Origin: Tichowtungia aerotolerans
Lineage (GTDB): Bacteria; Verrucomicrobiota; Kiritimatiellia; Kiritimatiellales; Tichowtungiaceae
Reading direction: 5' to 3'
DNA length: 64,000 nt
Assembly: GCF_009905215.1 (NCBI RefSeq)
Contig: NZ_CP047593.1
Span: 3,600,900 to 3,664,899, forward strand
The translations under genes and the position numbers were made by a program. The notes below the pieces were generated by a model. It had not been told where the DNA came from and made no database searches. It worked only from the letters and a program-made list of their open reading frames with translations. Of the stretch, positions 1 through 64,000 are shown one piece after another; position 1 is the first letter of the stretch, and each line of letters opens with the position of its first letter.

Positions 1-336
1 CAACGCTTCTTCGACGGAGCTTTCACGACGACGATAGCGTTCAATGATCTGTGTCTCAAAGGGAATGCTGCGAAGCTTGGGTACTTTGAGCTTCACACTG
101 CCGGCTTGTGTCTCCAGTCCACGCTCGTAATGGCCCGCACGAGAATCCACCCGATCCGGGCTTCGCTCATAGCGTTTTGCTCCGCACAGGGTATCCGCTT
201 CGGCATCCAGCAGGCCGTTGAGCGTCTCCTCAACGGAGCCTCTCACCAGCTCCTGCAGATGTCCCCGCACAGCCGAGTCGTCAATTTCGATGATCTTTTT
301 CGTGGTATCTTCCGTCGTCTTTTGGTCTCTATCCAT
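1..336 (-). CDS. IS256-family transposase, N-terminal part (partial)
   Basis: The first 112 codons of a Mutator/IS256-type transposase, reading off the left edge. The start MDRDQKTTEDTTKK is preceded by AGGAG a few bases upstream. The text that follows (RGHLQELVRGSVEETLNGLLDAEAD, then a GHYERGLET-type segment) is the usual N-terminal region of this family; the catalytic DDE core would be off the window. The first ~55 residues match the truncated copy at 11416-11598, so the two are copies of one element. Enzyme role is known for the family; whether this copy is active cannot be seen. Confidence 0.75.
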   Translation of the reverse strand, partial: MDRDQKTTEDTTKKIIEIDDSAVRGHLQELVRGSVEETLNGLLDAEADTLCGAKRYERSPDRVDSRAGHYERGLETQAGSVKLKVPKLRSIPFETQIIERYRRRESSVEEAL

Positions 337-421
337 TTGGTTCTCCTTGTGTTTGCTGACACACGGCTGGTTTTACCAGCCGGGAGAACCCCAATTCAAA
401 TGTGCGAAAGATTTAATACGC
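1..421 (-). mobile_element. IS256-family element, transposase end, cut by the window edge
   Basis: The segment carries the 5' part of an IS256 (Mutator-type) transposase plus about 85 bp of untranslated IS end. The terminal sequence near 405-425 (ATTTAATACGCTATC on +) is shared with the second copy, whose end lies near 11330. Immediately outside the end lies an IS3-type transposase remnant, so this element appears to have jumped into older IS debris. The rest of the element lies off the left edge, so its integrity cannot be judged. Confidence 0.75.
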
Positions 422-788
422 TATCGGTCGGCACGGTGCCGGACATTCTCAACACGGATCAAGGATGCCAGTTCACGTCAGATGAGTTGATCGGGCGGCT
501 CAAAGAGCTGGGTATAACAATTAGCATGGACGGCAAAGGCCCTGGCTGGACAACGTGGTCATTGAACGGTTCTGGCGGAGCATCAAGTATGAGGACATCT
601 ACCTGAAATCATACGAGAACGGCTGGGAACTTGAACGGAGCATTGAAGCGTATATGATGCGCTACAATTGCAAGCGTCCACACCAGCCGCTTGGGGATGC
701 CACGCCGGAGGAAGTGTATAGAGGCACAGTCGAGCTGGCTGCAGGAAAAAAGACTTTTCATCCCTCCCCCGGGGGAGGGATCGGTTGA
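421..788 (+). pseudogene. IS3-family transposase orfB, C-terminal remnant with frameshift
   Basis: Two frames together spell the end of an IS3-family DDE transposase. Frame one gives VPDILNTDQGCQFTSDEL and then ISMDGKG at about 430-540. Frame two resumes with VIERFWRSIKYEDIYLKSYE and ends with RPHQPLGDATPEEVYRG. The normal GKGRALDN bridge is missing bases at about 535-550, which breaks the reading frame. The N-terminal two thirds is absent; an IS256 element abuts the left side. The last codons run into a GC-rich palindrome. This is a dead fragment. Confidence 0.8.
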
Positions 789-866
789 CAGAAACCGGAG
801 CCTATGCGACACAACTTAAACGGAGCACCGAGTGGTTTAAACCCTGAGTCCACTTCTATACGCTAG
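757..866 (-). repeat. Dispersed repeat, copy 1 (with GC-rich palindrome)
   Basis: Read on the minus strand, this begins AGAAGTGGACTC, continues through TTTAAACCACTC and TCGCATAGGCTCCGG, and ends in the hairpin CCCTCCCCCGGGGGAGGG at 761-780. The same order of elements occurs at 20403-20520 on the plus strand, and a diverged form without the palindrome at 9227-9300. No ORF is apparent. It may be a small non-autonomous mobile element or a REP-type repeat. Boundaries are approximate, taken by eye from the two better copies. Confidence 0.6.
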
Positions 867-938
867 ATTTTAATTCTAAAAATATATTTTATCACAACTC
901 AGTAGAAATTTTACAAATAAGCATGCAATTTATAACTT

Positions 939-2519
939 CTATTCTAAGCCTTGAGCACCCGTTTCAATCCTGATCAAAGCATCCAACGGCCATCTAATTG
1001 GTTTTTTAGAAGGCAAATGCACAGGTCTTATGGCCTCTGTTTGTTTCATATATTTATCTAACTGTACGCATAGAGACTTGGCTTTCTCCATATTGCTTAA
1101 CAACAGATTATTCGCTTCTGAAACATCTGAACTTAAATTATACAATTCAAATGTTTCATTCAAATGGAAATAAATTAACTTCCAATCCCCCTTAATAATG
1201 GCTGTTGAAGGCGTCACACCACCATTTTTAAAATCGGGACCATTAATGGCCTCGCCATCAAATCGATAAGGAAGATGGAAAAACAAAGGCCGCTCCATCA
1301 ACTTTCTTGATTTTCGCCCCTTAATCAATACACTTAGATCCTTGCCGTCAATCTGACTCTTATTCTCCCCCAACGAATCAAAACAGCCTGTTATTGAAAG
1401 AATGGTTGTGTAAAGATCCTCGATAATTACAGGCGTATCTACTTCCATATTCTTCGCACCACTACCGGGCCATTTTATAATTGCAGGAACACGTATTCCA
1501 CCCTCATACAAACAAGCTTTTCCACTGCGTAAAGGATAATTAAAATCATATTTTTTACCATACAAACTCTTGCTTTGTCGCCACAAAACACGCCCCCCGT
1601 TGTCGGAATAAAAAATAACAAGTGTATTATCAGCCTGACCAGCATCTTCAATTGCCTGCAAAAACCGCCCTAAGCTAACATCAACTCCCTCAATCATCGT
1701 TGCATAATCGGGCTCTTCTGCGAGTTCGCCCGAACGCCTCTCATAATGTGCACCAAACCGTGGATCCTGTTGAATAGGAGTATGCACCGCATAGTGAGCC
1801 ATATTCATAAAAAATGGAGTCCCATCCTTCATTGCCCGCTCTATTTCAATGATCGCCTTATCAGTCAGCGCCTCAGTCAGATAGGTATCACTTCCATAAT
1901 AGTCTTCAAGCCCCGGAACCTGCATCGTTTTATTTTTCTGATTTTCATAGTTATCGGTTCCATAATAACTACCCGGTTGACCATATTGACTTCCGCCAAT
2001 ATTGACATCATAGCCAATCTCTTCAGGAGAAGGATGATCGCTACCATATTGAGTCAAATGATATTTTCCGGCGTGAATTGTCCTATAGCCATGCTCTTTT
2101 AGCACACGTGGTAAAGTAGAACTTCTTTTATCAAGAATTTTCCCTCCTGGAAACATCATTGTATGATTATGATTATACAATGTACCAAAATCGCCTGTGA
2201 TTTTACAACGCATCGTATTTTGGCCGGTAATAAACGATGCTCTCGAGGGACAACAAAGTGCTTGAGAATACGCACGAGAAAATCGAACTCCTTCATTGGC
2301 CAACTTCTGTATATTTGGCGTACGATAACGTTCATTGTATAGCGTTTCCTCCCCTCTCCATACAAGTGATGTATCATTCCATCCCAGATCATCAACCAAG
2401 AACATTAATACGTTAGGTCTTTTTTCTTCTGATTTGGCAAATGCTGGTAAAAAGCCATCTAGAATGTTTCCCACAAGGATAGTCCCAAAAACTAAAAAAC
2501 GTCTTTTCTTCTTCATCAT
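939..2519 (-). CDS. Secreted formylglycine-dependent sulfatase
   Basis: A type I (S1) sulfatase of 526 residues that would hydrolyse sulfate esters on a glycan outside the cytoplasm. An N-terminal hydrophobic segment (about 8-28, ending AFA) looks like a signal peptide. Metal-binding VDDLGW follows at about 42-47 and the maturation motif CCPSR at 89-93, where C89 would be converted to formylglycine; GKYH, FYSDNGG and RVPAIIKWPG are further family landmarks. Length is normal. AGGAG lies just before the ATG. It sits 47 bp downstream of the GH18/modular gene and could be co-transcribed with it. The exact substrate cannot be deduced. Confidence 0.93.
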   Translation of the reverse strand: MMKKKRRFLVFGTILVGNILDGFLPAFAKSEEKRPNVLMFLVDDLGWNDTSLVWRGEETLYNERYRTPNIQKLANEGVRFSRAYSQALCCPSRASFITGQNTMRCKITGDFGTLYNHNHTMMFPGGKILDKRSSTLPRVLKEHGYRTIHAGKYHLTQYGSDHPSPEEIGYDVNIGGSQYGQPGSYYGTDNYENQKNKTMQVPGLEDYYGSDTYLTEALTDKAIIEIERAMKDGTPFFMNMAHYAVHTPIQQDPRFGAHYERRSGELAEEPDYATMIEGVDVSLGRFLQAIEDAGQADNTLVIFYSDNGGRVLWRQSKSLYGKKYDFNYPLRSGKACLYEGGIRVPAIIKWPGSGAKNMEVDTPVIIEDLYTTILSITGCFDSLGENKSQIDGKDLSVLIKGRKSRKLMERPLFFHLPYRFDGEAINGPDFKNGGVTPSTAIIKGDWKLIYFHLNETFELYNLSSDVSEANNLLLSNMEKAKSLCVQLDKYMKQTEAIRPVHLPSKKPIRWPLDALIRIETGAQGLE

Positions 2520-2566
2520 CTCACTCCTCTGTATATTATATTCTATAAATATTAGATCTAAACAAC

Positions 2567-5500
2567 TTAAAAACCAAATCCTTCGATTCTTAATCTGATA
2601 AAAAGTTTTTCACTATCCACATTAACAGGAATACTATTAGTAATTATATCAAAGTTGTCATCAATGGAAGTTACCCCCATAACCTCATAGTCGAGATTAG
2701 TCCACAAACCAGACACTAAATCTAAATTTTTCTCTAAATAATAGCTAAGACCGCGTGCGACAGCATCCCTACGCTTCCTATAGGTATATTCAAAATAATT
2801 AGTTCCACTATCTGTCGTCAGCGCAACATCTCCAGCAATTCCAATATCTTCATTATTACCCGGATCTCCACCCAAAGCATATTCTGAAAGATTGTCTAGA
2901 CAGTCTCCATCCGGATCATCTAATAGACCTACACGATCACTTAGACCTAAATAATCAGCCACCCACCGATTATAAAAATCCAGAGGATTAAACTGATCCA
3001 TGCTTTCAGCACAAACCGTCTCGCCGACAACTCCCATCATATTTTCAATACAGGTTACTGTGTAATAATCCATAGAAATATATTGCCCACTCCCCCATGC
3101 CGCACCATCACCAACACCGGTTAAAATCATTTTATTTATACTCGGCAAAGTTAATATCCGACTTACTCCGGCGGTGTTAAAGCCCACATCAGAGTCAAAT
3201 TTCCAATATACATCATACAGCCCAACAACCGTATCAAAATCTACTCGAACAGTAAGCCCTTCTGTACTCACGAGAGGAATAGCCCCACCTGAAATGTCAG
3301 GAGTTGAAGTACTCTGGCCTCCCTCCGCAATAACAGAAAAAGCCATGCCATCGAAAGAATCCATCCTTCTAAACTTAAGATACAGAACATTCGCATCTCC
3401 AGTTTGTTGCATTAACCAATCCACGCTCGACATATCCGGAGCTGAAGACATGTCCCATGAATCAAAACGAATTTCTGCCCTATATTGCCCCGCATATGAC
3501 TGATCTAAAATAAGCCCCGTTGCAAGACTGCCAGCGGCCATATTTGTAAAAATCAGATTCCCATCACCATCTGTAATAATGCCGGCACGTGCCACACCAA
3601 AAGTCGCAGAGTCGGATCCTGTCTGATCCAGCCCACTTAAAGATGTCTCTCTGGTTTCACTCATTTGGAAGTCAAGTAATGGCTCGATATAAGTTACGGA
3701 ATAAGAATCTATAGCAACAAACTGCCCCCCACCCCACGAAGCTCCCTCCCCCGTACCAGTTACAATCATCTTATTCATACAGGGAAGAGTCAATTTTCTG
3801 TTTGTACCTGCAGCTGTAAACGCCACATCAGAGTCAAATTTCCAATATACATCATACAGCCCAACAACCGTATCAAAATCTACTCGAACAGTAAGCCCTT
3901 CTGTACTCACGAGAGGAATAGCCCCACCTGAAATATCAGGAGTTGAAGTACTCTGGCCTCCCTCCGCAATAACAGAAAAAGCCATGCCATCGAAAGAATC
4001 CATCCTTCTAAACTTAAGATACAGAACATTCGCATCTCCAGTTTGTTGCATTAACCAATCCACACTCGACATATCCGGAGCTGAAGACATGTCCCATGAA
4101 TCAAAACGAATTTCTGCCCTATATTGCCCTGTATATGACTGATCTAAAATAAGCCCCGTTGCAAGACTGCCAGCGGCCATATTTGTAAAAATCAGATTCC
4201 CATCACCATCTGTAATAATGCTGGCACGTGCCACGCCAAAAGTCGCAGAGTCGGATCCTGTCTGATCCAGTCCATTTAAAGATGTCCCTCTGGTTTCACT
4301 CATTTGGAAATTTATAACCTGTGGAGGAGAAAGACTCAAAGTATCAGCAATCGAGGTGAGCAATGATGCCGAATCATTAAGTTTATCCCCCCCCAAATCC
4401 CAGATCATAACTCCCAAATAACCTTTTTTCAATACATGCATCGCCTTTCGCCTTACTGTATTAATGCCATTAAAATAATATCCATTAACAACATCTACAT
4501 CCGGAGTCGGATTTTGATCATCATAAAGACTAAAGTAAGCTTGTAAATCGCCGTTAGTGTTCGCCCCATAAAATGGCACACCTAGACAAACTTTATTTCG
4601 AGGAAACCCAAAACTCTCCCAGTTAGCCAATGCGGACAGCGCATCATCAAACGTCGAATGATCAGGCAGCCCCATATCATACGCCATAATATTAACCCAG
4701 TCCAGATGCTGCAGTGCGGCAAGAGGAATATCCTGCATCCAACCGAAGGAAACAGCAGAGGTTAAAAGCAACTCATCTTCTGACAATGACATATCAAGTA
4801 GCTCCAACAATTCACCATAATTAACTTTGTCGGTGCTTGTATAAGGATATTCCCAATCAATATCTACACCATCTAAATTATTATCGAGGCAAAATTGCTT
4901 AATCTGACTCACAAAATTAGTTCGACCAGATACGCTCGATGCCATCGATGAAAAATTCCCCGACTTCTTGTCAGAGCAACTTATAAGAACATTTACATTT
5001 GCAGCATGTGCATTTTCAACCAAATTTGACAGTCTTGAAAACTGTACAAGAGAAGTGTCCAAATCGCCAGCCGAAGAAAGCATCATGTGTCCATAATTTA
5101 CATCTGTAACTTGGCTATAATCGATTAACCGTTCTACGTTCCGATAATATGGAATATAGCCAACAATATGCTTCCCATAATAATCAGTTACTGGAGGACC
5201 AAAACTAGCACCGTTGGTTAATGTAACATTGATATAATCAATATCAACGAACTGATTTAACCCCCAAGAGGCAGAATTACCCTTTAGTTTACACAAAACA
5301 AGCTCTGTAAATTTTGAAACATCGGCCGCATTTCCACGTACAATCCGCGAAAATTCAGAATCAGTGTCATACTTCCAGTATGAAGAATAAAACCTAGCAT
5401 CTAAATCGAGAACCACACGAATTACGACCCCTGTTTCGCTGTTAGAAAACGGTATAAATGTACTACCGGCCGCTCTACCATCCGTTGCATATGAACCTAT

Positions 5501-6553
5501 GCTAATTCCACCAGACGCTGCCATAAACTGACAATTCAGGATATCCTCTGAATCTCCACTTAGACCGACAGAAACTACAGCATTGCTTGCGGTGGCAGCA
5601 GACAAATCCCAAGAATCAATACGCCATTCAATAATTACAACTCCATTAGTAATAGCTGCAAGAGGAGTGTGCGTCATCCATTGACTATGGCTCACATTCT
5701 CCAAATGAAGACTCCCTTCTCCATCTGTTACAGCATCTTCATCAATACCACTATTATATGACAAATGATCATTTCCAGTATTCTCTAAATTTTCGACAAC
5801 AGTTCCTTCTCGATCATTCATTGTATATTCGATAAAATATGGAGACGGTTCTATGTAAGTAACAGTATAATAATCCATTGAAATAAACTGGCCTGTCCCC
5901 CAACCGGATGATCCATTACTTGACAAAACAAATTTGTCGATACCTGGGAGCCCCCCCAGTGATCTAGCAGCACCAGCCGCAGTAAAACTTGTATCGCCAT
6001 CCCATTTCCAATAAAAATCATATAAACCAGCTTCGATATCTACATCAACTCGAACCACAATACCGATACCAGCGCTTATGAGCGGAATGGTTGCATCCAG
6101 CGGAGTTGATGTATTTTGCCCCCCGTCGGTACCTCCAAATACCGTAAACAACATACCGCCATAACTGTCGTGTCTTCTAAATGTCAGATTAAGAACATTA
6201 GCATCCCCTGTCTGCTGCACTAGCCAATTCACATTAGCAAGATTAGGCGCTGCAGACATATTCCATGAATCAAAACGCATCTCAATCCTATACAGACCGT
6301 TGTTCGAATATACCTGACTCAGAGGAAGCCCTGCTGCAGAGCTAAGTGTGTTGCTAAACACCAAATTTCCCGCACCATCCGTGACGGCCGGACGCACAGC
6401 TCCAAAAACAGCTGAATCCGACCCGGTCTGGCTTAGTCCATTCAGAGAAGTACCTGTGCCTTCATTCATTTGAAAGTCGATAAGCTGCGCCTGCAAAGAA
6501 GCATGTAGTAATACAACTACTACAAGTATTTTTGACCATATTTTATCTTTCAT
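2567..6553 (-). CDS. Secreted modular GH18 glycosidase with repeated beta-sandwich-like modules
   Basis: A 1328-residue secreted protein with a signal peptide (about 1-22) and a strong AGGGAGG ribosome site. Module order: two homologous modules of about 210 residues (about 23-450), a GH18 barrel (about 460-740), two almost identical modules (about 745-1165), then a C-terminal part with DDPDGDCLDNLSEYALGGDP, a thrombospondin-3/dockerin-like calcium motif. The GH18 catalytic signature DGVDIDWEYP is intact, followed by NIMAYDM and GVMIWDLGGD. GH18 enzymes cleave beta-1,4 linkages next to N-acetylglucosamine (chitinase or endo-N-acetylglucosaminidase). The ~210-residue modules are probably carbohydrate-binding or adhesive sandwich folds but match no family I can name. 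The last two arose by a recent duplication. Confidence 0.85.
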   Translation of the reverse strand: MKDKIWSKILVVVVLLHASLQAQLIDFQMNEGTGTSLNGLSQTGSDSAVFGAVRPAVTDGAGNLVFSNTLSSAAGLPLSQVYSNNGLYRIEMRFDSWNMSAAPNLANVNWLVQQTGDANVLNLTFRRHDSYGGMLFTVFGGTDGGQNTSTPLDATIPLISAGIGIVVRVDVDIEAGLYDFYWKWDGDTSFTAAGAARSLGGLPGIDKFVLSSNGSSGWGTGQFISMDYYTVTYIEPSPYFIEYTMNDREGTVVENLENTGNDHLSYNSGIDEDAVTDGEGSLHLENVSHSQWMTHTPLAAITNGVVIIEWRIDSWDLSAATASNAVVSVGLSGDSEDILNCQFMAASGGISIGSYATDGRAAGSTFIPFSNSETGVVIRVVLDLDARFYSSYWKYDTDSEFSRIVRGNAADVSKFTELVLCKLKGNSASWGLNQFVDIDYINVTLTNGASFGPPVTDYYGKHIVGYIPYYRNVERLIDYSQVTDVNYGHMMLSSAGDLDTSLVQFSRLSNLVENAHAANVNVLISCSDKKSGNFSSMASSVSGRTNFVSQIKQFCLDNNLDGVDIDWEYPYTSTDKVNYGELLELLDMSLSEDELLLTSAVSFGWMQDIPLAALQHLDWVNIMAYDMGLPDHSTFDDALSALANWESFGFPRNKVCLGVPFYGANTNGDLQAYFSLYDDQNPTPDVDVVNGYYFNGINTVRRKAMHVLKKGYLGVMIWDLGGDKLNDSASLLTSIADTLSLSPPQVINFQMSETRGTSLNGLDQTGSDSATFGVARASIITDGDGNLIFTNMAAGSLATGLILDQSYTGQYRAEIRFDSWDMSSAPDMSSVDWLMQQTGDANVLYLKFRRMDSFDGMAFSVIAEGGQSTSTPDISGGAIPLVSTEGLTVRVDFDTVVGLYDVYWKFDSDVAFTAAGTNRKLTLPCMNKMIVTGTGEGASWGGGQFVAIDSYSVTYIEPLLDFQMSETRETSLSGLDQTGSDSATFGVARAGIITDGDGNLIFTNMAAGSLATGLILDQSYAGQYRAEIRFDSWDMSSAPDMSSVDWLMQQTGDANVLYLKFRRMDSFDGMAFSVIAEGGQSTSTPDISGGAIPLVSTEGLTVRVDFDTVVGLYDVYWKFDSDVGFNTAGVSRILTLPSINKMILTGVGDGAAWGSGQYISMDYYTVTCIENMMGVVGETVCAESMDQFNPLDFYNRWVADYLGLSDRVGLLDDPDGDCLDNLSEYALGGDPGNNEDIGIAGDVALTTDSGTNYFEYTYRKRRDAVARGLSYYLEKNLDLVSGLWTNLDYEVMGVTSIDDNFDIITNSIPVNVDSEKLFIRLRIEGFGF
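3184..4309. repeat. Near-identical tandem duplication of 487 bp inside the GH18 modular gene
   Basis: Positions 3184-3670 and 3823-4309 are nearly identical over 487 bp, 639 bp apart, and each encodes most of one beta-sandwich-like module. Only scattered substitutions separate them, whereas the N-terminal modules of the same protein are clearly diverged. This is a recent in-frame module duplication. Confidence 0.9.
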
Positions 6554-6643
6554 TACCTAACCTCCCTACAGACAAGAACATCTGTCGAACCTTAATAGAC
6601 ACGCAAAACAACACACTGATTATTTCGACATGGCTTTGGAATG

Positions 6644-8401
6644 TTAGAAATCAGATTTAATTCTGAGTCGTAAAAACATGTTAGCGTCACTACCTATTAC
6701 AATACGATTAGTTATCGTTTCAAAATCTGTATCAACTATACCAACCCCCATAACCTCATAGTCGAGATTAGTCCACAAACCAGACACTAAATCTAAATTT
6801 TTCTCTAAATAATAGCTAAGACCACGTGCGGCAGCATCGCTACGCTTCCTATAGGTATATTCAAAATAATTAGTTCCACTATCTGTCGTCAGAGCAACAT
6901 CTCCAGCAATTCCAATATCTTCATTATTACCCGGATCTCCACCCAAAGCATATTCTGAAAGATTGTCTAGACAGTCCCCATCCGGATCATCTAATAGACC
7001 TACACTGCCAGCTATCCCATAACTCGCAGCCCAACTAGCGTAAAAATCAGCAGGACCAAAACCAATACCGTTAGTCAATGTTACATTGATGTAATCAATA
7101 TTTACAAACTGCCCCTCTCCCCAACTAGCGGAATCTCCTTTAAGTTTATATAAATCAAATCGTGAAAAAACGGTAACATTCCCCATACTTCCAAGAACAA
7201 TCTGTGTAAAATCAGCGTCTGTATCATATTTCCAATATGAGGCGTAAAGTCCGCTGTCAAAATCCAAAACAGTCCGCAAAACTACCCCAGTTGTCCCTGT
7301 AAGCGATACAAGCGTATTACCTGCTGAACCTTCGCCTGTTGCATATGACCCAAGACTGACATAATTAGAAATTACCGCAAATTGACAATCGACAATCACT
7401 CCAGGCCCCTCAGCAACACCAACAGAAACTACAGCATTGCTTGCGGTGGCAGCAGACAAATCCCAAGAATCAACACGCCATTCAACAATCACAACCCCAT
7501 TAGAAATAGCCGTAAGTGGAGTGTGCTTCACCCAACGATCAACACTCACATTCTCAAATCGCAAATTCCCATTTCCATCCGTGACCGCATCATCATCAAC
7601 AAAATCAGCATAAGAAGAGTGATCATTCCCGGTATTCTTCAAATCTCCAATCGCTGTTCCGGCCGAATCATTCATTGTATATTCGATAAAATATGGAGAC
7701 GGTTCTATGTAAGCAACAGTATAATAATCCATTGCGATAAACTGTCCTTCTCCCCATGTGACATTACCACTTGACAAAACCATTTTATTGATACTGGGAA
7801 GTCCACCTAAAGATCGAGCAATACCAGCTGTTCTAAAATCTGAATCCGTATCCCATTTCCAATAAAAATCATATAAACCAGCTTCGATATCGACATCAAC
7901 TCGAACCACAATACCGGTACCAGCGCTTATGAGCGGAATGGTTGCATCCAGCGGAGTTGATGTATTTTGCCCCCCTTCGGTACCTCCAAATACCGTAAAC
8001 AACATACCGCCATAACTGTCGTGTCTTCTGAATGTCAGATTAAGAACATTGGCATCCCCTGTCTGCTGCACTAGCCAATTCACATTAGCAAGAGTAAGCG
8101 CTGCAGACATATTCCATGAATCAAAACGCATTTCAATCCTATACAGACCGCTGTTCGAATATACCTGACTCAGAGGAAGCCCTGCTGCAGTGCTAAGTGT
8201 GTTGCTAAACACCAAATTTCCTGCACCATCCGTGATAGCCGGACGCACAGCTCCAAAAACAGCTGAATCCGATCCGGTCTGGCTTAGTCCACTCAGAGAA
8301 GTACCTGTGCCTTCATTCATTTGAAAATCAATAAGCTGCGCCTGCAAACCTCCTCCAACAATGACCATAAAGATTGTTACCCATACATGTTTTTTTATCA
8401 T
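6644..8401 (-). CDS. Secreted modular protein, paralog of the neighbouring GH18 protein without the catalytic domain
   Basis: I start at the ATG at 8401 (MIKKHVWVTIFMV) because GGGGAG lies six bases upstream; an upstream ATG (8425) has no such site. After a signal peptide come two modules of about 210 residues homologous to modules 1 and 2 of the 1328-residue neighbour, then the same C-terminal segment with DDPDGDCLDNLSEYALGGDP. There is no GH18 domain. Parts of the nucleotide sequence are almost identical to the neighbour (for example 6750-7000 against 2690-2940), pointing to recent duplication or gene conversion. Probably a secreted glycan-binding partner; this is inference from context. 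Confidence 0.7.
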   Translation of the reverse strand: MIKKHVWVTIFMVIVGGGLQAQLIDFQMNEGTGTSLSGLSQTGSDSAVFGAVRPAITDGAGNLVFSNTLSTAAGLPLSQVYSNSGLYRIEMRFDSWNMSAALTLANVNWLVQQTGDANVLNLTFRRHDSYGGMLFTVFGGTEGGQNTSTPLDATIPLISAGTGIVVRVDVDIEAGLYDFYWKWDTDSDFRTAGIARSLGGLPSINKMVLSSGNVTWGEGQFIAMDYYTVAYIEPSPYFIEYTMNDSAGTAIGDLKNTGNDHSSYADFVDDDAVTDGNGNLRFENVSVDRWVKHTPLTAISNGVVIVEWRVDSWDLSAATASNAVVSVGVAEGPGVIVDCQFAVISNYVSLGSYATGEGSAGNTLVSLTGTTGVVLRTVLDFDSGLYASYWKYDTDADFTQIVLGSMGNVTVFSRFDLYKLKGDSASWGEGQFVNIDYINVTLTNGIGFGPADFYASWAASYGIAGSVGLLDDPDGDCLDNLSEYALGGDPGNNEDIGIAGDVALTTDSGTNYFEYTYRKRSDAAARGLSYYLEKNLDLVSGLWTNLDYEVMGVGIVDTDFETITNRIVIGSDANMFLRLRIKSDF

Positions 8402-8785
8402 AGCTCTCCCCAATTTCACATACACTACGTTGTGTAAGCGGTTTTAAACTAAAGTAGTGTTTAAAGCTCAGGTTTTAAATGCCTAAACCATCAAAAAAAA
8501 TACTCATTATTCATATTTCATGATCAACTCTTGAATGATACAGTTACTTATAATTTTAAGATTATTGTTGCAAAGAAGCAACGTTTGAGAATTTGAACCA
8601 CCGATTAAGTTAGTTTTTGTGAATAGCTTTTGAACATGAAAAAGACAGAAACTATAGTGAAAATATATGGAAAAATAATGCTCAAACAGGCTTCTAAGTC
8701 TTTAAGTATGAAAACATTTATCTCACCGGATGGATGCCTGACCTAGACATTGAAGCGTATATGCGCTACACCTCAAGCGTCGCCA
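8402..8785. other. Intergenic region upstream of the modular-protein genes
   Basis: About 380 bp of AT-rich sequence with no convincing ORF. It must hold the promoter of the minus-strand gene starting at 8401, but no clear -35/-10 pair could be fixed. Near 8749-8782 a short stretch (ATTGAAGCGTATATG-CGCTACA) matches positions about 641-668 inside the IS3 orfB remnant, so it is a scrap of the same kind of transposase. Confidence 0.5.
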
Positions 8786-9097
8786 TTAGCTAAAGCGCGA
8801 ATAAGGGTCCAGCCAAGTGAGCGCTTCCAGCTTGGGGCCACATGCGGGGCAAAGCATTCGCCGTCGTGTAATCATCAGCCATGTTGTCTTCCCGAAGACC
8901 GGAAGTTCACGTATCCACTGGATGGTTGAGTCATGGACAGTGTGAGATAGCGACCCGCAACCACTGCAACGGCCAGAGCCATTTTCTGCTGTCAACTCGA
9001 TCCATACTTCGGACGGATCCCCTGGGGCCGGCCCCACTGTTCCGACACGGAACCCTTCCCATTCACCGAGAATTTTGAGTATCTTTTGAGCGGTCAT
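8786..9097 (-). pseudogene. ISL3-family transposase, N-terminal zinc-finger fragment
   Basis: The reading frame from MTAQKILKILGEWEGFRV shows the N-terminal zinc-binding domain of ISL3-type transposases: CSGCGSLSHTVHD, then a WIRELPVFGK segment, then RRRMLCPACG and WLDPYSRF. Full transposases run to about 400 residues or more; here the frame stops after about 103 codons at the junction with an IS3 scrap. The in-frame extension to 9214 has no family match. A dead fragment. Confidence 0.75.
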
Positions 9098-9226
9098 AAC
9101 GGAATCTCCTTTTGGTAGTTGTTTCTCGCAAAAGCAAGATACCAAAAATTCCGTTATGACTCCTCGTCCCCCGAAAATGGGTCTTGAACCAAAAAAAAGC
9201 AGAGAGGTCGTCAAACTAGCGACATG

Positions 9227-9300
9227 ATGTCTCCTCTGCCTTCCAAGGGGAAACCAAACCTATGCGACATAACAAATAAAACATTGATTTGGATTAAACC
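9227..9300 (-). repeat. Dispersed repeat, copy 3 (diverged)
   Basis: On the minus strand this reads GATTCGGGGGTTTAATCC, then ATGTTTTATTTGTTATG, then TCGCATAGGTTTGG. It aligns with copies 1 (757-866) and 2 (20403-20520) over about 70 bp but lacks the GC-rich palindrome. It lies just upstream of the ISL3 fragment. Confidence 0.45.
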
Positions 9301-9407
9301 CCCGAATCACTGCTGGCTGCTGACAAAAACCATTATGCCTGAGAAAAAAAATACGTCTGATCCGGATATTGTTTAATTTAAAATTAAGGGTACCGTGTTT
9401 TTAAACA

Positions 9408-9764
9408 TTGAAAGAAGCGGTAAATTTGAAATCGAAAAACCTACAAAAAATTATTATTTCAGGAATGCTTATTACGCAAGCGTTGCATGTCCTAGGAAGA
9501 CAACCAAAAGATAGTCCCAATGTAATAGCTTTTCTTTTAGATGACAGCGGACAACGGTCCATGGGCGAGGTTAATACTGCTGAACCTCGATTACAAATAG
9601 GTTATGCTTTGCCATTTCGCGATGGAAAAGGATCAACCTGGGAGAGTGGGGTTCGTGTACCTGCGATCTTTTGCTGGGAGGAAACGATATCGCCGAACCG
9701 CATTGTGCAGAAACCGGCCAGCACCTTAGATATTTTACCGACTGTCTTTGCCTTGACCGGCGTT
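9408..9764 (+). pseudogene. Sulfatase pseudogene with a large internal deletion
   Basis: The frame begins (TTG) with a signal-peptide-like stretch, then SPNVIAFLLDDSG, the metal-binding start of an S1 sulfatase. It jumps within about 40 residues to ALPFRDGKGSTWESGVRVPA and TLDILPTVFALTG, which are C-terminal-half motifs. The formylglycine CxPSR motif, the catalytic core and the C-terminus are missing. The right end is cut by an IS3 fragment near 9765. A functional gene would be about 450-600 codons; this is a relic. A sulfatase once stood beside the AraC gene. Confidence 0.8.
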
Positions 9765-10172
9765 AGGTCGCCTCGGGAAAGTCCGTACATCTCACGAGCC
9801 TCTTCGGTCAAATCGCGCTTCCGTGCAGGCTTCAGAGCTTTTTGCAATGACCTCCTGCAGAATGTGCTTACCCAGGCTTAGGTCAGCGACGAGCTGCTTC
9901 AGCTTGCGATTTTCCTCACGCAACATGCGTAACTCACGCACTTCACTAACGCCCAGCCCTTTGTATTTCTTCCGCCAGTTGTAAAACGTGGCCTCACTGA
10001 CTCCCATCGACCGGCACAGTTCGGCAATCTCCTCACCGTTCTCTGCCTGCTTCAGGGCATATACGACCTGCTCTTCTGCGTATCTCTTCCGCTTCATTGT
10101 CCCTCCTTATCATGAGGTTAAACGAAGCCGAATCCTAAAGTTCAATTGGTCCAGTTTTCAGGGTGAACGTCA
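9765..10172 (-). mobile_element. IS3-family (IS407-group) fragment: right end and orfA
   Basis: The right terminus (minus strand TGACGTTCACCCTGAAAACT) and the whole orfA region are related to, but clearly diverged from, the two intact 1269-bp copies at 11648 and 28983. Only about 410 bp remain; nearly all of orfB is gone. OrfA ([19 protein letters not shown]) starts at 10097. The slippery A-run has one A fewer than in the intact copies, so the frame runs on to a stop at 9792. Non-functional. Confidence 0.8.
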
Positions 10173-10273
10173 CCAAGCTGTTGCTCTTTGATCCGTACGC
10201 CTACTGCGGTCAAACTCGGCATGGTACGATTCTCAGTTGACTATATTCAGGTAAAGTTGTATATATAAGCTTT

Positions 10274-11200
10274 ATGGAAGTTTCAGTAGCCATTCCATCG
10301 ATACTGGGGGAGAGAAAAAACCAACAAACAGAAGAAGTAACGGTTCTCGCATCAACACCCCGAACACGGCAACGCATGATAGACCTTACTCAAAAATCCG
10401 TTAAATCACTCGTAGATCTTGATGTTAGGGTTTTAGGTACCGACTGGGCTCATGGCAATTATTTGGCTGGCACTAAAAAATCAAGTACACATCTATTGTA
10501 CTATGCAGTAAGGGGCAACCATATATATTTCGATATTGGAAAAGGAGAACAAAACCTCCCCCCCAATCACGTACTCATTGTACCTGCCGGTTTTCCTCAA
10601 TGGACCCATCTCTCAAAAGGAAAATCCGTAGGGATATGGGTTAATCTTTGGAATACCCCTCGATGGCATTTTCTAGAACAAAAAATGCCATCTATTCATA
10701 TAGCGAATGACTTGTCAAAATTAGCCAGCGCAATTGACGCCTGCATTGATGAACAAAAGTCTCCAGAAAGATATGGGGTAGAACAAAATATCTCTAATTA
10801 TGCCAAAATTATCAGTAATTATATCATACGCACTGTAAAGCCAGAATATAAGTCTTCGGATATAAGTCACTTATTAAAAATAGATCAACTTTGGCATGAG
10901 GTATCAGCTGATCTAACACAACCTTGGACAGCAGACATTCTTGCCGCCCGAGCACATATGAGTGTTGGTCATTTGTATAATATTCAAAAACGGTTAACAG
11001 GAACCACTCCCATGCAAATGGTACTTCGATTAAGAATGGAACGAGCACAACTCCTTTTGACCAACACTAACCTGACACTTGACCGTATTTCAGAAGAAAT
11101 CGGATTTAGCAGTGCATTTTCCTTTTCAAATGCATTTGTACGCCAGTTCGGGCTTAGACCCGGAGCGTACCGAAGCCAATTACACAAAAAAATCAAATAG
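10274..11200 (+). CDS. AraC/XylS-family transcriptional regulator
   Basis: A 308-residue DNA-binding regulator. Residues about 45-165 form a cupin-like sensor region (HLLYYAVRGNHIYFDIG, LPPNHVLIVPAGFPQWTH) that usually binds a sugar ligand. Residues about 205-300 carry the double helix-turn-helix: WTADILAARAHMSVGHLYN and then LDRISEEIGFSSAFSFSNAF with FGLRPGAYRSQ. It is the only regulator within the GH18/sulfatase island, so control of those genes is a reasonable inference. It is flanked by IS remnants on both sides and has AT-rich codon use like the island. Start chosen at the first ATG; the ribosome site is weak. Confidence 0.88.
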   Translation: MEVSVAIPSILGERKNQQTEEVTVLASTPRTRQRMIDLTQKSVKSLVDLDVRVLGTDWAHGNYLAGTKKSSTHLLYYAVRGNHIYFDIGKGEQNLPPNHVLIVPAGFPQWTHLSKGKSVGIWVNLWNTPRWHFLEQKMPSIHIANDLSKLASAIDACIDEQKSPERYGVEQNISNYAKIISNYIIRTVKPEYKSSDISHLLKIDQLWHEVSADLTQPWTADILAARAHMSVGHLYNIQKRLTGTTPMQMVLRLRMERAQLLLTNTNLTLDRISEEIGFSSAFSFSNAFVRQFGLRPGAYRSQLHKKIK

Positions 11201-11415
11201 TCCCTCCAATAATACTTACAATTCAGTTTAGAATAAGGTCGTTTTCTCTACTTAACTTTAGTGATTGTTACAAAGCGATTCGATAATCTGAATAAGCGTC
11301 TTTTCGCCTCCCTCATTGATAGTGGTGATAGCGTATTAAATCTTTCGTACATTTGAGTTGGGGTTCTCCCGGCTGGTAAAACGATACGAGTGTCAGCAAA
11401 CACAAGGAGAACCAA

Positions 11416-11598
11416 ATGGATAGAGACCAAAAGACGACGGAAGATACCACGAAAAAGATCATCGAAATTGACGACTCGGCAATTCGAGGACATCTACAGG
11501 AGCTGGTGAGAGGCTCTGTTGAGGAGACGCTCAACGGCCTGCTGGATGCCGATGCGGATGTCCCATGCGGAGCAAAACGCTATGAGCGAAGCCCGTGA
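11416..11598 (+). pseudogene. IS256 transposase, N-terminal fragment
   Basis: MDRDQKTTEDTTKK through CGAKRYERSP matches the first ~59 residues of the copy at the left window edge. It is then cut at 11597, where a TGACCTG IS end supplies the TGA stop. The ribosome site AGGAG precedes the ATG. Not functional alone. Confidence 0.8.
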
Positions 11599-11647
11599 CC
11601 TGATCCCATAAAACTGGACGGTTTGTAGTGAGAGTTCTCCGTGGTAA
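11597..11647. mobile_element. 51-bp terminal remnant of a second IS3-type element
   Basis: TGACCTGATCCCATAAAACT resembles the TGACCTGCCCCC terminus of the adjacent IS3 but is a different element. It stands exactly at the break in the IS256 transposase. It marks an earlier insertion into which, or beside which, the 1269-bp IS3 later landed. Confidence 0.55.
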
Positions 11648-11680
11648 TGACCTGCCCCCGTCGATTGGACCACTGAGCCT

Positions 11681-12580
11681 CTAAAATACGGCTTCTAATA
11701 GTTGCTGTGTTCTCTGGGTTCCCTCCCTCCTCCGGAGGAGGGTGGGAAGCGCGGACGCCTCCATCCACGCACCTATATATTCCGTCGGAGTCTTGTTATC
11801 AAGCGACTTATGCGGTCGCTGCTCATTGTAATCTTTTTTCCATGCTGCGAGTTTATCACGGGCATCGTCCACTCCGAAGAAAAGCTCCACATTCAAACAT
11901 TCATCCCTCAACTTTCCGTTGAAGCTTTCGATGTATCCATTTTCGGTCGGCTTACCCGGTCGGATAAACTCCATGGCGACCTCATGATGATATGTCCAGG
12001 CATCCATCGACCTGGAGTAAAACTCGCTTCCGTTGTCCACACGAATGCTTTTGGGATAACCGCGTTGATTAGCCACTCCGTTCAGACAAGACGCGACCTT
12101 TTCACCGGTGATGGATCGGTCAGCATATAGCGCCAGGCATTCCCGACTAAAGTTATCGACTACCGTCAGTATCCTGAAGTGACGCCCGTCCTCGGTGCGA
12201 TCCATCACAAAGTCCATACTCCATTGCTCGTTGGGCCCGGCAGCCTGCTCAAGAGGAACACGAGGCCGGTTCGCCAACTTTTTACGGGGTTTCGTGCGAA
12301 CGGCAAGGTTTTCCTCCATGTAGACCCGATAGACTCTTTTGTGATTAATCTCCCATCCTTCCCGGCGCAACAGAACATGAATGCGCCGGTAACCGAACCG
12401 GACACGTTTAGCGGCCAGTTCCTTAATCCGCAGACGAAGCGCCTCATCGTCCCGAGGCTTCGCTTTGTAGAAAAAGGTGGTCCGGCTTAACTCAAAAAGC
12501 CCGCACGCCCGGCGGCCCGAGAGTCCGTATGCATCACATGCCCCCTCGGCCAGTTCGCGCTTCCGTGCAGGCTTCAGAGC
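11681..12580 (-). CDS. IS3 orfB (DDE transposase), copy A, read by -1 frameshift
   Basis: About 299 codons after the slip site, beginning [20 protein letters not shown]. It contains the HTH_21-like segment ([13 protein letters not shown]) and the rve integrase core with DDE residues ([29 protein letters not shown]), ending [14 protein letters not shown]. The reading frame then continues through a GC-rich palindrome, adding about 25 odd residues ([13 protein letters not shown]). No independent start with a good ribosome site was seen, so expression as an OrfAB fusion is likely. Confidence 0.88.
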
Positions 12581-12840
12581 TTTTTTGCAATGACCTCCTG
12601 CAAGATGTGCTTGTCCAGACTCAGGTCGGCTACGAGCTGCTTCAACTTGCGGTTTTCATCACGTAACATGCGTAACTCCCGCACCTCGCTTACTCCAAGC
12701 CCCTTGTACTTCTTGCGCCAGTTGTAAAACGTGGCCTCACTGACTCCCATCGACCGGCATAGTTCGGCTATCTTCTCGCCGTTCTCCGCCTGCTTCAGGG
12801 CATATACGATCTGTTCCTCTGTGTATCTCTTCCGCTTCAT
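12574..12840 (-). CDS. IS3 orfA (HTH protein), copy A
   Basis: An 88-residue helix-turn-helix protein typical of IS3/IS407-group orfA ([19 protein letters not shown], then [17 protein letters not shown]), followed by a leucine-zipper-like stretch for transposase multimerisation. It binds the IS ends. It terminates two codons after the slippery heptamer A-AAA-AAG (minus 12586-12580), where a -1 shift would fuse it to orfB. Identical to the copy B orfA at the protein level. Confidence 0.92.
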
Positions 12841-12916
12841 TCGTCCTCCTTATCATGAGGTTAAACGAAGCCGAATCCTAAAGTATCAACTGGTCCAGTT
12901 TTCGGGGTGAACGTCA

Positions 12917-13231
12917 GTAGAAAAGCTAAAAGGCATGAAGCTGAACAAAGCGGCCGATCACGTGCAACGAACCGTAGACGAAACACTGAGCTATATGAGC
13001 TATCCCGAGGAGCATTGGCGGCGCATCCGCACCAACAATCCGTTGGAGCGGATTATGCGCGAGATCCGGCGACGTACCCGCGTAGTCGGCAGCTTTCCTG
13101 ACGGACAGTCCGCGCTGATGCTGGTCGCAGCTCGTCTACGCCACATCGCAGGCACCAAATGGGGGACGCGCCGCTACCTGAACATGACCCGACTCTACGA
13201 ACTGGAACAACTCAAGAAGAATGCCGCATAG
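12917..13231 (+). pseudogene. IS256 transposase, C-terminal fragment
   Basis: The frame from about 12935 (MKLNKAADHVQRTVDETLSY) continues EHWRRIRTNNPLERIMREIRRRT and ends YELEQLKKNAA. TNNPLERIMREIRRRT is the conserved C-terminal region with the last catalytic Glu of IS256/Mutator transposases. It is the other half of the split gene whose N-terminus is at 11416. Confidence 0.82.
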
Positions 13232-13291
13232 GCGGCCTCGGGCTTCGACCCAACTCCGACGAGTTATATGACCCATTCTCGTTGGCCCGAA

Positions 13292-13441
13292 GCCCAGAGG
13301 CCGCCCCGAACAACAGAATTTATGGAGAACTCCAAAACGAAAGTGCGAAAGATTCTGGACACTACCGCCCAGAGGCCGCCCCGAACAACAGAACTTATGG
13401 AGGATGCCAAAACGAAAGTGCGAAAGATTCTGGACACTACC
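13292..13441. repeat. 75-bp tandem duplication at the right end of the IS256 element
   Basis: Units 13292-13366 and 13367-13441 are nearly identical and each ends in the IS terminal sequence AAAGTGCGAAAGATTCTGGA-CACTACC. The element therefore carries two consecutive right ends. The outer one abuts the GH18 coding sequence. Confidence 0.9.
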
Positions 13442-14630
13442 TTTCTGTATTGCTGCTATTCGAGTCGGACGACCGTTCCCATATTGACCGATCCGCATGT
13501 ATTCTTTCAGCAATAGGATCAATTAACGGATGGCGGGCAAAATCAAATCCTGCCTCGGCAGGAAAATAGTCAGACTGAAACTCCCACCAAAACACCCCGC
13601 GATAGTCACATTGCAAAGCCCACTCAAGTTTAAGCTGCAAACTATGTGAATTATCAATTGTAACAAATTCAGTTTTGTCAGGACTATAATAATAAGGAGC
13701 TTCTGCGCAAAAATCATAAGACTCCGTCCAGCCATTTGAAACCAATGAAGTCAATTCCGTATAATCAAAATATCTTCCATTTTTCTCTCCCAATGGAACA
13801 TCACTCATCTCGCCAGGCAATATACCTCTATAATAGAACCCGTAATTTGCAAGACCTATACAGATCTTATTAGAAGGAAACATTCGCCAATTTTTCAGGT
13901 CTTTTTTAATTTTATCCAACGGTGCATTATGGGATGGAGTTTTCCCCCAAATCCCCCCTCCCATATCGTAAGTCATCACATTTACCCAATCTATAACACC
14001 GCAGAGCCGGGACGCCTGTTCACAAGTATACTTCCGCCAAGAATGAATAGCTGTCGTTAGAAAATAATTCCGCAAAACAGTGGGTTTTCCAAGCTCATCT
14101 AATGCTGCACGCAAATCAGTTAGCAACGCAATATGCAACTCAAGATCAAGAGTATGCTCCCAATCAACATCAACCCCATCAAAATTGTATTTTGCTACAA
14201 AAGAGCTTATTACTCTAGCAAATTTTCTTCTCCTCTCTGGATCCTCAGCTACAAGGTTGTATTCTTCATCCCCCAATATTGAGAGCAAAACCTTTGTCCC
14301 ATCAAAATGAGCTCGAGCAATCAATTCCGGCACCAAACTACAGCCAAAATCCCCCTCTGAATATGAGTGATTTCGGACCATTTTTTGCACCACATCTGTT
14401 TCCGGTTTATCAAAATCAGAAGCCTCCCACATCGGCGATGCCATAACATACATAATATCAAACCAATCAAACCGCGTCTGATCTAATTGAGAGCGGCTTG
14501 AGATCGAGTCACCCACTACATAAATAGAATGGATAAAAATATCCCGGTCGTTTTCGGATGCACGCACTTCAAAAAAAACCGTATAGCAGAAAACAAACAA
14601 AAACAGCGCCCGAACGGAAAAATGCATCAC
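13437..14630 (-). CDS. Secreted GH18 glycosidase, C-terminus altered by an IS256 end
   Basis: A 397-residue protein with a signal peptide (about 1-24, ending VRA). The GH18 catalytic motif FDGVDVDWEHT is present (Asp-x-Asp-x-Glu), as are INVMTYDMGGG and a closing YRGVFWWEFQSDY strand, so the barrel appears complete. Family members hydrolyse N-acetylglucosamine-containing polymers. The final codons (SNTER, TAG) run into the IS256 terminus at 13441, and the stop codon is made by IS sequence (GGTAG); a few native residues, or a short C-terminal part, have been replaced. It lies last in a minus-strand run of five genes (20158 to 13437). Confidence 0.85.
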   Translation of the reverse strand: MMHFSVRALFLFVFCYTVFFEVRASENDRDIFIHSIYVVGDSISSRSQLDQTRFDWFDIMYVMASPMWEASDFDKPETDVVQKMVRNHSYSEGDFGCSLVPELIARAHFDGTKVLLSILGDEEYNLVAEDPERRRKFARVISSFVAKYNFDGVDVDWEHTLDLELHIALLTDLRAALDELGKPTVLRNYFLTTAIHSWRKYTCEQASRLCGVIDWVNVMTYDMGGGIWGKTPSHNAPLDKIKKDLKNWRMFPSNKICIGLANYGFYYRGILPGEMSDVPLGEKNGRYFDYTELTSLVSNGWTESYDFCAEAPYYYSPDKTEFVTIDNSHSLQLKLEWALQCDYRGVFWWEFQSDYFPAEAGFDFARHPLIDPIAERIHADRSIWERSSDSNSSNTER

Positions 14631-14648
14631 GAATCCTTCAGTATAAAT

Positions 14649-15392
14649 TTATTTAAAAATGAGCTTGTTATAACCCTCATAGTAATGAAACCCGTTATGT
14701 AGTGATTTTGGGAAAGACATGAGCAGCAGAGGTTGCTCAAATGATTTTGAATAATCAAAACGCGTAGCACAAAAACACCATGCTTCGTCACAGAAAGATG
14801 CACCATCTTTGGCGAACACCTTTAACGGAACAGCCATTTCCGCAACATACCCTTGGTCATTATCCTTCCAGTTGCCATCAGTACCCTGAATCGTCGTAGC
14901 AACCCGGGCCCCTGACGACCAACTTGAGAAACGGTCCTGCCCTCCCGCCCCTCGACTAGCATAGCGCGCATCATACAACGTGCCGTTCGGAGCGACCACT
15001 AGTTCAAAATAAGTGTTGTTGTTCGTCCTAGGCTTGATGTATAATTCCACGCAATCGCCAATCCAAAGTGACGCATCCCCCTTGCTGGAACTAGACCAGA
15101 CATCATCATCATTGCACTCAAAGGAAACATATAAAGTCTCTTCATCCCGCAAAATACGCACAACAGTTAGAGAAACATCTTCAGCATCTTTGGGGCTATA
15201 GATGTAAAAATTGGTAATCGCATCCGCCAACCGCCAAACATCTTCATCCACCCGACCGTCAATGGTGATAGATGAATATATTTTATTGCAGACATAAGAA
15301 CCTGGCACCATAGACTCTGCCGACGTTACATTACACACAAACCCAACCAAACCCACTATCAAAATAAACGTTTCTAATCTCTTAATCTTCAT
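14649..15392 (-). CDS. Secreted CBM9-like carbohydrate-binding protein
   Basis: The start at 15392 (MKIKRLETFILIVGLVGFV) is chosen because GGAGGAAAA lies just upstream and it gives a clean signal peptide ending TSA. The mature part (about 220 residues) matches the CBM9/DOMON-like sandwich: ITIDGRVDEDVWRLADAI, LYVSFECNDDDVWSS, GDCVELYIKP, then NGTLYDARY and YVAEMAVPL. Such modules bind reducing ends or xylan/cellobiose-type sugars in known cases; here the ligand is unknown. Its place between GH18 genes and a symporter suggests it captures the released oligosaccharide. No catalytic domain seen. Confidence 0.8.
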   Translation of the reverse strand: MKIKRLETFILIVGLVGFVCNVTSAESMVPGSYVCNKIYSSITIDGRVDEDVWRLADAITNFYIYSPKDAEDVSLTVVRILRDEETLYVSFECNDDDVWSSSSKGDASLWIGDCVELYIKPRTNNNTYFELVVAPNGTLYDARYASRGAGGQDRFSSWSSGARVATTIQGTDGNWKDNDQGYVAEMAVPLKVFAKDGASFCDEAWCFCATRFDYSKSFEQPLLLMSFPKSLHNGFHYYEGYNKLIFK

Positions 15393-15417
15393 ACACTTTT
15401 CCTCCACCTGAGAGGAG

Positions 15418-17490
15418 CTACTCATTCTTGAGGGCTTCGACCATGTCCTTACCCGCTCTAACAACCGACCCATCGTCTCTCAAGTCGCGCCTTATCGAAC
15501 TCAACGTCTTAAAGAGATGCTTCATATCCTTAATTCCACCTAACAGGAACCAAATAACTGTCGCGACGGCAAGAACGAAGGAGATGACAACATACCACCA
15601 CCAAAATTTAGCCCAAACCTCATCCTGAACATCTGCTGTTGCATTATAAATTGTTCCTCCAACAAAAATACCAAGCCAGATCAAGGTATAGGCCATGTAG
15701 AAACCATAGATCACCTTATCCCAAAATGAATATTCCTTAGTCGGCAACAAGGATCGCCATCCCGTTGCCGGCATTTCAATATTTCTTTCGTGCTCACCTT
15801 TAATGGCATATTTCCCACGGCATAGAAGCTGATCTAAATTAAATTCCGGAACCTTCAGCACAAACCGATCAAATAGGGATCCGATAATGTAGCTAATAAT
15901 GGCCAACAACATGGACAATGCGAGCATCCACTGGCCGTCAACTGGAAACTTTTCGGGAGTAACTTCCCAGTTGATCCCCGGAACACGCTGAGCAATGCCT
16001 TCTACAATATTTGTGAATGCCCCCAGGATCTGAGGCGAACTTCTAGAAAGCCATGGATAGAGATGATTCTCCCATGAGTTCTGGACGACAATGCCGCCAA
16101 CAGCAACAACACAACCTACGATCAGTGCCGCCCATGCTCCCCGGGTGGTTCCATGCTTCCAATACAATCCGCCTAGAATAACCGCCCCGGCACCACCAAG
16201 CCATATGGCGCCGGTAATGGCAAAAAACATCCAAACATACTGGGTCTGTTTGAAGATCAGGCTAAAACAAAAAACAAAAACTGCAACAAACAGAATAGAT
16301 CCGCGGAGAAGCCACATATGCTGCTTTTCTGTAAGAGTTTTTTTATAGAGAGGCTGGAATACATCTTGAATAAAGATACTTCCCCATGAATGCAAATAGG
16401 TGTCATGGGTGGAGATGAAGGCGCACAGCATGAGCGCACACATGGCACCAAGCAACCCCGTTGGAAGTATGCGGGCAAGCACCAACGGAACCGTCATCTG
16501 TTTCGCAACCTGGGGATTGTTAATTGTATCCAGACTGCTTGTAACATCAGCGGCAATAGCTGCAAACTGGGTATTATGCATCACGAAGTATGCAACAACA
16601 GGCAGCAACACCAAAAACATGAGCTGCACTGCAAATCTCCATGTTCCGAGAATTCCTGCCATTTTTGCTTCATGAGCATTCTTGGCAGAAGAATTATATG
16701 CTTGCGACCCCAACCATGCGCGAAACTGATAGACACCAGCAAACGCAGTTATGAGATAAAACCAATAGTTAAACCCCTCCACTTCACTCGATTTGAACGG
16801 ATGAATTAGAGACGCATTTTCTGGCGCGCTTGCCAGTAAAGTTTTTATTATTTCCGACCAATCAAATCGAACAAGAAGTACGGTAATAATGACCAAAAAT
16901 GCAATATTGGAAAAGATTCCCTGTAAAAAATCGGTAACAATTACAGCAATCTGCCCACCAAGAAACACAAACAAAAGGGAAATCAAAAGCAGTCCCAACA
17001 TAAGAAGAATATATGTGGACGCCCCGAAAACCCTCTCTGGAAATCCCAGAAAATACATAAAAAAACGTGCTCCAACTGATGGAAAAATTCCAAAATTAAC
17101 TATACCTGACACCCACGCAAGAATTCCAGCAAACACACGAAAGCTCTCGCTGTAACGAGCTTCAAAAAATTGAGCCATGGTAAGCGCTCGGGTTTCACGA
17201 AAGCGATATATTACCCAGCCGGACACACCTACAATCAACCAAATTGGAATCATTAGCTGCTGCCAAAATACAGCAGTAAATCCTGCATTATAGAAAACTT
17301 CAAAATTCGCTATTACTGTAATGGCACCGAGACCAGCCATCCCTTCGGAAATGCAAAGTAGATAACGCCCAGCACAACGATTCGCGGCCAAAAAATCGGC
17401 GACACTTCTAGTATACCGCTTAGTAAAAACCGCCATCCCTGTTATAAAAATCATAACAACAACAACAATAAAGGTATCAATAATACTCAT
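15418..17490 (-). CDS. Sodium:solute symporter (SSS family)
   Basis: A 690-residue integral membrane protein with about 14 hydrophobic segments. It starts with a membrane helix (MSIIDTFIVVVVMIFITGM), then FLAANRCAGRYLLCISEGMAGLGAI, typical of SSS/SglT-type carriers. A hydrophilic loop of about 70 residues lies between the last helices. SSS proteins couple sodium influx to uptake of sugars, amino acids or organic acids. The gene is between GH18 genes with 12-25 bp gaps, so it is probably the import route for their mono- or oligosaccharide product. Spacing to the upstream GH18 gene is only 12 bp. Confidence 0.9.
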   Translation of the reverse strand: MSIIDTFIVVVVMIFITGMAVFTKRYTRSVADFLAANRCAGRYLLCISEGMAGLGAITVIANFEVFYNAGFTAVFWQQLMIPIWLIVGVSGWVIYRFRETRALTMAQFFEARYSESFRVFAGILAWVSGIVNFGIFPSVGARFFMYFLGFPERVFGASTYILLMLGLLLISLLFVFLGGQIAVIVTDFLQGIFSNIAFLVIITVLLVRFDWSEIIKTLLASAPENASLIHPFKSSEVEGFNYWFYLITAFAGVYQFRAWLGSQAYNSSAKNAHEAKMAGILGTWRFAVQLMFLVLLPVVAYFVMHNTQFAAIAADVTSSLDTINNPQVAKQMTVPLVLARILPTGLLGAMCALMLCAFISTHDTYLHSWGSIFIQDVFQPLYKKTLTEKQHMWLLRGSILFVAVFVFCFSLIFKQTQYVWMFFAITGAIWLGGAGAVILGGLYWKHGTTRGAWAALIVGCVVAVGGIVVQNSWENHLYPWLSRSSPQILGAFTNIVEGIAQRVPGINWEVTPEKFPVDGQWMLALSMLLAIISYIIGSLFDRFVLKVPEFNLDQLLCRGKYAIKGEHERNIEMPATGWRSLLPTKEYSFWDKVIYGFYMAYTLIWLGIFVGGTIYNATADVQDEVWAKFWWWYVVISFVLAVATVIWFLLGGIKDMKHLFKTLSSIRRDLRDDGSVVRAGKDMVEALKNE

Positions 17491-17502
17491 AATAGCACGT
17501 TC

Positions 17503-19017
17503 CTACGTACGATAGGGAGTAAGGTTACTCTGCATAACAATCTCTCTATCGCCCCCTGTCTTATTCCAAGCCACGGCAATATAACCGTTTTCCTCACCAG
17601 CTTTGTGCAAAACCTCGATATAATACCGGCAACCTACCTGTAGCTCAACAAGCACTGACCGTTGATTAGGATACCTATCCCATTCCCTATTTCGCAAAGC
17701 ATCTTCACCTGATGTTTCAACAGAAATTAACAGGCGCTTATCTTCTGTGTTATCCGTTTCGCTCAAATATAATTCGCAGTTATCATTTCCAGCCAACCAG
17801 AAATAGTAGAGGCCCGACTCCTTTGGTTGCAAATATCCGTAGATTCGAACACCATAATTTCTGTCCCATCCATATCGGGTTTCAAGATTATAAACACAAC
17901 TTCGATAGTCCGGGGTTTCTGGATACGCAGATAACTCAACCAAATCTGCTACAGCAGACCCGGGGACATTGCGCCATAAGTCCATCGTTAAACCTCCGAG
18001 CTGCGGCAAGAATAATGTAACTCCATGCGGAAGTTCTCGTCCCCCTTCCCGATCCGGCGTTGCCGTCTCAACAATTGCTCTCAATAAGGAACGGTTATCT
18101 TCAACTGGAAGATCGAATCCCATTTCCCAAATCATTACCCCACGCAGCCCCTTATCGACAGCCCAACGTGTTTTACGTTTAACCATATCGATCCCATTAT
18201 AGTAAAACCCTTCGTAAATATCCTGACAGGAAAGGAGCTGAGAACATGTTGTGCAAAAGGTTTTATAGGAACTTTCGTTCCCATCGTGAAACAACCAAAT
18301 GGAATGCGAAAGTGACTTTTCATTAACAAACCGCCCATAAAATGGGATCCCCAAGTTAAGCTTTTCCGGAGGGTAGCCTTTATCAATAAAATATTGAATT
18401 GAATCTACAGAATCCGGGAAAGTAGAGTGTCGCTCTCCCCTTGCATCCTTTCCCCACATCATGTCATAAGCCATGATATTAAAATAATCAAGCGCCTCTA
18501 TCGCATCAGATGACAACCCGTCCAGATTTTCTGAAAGTGCAAGCGAAAGAGTTTTCCCTGAAGGTTTCAGCGCCGCATTTAACTCCATTAGATAATTTGA
18601 ATAATCGAGCCAGTCTTCTGGATTAGGATACTCCCAATCAATATTAATCCCATCTAATCCTACAGATACTACAAACTGAACTATCTCCTTAATATTTTTG
18701 GCACGAGCTTCTGGATTACGAATCAGATCCCTCATCACTTCACCAGAAGAAACTCCAGTACAGAGAACTCGACGAACACCTTTTTCTGCACTTCGCTCCA
18801 TAAACGAAATGAATGTATCTTCATAAAACTCTTCCGTAAGCTTATCTACACCTATCTCACTCCAATACATAGCATCGGTAACCTGCTCAAAAGAAGAGTC
18901 CGCTACCGCATATTCCGGCGCTTTGAGGTCAAAATTTCGCCCATGGTAATATCCAACTATTTGGATTTTTCTTTCGGTCAAATGACGATTATTTGACAAT
19001 GATAAACTGTTGTTCAC
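17503..19017 (-). CDS. GH18 glycosidase with C-terminal PA14-like domain
   Basis: A 504-residue protein with a GTG start preceded by GAGGA. Residues about 15-330 form a GH18 barrel: GYYHGRNFD at the first strand, the catalytic LDGINIDWEYPNPEDW, FNIMAYDMMWG and GVMIWEMGFD. Residues about 345-500 resemble a PA14/GLEYA sandwich (YGVRIYGYLQPKESGLYYFW, NDNCELYLS, YYIEVLHKAG), a carbohydrate-binding fold. No signal peptide is visible, unlike the neighbouring GH18 proteins, so it may be cytoplasmic, or the true start may differ. Cleavage of N-acetylglucosamine-containing oligosaccharides is the family role. Confidence 0.87.
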   Translation of the reverse strand: MNNSLSLSNNRHLTERKIQIVGYYHGRNFDLKAPEYAVADSSFEQVTDAMYWSEIGVDKLTEEFYEDTFISFMERSAEKGVRRVLCTGVSSGEVMRDLIRNPEARAKNIKEIVQFVVSVGLDGINIDWEYPNPEDWLDYSNYLMELNAALKPSGKTLSLALSENLDGLSSDAIEALDYFNIMAYDMMWGKDARGERHSTFPDSVDSIQYFIDKGYPPEKLNLGIPFYGRFVNEKSLSHSIWLFHDGNESSYKTFCTTCSQLLSCQDIYEGFYYNGIDMVKRKTRWAVDKGLRGVMIWEMGFDLPVEDNRSLLRAIVETATPDREGGRELPHGVTLFLPQLGGLTMDLWRNVPGSAVADLVELSAYPETPDYRSCVYNLETRYGWDRNYGVRIYGYLQPKESGLYYFWLAGNDNCELYLSETDNTEDKRLLISVETSGEDALRNREWDRYPNQRSVLVELQVGCRYYIEVLHKAGEENGYIAVAWNKTGGDREIVMQSNLTPYRT

Positions 19018-19060
19018 TAGCTATCCTCATTTATTTGTTTGTAATAAAAAATACTTTTGA

Positions 19061-20158
19061 TCACTTTCGCCATGGACTACTCATCGCCTTTGCCAACGAA
19101 TAATCTCGGGCATCACAACGAATTGACCAGCAGAAAACTCCGCCAAAATCATTAAAATAGCACCATTCCGTCTTCATACGAATTTGCTCTGGACCATCCA
19201 TCACCGCGAGTCTCTTCCCGTCAGGGCTAATATAGCAAACTTCGCTATTATCGGCCGAGGCAAGTGAAAACCACTTTTCTTTCTCCACGATTCTAGAAAG
19301 ATCAACATACGGAATCTGTTCTATCTTACGTTTACCATTTTCCGGATCTAATTTTTCATATGGCAAACAATTTTCATATAATGGTGAATAAAATGCCAAC
19401 CCTACCATTATTCGTGACTTAGGAATCCCCGCATCAACCCATCGATTTATGGATATCTTCAAATATGAATTTTTATGAGGAGCTAATGGGTTCTTATTTA
19501 AAGGGGCCGTATTCCCGGCATAACCAACACTCATATCATAAGTCATCATATGGATCAGATCCACATTATTCAAAATCACTTCCATATCCAAATTACGTCG
19601 AACCCATTCTCCCGGCATCAATGCAACTGTCAAATAATGTTGACGCTGCTTTCGCTTAGCAACTATATCGATCTTACGTCGCAGGCATTGAATCAAGCCC
19701 CCCCATCTCCTGCCAGCCTCGGGTGTCGTAACATGCTCCCAATCGATGTCAATTCCGTCATAATCATAATCATCCATCAAATTAACAATCGCATCGGCAA
19801 ACTCCTCTGTATCCTTAATGCTCTTACAAATTCTCTCCCATACTTCACCACCAAAAATGAACGGACAAAGAATAGCTTGAGCCCCCTCTTGGCGGCACAA
19901 AGAAACCAGTTGTCGATCAGGCCAAAACCCCGGCTCGGCATTGGCCTCTCCCGTTTCAGAATTATAGTTCAAATGACCGAAATGGATAATCTGACTATAA
20001 TAATCAAATGGTATTTTTTCTATTCCCCAATCCTTATGCCACTGATCTGTGGAACGAAAATACCCACCTATCAACGGTTTCCCCATACCCAAACTCCACT
20101 CTTCAGCAAAGACAAAAAACGAAAACCACAAACACAAAACCCAAACAACCGTTTTCAC
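19061..20158 (-). CDS. Secreted GH18 glycosidase, first gene of the run
   Basis: I use the GTG at 20158 (VKTVVWVLCLWFSFFVFA) because GGGAAAGGGGG lies a few bases upstream and it gives a clean signal peptide. The ATG at 20254 would add 32 residues with no ribosome site. The GH18 signature YDGIDIDWEHV is intact, followed by IHMMTYDMSVGYAG, IMVGLAFY and the closing FGGVFCWSIRCD. The mature protein is about 345 residues, single domain. It probably works outside the cytoplasm on an N-acetylhexosamine polymer or N-glycan-like substrate. It likely heads the transcript that continues to 13437. Confidence 0.85.
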   Translation of the reverse strand: MKTVVWVLCLWFSFFVFAEEWSLGMGKPLIGGYFRSTDQWHKDWGIEKIPFDYYSQIIHFGHLNYNSETGEANAEPGFWPDRQLVSLCRQEGAQAILCPFIFGGEVWERICKSIKDTEEFADAIVNLMDDYDYDGIDIDWEHVTTPEAGRRWGGLIQCLRRKIDIVAKRKQRQHYLTVALMPGEWVRRNLDMEVILNNVDLIHMMTYDMSVGYAGNTAPLNKNPLAPHKNSYLKISINRWVDAGIPKSRIMVGLAFYSPLYENCLPYEKLDPENGKRKIEQIPYVDLSRIVEKEKWFSLASADNSEVCYISPDGKRLAVMDGPEQIRMKTEWCYFNDFGGVFCWSIRCDARDYSLAKAMSSPWRK

Positions 20159-20662
20159 TGGACCCCCTTTCCCTCTTATTAGACTAGATGAAATTTCATT
20201 TTCCATATTATCCAAACAAGTCGCCATACTCATATCTATACAAATAATACTCAAATCTATGTTGATTAATCTAATTTTCTAAAATTCACCCCAGCATATT
20301 CCAAACGTTTCAAACACACTCGCAATCTCTGCAAAAAACCTTCATAATCTCTTTTTCTAAAAGGATACCAAACAATTTCAGCCAAAGCACAAGTTCGCGG
20401 GAAAAGAAGTGGACTCGGGTCTTAAACCACTCAATGCTTTGTTTTAGTTATGCCGCATAGCTCCGGGTTTGTTTTGTTTCCTCCCTCCTCTGGAGGAGGG
20501 AGGGAAGCGCGGACGCCTTTGAGAAAGCACGTGAGCCCCACTAAACCCGACTTGTTTGATAACATTTCTTGCTATTGGAAAGATCGGACTTTAATATCCC
20601 TACAAATCAATCCGAGAAAAGGTTTCACAATGCCAAAATAAATACACTTTTAAAGGACTGGC
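20159..20662. other. Divergent intergenic region between GH18 run and glycosyltransferase
   Basis: About 500 bp that mark a clear switch in base composition: AT-rich to the left, GC-richer to the right. It contains the minus-strand promoter region of the GH18 run (not resolved), an AT-rich stretch at 20240-20400, the dispersed repeat copy 2, and the plus-strand ribosome site AAAGGA for the gene at 20663. No convincing gene lies within. Confidence 0.5.
20403..20520 (+). repeat. Dispersed repeat, copy 2 (with GC-rich palindrome)
   Basis: It reads AGAAGTGGACTCGGGTCTTA, CCACTCAATGCTTTGTTTTA, GCCGCATAGCTCCGGG and then the palindrome CCTCCCTCCTCTGGAGGAGG-GAGG, followed by AAGCGCGGACGCCT. The left ~75 bp match copies 1 and 3. 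The palindrome plus AAGCGCGGACGCCT (about 40 bp) also occurs inside orfB of both IS3 copies (about 11719-11760 and 29055-29094). The repeat sits at the boundary of the AT-rich island. Confidence 0.7.
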
Positions 20663-21754
20663 ATGAAGATCGCGATACTAGGAAATCTGACACCAGGATA
20701 TATCTGCCCGATGACTCAGGGGCTTGAGCGCATGCTTCGGGAATTACGGGCCCATCCTACTGTCTTTCCGCTCAGCCTGAACCTTCTTTCTCATTCAGCA
20801 GGAATCAAAGGTTCGCTGAAACATATTTTCTTTCGCCCATACATGTCGCGACTGGCAGAATTCGACGCCATTATTGTTGTCCAGCATCTGCGGGATGCAT
20901 TCACAACCGCCCTGGCAATTGAAACCCTTCGACTGCTGGTGCCCGACACACCGGTTCTCCTTTACGATTTAACGTACCTTCCAACGGTTGGACGCTGGGG
21001 TCCATGGCTGAAATCTGCAGGAAACGAACTCTGGGGATCAGGTTCCCAAACTTTCCGAGGACTCAAGCGCTATGACTGGTACCTCTGTGTTTCCAAACAG
21101 AACCGCCTTCCCATGCCTGCGGAAGAACAACCCTGTTCGGAAATTGGAATCTATCTGGATGATGACTCTCTTTATCCGGCCCCAAAAAGTTCATTCCGCG
21201 CGCTAATTGATTTTGAACGGGAAGCCTTTCCCGGAGAACGAAAACTGCAGTTCGAAGCTCTGAAAGAAACCGATACAGATTATGTTGTTCTGCAGGGACA
21301 GTATCCCATTTCCGCAATCCGGGAAATTTATCGGACCTGCAGTATCTACTTCCTCGCACATATGGAAAGTTTTGGACTGCCGATCTGTGAGCTTCAAGCC
21401 TGCGGCAGCCGCATTATGACTCCATATGCTGACTGGTGCGATGCCCATCGGCTGCCGGATGCATCGCTCGGTTCACATCACAGACTGCCACCGAACTTTG
21501 TAATTTACGATAATCACAAGGAAACGCTCATTCATGAGATTCAACGCGTAAAAGAAAAAGCAGACCCGAAAGCCGTTGCCGAGAGCTTTCGCCGACATCA
21601 CGGACATTTCCTGACAGGAAACCCTGATGCCCTTCAGGATGTGCTGGACCGAATCAGTCGAAAAGAGATAACCGCCCAGTCTCACCAGGAATACACCGGT
21701 CGAACCGAACAAATTCCGATTCGGCCCGACAACACAAACAAACACCAACAGTAA
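20663..21754 (+). CDS. Glycosyltransferase, GT4/GT-B-like
   Basis: A 363-residue protein with AAAGGA before the ATG. The N-terminal half has a Rossmann-like start (MKIAILGNLTPGY) and the C-terminal half shows a GT-B retaining-type motif, SIYFLAHMESFGLPICELQACG (broken here for length: YFLAHMESFGLPICELQACG), with the E-x7-E-like spacing seen in GT4 enzymes. It would transfer a nucleotide-activated sugar onto a glycan acceptor in the cytoplasm. Low similarity elsewhere makes the donor unknowable. The following secreted giant and GNAT genes on the same strand suggest a surface-polysaccharide or exopolymer function; that link is inference. Confidence 0.7.
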   Translation: MKIAILGNLTPGYICPMTQGLERMLRELRAHPTVFPLSLNLLSHSAGIKGSLKHIFFRPYMSRLAEFDAIIVVQHLRDAFTTALAIETLRLLVPDTPVLLYDLTYLPTVGRWGPWLKSAGNELWGSGSQTFRGLKRYDWYLCVSKQNRLPMPAEEQPCSEIGIYLDDDSLYPAPKSSFRALIDFEREAFPGERKLQFEALKETDTDYVVLQGQYPISAIREIYRTCSIYFLAHMESFGLPICELQACGSRIMTPYADWCDAHRLPDASLGSHHRLPPNFVIYDNHKETLIHEIQRVKEKADPKAVAESFRRHHGHFLTGNPDALQDVLDRISRKEITAQSHQEYTGRTEQIPIRPDNTNKHQQ

Positions 21755-21856
21755 TATCCGAAGAAATTCGGCGCCACTGTCTATCAATCAACAACCGAAA
21801 AAAATGCTGATTGTTATAAAAAACAAACAACTGAACGTCGAAACAGGAACAACATC

Positions 21857-24800
21857 ATGAACACGAATATTTATTCCTCAAAAACACCGGATCGTCGAAA
21901 AAGAACTGGCGTCGGCATCGCCCTGCTCTTATTATCACTGCCTCTTGCTTTTGTTTCCGGCCACGGCCTCGACAGCGATTCCGACGGCATGCCGGACGAT
22001 TGGGAAGTTCTGCACAGCCTGAACGCTGCCACAAACGACGCCGCAGAAGATGCCGACAACGACGGCTTCAGCAACTATAAGGAATATGTAGCCGATACCG
22101 ACCCTCAGAGCGACCTCTCTTTTCCTCTGCTTGACCTGACATGGGACACCAACAGTATCACCCCAATTCTTTCGGCATCCACCTCATCTGAGCGAGTCTA
22201 CCGAATTGAGTACAGCGATGACCTGGCCGCGGGAGCCTGGACGTCGCTGGTTGAGAACGTCGCCGGAGGCGGATACAAAACACTGGGCTCCGACACAAAC
22301 ATTCTCCCTCATCGTTTTTATCGGATGTCGGTTGGCTTCCCGGCGCTCTTCATCCTGCCTGAACAGCTGGAATTCGGCACCGTCAACATCGGGGAAACCT
22401 CTGCGGTACAAACCATTTACCTCACCAACGAGGACGATTCGGCACACACCCTGATGGAGATCGTTTTGCTGGGTGAGCATACCAATGATTTTCTTCTGAC
22501 AGACCTGCCGCCGACGGATTACGTCATGGCACCGCAGGCGACAGTTCAGTTCAATGTTGCCTTTGCCCCGACATCCATCGGCTCACGCAACGCACAGGTT
22601 AAAAGCCATTTCGACAATCATTCGACGCATCTCTACGCAGACGCGCACGGCGCCGGAGCCTATCACTATTATGTAAATGCCGGAGGATCAGACTATACAG
22701 ATCCAGATGGAAACTATTGGCAAACCGATGACGGTTTTTATAACACCGGAACGGCTTACAGCACCAACGTCACAGTCAACGGAACGAACATGGAACCACT
22801 GTATCAGGACGAACGATGGGACGACACCAATACTCCGGAAATGGTGTACAGTTTTCCGGTGGAACCCGGATCATACGTTGTCCGGCTCCACTTCGCCGAA
22901 ATTTTTCCCGGCAATGCAGAACCGGGATCCCGGATCTTTGATGTTTTAATTGAGGGTCAGGAAGCGCTCCAAAATTACGACATTGTCGCCGACACAGGCT
23001 TCCAAACCGCAGGTGTCAAAGAGCTGTTTACCCAGGTTGCAGACAACTCGCTCGACATTGAATTTGTTCATAAAGTTCAGAATCCGAAAATATCCGCGAT
23101 CGAAGTCTTCTCGGGAAGTGTCTTTACCGACACAGATGAAATTTCCTGGGGCCATGTTGAACTCAACTCTACCGGGACCGTTGAACAGATTGAACTGTCC
23201 AATACCAGTGATTCCGACATCACCATCGACACCCTCAGCTTCCTCATTATCCAGGGTGCCACACACGACTTTACCGTCACTATCGATGGCATTGATTACA
23301 CCGGCAGCGATTCAGACATCGACATCCCGGTTAATATTGTGCTCGCCGCAGGTGAGACCAAAACCATCATCCTGACCTATACACCCACCGAAGAGATCGA
23401 CAATGATGCATGGCTGAAACTGTCCGGAGACTTTGCACCGGTCAGTATCCGGCTGCAGGGAACCGGCGGCGAAGGAACCGGTCACCCCTTCCTGCACGTC
23501 GTCATCAGGGTTCCGGAACTGGTCGTCGATTATGATGCTGACGGGTTCGGACTGGTCTACCTCGACGGAACCGACTCTCACACGCATGAATTCGGGCACG
23601 AACTTGCCGCCTTCAATTGGTCAACCAACGGAACCGTGTTCGCCACCAACCAAAGCGAAACGGCATCTTTCCCACTGGGAACCCACGAAGTGTCTTTGGC
23701 GATCTATGACGACAACGTGCCCCCGGAAACACTTACCAACAGCGCCACCTTCACGGTTGCTGATGGTCATGCAGTACCCGGCTCGATCGTTTATTACTAC
23801 GAAGGAGTTGCCGGCGGCGGAGAGCGCAACACGGAAGAAATGGTCGCGTCCGTACCATCCAATGCGGACTATGCGCAGCGTGCGGACAGCCTGCTGATTC
23901 AAGCCAGCGCCGGGACCGTCGGTGACAGCCCTTACACCAATCAGGTTATGATCCGTATGCTTGCGGACCTCAATATCAGCGCCATGGACACTTATGAGTT
24001 CGCAATGACCGGCGGGTCGACCAACCTGCTCCTGATTGACGGCACGGCCTACACAAACCCGGTCATGCTCCACATGGGGACCTACGAACTGGAAGCCCGT
24101 TTCGCAGTCACCAATATTGCGGACCTGCCGCTGGCAGTTCTATATGGACCGACCAACAGCACTTTAACGTCAATTCCTGCCGCCCTGCTTTCGCACGATG
24201 AAACCGGGATGCTGCCGGTGATCAATTCCGCACCTACAGAGGGGATCAACCTCGGCGGAAACATCATTGAAATCACAGGACTGGGGTTCTTCCCGGAAGA
24301 TCAGGTGGTTGTGCACTGGGGCAGCACAAACATTTCAGGCACCAACCTGACCGTCACCTCAGAACTGATTACATTCACATCGCCACCGGGCGACGGACTG
24401 ATCACAGTGACCGTGGAAACACCAAACGGCATCAGCGACAGCTTCCATTACAACTATACGATCGATGGCCCGGTTCCGGTTGCATTCTCACTGGAAACAG
24501 CAGCCATAATTCCTGTTCCAACCCAGGGCGATTGGGGACCGGACGGCCGCTTCTATGTCGGCGGAGTTGATGGAACCATCACCGTACTGTCTTTCGATGA
24601 CAATTATCAGGTCACCAACACCCAGACCATCAGCACACTAACAACCAACAGCAACCCCAATATTCTGGGCATTGCCTTCAACCCGTTTGATCCGCCCTCT
24701 CCGGTAAAAATATATGTATCTCACTCGCAGCTCTTCGCCAACGGCGGAGAATGCTTCGAAGGATTCTCACCCTATTCCGGCGCGATCACCGTACTCACCG

Positions 24801-26857
24801 GCCCGGACTTCGACACGCAGGAAACCCTGATCGACGGCCTGCCGGTCTCCAACCATGATCACGGAGTCAACGGCATTCAGTTCGACAATCAGGGCCGACT
24901 GCTCGTCGCTGTCGGAGGAAACAGTAACGCGGGAATTCCCGACTGTCCGATGGGCGACCTGCCCGAGTCTCCTCTATCAGCCGCCATCCTGCGTGCCGAC
25001 ATCACTCGCAGCAACTTCAACGGACACATCACCTATGTTGAATCGGCTGGCGGCATCACAAACAGCGACCAGGTCTACGGCGACATCGTCGACGTTGCCT
25101 CCAACGTAGATGTCGAAGTGTTTGCTGCCGGATTCCGCAATCCGCTCGATCTGGTCTACACAACCGAAGGTCTTCTCTACACCAGCGATAACGGTCCCAA
25201 CGCCGGCTATGGCGCGGCCTCCACATCGGCCACCACGCAAGGTGCCGATCCTGATCAGAACGACACATTAAACCTGATCATCGAAGGCAACTACTACGGC
25301 CACCCGAACCGCAACCGTGGACGGTACGATGACCGACAGAATGTTTATTATGACAACAGTGCCGCATCCGTCCCCGGCGTTTTCTCTCAGGGAATGGCCA
25401 TCTTCCTGCCGTCGGTTAACGGTATCGATGAATATCGTTCCGAAACCTTCAACGGTGCCCTGCGCGGAGAACTGCTCCTGCAGAAATGGAACGGGAACAC
25501 CTATCGCATCAGCCGTTCTGCCGACGGCACCGCAGTGACTTCTACGGCATTGATTCCTGTTGCAATCGACGCATTGGACGTCGTCTGCAGTCCGGGCGGT
25601 GCCATTATCGGCGTTGACTACACCGACAACCAAGTGGTTGTCGCTCAGCCCAACGACATCAGTGCAACCGGCACCAAAGCCTTCGATATCTTCCCGTGGC
25701 GCGCACCGGCGTCCGGCGGCACGCCGTTTGTCATCGGCGGAACCGGTTTCGAAGCCCTCAGCAACACCACGGTTTCGGTCGGCGCGTCCAATGCAGTTCT
25801 CACCTATGTGTCTTCCAACCGGATTCGCGGAATCATCCCCGCCAAATCCAACCCGACATCCGACTTCCTGGATATCACGGTGACCAGCGGCGAAAATGTA
25901 TCGGTCATCTCCAATGCATTTCGCTATTTGCCCGAACCGGGCAGCGGAACCGGTGAATGGACCGTATTGGAGGACCTTCCCGAACCGCTGGCGGAAGTCT
26001 CCGCCGGCGTCATAAACGGCGTTCTTTACGTGGTCGGCCAGGGGCATCCCGGCACCTTTGCCTACGACTTTTTCAGCGGCGCATGGATTACCGGCCTGCA
26101 GGCACGAACCTACACCGGCAATCACCATGCGGCGGAAGTCATCGACGGCAAGCTCTATCTCTTCGGCGGCCTTGAAGAAGACCTATCCTATGTCCAGATC
26201 TACGACCCGGAAACCGACTCATGGTCGCTCGGCGCAGATGTCCCGTGGGCCGGCGGCTCTGCCTCCACGGCGCTGATCGACGGCCAGGTTTACCTGGCAG
26301 GAGGAATTGCCTCCAACACCACCGTCACCTCCAACGCAGTCTACAATCCGGCGACAGACAGCTGGACCATGCTCGCGCCGATGCCGGCTGGACGCAACCA
26401 TGCCGCCTCCGCCACCGATGGCGAACGCTTCTACATCTTCGGCGGACGGGGCCCGGGCAGCGGCGATGGCAATATCGTGGCAGAAGGCTTCGATGACGTC
26501 CTGATCTACAACCCGGCCACAGATACGTGGGAAACCAGTTTCGACATCGGATCAACCATTCCGCCTCTGCTGCAAAAACGCGGGGGTCTTGGCAAAGCAG
26601 TCTACTTCAGCGGCGAATTTTATGTCATGGGCGGGGAAACCACGGACACCGGCACCGGCGCCGTGACCGGCGATGTCTATGACCGGGTCGATGTTTACAA
26701 TCCCGTCACACAAACATGGAGACAGGAAGCCGGCATGCTTACCGCCCGGCACGGCATCTTCCCGGTTCTTCATGATGAAGCCATCTATCTACCCGGCGGC
26801 AGCACGGCTGCCGGCGGAGGAAGCGAGTCCACCGTATTTGACAAACTGAAACGATAG
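21857..26857 (+). CDS. Giant secreted multidomain protein (malectin, IPT/TIG, sorbosone-dehydrogenase-like, kelch)
   Basis: 1666 residues with a signal peptide (about 15-36, ending SG). Order: a thrombospondin-3-like calcium motif (DSDSDGMPDDWEVLHSLN, DADNDGFSNYKEY); a choice-of-anchor/ASH-like sandwich (about 165-270); a malectin domain (about 272-420, YYVNAGGSDYTDPDGNYW, YVVRLHFAE); a second ASH-like and a PKD-like segment (to about 640); an IPT/TIG domain (about 790-870); a beta-propeller like glucose/sorbosone dehydrogenases (about 875-1270, FAAGFRNPLDLVYTTEGLLY); another IPT/TIG; and kelch repeats (about 1370-1660, LYLFGG, FYIFGGRG). Malectin and kelch parts suggest glycan binding. No anchor motif was seen. 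The catalytic status of the propeller is unknown. Confidence 0.8.
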   Translation: MNTNIYSSKTPDRRKRTGVGIALLLLSLPLAFVSGHGLDSDSDGMPDDWEVLHSLNAATNDAAEDADNDGFSNYKEYVADTDPQSDLSFPLLDLTWDTNSITPILSASTSSERVYRIEYSDDLAAGAWTSLVENVAGGGYKTLGSDTNILPHRFYRMSVGFPALFILPEQLEFGTVNIGETSAVQTIYLTNEDDSAHTLMEIVLLGEHTNDFLLTDLPPTDYVMAPQATVQFNVAFAPTSIGSRNAQVKSHFDNHSTHLYADAHGAGAYHYYVNAGGSDYTDPDGNYWQTDDGFYNTGTAYSTNVTVNGTNMEPLYQDERWDDTNTPEMVYSFPVEPGSYVVRLHFAEIFPGNAEPGSRIFDVLIEGQEALQNYDIVADTGFQTAGVKELFTQVADNSLDIEFVHKVQNPKISAIEVFSGSVFTDTDEISWGHVELNSTGTVEQIELSNTSDSDITIDTLSFLIIQGATHDFTVTIDGIDYTGSDSDIDIPVNIVLAAGETKTIILTYTPTEEIDNDAWLKLSGDFAPVSIRLQGTGGEGTGHPFLHVVIRVPELVVDYDADGFGLVYLDGTDSHTHEFGHELAAFNWSTNGTVFATNQSETASFPLGTHEVSLAIYDDNVPPETLTNSATFTVADGHAVPGSIVYYYEGVAGGGERNTEEMVASVPSNADYAQRADSLLIQASAGTVGDSPYTNQVMIRMLADLNISAMDTYEFAMTGGSTNLLLIDGTAYTNPVMLHMGTYELEARFAVTNIADLPLAVLYGPTNSTLTSIPAALLSHDETGMLPVINSAPTEGINLGGNIIEITGLGFFPEDQVVVHWGSTNISGTNLTVTSELITFTSPPGDGLITVTVETPNGISDSFHYNYTIDGPVPVAFSLETAAIIPVPTQGDWGPDGRFYVGGVDGTITVLSFDDNYQVTNTQTISTLTTNSNPNILGIAFNPFDPPSPVKIYVSHSQLFANGGECFEGFSPYSGAITVLTGPDFDTQETLIDGLPVSNHDHGVNGIQFDNQGRLLVAVGGNSNAGIPDCPMGDLPESPLSAAILRADITRSNFNGHITYVESAGGITNSDQVYGDIVDVASNVDVEVFAAGFRNPLDLVYTTEGLLYTSDNGPNAGYGAASTSATTQGADPDQNDTLNLIIEGNYYGHPNRNRGRYDDRQNVYYDNSAASVPGVFSQGMAIFLPSVNGIDEYRSETFNGALRGELLLQKWNGNTYRISRSADGTAVTSTALIPVAIDALDVVCSPGGAIIGVDYTDNQVVVAQPNDISATGTKAFDIFPWRAPASGGTPFVIGGTGFEALSNTTVSVGASNAVLTYVSSNRIRGIIPAKSNPTSDFLDITVTSGENVSVISNAFRYLPEPGSGTGEWTVLEDLPEPLAEVSAGVINGVLYVVGQGHPGTFAYDFFSGAWITGLQARTYTGNHHAAEVIDGKLYLFGGLEEDLSYVQIYDPETDSWSLGADVPWAGGSASTALIDGQVYLAGGIASNTTVTSNAVYNPATDSWTMLAPMPAGRNHAASATDGERFYIFGGRGPGSGDGNIVAEGFDDVLIYNPATDTWETSFDIGSTIPPLLQKRGGLGKAVYFSGEFYVMGGETTDTGTGAVTGDVYDRVDVYNPVTQTWRQEAGMLTARHGIFPVLHDEAIYLPGGSTAAGGGSESTVFDKLKR

Positions 26858-26873
26858 GAGCTACCCTCTGCGT

Positions 26874-27935
26874 ATGAACAGCTGCGAACGAGAGACATTC
26901 GAAGCAATCACCCCGCAGCTGGCCGCAGAGTGGACCCGGATTCTGTCTGAAGAACAATCGGTCCACGATCTGGGCCAGACACCGGAATGGTGCAGCAACT
27001 GGGCAGAAACATATCGTTCAGCCTATCAAAACCTGAAAATTGTCCGAGAGGACTCCTCGGTGTATCCGTTGATGATTCGCCGCTTCGCCGGCCTGCGCGT
27101 GCTTCAATGGATTGGACAGGGCTGCGGCATGGAATCCGACTATTCCGGAGGAGGCGGATCCTGCAAAAAGCTGCTCGGCGCGCTGATTGATTCTGATGAC
27201 TGGGATGTGGCGCAGCTTCAATTGCCGCACTGGCAGAACGAATGCGCCATGCTGGTGAAAACCCTTCTGCGCTATGAAAAATATCTGTGGACCGTCGACG
27301 TTGCAGATCAGTCGGTCGTTATCAATCTGCCAAACACATTCGAGGATTGGCTGTCCACTCTGGCCAAAACGCCGAGAAACCATGCGCGACGATTTGTCAA
27401 AAATGTCGATGAAGGCGCAACCCGGTTTGAAATTCTGACCGGAGCGGACATTCTGCCAGCACTGGATGATCTGATCGCCAATAACCGGCAGCAGTGGAAT
27501 GTTCTTTCCAGGCCTGAAGATGCTCAGTTTCTGAAAAAAACAGTGCAGGATCTGACACACAGTCCGAACCTGTTCCTCGCCCAGATAGTCGACGACAATT
27601 GTGTTCCGGCCTGCTGCCTCGGCTACTGCTCCGGCGGGTTTGTATTCATCCACACCGCCGGAATCCGGCGCGAGGAATACAAAGGCATGGCTCCCGGCAT
27701 TGCGCTCTATTCCCTGCTCATTCGGGAAATGATCCAGCGCGGCATGCAAACATTCGACTTTTGTCCCGGACTGGAAGAATATAAATTCCGGCTTGGTGGA
27801 CACTGGGTTCCAAACCATCACATCGTCTTTGCCCGTAACCGCCTTGCCTACTGCCGCTACCGCGCCACTCGTGCCACTGCCTCATTCTTCCGTTCCAGCC
27901 GCGATCTCATGCGCCGAAAAATCGGAAACAGCTGA
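26874..27935 (+). CDS. GNAT/FemAB-like acyltransferase (BioF2/CelD type)
   Basis: A 353-residue cytoplasmic protein. The C-terminal half has the GNAT fold used in FemAB/CelD-like proteins of exopolysaccharide clusters: a basic NHARRFVKNVDE segment, then LAQIVDDNCVPACCLGYC, FIHTAGIRREEYKGMAPGIA, LIREMIQRGMQTFDFCPG and EYKFRLGG. Such proteins are thought to acylate sugars or transfer amino acids onto cell-envelope polymers. It begins 16 bp after the giant secreted protein, so the two are probably co-transcribed, and the transcript ends in the hairpins at 28055-28116. Confidence 0.75.
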   Translation: MNSCERETFEAITPQLAAEWTRILSEEQSVHDLGQTPEWCSNWAETYRSAYQNLKIVREDSSVYPLMIRRFAGLRVLQWIGQGCGMESDYSGGGGSCKKLLGALIDSDDWDVAQLQLPHWQNECAMLVKTLLRYEKYLWTVDVADQSVVINLPNTFEDWLSTLAKTPRNHARRFVKNVDEGATRFEILTGADILPALDDLIANNRQQWNVLSRPEDAQFLKKTVQDLTHSPNLFLAQIVDDNCVPACCLGYCSGGFVFIHTAGIRREEYKGMAPGIALYSLLIREMIQRGMQTFDFCPGLEEYKFRLGGHWVPNHHIVFARNRLAYCRYRATRATASFFRSSRDLMRRKIGNS

Positions 27936-28054
27936 ACCTTTTTCCAACCGCGGAAAACTCATCTATGAAACGACGTCATTAGCGGTCTCGCCTCCAGCTT
28001 CCTGCCGCCGCATCAAAATATTATTTCATAGGACTGACCCTTGCGCTCTGGAAT

Positions 28055-28116
28055 CCGTCCGGCAGGAGATTGCCGGACGGTACAAAGGAGGGCTCTGAAC
28101 GGAGCCCTCCTTTTTT
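28055..28116 (+). terminator. Double hairpin, rho-independent terminator
   Basis: A 10-bp stem (CCGTCCGGCA / TGCCGGACGG, 28055-28080) is followed by a 9-bp stem (GGAGGGCTC / GAGCCCTCC, 28087-28110) and a run of six T. It closes the plus-strand transcript ending with the GNAT gene. Confidence 0.9.
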
Positions 28117-28452
28117 AGGGTTTGGAGAAAAACAACGTGTTCCTACGGCAAGCAACAAGTTTATTATCGATACTTTTTATGCTTAAAAGAAGACAGTAGA
28201 TCTACTGTGTCTATTCGAGCACCACAACGTGGGCATTTTTTGGGGAAGCCAAACAACAATTATTGATAGAGAACTCATGGCTTCCTCCTTGGATAACGAC
28301 GTGTAAGGTTATAGATTGGCAAAATTTTGCCCTGCTTCAGAGGCATAACCGCCCCCTTCCCCCGTTGTCTCATGGAACGGAACTCACGAGACGCTCTTCA
28401 GATCGAGCAAAAGCAGTGAGCGCCTGCCATGGCACTCACTGCGACAGCACAG
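28117..28452. other. Region with little recognisable content; possible zinc-ribbon scrap
   Basis: About 335 bp. On the minus strand a frame of about 31 codons (28164-28259, TTG start) reads FGFPKKCPRCGARIDTV and ends KHKKYR. The CPRCG half-knuckle resembles a zinc-ribbon terminus, but the frame is too short to trust as a gene. Nothing else was found. Confidence 0.3.
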
Positions 28453-28827
28453 TCAATCACTCACATCAACTCGTTCAATAGTTGCCTTGTCAGCAAGTAT
28501 TTTAATTTTATCCGAAAAATCAAAACCTCGTGTCACATATCCTAATTCCGAGCTTATTTTCTGACCTGATGCTGTTACCACTGCAATTGAATATCCAGAT
28601 TCATGACTTACTGGAAAATCAAAACTAACAGTCGCTCCAACCAGAATATTTGTGAACGAAAAATCTTTCTTACAAACATTCACCTTCACAAACTCCAGCG
28701 TCTCGCCAGACTCATTAATAATATCTAGATGACCAACTGAATCAGACGAGCGAGCACAGGAAACTGTAAAACCCGTCAAGAAAACAAAAAGGGCAAGGAT
28801 GCTCCGTATTACGGAGTACTTATTCAA
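28453..28827 (-). CDS. Small lipoprotein of unknown function
   Basis: A 124-residue protein. The N-terminal hydrophobic stretch ends in LTGFTVSCARSSD, a plausible lipobox with C24, so it is probably membrane-anchored and periplasmic. The remainder is a beta-rich region of about 95 residues with no motif I recognise. The start is TTG at 28827, supported by GGAGGTGG six bases upstream and by a TTGA overlap with the stop of the preceding frame, which suggests translational coupling. It could be an accessory or immunity-type partner of the upstream truncated protein; that is a guess. Confidence 0.6.
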   Translation of the reverse strand: MNKYSVIRSILALFVFLTGFTVSCARSSDSVGHLDIINESGETLEFVKVNVCKKDFSFTNILVGATVSFDFPVSHESGYSIAVVTASGQKISSELGYVTRGFDFSDKIKILADKATIERVDVSD

Positions 28828-28982
28828 TATCCACCTCCTTCGCTTGGACTCGTTTGCAAATTATCTGGATCTATATCTCGACCGGCGGTAGCCGCATCTC
28901 GACCTTCTGCATTGTTGTTTAAATCCATAAACGCTTCACCTACGATATCAATTTGGTCAGTAACAATTTTTGTTGTAGTAAG
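28824..28982 (-). pseudogene. C-terminal 52 codons of a gene cut off by IS3 copy B
   Basis: The open frame comes out of the IS3 and reads VTDQIDIVGEAFMDLNNNAE and GRDAATAGRDIDPDNLQTS, ending SEGGGY. DLNNNAEGRDAA resembles the NNxxGR pattern near the C-terminus of RHS/polymorphic-toxin-type proteins, but the fragment is short and the match is by memory. The overlap of its TGA with the lipoprotein start argues it was a real gene. The body of the gene is not visible on the other side of the IS. Confidence 0.5.
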
Positions 28983-29015
28983 TGACCTGCCCCCGTCGAT
29001 TGGACCACTGAGCCT

Positions 29016-29915
29016 CTAAAATACGGCTTCTAATAGTTGCTGTGTTCTCTGGGTTCCCTCCCTCCTCCGGAGGAGGGAGGGAAGCGCGGACGCCTCCATC
29101 CACGCACCTATATATTCCGTCGGAGTCTTGTTATCAAGCGACTTATGCGGTCGCTGCTCATTGTAATCTTTTTTCCATGCTGCGAGTTTATCATGGGCAT
29201 CGTCCACTCCGAAGAAAAGCTCCACATTCAAACATTCATCCCTCAACTTTCCGTTGAAGCTTTCGATGTATCCATTTTCGGTCGGCTTACCCGGTCGGAT
29301 AAACTCCATGGCGACCTCATGATGATATGTCCAGGCATCCATCGACCTGGAGTAAAACTCGCTTCCGTTGTCCACACGAATGCTTTTGGGATAACCGCGT
29401 TGATTAGCCACTCCGTTCAGACAAGACGCGACCTTTTCACCGGTGATGGATCGGTCAGCATATAGCGCCAGGCATTCCCGACTAAAGTTATCGACTACCG
29501 TCAGTATCCTGAAGTGACGCCCGTCCTCGGTGCGATCCATCACAAAGTCCATACTCCATTGCTCGTTGGGCCCGGCAGCCTGCTCAAGAGGAACACGAGG
29601 CCGGTTCGCCAACTTTTTACGGGGTTTCGTGCGAACGGCAAGGTTTTCCTCCATGTAGACCCGATAGACTCTTTTGTGATTAATCTCCCATCCTTCCCGG
29701 CGCAACAGAACATGAATGCGCCGGTAACCGAACCGGACACGTTTAGCGGCCAGTTCCTTAATCCGCAGACGAAGCGCCTCATCGTCCCGAGGCTTCGCTT
29801 TGTAGAAAAAGGTGGTCCGGCTTAACTCAAAAAGCCCGCACGCCCGGCGGCCCGAGAGTCCGTATGCATCACATGCCCCCTCGGCCAGTTCGCGCTTCCG
29901 TGCAGGCTTCAGAGC
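29016..29915 (-). CDS. IS3 orfB (DDE transposase), copy B, read by -1 frameshift
   Basis: About 299 codons with an rve core as in copy A. The visible protein differences from copy A are H for R in [10 protein letters not shown] and S for T near the C-terminal extension. The catalytic landmarks [18 protein letters not shown] and [11 protein letters not shown] are intact. The same C-terminal extension through the GC-rich palindrome is present, so the palindrome was in the element before the two copies separated. Confidence 0.88.
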
Positions 29916-30175
29916 TTTTTTGCAATGACCTCCTGCAAGATGTGCTTGTCCAGACTCAGGTCGGCTACGAGCTGCTTCAACTTGCGGTTTTCATCACGTA
30001 ACATGCGTAACTCCCGCACCTCGCTTACTCCAAGCCCCTTGTACTTCTTGCGCCAGTTGTAAAACGTGGCCTCACTGACTCCCATCGACCGGCATAGTTC
30101 GGCTATCTTCTCGCCGTTCTCCGCCTGCTTCAGGGCATATACGATCTGTTCCTCTGTGTATCTCTTCCGCTTCAT
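29909..30175 (-). CDS. IS3 orfA (HTH protein), copy B
   Basis: 88 residues, same protein as in copy A (HTH with [17 protein letters not shown]). It ends just past the slippery A-AAA-AAG at minus 29921-29915. It binds IS termini and, as an OrfAB fusion, forms the transposase. Confidence 0.92.
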
Positions 30176-30251
30176 TCGTCCTCCTTATCATGAGGTTAAA
30201 CGAAGCCGAATCCTAAAGTATCAACTGGTCCAGTTTTCGGGGTGAACGTCA

Positions 30252-30518
30252 AGGTCAAGCCGATATATAAAAACATACGATACGCCGGCGCCCCTCTTCC
30301 AACGCCTCAAAGCGTCAGGAATCCTCTCGGACAAGCAGGAGAAGGTGCTACAGGAACAATATGAATCGCTCGACCCATTCGAACTGGAGCAGCGCATCCA
30401 GCGACGACTAAAGAAAATAGAAAAAATGAAACCGGCGGCGGGCTCGCCGCAGTCGGGAGCCCCGGGGCTCCCGACTGCCTCCCGTTCCTTGACACCACTT
30501 CAACCAACAGGTACTTAA
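30252..30518 (+). pseudogene. Integrase-type transposase, C-terminal remnant
   Basis: The frame reads YIKTYDTPAPLFQRLKASG, then LSDKQEKVLQEQYESLDPFE and RIQRRLKKIEKM, ending in TAA at 30516-30518. This is the tail typical of a DDE-integrase transposase type common in Planctomycetes and relatives (YDTPxxPYQRLL, then a coiled region). The catalytic core is missing, replaced on the left by IS3 copy B. A palindrome AGTCGGGAGCCCCGGGGCTC-CCGACT sits at 30452-30477 near its end. From 30519 to 30661 nothing else was recognised. Confidence 0.6.
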
Positions 30519-30661
30519 CCATGCAGTTCAACGGATCTGAAACAGCCCGCTACGGTGTCATTTATTTATGAGTCAACGCGTTGGCTGAAAAGTGAAGTGA
30601 GCGGCAAGCAGATCACGACTGTATTGCGCACATGCGGTAATCGCGCCGCTCACGACTCGAA

Positions 30662-31621
30662 TCAAAACTCCAGATAGCACCTGTTGAAGGTTTCCATCAT
30701 GGGAAAAATGGAATCGGATGTATTAATAGTATCAGGCAATTCCGTCGAATGTCTGAATTGGAAATCGCAGACAGTTATTCGGGATATATCCACTGCGTTC
30801 GACGACGTCGCAACCATTCCGGCCGCAGAAACCATGTTCTCCTGATATGCCCCTGAAATTCCGGGCGAAAGATACCAGCCCGCCCATTTCCCCAAGCCGG
30901 TTATATAGTTCGCAACCGAAGTTAATGTACTCCCGGTTCCATCAGCAAGAACGATTGCTGCCGGATAATCTAAATAGATTCCTTTAAAATTTCGTCCGCG
31001 GTTATTCATACAGTTGATCAAGCCGGCATAGATTGTCGTATAGGCCATATTTTTAGCCGGACTGGCATCAATCAAAGCCCATTGCAACTCAAATGTGCTC
31101 CAGTTTGCAGGGTATAATTGCTGATACTTGGTTTCAACTGCGACAATAAGCGAGTCAATTAATTCGATCCTTTCAGTGGGAGTCGGATTGTTTGTAAAGT
31201 CCTTGGAAAGCGTACTTTGAATTGCGAACACAATGTTCGTGGCCGCACTTTTGTTCCTTATAGTATTGAGACGACCGACTTCGACTGCGGCCACCCAGTC
31301 TATACTTTTGCCTTCAGTCCAAACCCGATTAATTACCCCGGAGTCGTACTCAACCGTCCCCGATGCCTGCCATGTTTTGTATTGTTTCTGCTGCACTGTC
31401 CCGTCTAAAGAACTTAAAGCCTCGACATCCAGATTGATTAAGTTCATCCCATCCATTCTACTGCGAGCAGTCGTCCATTCGTTATAATTATCAGGCGTGA
31501 ACTTGTCAAGAAACGTTCCACTAAGATCAAACCCCATCTGGTAATACCACTCCCGGGCACTGACCGATGTTGTCATCATGATACAAATTAAAACAATCAA
31601 TTGCTCCATTCTCTTTTTCAC
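30662..31621 (-). CDS. Secreted protein of unknown function, possibly barrel-like
   Basis: A 319-residue protein with a signal peptide (about 1-22, ending VSA). The pattern of alternating strands and helices (WYYQMGFDLSG, KSIDWVAAVEVGRLNTI, WALIDASPAKNMAYTTIYAG, FKGIYLDYPAAIVLADG, WAGWYLSPGISGAY) would fit a TIM-barrel-like fold, and the acidic LDYP could be active-site-like, but I cannot name a family. It is downstream of the sulfatase operon on the same strand after a 108-bp gap, so it may be part of that locus or a separate unit. Confidence 0.5.
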   Translation of the reverse strand: MKKRMEQLIVLICIMMTTSVSAREWYYQMGFDLSGTFLDKFTPDNYNEWTTARSRMDGMNLINLDVEALSSLDGTVQQKQYKTWQASGTVEYDSGVINRVWTEGKSIDWVAAVEVGRLNTIRNKSAATNIVFAIQSTLSKDFTNNPTPTERIELIDSLIVAVETKYQQLYPANWSTFELQWALIDASPAKNMAYTTIYAGLINCMNNRGRNFKGIYLDYPAAIVLADGTGSTLTSVANYITGLGKWAGWYLSPGISGAYQENMVSAAGMVATSSNAVDISRITVCDFQFRHSTELPDTINTSDSIFPMMETFNRCYLEF

Positions 31622-31729
31622 AAGAACTCCTTTTTTACGAACACAAGATTTATTCCCTTAGTTGTCATCAACCCAGCACTATTCTGATCTCATAACCACC
31701 TCCGTTTTTTTCATTTCCTCCCATGTCTC

Positions 31730-32218
31730 TCATGGGAACTCCACCTGCACATGATAAAACCCGTTTATTCCCAGCGCTCCACTGGTGAATACAACAGGTT
31801 GATTTAAAGTCAGCGGGACAGCGGCTTCGACGTTTTTCCAATCATTGGAAAGCAGGCTAGTAGCTCGCTGCAATGAATAAAGCAGCCCGGCTTTACCATC
31901 GAGCTGAAGCGGAAGATCGCTTTGAACACGGAATCCACCGTCATCCGGATTCAGGCGTCCGGTTCCATACGCACTTTCGGCCCAATCGGGAAAGCCGTCG
32001 CCATCCGCATCACCGTTGGCAGCGCGGATCCAGTCGATTTCAAAATTCGCCCCGGCACTGCCGATCGGATCGACTCGCAGCCTGTTGATCTGCCGCCCGT
32101 CCCGGCATGCACTCCCCCCCTCGGCATCTCCATCACAATTCCAGTGCCAGCAGCGCACACTCCCCTGAGCGCTCAAGGCGATAGCAGAAAGCAGAAAGCT
32201 CCGGATAAACGTCTTCAT
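31730..32218 (-). CDS. Small secreted protein with a thrombospondin-3-like calcium motif
   Basis: The start at 32218 (MKTFIRSFLLSAIALSAQGS) overlaps the stop of the upstream sulfatase as ATGA, so translation is likely coupled. A signal peptide is followed by about 140 residues. ANGDADGDGFPDWAESAYGT is a DxDxDG-type calcium loop, and the C-terminal part (LLYSLQRATSLLSNDWKNVE) resembles the short C-terminal domain found in many secreted proteins of this lineage. The same two-part C-terminus ends the modular proteins at 2567 and 6644. Function unknown. One copy of the 17-bp palindrome lies at 31835-31851. Confidence 0.6.
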   Translation of the reverse strand: MKTFIRSFLLSAIALSAQGSVRCWHWNCDGDAEGGSACRDGRQINRLRVDPIGSAGANFEIDWIRAANGDADGDGFPDWAESAYGTGRLNPDDGGFRVQSDLPLQLDGKAGLLYSLQRATSLLSNDWKNVEAAVPLTLNQPVVFTSGALGINGFYHVQVEFP

Positions 32219-34110
32219 TTTCCTGTTCTGAAGCGATACCAATAGGCCCCGTCATTGAGCGGCCCGGCGAGTTTCCCGCCCAGTGTGACCCAGCCGGGAT
32301 CGGTCAGCACAAAGTACGTTGTTTCCGGCTTCAGCTTCGGCAGATCAAACGTAATTGTTGTCTGTCCTTCTGCCGGATGACCCGGCTGAGGATCGGTCTG
32401 CCAGATCGGCGTATCTTCCTTTCCGACCGCATACAGTCGAATGGATTTTCCGGCCGAGCCGGCAAAACTGATCGGCTTTGAAAAGTTAAGGGTTAAATCG
32501 GTATCGCATGAAACATCCGTTTGCGCCATGTGCGGAACCGCCGATTCGTAAGCAGACATAACCATGCGAATGCGATGAAAGCCCCAGCCTTCCTGATAAT
32601 CCTTGAGCGGCTGTTTCCAGCCGGGCGCCATTTTCGTGTGCTCGTTGGCAAACGCAAACCAGCGATCGCTCAGCTCCTGCAGTTTTTCGGGCATTTCTGA
32701 TGCGAGATCGTGTGTTGTGCAGGGATCTTTCTGAACATTGTAAAGCCGCCACGGCCCGTCACTGATGCTGGAGATTTTCCAGTCGCCGCTCACCAACCCT
32801 TTGCCGGTAAAATTAAAGGCCCAGAAGATTTCATCATGAATGGCGTAACTGGGCAGTGATGAATCGTTCCATAAAGGCAGCATGGAATTTCCGTAGAGGG
32901 GCTCCAGCTTTCGGTCGCCATCCATCGCGGGATAGTCGATACCGGCGAGCTCAAGAAACGTCGGATAAAGATCGGTCACGTGCAGACGCTGTTTTTGAAT
33001 ACTGCCGGGGGGGGCTGCGAGCTTCCCGGGCCAGCGCACGATGAGCGGCGAGGACACACCGCCCTCTTCCGCCGACGACTTATACCAGCGGAACGGCGTG
33101 TTTTTCAGATAGCTCCAGCCGTTGGACGAATACGGAATGCTGTTCTTGTCCCAGGGAACCTGCCGATCGTAGGTGCGAATATCGCCGTTGCCATAAGCGC
33201 CGCCGTTGTCGGAAAAGAAAATCACCAGCGTATTTTCGTCCAGACCTTTTTCCCGCAGGTGGTCCAGAATCCGCCCGACGTTCCAGTCCAGCCGATCCAT
33301 CATGCCGGCATGGGCCGCCATGCGGCGCGCTTCGAGCTTTTGCGTTTCCTTCGTCAGCTCATTCCAGCGGCGCACCTCGCCGTTCGGCGGCGTATTGATA
33401 TAACGCTCATCAATCAGTCCCATTTTGCGCTGGCGATCGAAACGTTTGTTCCGCAGCACCTCCCAGCCGGCCTCATAACGCTCAACATATTTTTCAACGT
33501 CCTTCTGATAGGCGTGCAGCGGACTGTGCGGCGCATTAAATGCGAGATAAGTAAAAAACGGCTTACCCTGCTCGACCGCTTTATTGATCTGGACAATCGC
33601 ATCATCCGTGAACGCATCCGTGCTGTACCAGCCTTCCGGAACCGGCGCGGGCGCCTTACGATTGGTCTGAATTTGCGGACTTCCGTTTCCGGCATCAAAG
33701 CCTGTCCAGCAATTAATGGCTCCGTGCAAGAAGCCGTAAAAAGCATCGAAACCTGCATCCAGGGGATTGCCCGGCTGATGCCACTTTCCGGAAATGGAAG
33801 TTGCATATCCTGCCTGTTGCATCAGGCGGGCGATTGGCAGCGAGCGGCGGTAGTTGTCCGACTGCGAATGCGTATGACCGGTCATCAGGCTCGTACGCGT
33901 CACCACGCACATCGGGTTTACATGATACTGAGAAAACCGCACCCCCTGATCCGCCATCCGGTCAATGCAGGGCGTATCAATTTCTCCGCCGTAACAACCG
34001 AGGTCCGACCAGCCCATATCATCCACCACAATCATAAGAATATTCGGGCGTTCAGCCGCCTTAGCATTTAAAAATATGGAACAAAACAACCACACAAAAA
34101 TACGCTTCAT
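32215..34110 (-). CDS. Secreted sulfatase with an atypical CVVTR maturation motif
   Basis: A 631-residue S1-type sulfatase with a signal peptide (about 1-18). VVDDMGWSDLGCYGGE gives the metal-binding start; C68 lies in MCVVTRTSLMTG. The canonical maturation core is C-x-P-S/T/A-R; here the proline position holds valine, which may affect or alter recognition by the formylglycine-generating enzyme. Other motifs are complete (GKWHQPGNP, FFSDNGGAYG, SSPLIVRWPGKL). The last ~100 residues form an Ig-like add-on. It lies in the long minus-strand operon. Substrate unknown, probably a sulfated polysaccharide. Confidence 0.92.
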   Translation of the reverse strand: MKRIFVWLFCSIFLNAKAAERPNILMIVVDDMGWSDLGCYGGEIDTPCIDRMADQGVRFSQYHVNPMCVVTRTSLMTGHTHSQSDNYRRSLPIARLMQQAGYATSISGKWHQPGNPLDAGFDAFYGFLHGAINCWTGFDAGNGSPQIQTNRKAPAPVPEGWYSTDAFTDDAIVQINKAVEQGKPFFTYLAFNAPHSPLHAYQKDVEKYVERYEAGWEVLRNKRFDRQRKMGLIDERYINTPPNGEVRRWNELTKETQKLEARRMAAHAGMMDRLDWNVGRILDHLREKGLDENTLVIFFSDNGGAYGNGDIRTYDRQVPWDKNSIPYSSNGWSYLKNTPFRWYKSSAEEGGVSSPLIVRWPGKLAAPPGSIQKQRLHVTDLYPTFLELAGIDYPAMDGDRKLEPLYGNSMLPLWNDSSLPSYAIHDEIFWAFNFTGKGLVSGDWKISSISDGPWRLYNVQKDPCTTHDLASEMPEKLQELSDRWFAFANEHTKMAPGWKQPLKDYQEGWGFHRIRMVMSAYESAVPHMAQTDVSCDTDLTLNFSKPISFAGSAGKSIRLYAVGKEDTPIWQTDPQPGHPAEGQTTITFDLPKLKPETTYFVLTDPGWVTLGGKLAGPLNDGAYWYRFRTGK

Positions 34111-34157
34111 GACATGAGTCTCCTAATATCTTTCCCGGAAATGAACATTCGATCGTT

Positions 34158-36278
34158 CTATCTTTCAAACATTCCGACGCCCGCAAGTTCAAATTCCTCA
34201 CCATTAAAAACAACGGACAAAGGTTTTGCCGGGGCTTTGTGAACAATAATTTTAACAGCATCAGGCGAAACCGTAACATCCATCGGCACACCACAGTACA
34301 ACAGGTTGCGAACAGTCATCTGCGGGCAGTCTTCAGGGAGATTCGGTTCGATATGGAGCATCTGCCCGTCAGGGCGCAGTCCCATAAAGCCCAGCGGAAC
34401 CACCGCGGAAAGCATACTGCTTTCAGTAAACTCAAAATCAATTCCGACGCCGCCGGCCGTGCCACCTCCCTGCAGCGTTGTGCCGCCTTTTCCGTCGCCG
34501 TAATATTTTCGGTACCCGCCGTACGCCTGCACTTCTTCGTCCCATGTCCGAATAGCCATCAGGCGTTTCCAGGCATCATCGGCTCCACACACTTTGATGC
34601 GGCTCATAATGTCATAGAACGAAAAGCCGAGCACTGCGCCGCCATCCTGAACCTGCCCGCCGAACGGCAGTGTTTCCGGCCCCGTCCATGCGTGGGCATA
34701 CCATTCCACATTCCGTTTAGTCGTCGCACGCGGAGCCAGGTGATATGCATAGATGTCGGCTCCGGTCGAGGTATCGCCCTCCACAATCCGTTCACCGCTG
34801 ACCCACTCAAGAATCTGCTCTGCATGCTCTTCGGTTGCGATGCCGTAGTGAACCGCCTCAAGGTTGACAAAGGTAAAACCATAGTCGTGCGGAACACCGT
34901 CCGCGTCAATTGAGCCGACGAAGCGGCCTGCGGTTTCATTCCAGAACTTCTGATTCGCTGTCACTTTTACATCTGCGGCATGTTTGCGCAGGAATGCCGG
35001 ATCCATTCCTCCGGGCGCGACTTCTTCGAGTTCAGCCATCGCGAGCAGTGAAGCATAATAATGCGTGGTAGTATACATGTCGTCCCAACCAAACGGAAGC
35101 AGGTCCCAGTAGTTACCGCCCTTGCCGTGACCGACATGAAAGGTTTTCGTGCCGTCCGGGGTAACGGTGTATCCCGGTCGCCCGTCATGTCCATGCCACG
35201 TGCAGCGGATATGATTCAGTTCCCGGCCGTGCCCCTCTTCCATCATAAAGCGCATCGCCGTGCGCAGGCGCGGCATCATCGTTTCCAGAAAATCCTGATC
35301 ACCGCTCCATCGGAAATATTCGAACGCCGCCTTAATGTAGATGGCATTATTCACCAGATGCCGCGTATCCCAATGTGTAAACACCGAGCGGATCATTAAT
35401 GCCTGCCCTTTCTCCAAACCCTGGAAAACAAAACGGATGCGGGTGATTTTGCCGGCCCATTGCGGCTGGTCGAACAAAGGAATGATTGAATGGAACATGC
35501 CGGTGCTCTCACTGCGGCCCGGCCCTTCGAGCCAGTCAGCGGAAAAGGCCGTGCGCCGTTCAGGACTCCAGTCCTTATCGCCTTCGCGCATCCACTCGAG
35601 GTATCCACCGGCACAATCGGCTTCCCAGCGAATCTGAATATACGGACAGTTAAACGGATCGAGCGTAACATCCTCCGGACTGGTCAGCACCGCCGTTTCA
35701 CCGAGCGCCTTCAGTTCCCAGGCATTTTTTTTCTGATTAATCCCGCGGCTTTCCACCCCCCGGGAACTCCATCGCTCAGTTGCGGCTTCGCCGAAATGTT
35801 CCGGCGCAAATTCGCGCGCCGGGTCGTAACAGATTTCCCATCCGAGCTTGTTGTCATAGAAATGCCATCCGGCAGTCACGCCGCGGAATCCGTTTTCCAG
35901 CGGAACCTGCACCCAGTGCGGAAACGGCCAACCCAGATCATGAGAGCTTGCCCCATGCTGTTGCGAAGCCACATAGCCTTTTTTTCCAACCTGATCGGCC
36001 AGCAGGTGATCTCGTGTAAATTTCTGAATTGATTCACCTTCACGCTGAGCGTCATTGAGCCAGCAGTCGGAAATCGCCAGATATTCGCGCGGGAAAATCG
36101 TTGGACCGATATCAATGCGGTTCGTGAAAAACGACTGCACATAGCCGTTAAACCACGCCGCACTTTGCGGACAGTTCGCGAACTCAAACTGCGTCACATT
36201 CTCTCCAACAGTTCCTTTTGAAAATCCGGAAGAAACAGCCCCCAGCAAAACCATCCCGGCAATCACTTTCTTTTTCAT
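34158..36278 (-). CDS. Secreted six-hairpin (alpha/alpha)6 glycosidase-like protein
   Basis: 706 residues from the ATG at 36278, chosen because AAGGAG lies upstream; the GTG at 36290 is too close to it. A signal peptide (about 1-18) is followed by an N-terminal sandwich part and, from about 310 to 640, a helical toroid: FTHWDTRHLVNNAIYIKAAF, FEYFRWSGDQDFL, WDDMYTTTHYYASL, HAWTGPETLPFGG, GIDFEFTESSMLSAV. The layout is that of clan GH-L/GH-M-like inverting glycosidases, but I cannot assign a GH family. The stop of the upstream gene shares one base with this ATG. Its neighbours suggest action on a desulfated oligosaccharide. Confidence 0.65.
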   Translation of the reverse strand: MKKKVIAGMVLLGAVSSGFSKGTVGENVTQFEFANCPQSAAWFNGYVQSFFTNRIDIGPTIFPREYLAISDCWLNDAQREGESIQKFTRDHLLADQVGKKGYVASQQHGASSHDLGWPFPHWVQVPLENGFRGVTAGWHFYDNKLGWEICYDPAREFAPEHFGEAATERWSSRGVESRGINQKKNAWELKALGETAVLTSPEDVTLDPFNCPYIQIRWEADCAGGYLEWMREGDKDWSPERRTAFSADWLEGPGRSESTGMFHSIIPLFDQPQWAGKITRIRFVFQGLEKGQALMIRSVFTHWDTRHLVNNAIYIKAAFEYFRWSGDQDFLETMMPRLRTAMRFMMEEGHGRELNHIRCTWHGHDGRPGYTVTPDGTKTFHVGHGKGGNYWDLLPFGWDDMYTTTHYYASLLAMAELEEVAPGGMDPAFLRKHAADVKVTANQKFWNETAGRFVGSIDADGVPHDYGFTFVNLEAVHYGIATEEHAEQILEWVSGERIVEGDTSTGADIYAYHLAPRATTKRNVEWYAHAWTGPETLPFGGQVQDGGAVLGFSFYDIMSRIKVCGADDAWKRLMAIRTWDEEVQAYGGYRKYYGDGKGGTTLQGGGTAGGVGIDFEFTESSMLSAVVPLGFMGLRPDGQMLHIEPNLPEDCPQMTVRNLLYCGVPMDVTVSPDAVKIIVHKAPAKPLSVVFNGEEFELAGVGMFER

Positions 36279-37240
36279 TAATACGTACACTCCTTTATGG
36301 CTCCGACAAGCGCGTCGAGCTGTTCTTCTGTGGTTGAAATATCCAGATCATGCGAAGAGGCAATCAGTCCGCCGCCCGGCCCGGCCTGTTCAAAAAGATC
36401 AAAAACATGGGCGCGGATTTTTTCAGGACTCATCATGTGAATGCGGCCGGTATAGAGCCCCCCGTAGATCCCGGTGCGGCCTTTGTATTCATCGGCGAAC
36501 GCGCCGACATCCTGCAGGTCAGGCTGCAGCGGATTGAGCATACGGACATTCAGCTCATCGGCAAACAGATCATAAAGCTCTTTCACCTTGCCGTCGGTAT
36601 GAAAGAAAATCGGCTTGCCGGCAGCATGGGCAACATCAATAACTTTTTTCCAGTGCGGGAGGATGTGTTCGCGCAGCTGTGCAGGCGACATCAGAAGCCC
36701 GCTGTTTGCCGCCACATCGTCCATCACATAAAGCGCAGTGATATCCAGTGTGCAGAGCCGCTCCGCCAACACGGCCATAATATCCGACATGCGGTGAAAG
36801 AAGACGTCCACCCGTTCCGGCTCGTCCATCAGATCCATGTAAAAATCAGCCTGCGAGATCATCATTTCCACATGCGTCAGCACATTGGGCACGTTGGCAA
36901 TGACGGCCTTGTCCGGATATTTTTTCAGCATCGCCTCACAGTTCGCCGTCAGGGCCGGATCGTTCGGATCGGGCAGCTCGATATCCGGCGTTTCACTCCA
37001 ATCTTTGAAAAGCGACTCAACCATCCACGGCGTACCGCACCGTTTCTCAAAACGGCCGGAGGGAAACGGCACCATACTCATCGCTTCGACCACATCCGCA
37101 CCGAAATGCCTCACGCGGAAGTCCTCGCCGTATTTGGCATTCAGCTCATCCATCCGGAGGCGGTCCATCCAGAAGTTGAACGGCACCCGGTCCGGGATTT
37201 CAAAACTAATTGCACGCTCTACACGTTCCCGTGAATTCAT
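36278..37240 (-). CDS. Uroporphyrinogen decarboxylase (URO-D) family protein
   Basis: 320 residues from MNSRERVERAISFEIPDRVP, with GGAGAGAGG upstream. The upstream in-frame ATG overlaps the preceding sulfatase and lacks a ribosome site. The protein has the URO-D/MtaA barrel features (NFWMDRLRMDEL, FFHTDGKVKEL, GIYGGLYTGRI, GGLIASSHDLD). True HemE is about 350 residues and part of haem genes; this one is in a sulfatase operon, so a corrinoid methyltransferase-like or sugar-related role is more likely. Such genes are frequent in glycan loci of this lineage, but the reaction is not known to me. Confidence 0.8.
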   Translation of the reverse strand: MNSRERVERAISFEIPDRVPFNFWMDRLRMDELNAKYGEDFRVRHFGADVVEAMSMVPFPSGRFEKRCGTPWMVESLFKDWSETPDIELPDPNDPALTANCEAMLKKYPDKAVIANVPNVLTHVEMMISQADFYMDLMDEPERVDVFFHRMSDIMAVLAERLCTLDITALYVMDDVAANSGLLMSPAQLREHILPHWKKVIDVAHAAGKPIFFHTDGKVKELYDLFADELNVRMLNPLQPDLQDVGAFADEYKGRTGIYGGLYTGRIHMMSPEKIRAHVFDLFEQAGPGGGLIASSHDLDISTTEEQLDALVGAIKECTY

Positions 37241-37253
37241 GCCTCTCTCCGGC

Positions 37254-38963
37254 TCATCGCAATTCGTCCGCATTCAGAACGCCATCTGCGTTTACATCCT
37301 TTGTTTTAAAATCCGCCCGATAATTTCCGCGATACCCCTCGCGCTGCGCCTGATATTCTTCTTCCGTCAGATTAAACTTTTTCATTAGAAGCGGTTTTTC
37401 TCTCACGGTGCGGCCCTCGACAAACTCCTCTTTGGTGAGCATGTCATCACGGGTTGTGTCCATGGCGGCATACATCGCCGGCAACGGCCCGGCTGATACC
37501 GGAGCGGATTTTGCAGCAGGCGGCGTTGACTCATTCAAATAAAACTCAAACCACTGCTGCTCTGCATCATTGAGCGGACAGGAACGGAACCCGGCCGGCT
37601 TTAATTCCTCCGACCATTTTTTCCACACCTTGCGCAGCTGGTCCGCTTTTTCCGGATACTGCGAAAGCAGGTTTTTATTTTCATGCTCCTGCGTGGACAG
37701 GTTGTAGAGCATTTCGCGCCCGTCGGTCAGCGTCATATATTTCCAGTCGCCGCGGCGAACCGCCCCCTGCTCCCAGAATCGCCAGAACAGATTGCGGTCC
37801 GGGAAGGATTGATTCGATGTGCCTAAATGAGGCAGAAGGTTGATGCCATCCAGCTCCTCGGGGATCGGCTGGCCGGCTGCAGCCAGCATTGTCGGCGCCA
37901 CATCGAGCGTACTGACCGGATCGTTGCAAATCTGTCCTGAAGGAACTGTGCCGGGCCACGCAAAGATGTACGGCACATGAACTCCGCCTTCCATGACCAT
38001 TCCCTTTTCACCAACCCACGGATCATTACGCGAGCCGTCCCACGCACCGCCTTTGAAACTGATCGGAATGTCCTCCATATGCATTTTCAGCGGTGCACCA
38101 TTGTCAGCGATAAAGAAGATCAGCGTATCGTTTTCAAGCCCGAGCTTTTCAAGACGCTCGCGAATCAGCCCGATACCGTCATCCATCGCGGAAATCATCG
38201 CCAGCGCATAACGGCGGCGCTCCGGCATTTCACCGGGGAAGCGGTCCAGATATTTCTGTGTGGCCTCCAGCGGCACATGCGGCGCGAAATAGGCGAGGTA
38301 AAGGAAGAACGGATTCTTTTGATTGCGCTCGATAAAGGACAGCGCCGCATCGGTCTGGATCTCCAAACGATAGCCCTCCACATTCTGCCATTCTCCCTCC
38401 GGACTGCGGTCTTCGCCATCGAGACCATAGTTAATCCAGTAACGGTTAAGCTCACCTTTGAAAAACTCATCGAAACCGCGGTTCTGCGGATAGTACGGCA
38501 GAATCTTTTCAAACGGAAGATGTGTCTTTGCCGTCGCATTTTCGACGCCGAGATTTTCTTTCACCCAAGCCGAATCGATCCAGAACGGTTCCAGGTGCCA
38601 CTTGCCGATCATGCCGGTGCGGTAGCCGGCGGCTTTCATGCGATCGGCCAGCGTCACTTCATCGAGCGGAAGCGGCCCCATGCCGTTCTGCTGCATGCCG
38701 AAGCGCTGCTGGTAGCGGCCGGTCATGACTCCGGCGCGCGACGGGCAGCACTGCGGCGCGGTGGAATACCCGTCATTGCACAGCACGCCGTCACGAGCCA
38801 GCTGATCGATGTTCGGGGTTTTCACATCGTCGAGCTGCCCCTGAATACTCATGTCCGCCCATCCATGATCATCGGTGTAAATAACGATGACGTTAGGCTT
38901 TTGATCCGCAACAGCCATTGATACCGCAGCTGCGCCAACTGCAGTTGCAAAGTTGATTTTCAT
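37254..38963 (-). CDS. Secreted sulfatase with C-terminal EF-hand pair
   Basis: A 569-residue S1 sulfatase with a signal peptide (about 1-19). TDDHGWADMS binds metal, QCCPSRAGVMTGRY carries the formylglycine cysteine (C72), and FFIADNGAPL and HVPYIFAWPG are family landmarks. After about residue 490 comes a linker (APVSAGPLPAMYAAMD) and an EF-hand-like pair ending KDVNADGVLNADEL, a calcium-binding add-on. It lies 15 bp downstream of another sulfatase and 13 bp before the URO-D gene, so co-transcription is near certain. Substrate unknown. Confidence 0.94.
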   Translation of the reverse strand: MKINFATAVGAAAVSMAVADQKPNVIVIYTDDHGWADMSIQGQLDDVKTPNIDQLARDGVLCNDGYSTAPQCCPSRAGVMTGRYQQRFGMQQNGMGPLPLDEVTLADRMKAAGYRTGMIGKWHLEPFWIDSAWVKENLGVENATAKTHLPFEKILPYYPQNRGFDEFFKGELNRYWINYGLDGEDRSPEGEWQNVEGYRLEIQTDAALSFIERNQKNPFFLYLAYFAPHVPLEATQKYLDRFPGEMPERRRYALAMISAMDDGIGLIRERLEKLGLENDTLIFFIADNGAPLKMHMEDIPISFKGGAWDGSRNDPWVGEKGMVMEGGVHVPYIFAWPGTVPSGQICNDPVSTLDVAPTMLAAAGQPIPEELDGINLLPHLGTSNQSFPDRNLFWRFWEQGAVRRGDWKYMTLTDGREMLYNLSTQEHENKNLLSQYPEKADQLRKVWKKWSEELKPAGFRSCPLNDAEQQWFEFYLNESTPPAAKSAPVSAGPLPAMYAAMDTTRDDMLTKEEFVEGRTVREKPLLMKKFNLTEEEYQAQREGYRGNYRADFKTKDVNADGVLNADELR

Positions 38964-38978
38964 TACAAACCTCCGTGA

Positions 38979-40907
38979 TTAATAAAATTCATATGGTGTA
39001 ATTAACGATCCATCCGGAGTCAGCAGACGGACGTTACGCAGTTCGGCCGCATCGCCGGCGTTCGAAAGCACAAAACGAACGTCCTTAATGCGACTCGGGA
39101 AATCCATTTTCACGCGAAAGGTTTTCCAATCATTGGAAAGAGTCTTGTCAGCATTTCTTTCCGGCGCACCAAACTCCGGGGCTCCGTGTGATGTCCACTG
39201 GACACGAATGATGTTGCTCTTTTCGGAACGCGCATCAAATTCGATCCATGCGCTGTTCACCAGACTGGGTGTCACTCGAGTACGCACATCGAACTGCGGC
39301 TGAGCAGCTTTCATCACCAGCGCTCCGTCTTTTGCAAAAACTCGTCCCTGGCCGGTCGCCGACCAGACGCCGACGGTTCGGCCGTTATACGCCTTGTTGG
39401 GATTCGGCTGCAGCGACCCGGTCGTTTTATAGTAGCTGTCGAGCACAGCGGCCATGGCCTGGACTTTTTCCGGATACTGCGCGGTCAAATCCTTCGTTTC
39501 CCCGATGTCATCCTTGAGATTGTAAAGCTCATAGCGGGTCTGCTGGTCAGCACCGTCAAACCAGAACTTCAGCAGCTTCCAATCTCCGGAACGAATCCAT
39601 GTGTTGGGAACGTTCATGGTAGCAGGAACGAAATGGGTGAAATCGCAGATCGTCGGTCCGCGGTCAAACGGTTTACTTTCCAGAGCAGATACATAGCTGA
39701 CGCCGTCTTTGTGATCATCCGGACGCAATCCCTGCCCGGTCATTTCCAGAATGGACGGATAATGATCGACGGTTGAGATAACCGAATGATTGACCGACCC
39801 CGGCTCTGTCTGTCCGGGCCAGCGGACAATCAACGGAATGCGGACGCCGCCTTCGTAATTATTGCCCTTTCCGGAACGAAGCGGTTCATTATTGGTCGGC
39901 GTGGTTTCATCGGCCACGTCGTACATATTGCCGCCGTTGTCAGAGGTGAAAATCACAATCGTATCGTCTTCAATACCGTTGGCTTCAAGAGCGTCAAGCA
40001 CGCGACCGACATTGTCATCCATCACTTCAACCATCGCAGCCATCGTCGGGCAGTGTTGTGGATTATCGGGATCAGCCCGTTTCTTCCATTTCTCTACATA
40101 TTCCGGTTTGGACTGGAACGGCGCATGAACATCGTAGAGCCAGAAGCACATGAAAAACGGTTCGTCTTTATGCCCGTTGATAAACTCCACAGCACGAGTT
40201 CCGAGATAATCATCGATATGCAGATCGGACGGGGGATTTTCAGGAAGTGTTCCCGTTTTATCCCACGGCGGGAAAAATTTACGGGTTCCATCCAATCCCG
40301 GCGGTCCGGGATGGGCACGCCCGCCAACAACAAAATCAAACCCGTTGTTTTCCGGTGTATATGGCGGATGCCCCATATGCCATTTGCCGAGAAACGCCGT
40401 GGCATAGCCGGCATCCTTCATGGCTTCGCCGAGCGTGTAATATTCGGGCGGAAGGTAGTTGATCGATGACGGGCCCGCCGCACGCTGATCGGGTGATGCG
40501 CTGGTCGATTCCTGGTGTTTGTGTTCGCCGGCAACGTGACCGGAGGCCGCGGTAAAGCCGGTACGAACCGGATAGCAGCCGGTCATAATGCTTGATCGCG
40601 TCGGACAGCAAAGCGGATTGGCCGAATAGGCATCGGTGAAGCGCATGCCGGTCGCAGCCAACCGGTCGACATTCGGCGTTTCATAGAACGTGCTGCCGTA
40701 GCATCCGGTATCTTTCCAGCCGAGATCATCCACCACAATAAACAACACGTTCGGCTGTCGCGCAAAAGCATGTCCTGAGAAAACGGCACCAACGAACAGT
40801 ATTTTCATGAACCATGAAATACATGAACCACGCGACAGAAAAGCGGAGGATTCCATTTCGGTTTTTTTGTGTGTTTCGTAATTCAACTCTATTTCCCAAT
40901 CGTTCAT
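38979..40907 (-). CDS. Sulfatase with C-terminal beta-sandwich-like region
   Basis: 642 residues as read from the ATG at 40907, which overlaps the upstream stop (ATGA) and has GGAGAG before it. The apparent signal segment (FMKILFVGAVFSGHAFA) lies only at about 33-49, so either the N-terminus is unusually long or translation starts at the internal ATG, which lacks a good ribosome site. VVDDLGWKDTGCYG, LCCPTRSSIMTG (C100) and FTSDNGGNMY are intact. The last ~120 residues resemble a small sandwich module. A 17-bp palindrome copy is at 39123-39139. Confidence 0.92.
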   Translation of the reverse strand: MNDWEIELNYETHKKTEMESSAFLSRGSCISWFMKILFVGAVFSGHAFARQPNVLFIVVDDLGWKDTGCYGSTFYETPNVDRLAATGMRFTDAYSANPLCCPTRSSIMTGCYPVRTGFTAASGHVAGEHKHQESTSASPDQRAAGPSSINYLPPEYYTLGEAMKDAGYATAFLGKWHMGHPPYTPENNGFDFVVGGRAHPGPPGLDGTRKFFPPWDKTGTLPENPPSDLHIDDYLGTRAVEFINGHKDEPFFMCFWLYDVHAPFQSKPEYVEKWKKRADPDNPQHCPTMAAMVEVMDDNVGRVLDALEANGIEDDTIVIFTSDNGGNMYDVADETTPTNNEPLRSGKGNNYEGGVRIPLIVRWPGQTEPGSVNHSVISTVDHYPSILEMTGQGLRPDDHKDGVSYVSALESKPFDRGPTICDFTHFVPATMNVPNTWIRSGDWKLLKFWFDGADQQTRYELYNLKDDIGETKDLTAQYPEKVQAMAAVLDSYYKTTGSLQPNPNKAYNGRTVGVWSATGQGRVFAKDGALVMKAAQPQFDVRTRVTPSLVNSAWIEFDARSEKSNIIRVQWTSHGAPEFGAPERNADKTLSNDWKTFRVKMDFPSRIKDVRFVLSNAGDAAELRNVRLLTPDGSLITPYEFY

Positions 40908-42397
40908 TGCGCTCTCCTTTTCACACTGCGCGGATCACCGATATCACCCTCTTCGTCCATCCAGGTATGCAACGCTTTATCCATGCGCTTAACAAGCGAT
41001 GCATATTCCGGATTTGCAGCCAGATTTTTGGTTTCATATGGATCTTTTTCCAAATCGTAGAGTTCGAATTCCGGGCGGAACATGCTCTCTTTCAAAAGAC
41101 GATAGGCCTCCGGAAATTCCTCTTTGTGAAGAATGATCTCTTCGCAGGCGTTGTTCTGCCAGATATCACTCGGCAGAGCATCCCACGGCATCCATGCGGG
41201 TTGATGCGGAACCTTGCGGAAGTTCGGGTCGGTGACCATCGAATCAATATCGAAGTCAGGAACATGCGCGTAATGAATGTTCCAGATATAACGGAAACGC
41301 CCGTCCGTGACACTGCGAGTCGGATAGTATTCAACCGGATTTCCGCCATGAGCGTTATGCTCGGAAATAAGATATTTACGCCCTACATCGTCCATCCGGC
41401 CTTCGAGCACCGGTTTCAGGGAAAATCCCTGAACGGTCTCTGGAATCTGGATTCCGGCATAGTCCAGAATAGTTGGCATCAGGTCAATATGCCCGACCAG
41501 TGCGTCGCAAACAGCATTCGACTGAACTCCCGGTCCGGTAATCGAAAGCGGCACATGGACTCCTGCATCATATGCTGTGGCTTTGGCTCGGTGATAGCAG
41601 TACCCCTGGTCCGATGAGTAAATAATGTAGGTATTCTCCAGCACTCCGGCTTTTTCCAATGTTTGGAAAATTGCGCCGATCACCGCATCGGCGTGCTGAA
41701 CCGTCGTGAGATATTCCGCATAATCCTGCCTCGTCTTCGGAGTGTCGGGCCAGTGCGGCGGCAGTTCGACATCTGCCGGATTCACGCGTGGAAGATCCGG
41801 ATTAATCTGGATATGCTTGCGATACGGCCGGTGCGTATTGTCCACATTACACTGGATAAAAAACGGACGGCCGCCAGCTTTCTTGATGAAATCTGCGACC
41901 GCAGCCGCACTGCCGAACGGTTTCAGGTTGGCCATATTGCGATAGAGAAATGGAAACTTCCATGGCGGACTGAGGTGCCATTTTTCCGTAATGCCGGTAA
42001 AATATTCGTTTTTATTCAGCACTTCGATCAGAGTTGGAATATCTTCATGCACGCCGACCTGATCGGCCTTCTTCGACTGCCGCGAAAACTGGACATCCGG
42101 ATCGGAAAGAATCGGCCCAACCGTATTGCGCCAGTGTCCGTTGGCAGACGGAAACATGCCGGTCAGGATCGATCCGCGACACGGCGCACACGACGCAGCC
42201 GACGAATAGGCTTTGGTGAAAAAGGTGCCCTGTTTGGCCAGTGCATCAATATTCGGCGTTTTCAATCCCGGTACGCCCAGCATCCCGAGGTGATACGACT
42301 GATCATCCGTCAGCAGCAGTACAAAATTAGGCTGCTTATCCGCCCTGGCACCCAAAGCGGCCATGCAAACCAGCCCGGCTTTAACCATTCGTTTCAT
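40904..42397 (-). CDS. Secreted sulfatase with CAPCR maturation motif
   Basis: 497 residues from the ATG at 42397 (MKRMVKAGLVCMAALGARA), preceded by GGAAGAG; the gene overlaps the end of the transporter gene by 17 bp. A signal peptide is followed by LLTDDQSYHLG and SCAPCRGSILTGMFP, a C-x-P-C-R variant found in some S1 subfamilies, with C70 as the formylglycine site. YSSDQGYCYH and HVPLSITGPG follow. The pattern is like sulfatases of the heparan-N-sulfatase-like type, but the true substrate is not readable. Confidence 0.92.
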   Translation of the reverse strand: MKRMVKAGLVCMAALGARADKQPNFVLLLTDDQSYHLGMLGVPGLKTPNIDALAKQGTFFTKAYSSAASCAPCRGSILTGMFPSANGHWRNTVGPILSDPDVQFSRQSKKADQVGVHEDIPTLIEVLNKNEYFTGITEKWHLSPPWKFPFLYRNMANLKPFGSAAAVADFIKKAGGRPFFIQCNVDNTHRPYRKHIQINPDLPRVNPADVELPPHWPDTPKTRQDYAEYLTTVQHADAVIGAIFQTLEKAGVLENTYIIYSSDQGYCYHRAKATAYDAGVHVPLSITGPGVQSNAVCDALVGHIDLMPTILDYAGIQIPETVQGFSLKPVLEGRMDDVGRKYLISEHNAHGGNPVEYYPTRSVTDGRFRYIWNIHYAHVPDFDIDSMVTDPNFRKVPHQPAWMPWDALPSDIWQNNACEEIILHKEEFPEAYRLLKESMFRPEFELYDLEKDPYETKNLAANPEYASLVKRMDKALHTWMDEEGDIGDPRSVKRRAQ

Positions 42398-44105
42398 GAC
42401 TCTTCCTTTCATCGAGTTTCCGACGCGTTTCCTCGGCGCGTTCCCGGGTGATCGGATAAAACGCAAAGATTATGATCGCTATCATCAGACCGGCCGCCTG
42501 AAACCCGATCACCAGTTTTTTCATCAGCAGCGCCACACGCTTCTGTTCCGCAAAGTCAGTCAGGAATCCGTCCTGCACAGTCTCGACATAAGCCTTCAGT
42601 TCCGGAGTTTGCGCTGCCGGAATCCCGGCAAGCATGGTGTTCACAGCGTCTTCAAAATCATACCAGCGAAAGAACACCTTTTCTCCCTTGAGCAGCCGCC
42701 ACAAAGACGTCCATTTACTGCCCTCCATACTCGACTTGTCATCGGAAATTTCAACAAAGCGCCGACCGGCTTTTTCGAACGCTGCACCGCCGAGGTTCAG
42801 CTCGCGGGCCGGCTCAATGACTTCGGCAATGGTACGCGCTTCGAACTGATCAATCTGCTCCGCATCAAAGCCGGAATAGGACAGCAGCCATCCACCGATC
42901 AGAGCGGTAAACGAAAGAGCTGCTTTCAGAGCAAAGCCATTAATGGCTCCGAACATTCCTTCACGCCGCAGACCGGTCTTCAGCTCATCTTCATCACAGA
43001 TGTCGGCCACCATGGAGGAGACCATCAGCCAGCAACCCTGAAGCCCCATGCAGGCGACAACCGTCGTCAGCAGCTGAGCCAGCGGCCAGCGCGGATCCAT
43101 CGCAAACCACGCACCGATCACGCCAAGCAAAGCAAGGATCAGCCCGAGAATCATCCCGGTTTTTTTGCCGGTACGGACAGAAACAGCAGTCACCAGAAAC
43201 ATACTGAAATAGGAAATAATCGCGCCAAGCGATCCGGCCACAGCAACCAGCAGCCCGCCGAAATCTTTGTTGCCGCCGCAGATGTAATAGATGTTTACAA
43301 ATGCACCGAGGTTAGCCGCGGAAAAAAGACCGACAATAATAATGATATAAGCAACCAGCAGCACCAGAAACGCCTTGTTGGTCAGCGTGGCCTTCGTTGC
43401 CTGCAGAAACGGCGACGTCTCCTGCTTCTGAACATCTTCCCGCTCGCGGCAGACCAGAACAGGAATCAGGCCGGTAATAATAATGACAATTCCGAAACCA
43501 ATGGAAACCCAGACCGCACCGACCGCTTCGTTGGGAAACGTATCGAGCTGACAGAGTTTATAGGCCCACGGAACGGTCAGGCTCGCCAGCAGCCCGATAT
43601 ACATGCGCCAGGCCAGCACCCGGGTCTTTTCATCATAATCCGGTGTCAGTTCATAGCCGAGCGCCGTATAGGGAACCACAAACAGCGTATAGGTGACGGC
43701 AAACACAACGCCAAGCACAGTGGCAAAGATAAATGCCGGATTCTGATACCAGACCGGATTTTCTGCACCGGATGGCGGCAGCCAGAACAACGGCAGCAAA
43801 ACGGCGGAAAGAATTGCACCCGCCATCATGTAGGGCCGGCGACGCCCCCAGCGGCTGCGGGTATTGTCGGACAGGTTTCCAATCATTGGATCGGTGACCG
43901 CATCGACAAAACGCGGAATGGCCAGCGCCGCGCCGGCGAGGACCGGCGGCATCTTGAAATACTGAACGTAAAGAACCAGAAAGATCATGTTCAGCACATT
44001 CATGATGAAGTTATCCGCGACACCGCCGCAACCCCATCCGATACGAACAGACATCGGCACCCGGTCTTTAGGCACCGCTTTATGCACAGAATGCTTCTGC
44101 ATCAT
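42381..44105 (-). CDS. GPH-family sugar:cation symporter (MFS)
   Basis: A 574-residue carrier with about 12 membrane segments. The N-terminal half contains RFVDAVTDPMIGNLSDNTRS and RWGRRRPYMMAGA, the signature of glycoside-pentoside-hexuronide:cation symporters. An unusually long hydrophilic stretch of about 130 residues (about 395-525) lies before the last helix; in ordinary GPH proteins (about 450-500 residues) this is short. The gene overlaps both neighbours (ATGA with the GH78 gene, 17 bp with the sulfatase), so it belongs to the operon and would import the released sugars. A palindrome copy is at 43876-43892. Confidence 0.9.
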   Translation of the reverse strand: MMQKHSVHKAVPKDRVPMSVRIGWGCGGVADNFIMNVLNMIFLVLYVQYFKMPPVLAGAALAIPRFVDAVTDPMIGNLSDNTRSRWGRRRPYMMAGAILSAVLLPLFWLPPSGAENPVWYQNPAFIFATVLGVVFAVTYTLFVVPYTALGYELTPDYDEKTRVLAWRMYIGLLASLTVPWAYKLCQLDTFPNEAVGAVWVSIGFGIVIIITGLIPVLVCREREDVQKQETSPFLQATKATLTNKAFLVLLVAYIIIIVGLFSAANLGAFVNIYYICGGNKDFGGLLVAVAGSLGAIISYFSMFLVTAVSVRTGKKTGMILGLILALLGVIGAWFAMDPRWPLAQLLTTVVACMGLQGCWLMVSSMVADICDEDELKTGLRREGMFGAINGFALKAALSFTALIGGWLLSYSGFDAEQIDQFEARTIAEVIEPARELNLGGAAFEKAGRRFVEISDDKSSMEGSKWTSLWRLLKGEKVFFRWYDFEDAVNTMLAGIPAAQTPELKAYVETVQDGFLTDFAEQKRVALLMKKLVIGFQAAGLMIAIIIFAFYPITRERAEETRRKLDERKSHETNG

Positions 44106-46318
44106 GCCGGCACCTCAAAAATATGCCGGCCCTTTTCGACCTGACTCGTTCCGTTCGGCAGAATCACGGTGGCCGGCACAGGAGTCTCGAGCTCCATGGT
44201 CCAGCCACTGGATGTTTTTTTCCATTGATTGGAAATCCGGCCCTGAACAGAATCGTACGAGGCTTTTACATAGTCCAGCCGATCGGTGAAACACGGTACA
44301 ATCTCCAAGGTTTGGAAACCGGGCGATGCAGGCCGTATTCCCGCCAGCGATTCAAACATCCATTCGCAGACAGCTCCAAATGCGTAGTGATTGAAAGAGT
44401 TCATGCCGACATCACCGAAGCCGCCTTCTTCCGTCCAGCTGTTCCAGCGTTCCCAAATCGTGGTGGCTCCATTGTTGACTTCGTAAAGCCATGACGGATG
44501 GCCTTCATTCAAGAGGAGCTGAACTGCCAAATCACAGCGGCCCGCTTTGGTGAGCGCCGGACAAAGATAACCGGTACCGACAAACCCGGTCGTCAGATAA
44601 ACGTTGTGTTCTTCCAGACCCTGAAAAAGACAGTCCTTTGTTTTTTCCAGATCCTCACCGTCGAGCAGGTCCATGGCAATCGCGAGCGCACAGGCGGTCT
44701 GGGTTTTAACCGCAATTTCCGAACCTTGGAAAAATTCACAGCGGAACAGATCCCGGCTCTTTTCGGCTTCTGCCTCGAAGAAGATTCGGTCGTTCTCTTC
44801 ACCGATGGCTGCGGCCATTTCAGACATCAGGCGGGCGTCATAAGCGCGGTACGCCAGCCCGATCAGACGGGTCGGTGTTTCTGAATTAAAATGAAGCCAA
44901 TCGCCGAATGACTGGGCATTCGGTCCGTTATGACGGTTTTCATCGGTACAGATCAGTGCCATGAAGTTTTTCATCTGCGACCACCAGGGCCGAATAAATT
45001 CCGTATCGCCGTAGGCCTGCCAGAGAACATACGGGCAGATAATGCCGGCATCGGCCCATGCCGCACTGGCATAGCCAAGGCGCCCCATGAACGGAGCCAC
45101 ATCCGGATAGCCGCCGTCCGGGTGCTGGGCATCGTGCAGGTCCACCAGCCATTTTTTAAAGAACGACTGCACATCAGCCAGATAGGTGGCCGAACGGATA
45201 AACATCTGCGTGTCGCCGGTCCAGCCCAGACGCTCGTCGCGCTGCGGACAGTCGGTCGGCACGTCAAGATAGTTGCCACGGAAGCCCCATTGAATATTGC
45301 TGAACAGACGGTTGACTTTTTCGCTGGAACATTCAAACGATGCGGTTTCCTTCAGGCCGGACATCCAGACCACACCGCAGATCGTGTCAAGTGCCGGATC
45401 GCACCCGGCCGGAAGGCCTTCAACCTGAACATACCGAAACCCGTGGAAGGTGAAGCGCGGCTGCCAGATTTCCTCGCCGCCGCTGGCGATATAGCGATCA
45501 ATCGCTTTGGCAGAGCGCAGATTTTCCGTATAGACGCTTCCGTCGTCGTTAAGCATTTCACCATGGCGCAAAACAATCTCTGTCCCGGCGGGCACATCGA
45601 TTTTAAGTCGAGCAACGCCAACCATATTCTGGCCGAGATCAAAAACAAACACACCGGGGCTCGGCTCGCTGACGCTTTGCGCCGGAAGCTCCGCAATAGT
45701 TCGAATCGGCTCCCCGGGATACGGCTCAATGGATTCCGGAAGGCGCTCGTCGCCTTCGCGAAGAACACTCACAGGTTTCCACTTAGAACCATCAAAATCC
45801 GGAGTATCCCATCCGGAAATCTCTTTTCGGGAATCATATGTTTCTCCCATGAGCAGGTCCGCCTGCGAAATCGGACCCAAAGCCCCTTTCCATTCCGGGC
45901 TCGTTCGAATGGTTTCAAACGTTCCATCTTCATATTCCAGCACCAGCTCACAGGAAAACCACGCATCATGCCCATAGTAGCCCCGGTCGCCAAACGGCCC
46001 GAAAAATCCGGCGAACCAGCCCGGCGCCACCAACGCACCCAGCACATTTTTCCCGGGAACAATGCGGTCTGAAACATCAAACGAGTGGACATAAACCCGC
46101 TTGCGGTAATCCGTCCAGCCCGGCGGCAGATGAATATCATCAACGGAATCTCCATTCAGGCGCAGTTCAAAAACCCCCAAGGCGGTTGCATGAATAGTTG
46201 CCGCACGAACCGCCCCACACACATCAAAGTCCATTCTCAGCAGAGGAGCACCATCTCCCCACCGAAGACGAATCCAGTCATTTTCCCACTTCTCAAACGA
46301 TCTCTCTTTCAAACTCAT
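44102..46318 (-). CDS. Alpha-L-rhamnosidase (GH78 family)
   Basis: 738 residues with GGCGAGG before the ATG and no signal peptide, so probably cytoplasmic. An N-terminal sandwich (LRLNGDSVDDIHLPPGWTDY, YVHSFDVSDRIV, then YEDGTFETIRTSPEWKGA) is followed by a concanavalin-like domain and the (alpha/alpha)6 barrel with DCPQRDERLGWTGDTQMF, DGGYPDVAPF and NNGATTIWERWNSW, which are the acidic active-site regions of GH78. It removes terminal alpha-L-rhamnose. As the first gene after the divergent regulator, it defines the locus as rhamnose-related. Three palindrome copies lie in it. Confidence 0.93.
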   Translation of the reverse strand: MSLKERSFEKWENDWIRLRWGDGAPLLRMDFDVCGAVRAATIHATALGVFELRLNGDSVDDIHLPPGWTDYRKRVYVHSFDVSDRIVPGKNVLGALVAPGWFAGFFGPFGDRGYYGHDAWFSCELVLEYEDGTFETIRTSPEWKGALGPISQADLLMGETYDSRKEISGWDTPDFDGSKWKPVSVLREGDERLPESIEPYPGEPIRTIAELPAQSVSEPSPGVFVFDLGQNMVGVARLKIDVPAGTEIVLRHGEMLNDDGSVYTENLRSAKAIDRYIASGGEEIWQPRFTFHGFRYVQVEGLPAGCDPALDTICGVVWMSGLKETASFECSSEKVNRLFSNIQWGFRGNYLDVPTDCPQRDERLGWTGDTQMFIRSATYLADVQSFFKKWLVDLHDAQHPDGGYPDVAPFMGRLGYASAAWADAGIICPYVLWQAYGDTEFIRPWWSQMKNFMALICTDENRHNGPNAQSFGDWLHFNSETPTRLIGLAYRAYDARLMSEMAAAIGEENDRIFFEAEAEKSRDLFRCEFFQGSEIAVKTQTACALAIAMDLLDGEDLEKTKDCLFQGLEEHNVYLTTGFVGTGYLCPALTKAGRCDLAVQLLLNEGHPSWLYEVNNGATTIWERWNSWTEEGGFGDVGMNSFNHYAFGAVCEWMFESLAGIRPASPGFQTLEIVPCFTDRLDYVKASYDSVQGRISNQWKKTSSGWTMELETPVPATVILPNGTSQVEKGRHIFEVPA

Positions 46319-46341
46319 AAAAACCTCGCCCCTTCAGGTAC

Positions 46342-46355
46342 TGTAAACAGTTTCA
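46342..46355. promoter_or_regulatory. Candidate LacI-type operator near the GH78 start
   Basis: TGTAAACAGTTTCA is an imperfect palindrome of LacI-family type, 23 bp upstream of the rhamnosidase ATG. It shares TGTAAAC/GTTTCA half-sites with the second candidate at 46489. Likely target of the adjacent regulator; not proven. Confidence 0.5.
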
Positions 46356-46488
46356 TTTATATACCTCTTACCGAAATGGTCAAGAAACAAGATATCAAAA
46401 AACATATAAACAGTGTGTATAAGGCTAGATTCAATACATTTTACAGCTTGCCATCAAAACCGTTCTGTGCGTATTTTTCCGTTAAAGA

Positions 46489-46507
46489 TGAAACGTTTAC
46501 AGTAAAC
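46489..46507. promoter_or_regulatory. Candidate LacI-type operator near the regulator start
   Basis: TGAAACGTTTACA (46489-46501) has the central CG and near-palindromic arms of LacI-family operators. It overlaps the perfect 13-bp palindrome GTTTACAGTAAAC (46495-46507). It sits 25-43 bp before the regulator's ATG, which fits autoregulation. Confidence 0.55.
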
Positions 46508-46531
46508 TTTTCACAGGAATAAGGATAAGGA

Positions 46532-47620
46532 ATGGCAGTCAAAGGAAAAAAGAGAAAACGCACAAGCACCCGGGTTACCCTGGAGGATATCGCCCGTTAC
46601 TGCGATGTCAGCAAAGCAACCGTTTCGCGTGTATTAAATGATCATCTGAACGAATTTCCCGTTTCAGACGAAATGATTACCCGGGTCAAAAATGCCGCCA
46701 CGCAACTGGGATACCGCCCCAACCGACTGGCCCGCGCCATCCGGAACCAGAGGACCAATCTCATCGGACTTTCTTTTATCCACATTGACTACCAGCACCT
46801 CAGCACCGACCAAATTGCCTATGAAAACCAGGTAATGGGCCAGTTTTCCAACATCATCCTGTCACATCCCGGATTTAAAGATTACGACCTCGTCATTCAC
46901 GACCGCATCGAATCTGCAGATCATCCGTTAAAGGAACGCGATTTCAAATCAGATCTGCTGGAAGGAATGATTTATCTCACCCCCTCCGATACCCATCGCG
47001 AATTTCTCGACATTGCCTCTAAAGAGTTTCCGATTGTGCTGCTCGGCCAAACCGAAGAGTCCGAAAAGAAGGTTCCCTGCATCGACATCAACAACCGTAA
47101 AATGGCACAGAAAGCAGTCGAGCACCTGATTGAAACCGGATGCAGGAACATCCTGATTCTCATCCCGGAAAAGCTTCAGCATATCAGCTGTATTCAGGAC
47201 CGAATCAAAGGCTACAATGATGCTTTAACCAAAAACGGCCTGCCAAAACCCGAAGAATTCGTACGCACCGTCCGCAGTCTGAAAGAAAATGTAGAAGCAT
47301 TTTTTAAACAGTTGCGCTGTCTGGATGAAATCGATGCGATTTTCTGCCCGTCTGATGAATTGGCAGCCCTGTGCATCGCTCCTCTGCAATCTCTGGGGAA
47401 GAAAATCCCGGAAGACATTTCGCTGTGCGGATTTGATGACATGCCCGCCGCCCAGCACACGACGCCTCCGATTACAACCGTCCGACGTCCTGTCGACAAG
47501 CAGGCTCACGCAGCAATTGACCTGCTGCTGAAAATCCTCAAAAAAGAAACCCCCTACGAGCCGGGCTTCCATGAGATTGAAACCGAACTGATCATCCGTA
47601 AGTCCACAGTTAAAGACTGA
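46532..47620 (+). CDS. LacI-family transcriptional regulator
   Basis: A 362-residue repressor-type protein. The DNA-binding head RVTLEDIARYCDVSKATVSRV (given in two pieces: TLEDIARYCDVSK, ATVSRVLNDH) with the hinge YRPNRLARAIRNQRT is at about 15-70; the rest is a periplasmic-binding-protein-like sugar sensor (LIGLSFIHID, FPIVLLGQTEE, ICGFDDMP-like LCGFDDMPAAQHT). It is transcribed away from the sulfatase/rhamnosidase operon, with two palindromic operator candidates in the shared 213-bp region. It probably senses a locus-specific sugar. AAGGA precedes the ATG. Confidence 0.93.
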   Translation: MAVKGKKRKRTSTRVTLEDIARYCDVSKATVSRVLNDHLNEFPVSDEMITRVKNAATQLGYRPNRLARAIRNQRTNLIGLSFIHIDYQHLSTDQIAYENQVMGQFSNIILSHPGFKDYDLVIHDRIESADHPLKERDFKSDLLEGMIYLTPSDTHREFLDIASKEFPIVLLGQTEESEKKVPCIDINNRKMAQKAVEHLIETGCRNILILIPEKLQHISCIQDRIKGYNDALTKNGLPKPEEFVRTVRSLKENVEAFFKQLRCLDEIDAIFCPSDELAALCIAPLQSLGKKIPEDISLCGFDDMPAAQHTTPPITTVRRPVDKQAHAAIDLLLKILKKETPYEPGFHEIETELIIRKSTVKD

Positions 47621-48874
47621 TTACCCGTACAGCCTGCCAACCTCTTCAGCAATAACCTGTACACCTTGCCGAACCACGGCATCGTCCTGAGCATAGGTAA
47701 CCCGAATACATTCATTTTTGTGCGCCCAGTCATCATTTTCCAGCCCTGGAAAGAAGTGATGTCCAGGAATAACCAGAGTATTGCGGGCTTTAAGCCGCTC
47801 ATACAACGCGGCACTGCCGCCCGGAAGACCTTCAAACCACAACCACAGGAAAATAGCCCCTTCCGGTTTATGAATCCGGAAAGGAACAGACTCCGGAATC
47901 TCTTCACAGAACCATTCCAGCACCTGCTGCGCCTTGCGCTGATAAAACGGTCCAATCAGATCCCGGCTGACCCGCATAATCTCTTTACTGCGCACCAGGT
48001 CCATTGCAAACCGTGCCCCCAATCCGCCGGGAGCCAGACACATAATTCCGTTAATATCCCCAATAGCCGCGGCAATCTCCTTGCGGGCAACCACAATCCC
48101 TGTGCGAAGATTGGGCAGCCCGAACTTGGACAGGCTCATGCAGACCACCGTATTTTCGTTCCACAGCGGCTGAGCTTCCGTATAAATAATATTCGGGAAC
48201 GGCGTTCCATAGGCGTTGTCAATAATCAGCGGAATATCCCGCTCTCTTGCCAGCATATCGAGATGTCGCAACTCGTCATCCGTCAGCATATTGCCGGTCG
48301 GGTTGGTGGGCCGCGAGACGCAGATCGCTCCGATCTCGTCGCCGATCTCCAAGGTTTGAAAATTGACATGATATTTAAACAGCCGGTCGCCGAGCAGTTC
48401 AATAGATGGTCGCTTTGCCGCAAAAAAATCATCCGACAGCCCGGCATCGGCATAACCGATATATTCCGGAGTCAGCGGAAAAAGAATTTTCTTTTTTGAT
48501 CCATCCGGCATCTCTCCGGCAAACAGATTAAACAGGGAAAAAAATGCGCTTTGACTGCCGTTGGTCAGCGCAATATTTTCAGGACCGATATCCCACCCGA
48601 ACGATTCCCGCAGCATTTCGGCCAGAGCATCAACAAACGCAGCATTTCCGCGGGAGCCGTCATAATTCCCGATCATCGACTCAAAGGCCCCGGACTCCGC
48701 AAGGATGGATTCCATCCTCTCCCGAAAGATTTTCTGAACCTCGGGAATATGAGCCGGATTCCCTCCCCCCAGCATCAGCATATCTCCGCCGGCCATCGCC
48801 GCACCCAGATCATCCATCAACTGCGTAATCCCCGCTCCGCGGGTAAACTTCTGACCGAATTTTGAAAGTTTCAT
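47621..48874 (-). CDS. avtA: Valine--pyruvate aminotransferase-like, PLP fold type I
   Basis: A 417-residue aminotransferase, the same length as E. coli AvtA. N-terminal MKLSKFGQKFTRGAGITQLM and LMLGGGNPAHIPEV are AvtA-like. SRPTNPTGNML binds cofactor/substrate, DNAYGTPFP positions the PLP ring, and SLSKFGLPNLRTG contains the lysine that would form the Schiff base. It exchanges amino groups between valine and pyruvate in the named family. Its stop is directly next to the stop of the LacI gene (tail-to-tail). Two palindrome copies lie in it (47737, 48346). Function is assigned by family; specificity is not tested. Confidence 0.82.
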   Translation of the reverse strand: MKLSKFGQKFTRGAGITQLMDDLGAAMAGGDMLMLGGGNPAHIPEVQKIFRERMESILAESGAFESMIGNYDGSRGNAAFVDALAEMLRESFGWDIGPENIALTNGSQSAFFSLFNLFAGEMPDGSKKKILFPLTPEYIGYADAGLSDDFFAAKRPSIELLGDRLFKYHVNFQTLEIGDEIGAICVSRPTNPTGNMLTDDELRHLDMLARERDIPLIIDNAYGTPFPNIIYTEAQPLWNENTVVCMSLSKFGLPNLRTGIVVARKEIAAAIGDINGIMCLAPGGLGARFAMDLVRSKEIMRVSRDLIGPFYQRKAQQVLEWFCEEIPESVPFRIHKPEGAIFLWLWFEGLPGGSAALYERLKARNTLVIPGHHFFPGLENDDWAHKNECIRVTYAQDDAVVRQGVQVIAEEVGRLYG

Positions 48875-48912
48875 AGCGTAAAGTATGATGTGAAACGGTC
48901 CTTCATATCAAT

Positions 48913-48937
48913 AAAAACGCCCCGCTTATGCGAGGCG
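48913..48937 (-). terminator. Rho-independent terminator on the minus strand
   Basis: Read on the minus strand: CGCCTCGC-ATAA-GCGGGGCG, an 8-bp stem with one G-U, followed by five T. No gene ends close by on this strand; the nearest is the exonuclease, 224 bp upstream. This suggests a long 3' UTR or an independent small RNA. Confidence 0.7.
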
Positions 48938-49075
48938 CCCGTTGGAGAGCAAACCTGTGGCGAACAAGCCGTCCACAGAGCGACTGCCGAAAACCAATGA
49001 CGATCTGCATTTTGTTGAACCAATTCGCATGATCCGCAGTTATACAATCCGACTGCTGCGCCTCCGATGTTCGGA

Positions 49076-49114
49076 CAATGGTTAAGAGGAGGATCAGCCT
49101 CCTCTTAACCATTG
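49076..49114. repeat. Perfect 17-bp inverted repeat with 5-base loop
   Basis: CAATGGTTAAGAGGAGG / CCTCCTCTTAACCATTG around ATCAG. It is not followed by a T-run on either strand, so it is not a simple terminator. It is the strongest hairpin seen outside IS ends in the window. Confidence 0.95.
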
Positions 49115-49160
49115 GAACAATCCGTGCTTTTCTTTGCAACAGACTCCCACAGTTTGGAAA

Positions 49161-49724
49161 TCAAACTTCCAGATTTCCCCAGCCCGGCTGTACAAGCAGG
49201 TGCTCCAGCAGCACCGCGCAGGCAACCGCGTCGTAGAGAGCATCATGCGGCCTGCCGCGCGGGCAAAGCTCACACACCCGGGGCATCAGGTTCAATCCTG
49301 CAATCAAATCCTCCAGTTTATGCGACGGCGCACCGGGCCAGGCCTGCCGCGCCAGCTTCAGCGTGTCCACCCACGGCCCAAAGCGGTGCATCGGCGCCAT
49401 CTGCCGCAAAAACTTTTTCTCTACAGCCACATTGTGCGCCACAAGAGGCCGACCGGTGACCCGCGACTCCATGGTTTTCCAAACCCTGGAAACTTCCGGA
49501 GCTGCCGCGATTTCATCGCGCCGCTTGTGATGATCACCCGGAGCATAGGCATTGAACGGACGGTTGGCATCCACCCGGATCAGGCTTTCGAACGCGCTGT
49601 CCGGCGCAATCCGTCCGTTTTTCAGAGCCACCGCGCCGATCTGCCACGGCTCCGTATCAAACCCCGGCACAGAACCGGTCGTTTCAAAATCGAGCACCGT
49701 TAATGTTGTTTCGCAAATCAGCAT
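49161..49724 (-). CDS. DnaQ-like 3'-5' exonuclease (DEDDh family)
   Basis: A 187-residue protein like the exonuclease domain of DNA polymerase III epsilon. Motif I is LDFETTGSVPGFDTEPWQIG, motif II region is VAHNVAVEKKFL, and motif III is HDALYDAVACAVLL with the H and D. In motif II the usual HNxxFD aspartate is replaced: the sequence reads HNVAVEKKF, with Glu near the expected place. This may be a tolerated change or weaken the second metal site. Single gene, probably ending at the terminator at 48913 or earlier. A palindrome copy is at 49476-49492. Confidence 0.85.
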   Translation of the reverse strand: MLICETTLTVLDFETTGSVPGFDTEPWQIGAVALKNGRIAPDSAFESLIRVDANRPFNAYAPGDHHKRRDEIAAAPEVSRVWKTMESRVTGRPLVAHNVAVEKKFLRQMAPMHRFGPWVDTLKLARQAWPGAPSHKLEDLIAGLNLMPRVCELCPRGRPHDALYDAVACAVLLEHLLVQPGWGNLEV

Positions 49725-49763
49725 CGGGACATCATGCCCGAACCCAACTGAAGCCGCGAATAC

Positions 49764-49795
49764 AAAAAAGCTCCGCCGGAAAAATCCGACGAAGC
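49764..49795 (-). terminator. Rho-independent terminator after pgi
   Basis: On the minus strand GCTTCGTCGGA-TTTT-TCCGGCGGAGC (11 bp with two G-U pairs) is followed by six T. It lies 24 bp after the pgi stop. Confidence 0.88.
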
Positions 49796-49818
49796 CCTTT
49801 GATCAAACCAGGATCACG

Positions 49819-51429
<1,611 letters not shown>

Positions 51430-51560
51430 AAAATTTCTCCGGTTTAAATTGAGCGAAAAACCATAACGGGCTGTCTGAAAAGCACAAACTCAAAAATCAG
51501 GTAAACTCGCAGAACCCGAAACTTGTTTCGCCCCCCGCCTCTGCTACAATTTCTTCCTAT

Positions 51561-53684
51561 ATGTACAATTTAAAACACTACCTTCTGCTCCCGCTGATTC
51601 CGGCCCTTCTCTGCTCCTGCGCGGAGGAAAACAAGCCGGAACAGAACACCTCCGCCCCGGTCGTGGAAAAAATACCGCTGCCGATCAAACGGATTGCATC
51701 CCGGGTAGCAGACCGGCTCCCGCACACGCACCTGAACAGGATGCCGTTCAATGATTCGATTGCCACCAATGCCCTGATGCTGTTTATCGATTCATTTGAT
51801 TTTGACCACTCTTACTTTCTGGCCTCCGACATCGAAGAATTTCAGCAAAGTGCCACCCAGCTCGACGATCAGGTCCGCAACGGCGACATATCGTTCTCGA
51901 GTCTGATCGTCGACCGTTTTAAAGATCGCGTCACCAACCGGGTCGCCTACGTAAACCAGCTTCTCGACGAAGGCTTCGACCTCTCCATTGACGAATCCTA
52001 CCGATGGAAACGCGATGATGCACCGTGGCCGAAGGGCGAAGCGGCATGGGATGAACTGTGGCGCAAAAAAATTAAAAACGAGTATGTTGGACGCATCGCG
52101 ATGAAGGAAATTCCGGAACCGGAAGCAAAAAAAGCCGACACAAAAGATCTGGAAGAAGAGAATTTGACCGAAGACGAAATGCTCGAACCCGACGAATTCA
52201 TTCGCGAACGCTACAAACAGTTCCAGCTGATGGTTCAGAACAATTTTGATGAAGAAGCCGTTCTGGAACGCTACCTCAGCGCATTCACACAAAGCTACGA
52301 CCCGCACAGTGCCTACCTTTCTCCGCGCGGTGTAGAAGACTTCGACATTCATATGAGCCTCTCTCTGGTCGGCATCGGCGCAATGCTCCGCAGCGAAGAT
52401 GGAGCCGCCGAAATCACCAAAATTATTCCCGGCGGCCCCGCGGAAGCCGACGGCCGCCTCAAGCCGGGCGACAAGATTATTGCCGTAGCACAGGGCAAAG
52501 AAGAGCCCGTCAGCATTTTGTACTGGCCGCTCAGCAAAGCCGTACGGCTCATCCGAGGCGAAAAAGGAACAGAAGTGGTCCTCACCATTATTCCCGCTGA
52601 AGACAAGACCGGAACCCGCACAAAAAAACTGGCCCTGATCCGCGACGAAGTGAAACTGGAAGAACAGGCCGCAAAAAGCGAGGTGTATGACAACATCGGA
52701 ACCAATGCGCTGCCCGTCCGCCTCGGCGTTATCACCCTTCCTGAATTTTATGCCGACTTCGCCGGCGCCCGAAACGGCAAAGATGACGTGCGCCGCAGCT
52801 CAGTTGATGTCCGCAACATCCTTAATCAGTTTGCAACCAATGATGTCGACGGTGTCATTCTTGACCTGCGCAACGACGGCGGCGGATCGCTCACAGAAGC
52901 AATCGACATTGCCGGGCAGTTCATTCCTCTGGGACCGGTCGTGCAGGTGCGTGAACAGCGCGGCGTAGCGGTCCTGCCGGACGGCGACCCAACCACCGTA
53001 TATGCGGGCCCCCTGATCGTCCTTGTAAACCGGACCAGCGCATCGGCCTCCGAAATTGTCGCCGCAGCCCTGCAGGATTACGGCCGCGCCGTCATTGTTG
53101 GAGACAGCAAAACCCATGGGAAAGGAACCGTACAGACCGTATTGCCCCTGTCCCGCCTGAGCGATGATTTAGGCTCTCTGAAAGTCACCACCGCCGGGTT
53201 CTACCGCATTGCCGGCGGCTCCACACAGTTGCGCGGGGTCACTCCGGACATCGTGCTTCCCTCTCTCTTCGACTCGCTGGAAATCGGCGAAGAATTTCTT
53301 CCCAATGCGCTGCCGTGGTCGCAGGTGCAAAGCGCCTACTACCGCCCATGGCGCAATTCGGTCAAGCCGCTGCTCCCCGAACTGCAGATCCGCTCCCAGG
53401 AACGGATGAGAGACAACCCGGAGTTCAGAACCTTCATGGCCCGTCGCGAGCGCCTGCGCGAACGAATGGAAACACCGACCGTTTCGCTGAAGCTGTCCAA
53501 GCGAGTAGATGAGATTCTTGCTGAACAGGAACTGGAAAACCTTCAGGACAGCATGGTCGAAACAGATAACGGCGAAGACAAAAAAGAAGAGGACCCCATT
53601 CTGGATGAAGCCCTCCGGATCCTGACCGACCTGACTGAACTTTCCTCAGGCGGAACGGTCGCTGCCGATATTCAGCGGCCGTGA
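51561..53684 (+). CDS. prc: Carboxy-terminal processing protease (S41, Prc/Tsp type)
   Basis: A 707-residue protease with a lipoprotein signal (LLPLIPALLCSCAEENK), so probably anchored in the cell envelope. An N-terminal helical region (about 40-240, SYDPHSAYLSPRGVEDF) is followed by a PDZ domain (about 260-350, MSLSLVGIGAMLRSEDG, GGPAEADGRLKPGDKI) and the S41 core: LDLRNDGGGSLTEAIDIAG, VNRTSASASEIVAAALQD with the nucleophile Ser, and VGDSKTHGKGTVQTV with the general-base Lys. A C-terminal DUF3340-like helical end is present. It trims or degrades periplasmic proteins from their C-termini. Its 3' end overlaps the convergent mscS-like gene by 39 bp. Confidence 0.93.
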   Translation: MYNLKHYLLLPLIPALLCSCAEENKPEQNTSAPVVEKIPLPIKRIASRVADRLPHTHLNRMPFNDSIATNALMLFIDSFDFDHSYFLASDIEEFQQSATQLDDQVRNGDISFSSLIVDRFKDRVTNRVAYVNQLLDEGFDLSIDESYRWKRDDAPWPKGEAAWDELWRKKIKNEYVGRIAMKEIPEPEAKKADTKDLEEENLTEDEMLEPDEFIRERYKQFQLMVQNNFDEEAVLERYLSAFTQSYDPHSAYLSPRGVEDFDIHMSLSLVGIGAMLRSEDGAAEITKIIPGGPAEADGRLKPGDKIIAVAQGKEEPVSILYWPLSKAVRLIRGEKGTEVVLTIIPAEDKTGTRTKKLALIRDEVKLEEQAAKSEVYDNIGTNALPVRLGVITLPEFYADFAGARNGKDDVRRSSVDVRNILNQFATNDVDGVILDLRNDGGGSLTEAIDIAGQFIPLGPVVQVREQRGVAVLPDGDPTTVYAGPLIVLVNRTSASASEIVAAALQDYGRAVIVGDSKTHGKGTVQTVLPLSRLSDDLGSLKVTTAGFYRIAGGSTQLRGVTPDIVLPSLFDSLEIGEEFLPNALPWSQVQSAYYRPWRNSVKPLLPELQIRSQERMRDNPEFRTFMARRERLRERMETPTVSLKLSKRVDEILAEQELENLQDSMVETDNGEDKKEEDPILDEALRILTDLTELSSGGTVAADIQRP

Positions 53685-54785
53685 CGGATCGCCGGCCAGA
53701 TACAGTGTCCGGGTCGGGAATGCGAAATCGATACTTTCTTCATTAAAACTCTTCAGCACCGCCAGGTTGAACTGCTGGTCGAATTCCATGAACGCCCAGT
53801 AGTCCGGCGGAGCAAACCAGTAGATCACCAGAATGTTCAGCGAACAGTCGTTGAAGTTATTGAAAAACACGCGATTCGGCATATCCGGATGCATTTTTTC
53901 ATTATGCGCATCCAGAAACTCCCGGATAATCTCCATGGCCCGTTCCACCTTTTCAGGCGGCGTATCATAAGTCAGCGTGATGTTGGCAACCCGCTTGATG
54001 TAAGGCCGCTTACTGATGTTGCGAACCATCATATTTGCCAGTTCACCGTTCGGAACCGTCACCAGATGCCCGTCGAGTGTACGAATGCGGGTTGAACGCA
54101 TGCCGACTTCCTCAACGATTCCGTCTTCACCGTTAGCCACAATGCGATCGCCCAGCTGAAACGGATGATCCGCAAAAATCACCAGCGAACCGAAAAAGTT
54201 TTTAATCGTATCCTGCGCCGCCAGAGCAACGGCCAGACCGCCGACACCCAGCCCGGCAAGAATCGATGTGATCGGTTTATCACTGAGCTGCTGGGCAACC
54301 TGCACCAGCCCGAGAACCACCGTCAGAATACGCAGCGTTTTGCGAACCAGCGGCACCATCATGTCATCGAGCGTCGTGTGGGTTTGGGCCGTCAGTTTTT
54401 TCATCCAGAAATTAACCAGCTCAATTCCCTGATAGATGATATAGGCGACAATAACAGTCAGCAGAACACCAACCACATCATCACGCAACCCGCCGAGCTG
54501 CTCCGGCAGCACCCATACTTTCAAGGCAAAACAAATACCCAGTCCGGCAGTGGGAAACATAATCGTCCGGGAAATCAGAGACAGCCAGGCCATTCGGAAA
54601 GCGTCGACTCCCAGGTTCAGTTTCGAAGCTGCCTTCTCCATCAATACCTTCAGCAGCCTGCCAAGAATAAAACCACCCAGAACGATCAGGATCATCCAGA
54701 AGTAATTCCAGCCGCCCCCTCCGACAAACTCTTCCGTCTTCACGATGATCTGCTCCACCGTATTCGTCACTGTTACAGCCATCAC
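53646..54785 (-). CDS. Small-conductance mechanosensitive channel (MscS family)
   Basis: 379 residues with four or five membrane helices in the first ~190. The pore-lining TM3 and start of the beta domain read ILAGLGVGGLAVALAAQDTI, KNFFGSLVIFADHPFQLGD and GIVEEVGMRSTRIRTLDGHL, which are diagnostic for MscS. It opens under membrane tension to release solutes during hypo-osmotic shock. The first ~60 residues carry one extra helix as in longer MscS-like proteins. The gene is 14 bp after malQ and overlaps the end of the protease gene tail-to-tail. Confidence 0.94.
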   Translation of the reverse strand: MMAVTVTNTVEQIIVKTEEFVGGGGWNYFWMILIVLGGFILGRLLKVLMEKAASKLNLGVDAFRMAWLSLISRTIMFPTAGLGICFALKVWVLPEQLGGLRDDVVGVLLTVIVAYIIYQGIELVNFWMKKLTAQTHTTLDDMMVPLVRKTLRILTVVLGLVQVAQQLSDKPITSILAGLGVGGLAVALAAQDTIKNFFGSLVIFADHPFQLGDRIVANGEDGIVEEVGMRSTRIRTLDGHLVTVPNGELANMMVRNISKRPYIKRVANITLTYDTPPEKVERAMEIIREFLDAHNEKMHPDMPNRVFFNNFNDCSLNILVIYWFAPPDYWAFMEFDQQFNLAVLKSFNEESIDFAFPTRTLYLAGDPSRPLNIGSDRSA

Positions 54786-54799
54786 AGCCTCCTTTGATT

Positions 54800-56299
54800 T
54801 TACCGACCGTTCCGCTCGGTCATCTCTTTTAAAAACTCAGCAATTCCTGTCGTTATCATATCCTCCGACACACGCCAATCCCAATTCCCGGTTGTCGTGC
54901 CCGGCATATTCATACGTCGCCCCCTCCCCAGCACATCCTGCAGCGGAAGGATTGCCCAGCGCGCCGGCGACCGCATCGCCAGCTCTGCTAGGTCCCGGTG
55001 AATATGATCCCCGTGCGTATGCAGATAAACCCGAACCTCATGGCTTGTCTTCTCGTCCAGTGCCTTAAACCATTTGCGCGTCGTCTCATTATCATGCGTT
55101 CCGGTGTAAACCACGCGATCCTCATCGCCTTCCGGACGGTATCCGTCCTTGCGCATATCGTCCGGACTAAACCGAAACTGGAGCACCGTCATGCCCGGAA
55201 ACCCGCACGCCTCGCGCAGCTCGTCCACTGCATCGGTAATGATTCCCAGATCCTCCGCGATCACATGCTCCGCGAGCTGGAATGTTTTTCCAAACATTGG
55301 AACTTTCCGCAAATTGGATTCCAGGGTTTGGAAAAATCCGACGCCCGGCCCCTGCACCCATTCGCCATGAATCGCTGTCGGCTCTTTCGCAGGAATCTCC
55401 CAGTACGACTCAAACCCGCGGAAATGATCGATCCGCACCTTGTCGACCAGTTCAAACGTACGCCGCATCCGCGCTGTCCACCACGCATACTTTGTCTTTC
55501 TGTGAACCTCCCAGTCGTAGAGTGGATTGCCCCAGCGCTGACCGGTCTCCGAAAAATAATCCGGAGGAACGCCCGCCACCACCAAAGACGAACCGTCCTT
55601 ATTCAGCTGAAACAGCTCACGATGCGCCCAGACATCCGCCGAATCGGCCGCGACGAAAATCGGAACGTCGCCGATGATCTCAATTTCCAGGGTTTGGAAA
55701 AACTCCCGCATCTTTTTCCAATGTCTGGCAAAAAGATACTGCAGCACCCTGTGCCGGCGGATTTCTTCGACGTGCTGCTTTCCAAATTTTTCCAGGGTGT
55801 GAACATCGCGATCGCGCAGCGCCTCCGGCCAGTCCGTCCACGGCGCACCATTCTGAGCCGAGCGAATCGTCACAAACAAAGCGTAGTCATCCAGCCAATA
55901 GGATTCTTTTTTACAAAATGCCTTAAAATCAGCACTGTCATCGAACCGCTCACAGACGCCGTTCAGGATCTTCACACGCGCGTCGATCACTGCAGGAAAA
56001 TCGATCTTATGCGGATCAAACTCCGGGAAGCGGCTGAGATGGCGCTTGGTCAGCAGCCCCTCTTCGATCAGCTCATCAAAACTGATCAGCAGCGGATTGC
56101 CGGCAAAAGCCGAGCTGGAGGAATAAGCGGAATAGCCGTAACCGATCGGATTAACGGGAAGGATCTGCCAAAGTTTCTGGCCGCAGGCCGCGAGGAACTC
56201 GCCGAACTTCCGCGCTTCCGGTCCCAGCTCTCCCATACCCCATTTTCCAGGCAGAGATGTAATGTGCAGCAGAATGCCGCTTTTTCGTTCTGAACTCAT
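54800..56299 (-). CDS. malQ: 4-alpha-glucanotransferase (GH77)
   Basis: A 499-residue amylomaltase. SGILLHITSLPGKWGMGELG opens the barrel; VPPDYFSETGQRWGNPLYDW, VRIDHFRGFESYWEIPA (with the nucleophilic Asp), AEDLGIITDAV (general acid region) and YTGTHDNETTRKWF are the GH77 active-site blocks. It moves alpha-1,4-glucan segments between maltodextrins, in glycogen or maltose metabolism. Length is typical. Four copies of the 17-bp palindrome are in this gene, the highest count in the window. It probably shares a transcript with the MscS gene. Confidence 0.96.
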   Translation of the reverse strand: MSSERKSGILLHITSLPGKWGMGELGPEARKFGEFLAACGQKLWQILPVNPIGYGYSAYSSSSAFAGNPLLISFDELIEEGLLTKRHLSRFPEFDPHKIDFPAVIDARVKILNGVCERFDDSADFKAFCKKESYWLDDYALFVTIRSAQNGAPWTDWPEALRDRDVHTLEKFGKQHVEEIRRHRVLQYLFARHWKKMREFFQTLEIEIIGDVPIFVAADSADVWAHRELFQLNKDGSSLVVAGVPPDYFSETGQRWGNPLYDWEVHRKTKYAWWTARMRRTFELVDKVRIDHFRGFESYWEIPAKEPTAIHGEWVQGPGVGFFQTLESNLRKVPMFGKTFQLAEHVIAEDLGIITDAVDELREACGFPGMTVLQFRFSPDDMRKDGYRPEGDEDRVVYTGTHDNETTRKWFKALDEKTSHEVRVYLHTHGDHIHRDLAELAMRSPARWAILPLQDVLGRGRRMNMPGTTTGNWDWRVSEDMITTGIAEFLKEMTERNGR

Positions 56300-56353
56300 G
56301 CAGAGACGATACGGATCGCCTCAGGAAAACAAAACTACGGAATGCACCGAAAT

Positions 56354-56677
56354 TTATTCCGTACAAAAGCAGTATTCGATATCGCGCAGGTCAAACTTCA
56401 CCCGGCCAAGCCGAAGCGGAACATCATCTTTTTTCGATTCGGGAATCAGCAGGGTGTTGAGTTTGAGTTTACCGGTAAATTCCTGATCCCACCCGAACAG
56501 CTTCAGGCGCACCGGCTCATTGAGCATCACATTGAACCGTTTTTTCAGGCGAGCCATCGCATCTTCGCGGTCCTTTACAAAAAACTGATAGCCGCGCTCC
56601 TGCGGATCGTGCGGCATTTCCAGCCCGTCCGCCGGCACTGAAAGAAAATCAAACCCAAGCTGATCTGTATTATCCAT
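56354..56677 (-). CDS. Conserved hypothetical protein, 107 residues
   Basis: The start at 56677 (MDNTDQLGFDFLSVPADG) is preferred; the upstream in-frame extension to 56749 is rich in arginine and looks non-coding. The protein is soluble and charged, with HDPQERGYQFFVKDREDAM and VRLKLFGWDQEFTGKLKLN, and ends DLRDIEYCFCTE. No family recognised. It lies between malQ and the CRISPR array, 54 bp from the former. Confidence 0.55.
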   Translation of the reverse strand: MDNTDQLGFDFLSVPADGLEMPHDPQERGYQFFVKDREDAMARLKKRFNVMLNEPVRLKLFGWDQEFTGKLKLNTLLIPESKKDDVPLRLGRVKFDLRDIEYCFCTE

Positions 56678-56751
56678 CCGCGCAATGTACAAAACCCACC
56701 GCCTCCTGAGAACCCGGAATATTCGGAATTTTAAAACCGACTGATTCACTG

Positions 56752-58040
56752 GCGGAAATCATCTCGAAGAACTGTCAATCCACAACTACACATATGACGC
56801 CACGAATACCGCACCGTTGGAAATCATCTCGAAGAACTGTCAATCCACAACCTGGATGTTTGGATTGATGAAACAGGTCCTGTTGGAAATCATCTCGAAG
56901 AACTGTCAATCCACAACAGTACCACACCGATAGCGAGGACGGTAAAAGTTGGAAATCATCTCGAAGAACTGTCAATCCACAACGACGAGCAGCTTTCCGC
57001 GCTGAAGTCTCAGGGTTGGAAATCATCTCGAAGAACTGTCAATCCACAACTTGCCCATGCGCTGATTAAATCCACCACCGGTTGGAAATCATCTCGAAGA
57101 ACTGTCAATCCACAACCGGGCGCGGAATTATAAAGACGGCGTTTTAGTTGGAAATCATCTCGAAGAACTGTCAATCCACAACGTCTCGCAACCGAACGAA
57201 TCACCGGTGACCGTTGGAAATCATCTCGAAGAACTGTCAATCCACAACTCTGTTCAGGCTCTTTATCAGCGAGTTCGCGTTGGAAATCATCTCGAAGAAC
57301 TGTCAATCCACAACTGGAAACGATGACCTAAACACAGCACATGCGTTGGAAATCATCTCGAAGAACTGTCAATCCACAACTAATGGTTACTCTAACGTCT
57401 GGACCGTTGCGTTGGAAATCATCTCGAAGAACTGTCAATCCACAACCCGGAAATTGTTCTTTTTGGTGTTGGGAATGTTGGAAATCATCTCGAAGAACTG
57501 TCAATCCACAACAGGATGGATTCAAACCGTCTTGGAAACAAAGTTGGAAATCATCTCGAAGAACTGTCAATCCACAACCGCCTTACAGAGATCGCAAACC
57601 TGACATGGGTTGGAAATCATCTCGAAGAACTGTCAATCCACAACCGAAAGCAGGCCGCGCTAAACAGCGCAAGCGTTGGAAATCATCTCGAAGAACTGTC
57701 AATCCACAACCCTTTACCGGTACTCCGTTCATATGCCTCAGTTGGAAATCATCTCGAAGAACTGTCAATCCACAACCGGCCGGTGAACTGGTGATTGAAC
57801 AGTCCTGTTGGAAATCATCTCGAAGAACTGTCAATCCACAACGTCAACCGGCAGCTCATGCCAGTGGATATTGTTGGAAATCATCTCGAAGAACTGTCAA
57901 TCCACAACCCTGAATATGGCCCAAGAAACCGGCGAACCGTTGGAAATCATCTCGAAGAACTGTCAATCCACAACCCAAGAATGCTTGTAGGCCATCCTGT
58001 TTTAGTTGGAAATCATCTCGAAGAACTGTCAATCCACAAC
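56752..58040 (-). CRISPR. Type II-C CRISPR array, 20 repeats and 19 spacers
   Basis: Repeats are 36 bp. In crRNA orientation (minus strand) each begins GTTGTGGATTGACAGTTC and ends TTCGAGATGATTTCCAAC. Spacers are 30 bp except the first (29), third (29) and fourth (31) counted from 56752. All repeats look identical except the one at 56752-56787, which has two changed bases at its outer end (GC in place of TT on +), as expected for the oldest, leader-distal repeat. The minus-strand direction is fixed by the tracrRNA anti-repeat at 63921. Spacer sources cannot be determined here. Confidence 0.98.
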
Positions 58041-58172
58041 ATAGGCCCCATATCCCTCTCGTTTTCAATCATTTACCCATTGGATATCGGGCAAAAACGA
58101 ACGAGCTACCCATGAAGTGGATCGCGATCTTCCGGTTTTCAGTTATCAAATATCAAAGAAATCCAAGTCCAT
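58041..58172 (-). promoter_or_regulatory. CRISPR leader
   Basis: The 132 bp between cas2 and the first (newest) repeat. Minus-strand transcription from here runs into the array. It is more AT-rich than the surroundings. No sure -35/-10 could be named. The placement follows from the degenerate repeat at the opposite end and from tracrRNA complementarity. Confidence 0.75.
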
Positions 58173-58511
58173 CTAGAAAAATTCCAGCTGACTTGGCTTC
58201 GGAGGGAGAGGCGTTGTCGCCTCTCCCCAAAAATTAATGATGTCGCCGTATTGCTTGTCGGTAATTCGCAGAATACTGACCTGCCCCTTCTTGGGAACCA
58301 TACTGTTAACCCGCTTGGTGTGAACATCCGCACTCTCTTTACTCCCGCAGTGCCGGGTATAAACCGAGTATTGCATCATGGTGAAGCCGTCTTTCATCAA
58401 CCGCTTACGAAACGCGGAAGCGTTATGGCGCTCTTTTTTCGTGTTCGTCGGCAAATCAAAAAATACGAACAGCCACATGATTTTATACGCGTTAAGCCGC
58501 ACCTCCGACAT
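58173..58511 (-). CDS. cas2: Cas2, spacer-acquisition subunit
   Basis: 112 residues. The ferredoxin-like core begins MWLFVFFDLPTNTKKERHNA with the conserved Asp after the first strand, followed by FRKRLMKDGFTMMQYSVYTR and QVSILRITDKQYGDI. Cas2 dimers bridge Cas1 dimers for spacer integration. It overlaps the cas1 end by 20 bp, so they are translated together. It is the last gene before the leader. Confidence 0.97.
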   Translation of the reverse strand: MSEVRLNAYKIMWLFVFFDLPTNTKKERHNASAFRKRLMKDGFTMMQYSVYTRHCGSKESADVHTKRVNSMVPKKGQVSILRITDKQYGDIINFWGEATTPLPPKPSQLEFF

Positions 58512-59415
58512 TTTGCACCGCCTTCATAACCGGATAATCCACTTTCTTTTGCGTCCCACCGACACAACGCGCCAGCGAGGCGGTTGTGGTCGACAGACCA
58601 ACCATCAGGGGCCGCAAGGTGTTCGTGAGATGAACATCTGAGGCCAGCAGCTTGAGTAACTGCTGCTTGTGCTCCCGAGTGAGTTCTTCAATCGGCTCTT
58701 CGGTTTCTTTCCAAATATTGTAAACGATATCATCGGCATAAGGCCGATACGGTTCCATCACGTCATCCGCCAAGGCATAGGCGTTATATTTATTGTGATG
58801 ATGAATCCCAATAGCGGGATAAAGCCCCGACCCAACCAGTGACCGGGCAACCGCCGCACGCAGAATCGCGTAGACATAATTGAGCAAATGATTGGGCGCG
58901 CCACCGAACCGCTCCCTGCGAAAATTATCGCCAAACAGATTCTGCCAATAAATCCGGGCGGCCGCACCTTCCCGGTTGTCGGCATCGCCGCTTTTTACAC
59001 TAGCGGCATACCGGCGCAGCGCCTCCACTCCGCCGGATCCTGTCCGCTCCAGCATGGCGGCCTGATTCTTAATCTTCATTTCAACCGTCTGCTTCCACAA
59101 TTGCTTCTTGAGCGGTTCAGACATCTCCAGCTGTGCGGCAAGCGTTTCGGCATGAGTTGTGTTGCCGTCAAACGGAACGCTCATTGCCGCCGGATGGTGC
59201 AGCTTATCGCAAAAAACAATCGCGGCATTGTTCGCCGTCAACTCTTCGATCAATCGAAGCGACAATGTAATACTATGGTTGTCCAGCACCACAAAACCAA
59301 TATCCTCCACCGGAACCGTCCGCACCTCGCCCTCCGGTTTCGGCGTATAAACCAGTTGCCCATTCTTAAACGAAAGGTGCGCCGATGATTCAAAACAGAC
59401 CGTGCGCTTTAGCAT
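58492..59415 (-). CDS. cas1: Cas1, spacer-acquisition integrase
   Basis: 307 residues, normal for type II Cas1. The metal-binding residues sit in the segments REGAAARIYWQNLFG (Glu), YPAIGIHHHNKYNAYALADD (His, Asp) and VMEPYRPYADD. The N-terminal beta domain reads GQLVYTPKPEGEVRTVPVED. It integrates new spacers at the leader-proximal repeat with Cas2. It starts 2 bp after the cas9 stop codon, so it belongs to a cas9-cas1-cas2 operon. No csn2 or cas4 is present. Confidence 0.98.
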   Translation of the reverse strand: MLKRTVCFESSAHLSFKNGQLVYTPKPEGEVRTVPVEDIGFVVLDNHSITLSLRLIEELTANNAAIVFCDKLHHPAAMSVPFDGNTTHAETLAAQLEMSEPLKKQLWKQTVEMKIKNQAAMLERTGSGGVEALRRYAASVKSGDADNREGAAARIYWQNLFGDNFRRERFGGAPNHLLNYVYAILRAAVARSLVGSGLYPAIGIHHHNKYNAYALADDVMEPYRPYADDIVYNIWKETEEPIEELTREHKQQLLKLLASDVHLTNTLRPLMVGLSTTTASLARCVGGTQKKVDYPVMKAVQNVGGAA

Positions 59416-59417
59416 GC

Positions 59418-62400
59418 CTACACTCCCTTGAATTCGATCTCGCCGAGAACACTCAAGTTGAAATGAACTCCCTCAACAGCAATATTCATATTGTTGTAAG
59501 AAATACGCTGAAGAGGGTTGGGTGAATCAAAGTTAGCCTCTGATGGATATTTGGTTCCGCGATGCTTCTTATTTTCCAACTCTAAGTCGCCTTTTTTTCC
59601 CGAAACTAAATGGTGCCGAAACACCATTCTGGTCTCATTTTTAGACAGATCATTAATTTTAAACAAACGGATCGACAATTCTTCGAGAGACAACTGAGCC
59701 AACTCATTAACGCTTTTTTTACAAAAGAGCACAACCTGATCAACAAACAAGGCACGCTCAAACTCATACACACGCCCTTTTTTATCCTTTTTTGTTGCCG
59801 GAAACACCAACTTACTTTTTACCGCCTCCAGGCCTTCACACCCTTCATGAACAACACCACCGGCACCAACATAAAGACCTACTGCAGAAACCGTGGCATT
59901 TTCCGCATAAAAATACTGTTTATGCGGGTGATCATATTTTTTGGATTTATCGCGTTGTCTCTTAACAGCAAGAGGATCCTTCACAGTAGCAGCCCTACAA
60001 CGAACGCGCTTAATTGGCATTATCATCTTCCCGTTGATAAAAACGGGCTCATTCAATGCCTCTGGAAGACCCCATCCCTTTCTAACTCTATCCTTAATGA
60101 TTAGATCAATCGCCGAATTCTTCATGTAGATTTTAGCCTTAAGAGCCTCTGAAAAACTCAACTTATACTTCTTCATCAACAAGCGAGAAACGATCCCAAT
60201 CCGCTTCGCAACACCCCTATCAACAACTCTTGCTTTCAAATCATGTAGATTTTTAAAACCCTTCAACGCTTCATTGCTGCTCACTAATGGAACGCGCACA
60301 ACGGAAATCTCTTCACCTTCATGCAAAACGCGCCCGTAGAACGTATCTTTATGCAATCGCGCCCGTGCGGTTTGCTTTTTCTTCAGATCATTATTTGTCG
60401 CTCCAGCCTTTACCTTCTTCATAATATGCGATGGTAACACGCCGGATTGCTTTAACAGATTATTAGATGAAAAGTGCGAAACCAAAACCTCCTGCTCCAA
60501 CTGTTTAACACTGGGTATAAAACTCTCCCAAGGCTGCGGAACCAGAGTCGCCTTTCTTCCTCGCGCAAATTTTTCATCTTCCTTGCGCGTATAGAACTCC
60601 GCAAGTTGGTTGTATTGATACTTCGTCATACAGGCGATGACTAGAGCATCAATGCAATGATGCGTATGCTTTTCACGCGATTTCTTTTCCGCCAGTTGCA
60701 AGCCCCACTGTTTACGCAACTCCGCTACTGTTGCCCCATTCACGGTCATCACATTCTTAAAAATCGTCTGCAGATAGAAGCAGGCATATTTAGTAATAAT
60801 CCGCGTATCATTAAGCTGGCGGTTTGCAAACGTGTTCGGCACCTCTTTCATCGTAAAACGCTCATATTTCTTTGCGAAATGATCGCGTTCCAATTTCAGG
60901 CGATGCCGTTTCTGGATTATTTTTGCTTTTCGTTCCGGATCCGCGTTCCGTGCAGCGGAAACGGTTTTCTTTATCTCGCGCTCTAGATCTACACACCTCT
61001 CTTTCCAATGCTCAATCCGAGGAAGAATTTCTTCATGATTGTCGCACTCCGAAGGAATCCTGCTTTTCTTTATTTCACGATTATATTTCTTACAGCAGAG
61101 AGTCAGATTCTCTTCAGAATTGTCATAGGAACGAGAGCGCGGAAGGATGTGTTCGACCTCAAAACGAGGGTTATTACCGAGAAAATCAGCCAAACCAATG
61201 CTTTGCCCTGTGTATGGGCATTTCCGTTTCTGATCCTCCCAAAGCTCATATTTTAGCGTCTTCTGTTCAATCTCCTGATTACACTTCAACCATTCCCTTT
61301 CTGAATCATCGGGCAACAGCTCTTCCCACAATTTAAATTTAAAAAGGTCAGCATCTGTCGCCTCCTTCTTCATAAGGTTCTTTATAATCTGGGCATATTT
61401 CTTCCTGCGCTCTTCCCTCGCCTTATTGTCTGCCTCAATAACAGCCCGCATGTTTGCGGTGTTGAGCTCACGTGCCATTTCAATATGAATTTCAGTTTCA
61501 GGAAAAACTGTTTCGTCATGAATCAGAGCATTAACCACAGCACGAAGGCGGTGCATTGTGCGCATAAAGACAGGATTCTTTATGGAAGAAACAATCGGGC
61601 TTTCCAAAATCAGTTTGCCCGCCCGTACCGTTTCTGATTTTCGGTATGGATTGTGTTTAAGAACATCTGAAGGATGATACAACAGCGATGCTCGTTCGTT
61701 TGTGACCCCAAACTCTCCGACTAATATTTCACGCAAAACACTCTTTAGAGGCATCAGCTTTACCCAACGCCCCTCGTCCGCCTCAACCCGCCATTGCGTC
61801 TTTATCAATTCGGCAACCTTCCGGGAAAACAAAGCCTGTTCCTCATCCGAAAAAACAGACCACTCTTTTGCGCCAAATTTGGCCACAAATTTCAGTGCTA
61901 CTTTTTCATGAGAATCAGACACCTCCCTGAAGCACTCCTTCAACTCCTCCAATGAATCAAAATCAGAAATCAACTCGTTGGCCACTACAACTTGCTTCCG
62001 ATAAGCAGAATACGCACAAAACTTCTCTGAAAGAATATTTTTTACCGCATTGGCATCGACATCAGAACCGCGCAAAACAGCAGGAATATTCGCGAAGAGA
62101 ACGGCATGGGAATAAATCATGCCTTCTTTCAGGAGAGGAACAATTTTACACATCGCTCCCGCACTAAGAGAAGAATAGCCCCTCGTCAGCTTTATCTCCG
62201 AAAATGCGTCAGCAACTTCCTCTGAAAAATTCCAACTCTTCAACAACTGACGTTTCCGCTCTTGGGGATCTTCCCGAGAAAATAGAACACCCCAAACTTC
62301 CGTCAAAATATCACTGTCAGTTTTCTTGCGCCCTTTTACATTGTTAAACTTCCCTTTATAGGTAACAACAATCCTGTTTTGGTAATCCGCCCCAAAGACC

Positions 62401-63848
62401 TTACGGAACTGACTTAAAACAGGACACCCCGAGACCGATGTGTCCAATGCATAATTGACATAGAAATCGGCAGGCTGGTCCTTTTCATCCCGGACCCGCG
62501 CAACTGTTGCATTCTTTCCAAAAAGAACCCCGGCGATCTCGGAAAATTTAAAATAGGGCTTTGATTTGCGAAAAAACAGGTGCTCTATTTCTTTCTTCTG
62601 GTTCTCGGAAAGAAAATCCATCTCCGCATCACCAGCAGACTTGAATTTTATCTGGTTAATAAAACTCCACATCCGGAACTCTTCAAATATTGGGTGGGAC
62701 AACGGGGCGCATTTTTTACTGTATGTAATGGGAACCGATTTCCCAGTTTCATCAACTCGATATATCGGCTTGCCATCCCTAAACGCAGGTAACCGATATT
62801 CTAACGAACAACTTGCAACCAACCCTTTCTGCGATCTCAATGGACGCTGATAAAAAATCGCATCATAAAGCTTTTGCTTCAGTTCACCCTCTATTTCCTG
62901 AACCCGGCAAATTTCATCGAACTCCGCTTCATAGTGCTTTTCCCTATCAGTATATTGGCCTCGAATTTTCGTTCCGTCCCCATAACACTGATAAAAATAT
63001 TCCCCGATAGTTCGCGCATTTGCCTTTTCAATCTTCTGATCTAACTCATGAATTCCCTTTTGAACCTTCCCAAGGAACTCCGGCTTCTCCAGTACAGCTA
63101 TGCACTCACTATAAGCAGCACTAAAATCCGAGGTATTTCTTAAAATTCGGAGCAGCCTGTTCTTGAGCTTGCTCACCTTGCCCTTTGTGTCACCCGCCAA
63201 TTCCTCGATAATCTCAGAAACCTCTTCCGACGAATCGTGCTCACGCTCAAACTCTGACAGCAAAGTCGCATGAAACACGTCATATTCGTCATCACCCGCA
63301 TCAAGACTGTTGCTCTTGAACCCGCGACGTTGCGCCAAATGATAAAAAGCACGGCCTAAGTTGTTCCGCTCTGTTTCATTATCCCAATTAATCTTCCCCT
63401 CAATTGCATTAAACCGGAACAGATAAGGGTTCCGCATCACCTTATTCTTATTTTTGGAACTGAGATCATTGGTGTTCTGCCAATCCAGAAAAGCCTTGTC
63501 TTTGGGATATTCCTTATACCGTTTCTGTTGTTCTGCCTTCCGACCATACTGCCAAACATCCAAATCAACATCGGTTATCCCGGGGCACATCCCGTAATTA
63601 ACCAGAACCCGCAGTGTGTTTATCTTCCTGATGCGCCGTCGGTCATTTATCTTACGCGCACTTCGCTTTTCACGTCGCCCTGCCGCCTTTGATTTTCGAG
63701 CACCACCCTGCGCGACATCGTTCACCGCCTCCGGAAAAACATGGACGCCCTTTTTCACCAATTCGAACAGCCCATTACCAAAATCATCAACAACCGCCCA
63801 ACCAATGCTGTTCGTTCCCAAATCCAAGCCCAGAATGCGCTTACTCAT
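59418..63848 (-). CDS. cas9: Cas9 RNA-guided nuclease, type II-C, long form
   Basis: 1476 residues. RuvC-I ILGLDLGTNSIGWAVVDD has D9; an Arg-rich bridge helix (RREKRSARKINDRRRIRKI) follows at about 58-76; RuvC-II IHIEMAREL has E790; the HNH domain CPYTGQSIGLADF to FEVEHILPRSRSYDNSEENL has H900 and the Asn; RuvC-III HHCIDALVIACM has H1063 and D1067. All nuclease residues are present, so both strands should be cut at a matching target. At 1476 it is longer than compact II-C proteins (about 1000-1100) and nearer the long Bacteroidetes-type II-C forms. The PAM cannot be read from sequence. Confidence 0.98.
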   Translation of the reverse strand: MSKRILGLDLGTNSIGWAVVDDFGNGLFELVKKGVHVFPEAVNDVAQGGARKSKAAGRREKRSARKINDRRRIRKINTLRVLVNYGMCPGITDVDLDVWQYGRKAEQQKRYKEYPKDKAFLDWQNTNDLSSKNKNKVMRNPYLFRFNAIEGKINWDNETERNNLGRAFYHLAQRRGFKSNSLDAGDDEYDVFHATLLSEFEREHDSSEEVSEIIEELAGDTKGKVSKLKNRLLRILRNTSDFSAAYSECIAVLEKPEFLGKVQKGIHELDQKIEKANARTIGEYFYQCYGDGTKIRGQYTDREKHYEAEFDEICRVQEIEGELKQKLYDAIFYQRPLRSQKGLVASCSLEYRLPAFRDGKPIYRVDETGKSVPITYSKKCAPLSHPIFEEFRMWSFINQIKFKSAGDAEMDFLSENQKKEIEHLFFRKSKPYFKFSEIAGVLFGKNATVARVRDEKDQPADFYVNYALDTSVSGCPVLSQFRKVFGADYQNRIVVTYKGKFNNVKGRKKTDSDILTEVWGVLFSREDPQERKRQLLKSWNFSEEVADAFSEIKLTRGYSSLSAGAMCKIVPLLKEGMIYSHAVLFANIPAVLRGSDVDANAVKNILSEKFCAYSAYRKQVVVANELISDFDSLEELKECFREVSDSHEKVALKFVAKFGAKEWSVFSDEEQALFSRKVAELIKTQWRVEADEGRWVKLMPLKSVLREILVGEFGVTNERASLLYHPSDVLKHNPYRKSETVRAGKLILESPIVSSIKNPVFMRTMHRLRAVVNALIHDETVFPETEIHIEMARELNTANMRAVIEADNKAREERRKKYAQIIKNLMKKEATDADLFKFKLWEELLPDDSEREWLKCNQEIEQKTLKYELWEDQKRKCPYTGQSIGLADFLGNNPRFEVEHILPRSRSYDNSEENLTLCCKKYNREIKKSRIPSECDNHEEILPRIEHWKERCVDLEREIKKTVSAARNADPERKAKIIQKRHRLKLERDHFAKKYERFTMKEVPNTFANRQLNDTRIITKYACFYLQTIFKNVMTVNGATVAELRKQWGLQLAEKKSREKHTHHCIDALVIACMTKYQYNQLAEFYTRKEDEKFARGRKATLVPQPWESFIPSVKQLEQEVLVSHFSSNNLLKQSGVLPSHIMKKVKAGATNNDLKKKQTARARLHKDTFYGRVLHEGEEISVVRVPLVSSNEALKGFKNLHDLKARVVDRGVAKRIGIVSRLLMKKYKLSFSEALKAKIYMKNSAIDLIIKDRVRKGWGLPEALNEPVFINGKMIMPIKRVRCRAATVKDPLAVKRQRDKSKKYDHPHKQYFYAENATVSAVGLYVGAGGVVHEGCEGLEAVKSKLVFPATKKDKKGRVYEFERALFVDQVVLFCKKSVNELAQLSLEELSIRLFKINDLSKNETRMVFRHHLVSGKKGDLELENKKHRGTKYPSEANFDSPNPLQRISYNNMNIAVEGVHFNLSVLGEIEFKGV

Positions 63849-63920
63849 TTTTGACTCCCAACTTTCTATTGACTTCTATGTCTCTAAAATCTAAACATCA
63901 CCTTCGTGAGAGAAAGTAAT

Positions 63921-63994
63921 GAAGAACTGTCTTTTCACAATAAGGCTATATGCCGAAGGTCCTAGACCTTTACCCCGCTTCGGCGGGGTTTTTT
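63921..63994 (+). ncRNA. tracrRNA with anti-repeat, nexus hairpin and terminator
   Basis: Divergent from cas9. The anti-repeat GAAGAACTGTCTTTTCACAA-T (63921-63941) pairs with the crRNA repeat over 21 positions: 19 pairs (including G-U) around a 2-nt internal mismatch. Then AATAAGGC, the same junction text as in Neisseria-type tracrRNA, leads into a GGC-TATAT-GCC nexus (63944-63954), a GGTC-CTA-GACC hairpin (63958-63968) and the terminator CCCCGC-TTCG-GCGGGG plus six T (63973-63994). The 5' end probably lies some bases upstream (about 63900); TTGACT boxes at 63851 and 63869 are possible -35 elements. Confidence 0.92.
63973..63994 (+). terminator. Rho-independent terminator of the tracrRNA
   Basis: A six-pair GC stem CCCCGC/GCGGGG with a TTCG tetraloop, followed by six T. 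Confidence 0.95.
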
Positions 63995-64000
63995 ATTACC

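What the first reader, a model, noticed from the sequence alone, without database searches (positions are those of the whole stretch)
56752..63994. Complete type II-C CRISPR-Cas with an unusually long Cas9
Cas9 is 1476 residues with all RuvC and HNH residues, cas1 and cas2 follow with 2-bp spacing and a 20-bp overlap, the array has 20 repeats, and the tracrRNA is readable. Long II-C Cas9 proteins are known in Bacteroidetes-type lineages, but a set with every component visible outside that phylum would be a useful comparison. PAM and activity are unknown.
Basis: partly seen in the sequence, partly recalled or inferred. Interest (0 to 1): 0.7.

Follow-up and report, generated by a model that had tools for sequence, protein, structure and literature searches.

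The report
CRISPR-Cas9 locus with exchanged Cas9
This is an intact bacterial CRISPR-Cas9 immune system in which every part except the cutting enzyme matches its relatives closely, which suggests that the enzyme was exchanged in place while the guide-RNA parts and the stored phage memory were kept.

Summary
In detail: a complete type II-C locus (tracrRNA, 1476-aa Cas9, Cas1, Cas2, 20 repeats/19 spacers) in a closed 3.88-Mb Kiritimatiellota genome, probably Tichowtungia aerotolerans. What stands out is not the length (relatives run from 1195 to 1688 aa) but discordance between parts. Cas1 is 83-91% and Cas2 85-94% identical to those of Pontiella/Tichowtungia-type relatives, and repeat and tracrRNA are nearly the same, yet Cas9 is only 39-46% identical and sits on a very long branch. 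Nucleotide homology covers the tracrRNA gene and the first 65-128 nt of cas9, stops, and resumes near the cas9 stop codon through cas1, cas2 and the array. The same boundaries occur in Pontiella sulfatireligans (Bacteroidota-type 1534-aa Cas9) and in Bacteroidota pairs with 96-98% identical Cas1 but about 30% identical Cas9. The last ~360 residues group with two relatives whose Cas9 bodies differ, so the PAM-reading end is a separately exchanged block. In-situ Cas9 shuffling in II-C is already published (PMC12669027). New here: the Kiritimatiellota case, repeated breakpoints, retained tracrRNA, mosaic C-terminus. PAM and activity remain unknown; no protospacer was found.

The parts
56751..58040 (-). 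CRISPR array: 20 repeats (crRNA sense GTTGTGGATTGACAGTTCTTCGAGATGATTTCCAAC), 19 spacers
   Evidence: terminal repeat at 56751 is degenerate
58041..58172 (-). Leader between cas2 and the first repeat (inferred)
   Evidence: position; 75-85% DNA identity to relative L061, about 45-70% to the others
58173..58511 (-). cas2, 112 aa
   Evidence: TIGR01573, PF09827; 85-94% identical to relatives in the order
58492..59415 (-). cas1, 307 aa
   Evidence: TIGR03639, PF01867; 83-91% identical to relatives; inside the order's clade at 100/100
59418..63848 (-). cas9, 1476 aa, all RuvC and HNH catalytic residues
   Evidence: TIGR01865, PF13395, PF18541; 39-46% identical to Cas9s that sit beside near-identical Cas1
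63721..63848 (-). First 65-128 nt of cas9 (RuvC-I coding): still homologous at DNA level to relatives; proposed exchange boundary lies inside or just after it
63069..63290 (-). Residues 187-260: helical REC insert, present or absent among relatives
   Evidence: pLDDT about 72-90; alignment
59421..60503 (-). Residues 1116-1476: C-terminal (WED/PAM-interacting) block with a history separate from the body; strongest in residues 1351-1476
   Evidence: C-terminal tree groups it with L054/L055 at 100/99; body tree rejects that grouping, p-AU 2e-7; profile
63869..63897 (+). Conserved tracrRNA promoter TTGACT-17 nt-TAAACA (inferred)
   Evidence: read off the alignment of 12 relatives; no experimental support; the generic scan did not list it
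63904..63995 (+). tracrRNA: anti-repeat 63921-63941, nexus GGCTATATGCC, hairpin, terminator 63973-63989 with T tail (5' end inferred)

Best explanation
A complete, probably working type II-C CRISPR-Cas9 system. Shown by sequence: tracrRNA gene, repeat, cas1 and cas2 belong to one conserved frame shared across the Tichowtungia/Pontiella order, while the Cas9 body is a divergent orphan and its C-terminal block belongs to an allele class shared with relatives whose bodies differ. Inferred: the cas9 gene body was replaced in place by recombination, with one crossover in or near the conserved tracrRNA/RuvC-I-coding start and the other near the cas9 end or cas1; the C-terminal (PAM-reading) block was exchanged separately. 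Inferred from known type II biology: RNase III and Cas9 process the crRNA:tracrRNA pair, Cas9 cuts PAM-flanked targets, and Cas1-Cas2 add spacers at the cas2-side leader. A common tracrRNA scaffold across very different Cas9 proteins would let the enzyme be changed, to escape inhibitors or alter the PAM, without losing guide RNA and array.
For: Cas1 vs Cas9 identity to four relatives (L053, L058, L060, L062): 89-91% against 39-41%; to P. sulfatireligans (L067): Cas1 90%, Cas9 31%. Cas1 tree: window inside the order's clade 100/100; Cas9 trees: window outside the core clade on the longest or near-longest branch. DNA homology: tracrRNA plus first 65-128 nt of cas9, then only short conserved patches, then from the cas9 end through the array. 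Same pattern: L067/L058 (-100..+110, then the last 6 nt of cas9 onward); L128/L133 (98% over -178..+61, nothing inside cas9, 94% after it; Cas1 98%, Cas9 29%); L141/L150; L122/L138. tracrRNA core shared by Cas9s of 1095-1587 aa. C-terminal mosaic with AU rejection. The frame itself also moves: Cas1 is closer to the other family (89-91%) than to its own genus (83-86%), opposite to RpoB (81-82% and 87-90%).
Against: No donor of the window's Cas9 body was found: best identity about 45% in about 446 genomes of the phylum and 42% in 395 genomes of the class of a Bacteroidota relative. Body trees put it as weak sister of the order's own Cas9s (SH-aLRT 86-97), which also fits very fast divergence. 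Many comparison loci are metagenome-assembled, although the window (closed genome) and P. sulfatireligans (isolate) are not. Activity was not tested.
Confidence: 0.7

Rival explanations
1. Same locus by descent; the window's Cas9 simply evolved unusually fast (for example under pressure from anti-CRISPR proteins), with only its C-terminal block exchanged.
For: Body trees place it as sister of the order's Cas9s, SH-aLRT 86-97; no donor found.
Against: Branch 1.5 against 0.06-0.38 for most siblings, while flanking cas1 is not accelerated; identical boundaries in clear replacements such as L067 and L128/L133.
Confidence: 0.22
2. An ordinary II-C system inherited as one unit; the apparent discordance is an artefact of strongly conserved Cas1.
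For: Cas1 is generally more conserved than Cas9.
Against: Most other relatives with equal Cas1 identity have about 59-73% identical Cas9; Cas1 ranks relatives opposite to RpoB; nucleotide homology ends abruptly inside cas9.
Confidence: 0.05

Closest known systems
In-situ Cas9 shuffling in type II-C of Flavobacteriales (PMC12669027, Extended Data Fig. 9)
   Same: Closely related Cas1 beside distantly related Cas9 at the same locus
   Different: Here in Kiritimatiellota and Bacteroidales; adds nucleotide boundaries, retained tracrRNA scaffold and a separately exchanged C-terminal block. The legend and passages that I read do not mention tracrRNA for the shuffling; its supplement was not readable here.
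Type II-C systems of Pontiella/Tichowtungia relatives (L053-L062)
   Same: Gene order, repeat, tracrRNA, Cas1, Cas2
   Different: Cas9 body only 39-46% identical, and the window's is longer
CbCas9 (1442 aa; PDB 8iyq, 8wr4)
   Same: Long II-C Cas9; top structural hit of the C-terminal fragment
   Different: Weak sequence similarity (95 bits); no PcrIIC1-like accessory gene was noticed next to the locus, though none was searched for by profile
Dual-RNA/Cas9 exchangeability among orthologues (PMC3936727)
   Same: Treats Cas9 and dual-RNA as exchangeable parts
   Different: That study found exchange only between close relatives, and Cas9 and Cas1 trees in broad agreement; here nearly one scaffold accompanies Cas9s about 30% identical

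Membership tests
Type II-C CRISPR-Cas | Cas9 with RuvC and HNH domains | tested here: met
Type II-C CRISPR-Cas | Operon of cas9, cas1, cas2 only (no csn2, no cas4) | tested here: met
   nearest named neighbours are malQ and hsp33
Type II-C CRISPR-Cas | tracrRNA with anti-repeat to the array's repeat | tested here: met
   covariation in L055
Type II-C CRISPR-Cas | RNA-guided, PAM-dependent DNA cleavage | not testable with these tools
   needs biochemistry; no protospacer found
In-situ Cas9 shuffling (PMC12669027 rule: Cas1 in one 90% cluster, effectors in different 50% clusters) | Cas1 about 90% or more and Cas9 under 50% identical between loci | tested here: met
   window/L062: 91% and 41%. 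Pairwise identities were used, not their clustering
In-situ Cas9 shuffling | Same genomic site in the two genomes | tested here: inconclusive
   Window: flanking homology to relatives ends at about -150 and at the array. Met for L122/L138 and L141/L150, with upstream homology of 1.6-2.6 kb

The most novel reading that the evidence does not exclude
A single conserved tracrRNA:crRNA scaffold serves Cas9 proteins from deeply different clades (about 30% identical), so whole Cas9 genes, and separately their PAM-reading ends, circulate as exchangeable cassettes between tracrRNA and cas1 while array memory is kept. This would contradict the rule that Cas9 and dual-RNA work together only among close relatives.
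Probability: 0.5. Interest if true: 0.75.

Novelty: new member of a known kind. Interest (0 to 1): 0.5.

Why it matters
If the shared scaffold works with all these Cas9s, one guide RNA could be used with enzymes of many PAMs and sizes, and bacteria could change effector, to escape anti-CRISPR proteins or alter the PAM, without losing stored immunity. Isolates in this order with nearly the same Cas1 and tracrRNA but three kinds of Cas9 make that directly testable.

Tried and rejected
Protospacers and PAM: all 19 spacers against phages and 240 genomes of the class; the PAM-proximal 20-24 nt of seven spacers against IMG/VR; 50 spacers of four relatives with related C-termini against the order: only the arrays themselves matched. 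Search with the single Cas9 in the genome and viral collections found nothing. Rfam has no family above threshold. GC content: cas9 is poorer in GC than cas1 in the window and in nearly every relative checked, so it does not point to a donor. The structure models have low overall TM to solved Cas9 because domain placement is loose; used only for secondary structure and family. One AU test, window with L054+L055 on the full length, was not rejected (p 0.24); splitting body and C-terminus explained why.

Full report
Observation. The locus is as described. cas9 (59418-63848, -), cas1 (58492-59415, -) and cas2 (58173-58511, -) are intact with the stated 2-bp gap and 20-bp overlap, match curated type II families above cut-off, and are followed by 20 repeats and 19 spacers of 29-31 nt. 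The repeat and a divergently transcribed tracrRNA at 63904-63995 fold into the expected structure (z -8.6). Catalytic residues are present. It is the only such Cas9 in the genome.

Organism. The genome is one contig of 3.88 Mb. Relatives fetched by Cas1 include Pontiella sulfatireligans F21 and Pontiellaceae isolates. A published table gives T. aerotolerans 3.88, P. agarivorans 4.44, P. sulfatireligans 7.40 and P. desulfatans 8.66 Mb (PMC10880615), matching G000, G014, G024 and G025. The window is therefore probably Tichowtungia aerotolerans (inferred from size and kinship, not shown).

Length. Related II-C Cas9s run from 1195 to 1688 aa. Part of the window's extra length is a helical insert at residues 187-260, predicted with fair to good confidence, present in L058 and L059 but absent from the other relatives of the order, and present in several Bacteroidota Cas9s.

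Discordance. Cas1 is 83-91% and Cas2 85-94% identical to loci of the same order, but Cas9 39-46% (31% for P. sulfatireligans), while most of those other loci share 58-73% (one pair 87%) Cas9 identity with each other (L061 has a broken cas9 and lower values). The Cas1 tree puts the window inside the order (100/100) and inside a Pontiella-family group (97/91). Cas9 trees put it outside the order's core on the longest branch or nearly so. P. sulfatireligans has a Bacteroidota-type Cas9. RpoB shows the expected kinship (own genus 87-90%, other family 81-82%) and Cas1 the reverse (83-86% and 89-91%), so the frame itself also moves between families.

Boundaries. Nucleotide homology between the window and relatives runs from about -150 to +65..+128 of cas9, is lost apart from short conserved patches, and resumes at the last nucleotides of cas9 (earlier, about 245 nt before the end, for L054) through cas1, cas2, leader and array. 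P. sulfatireligans against L058: -100..+110, then the last 6 nt onward. Bacteroidota pairs repeat this sharply: L128/L133 98% over -178..+61 and 94% after cas9, with Cas1 98% but Cas9 29%; L141/L150; L122/L138. Among 96 loci, the 14 pairs with 96-100% Cas1 identity have a median Cas9 identity of 30%; these pairs are not independent, and the loci were chosen by similarity to one Cas1 set.

Shared scaffold. CACAATAAGGCTATATGCCGAAGG, allowing up to 4 substitutions and exact or nearly so in most, lies upstream of cas9 in 52 of 96 loci with Cas9s of 1095-1587 aa. Loci without it may use other scaffolds or be cut at contig ends; that was not followed. In some pairs (L141/L148) the upstream region changes too.

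Mosaic C-terminus. Residues 1351-1476 are 42-65% identical to L054, L055 and L061 but about 20-30% to most others. Trees of body and C-terminus disagree: the C-terminus joins window, L054 and L055 (100/99); the body rejects this (p-AU 2e-7). L054 and L056, sisters by body, carry different C-terminal classes. Since this region contains the PAM-interacting domain in known Cas9s, PAM is expected to follow the C-terminal class (inference).

Mechanism and rivals. In-place replacement is favoured (0.7) over very fast divergence (0.22), because tracrRNA on one side and cas1 on the other both belong to the order's frame while the middle does not, and because the same boundaries occur in clear replacements. 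No donor was found, which keeps the rival alive.

Novelty. In-situ Cas9 shuffling in II-C was reported for Flavobacteriales (PMC12669027), and module exchange in general earlier (PMC6452270). Dual-RNA and Cas9 were thought exchangeable only among close relatives (PMC3936727). This locus is a new member of a known kind; the retained scaffold and repeated breakpoints are the part worth testing. The literature search covered open-access papers only.

Noticed in passing
L061 (G010:C6), 6319-9029: cas9 split into two open pieces with stop codons between them, while cas2 and array look intact; cas1 also reads through a stop near its end: probably a decaying copy of the same system.
   Followed up: partly
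L055, 12921-15141: The cas1 reading frame runs into repeat sequence near its end and no cas2 was found between cas1 and the array: the adaptation genes look truncated by an array-side deletion.
   Followed up: no
L068, L069, L070: A second, distant type II lineage (Cas9 1028-1069 aa, Cas1 about 39% identical) occurs in the same order and class with different repeats.
   Followed up: no
L141, L148, L150, L153, L160: Bacteroidales loci (largely rumen metagenome assemblies) with Cas1 96-98% identical but Cas9s of several deep types; a good natural set for studying Cas9 exchange.
   Followed up: partly
L056/L058/L060 against L134: The other C-terminal Cas9 class of the order groups with a Bacteroidales Cas9 (100/99), suggesting exchange of the PAM-reading end across phyla.
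   Followed up: partly
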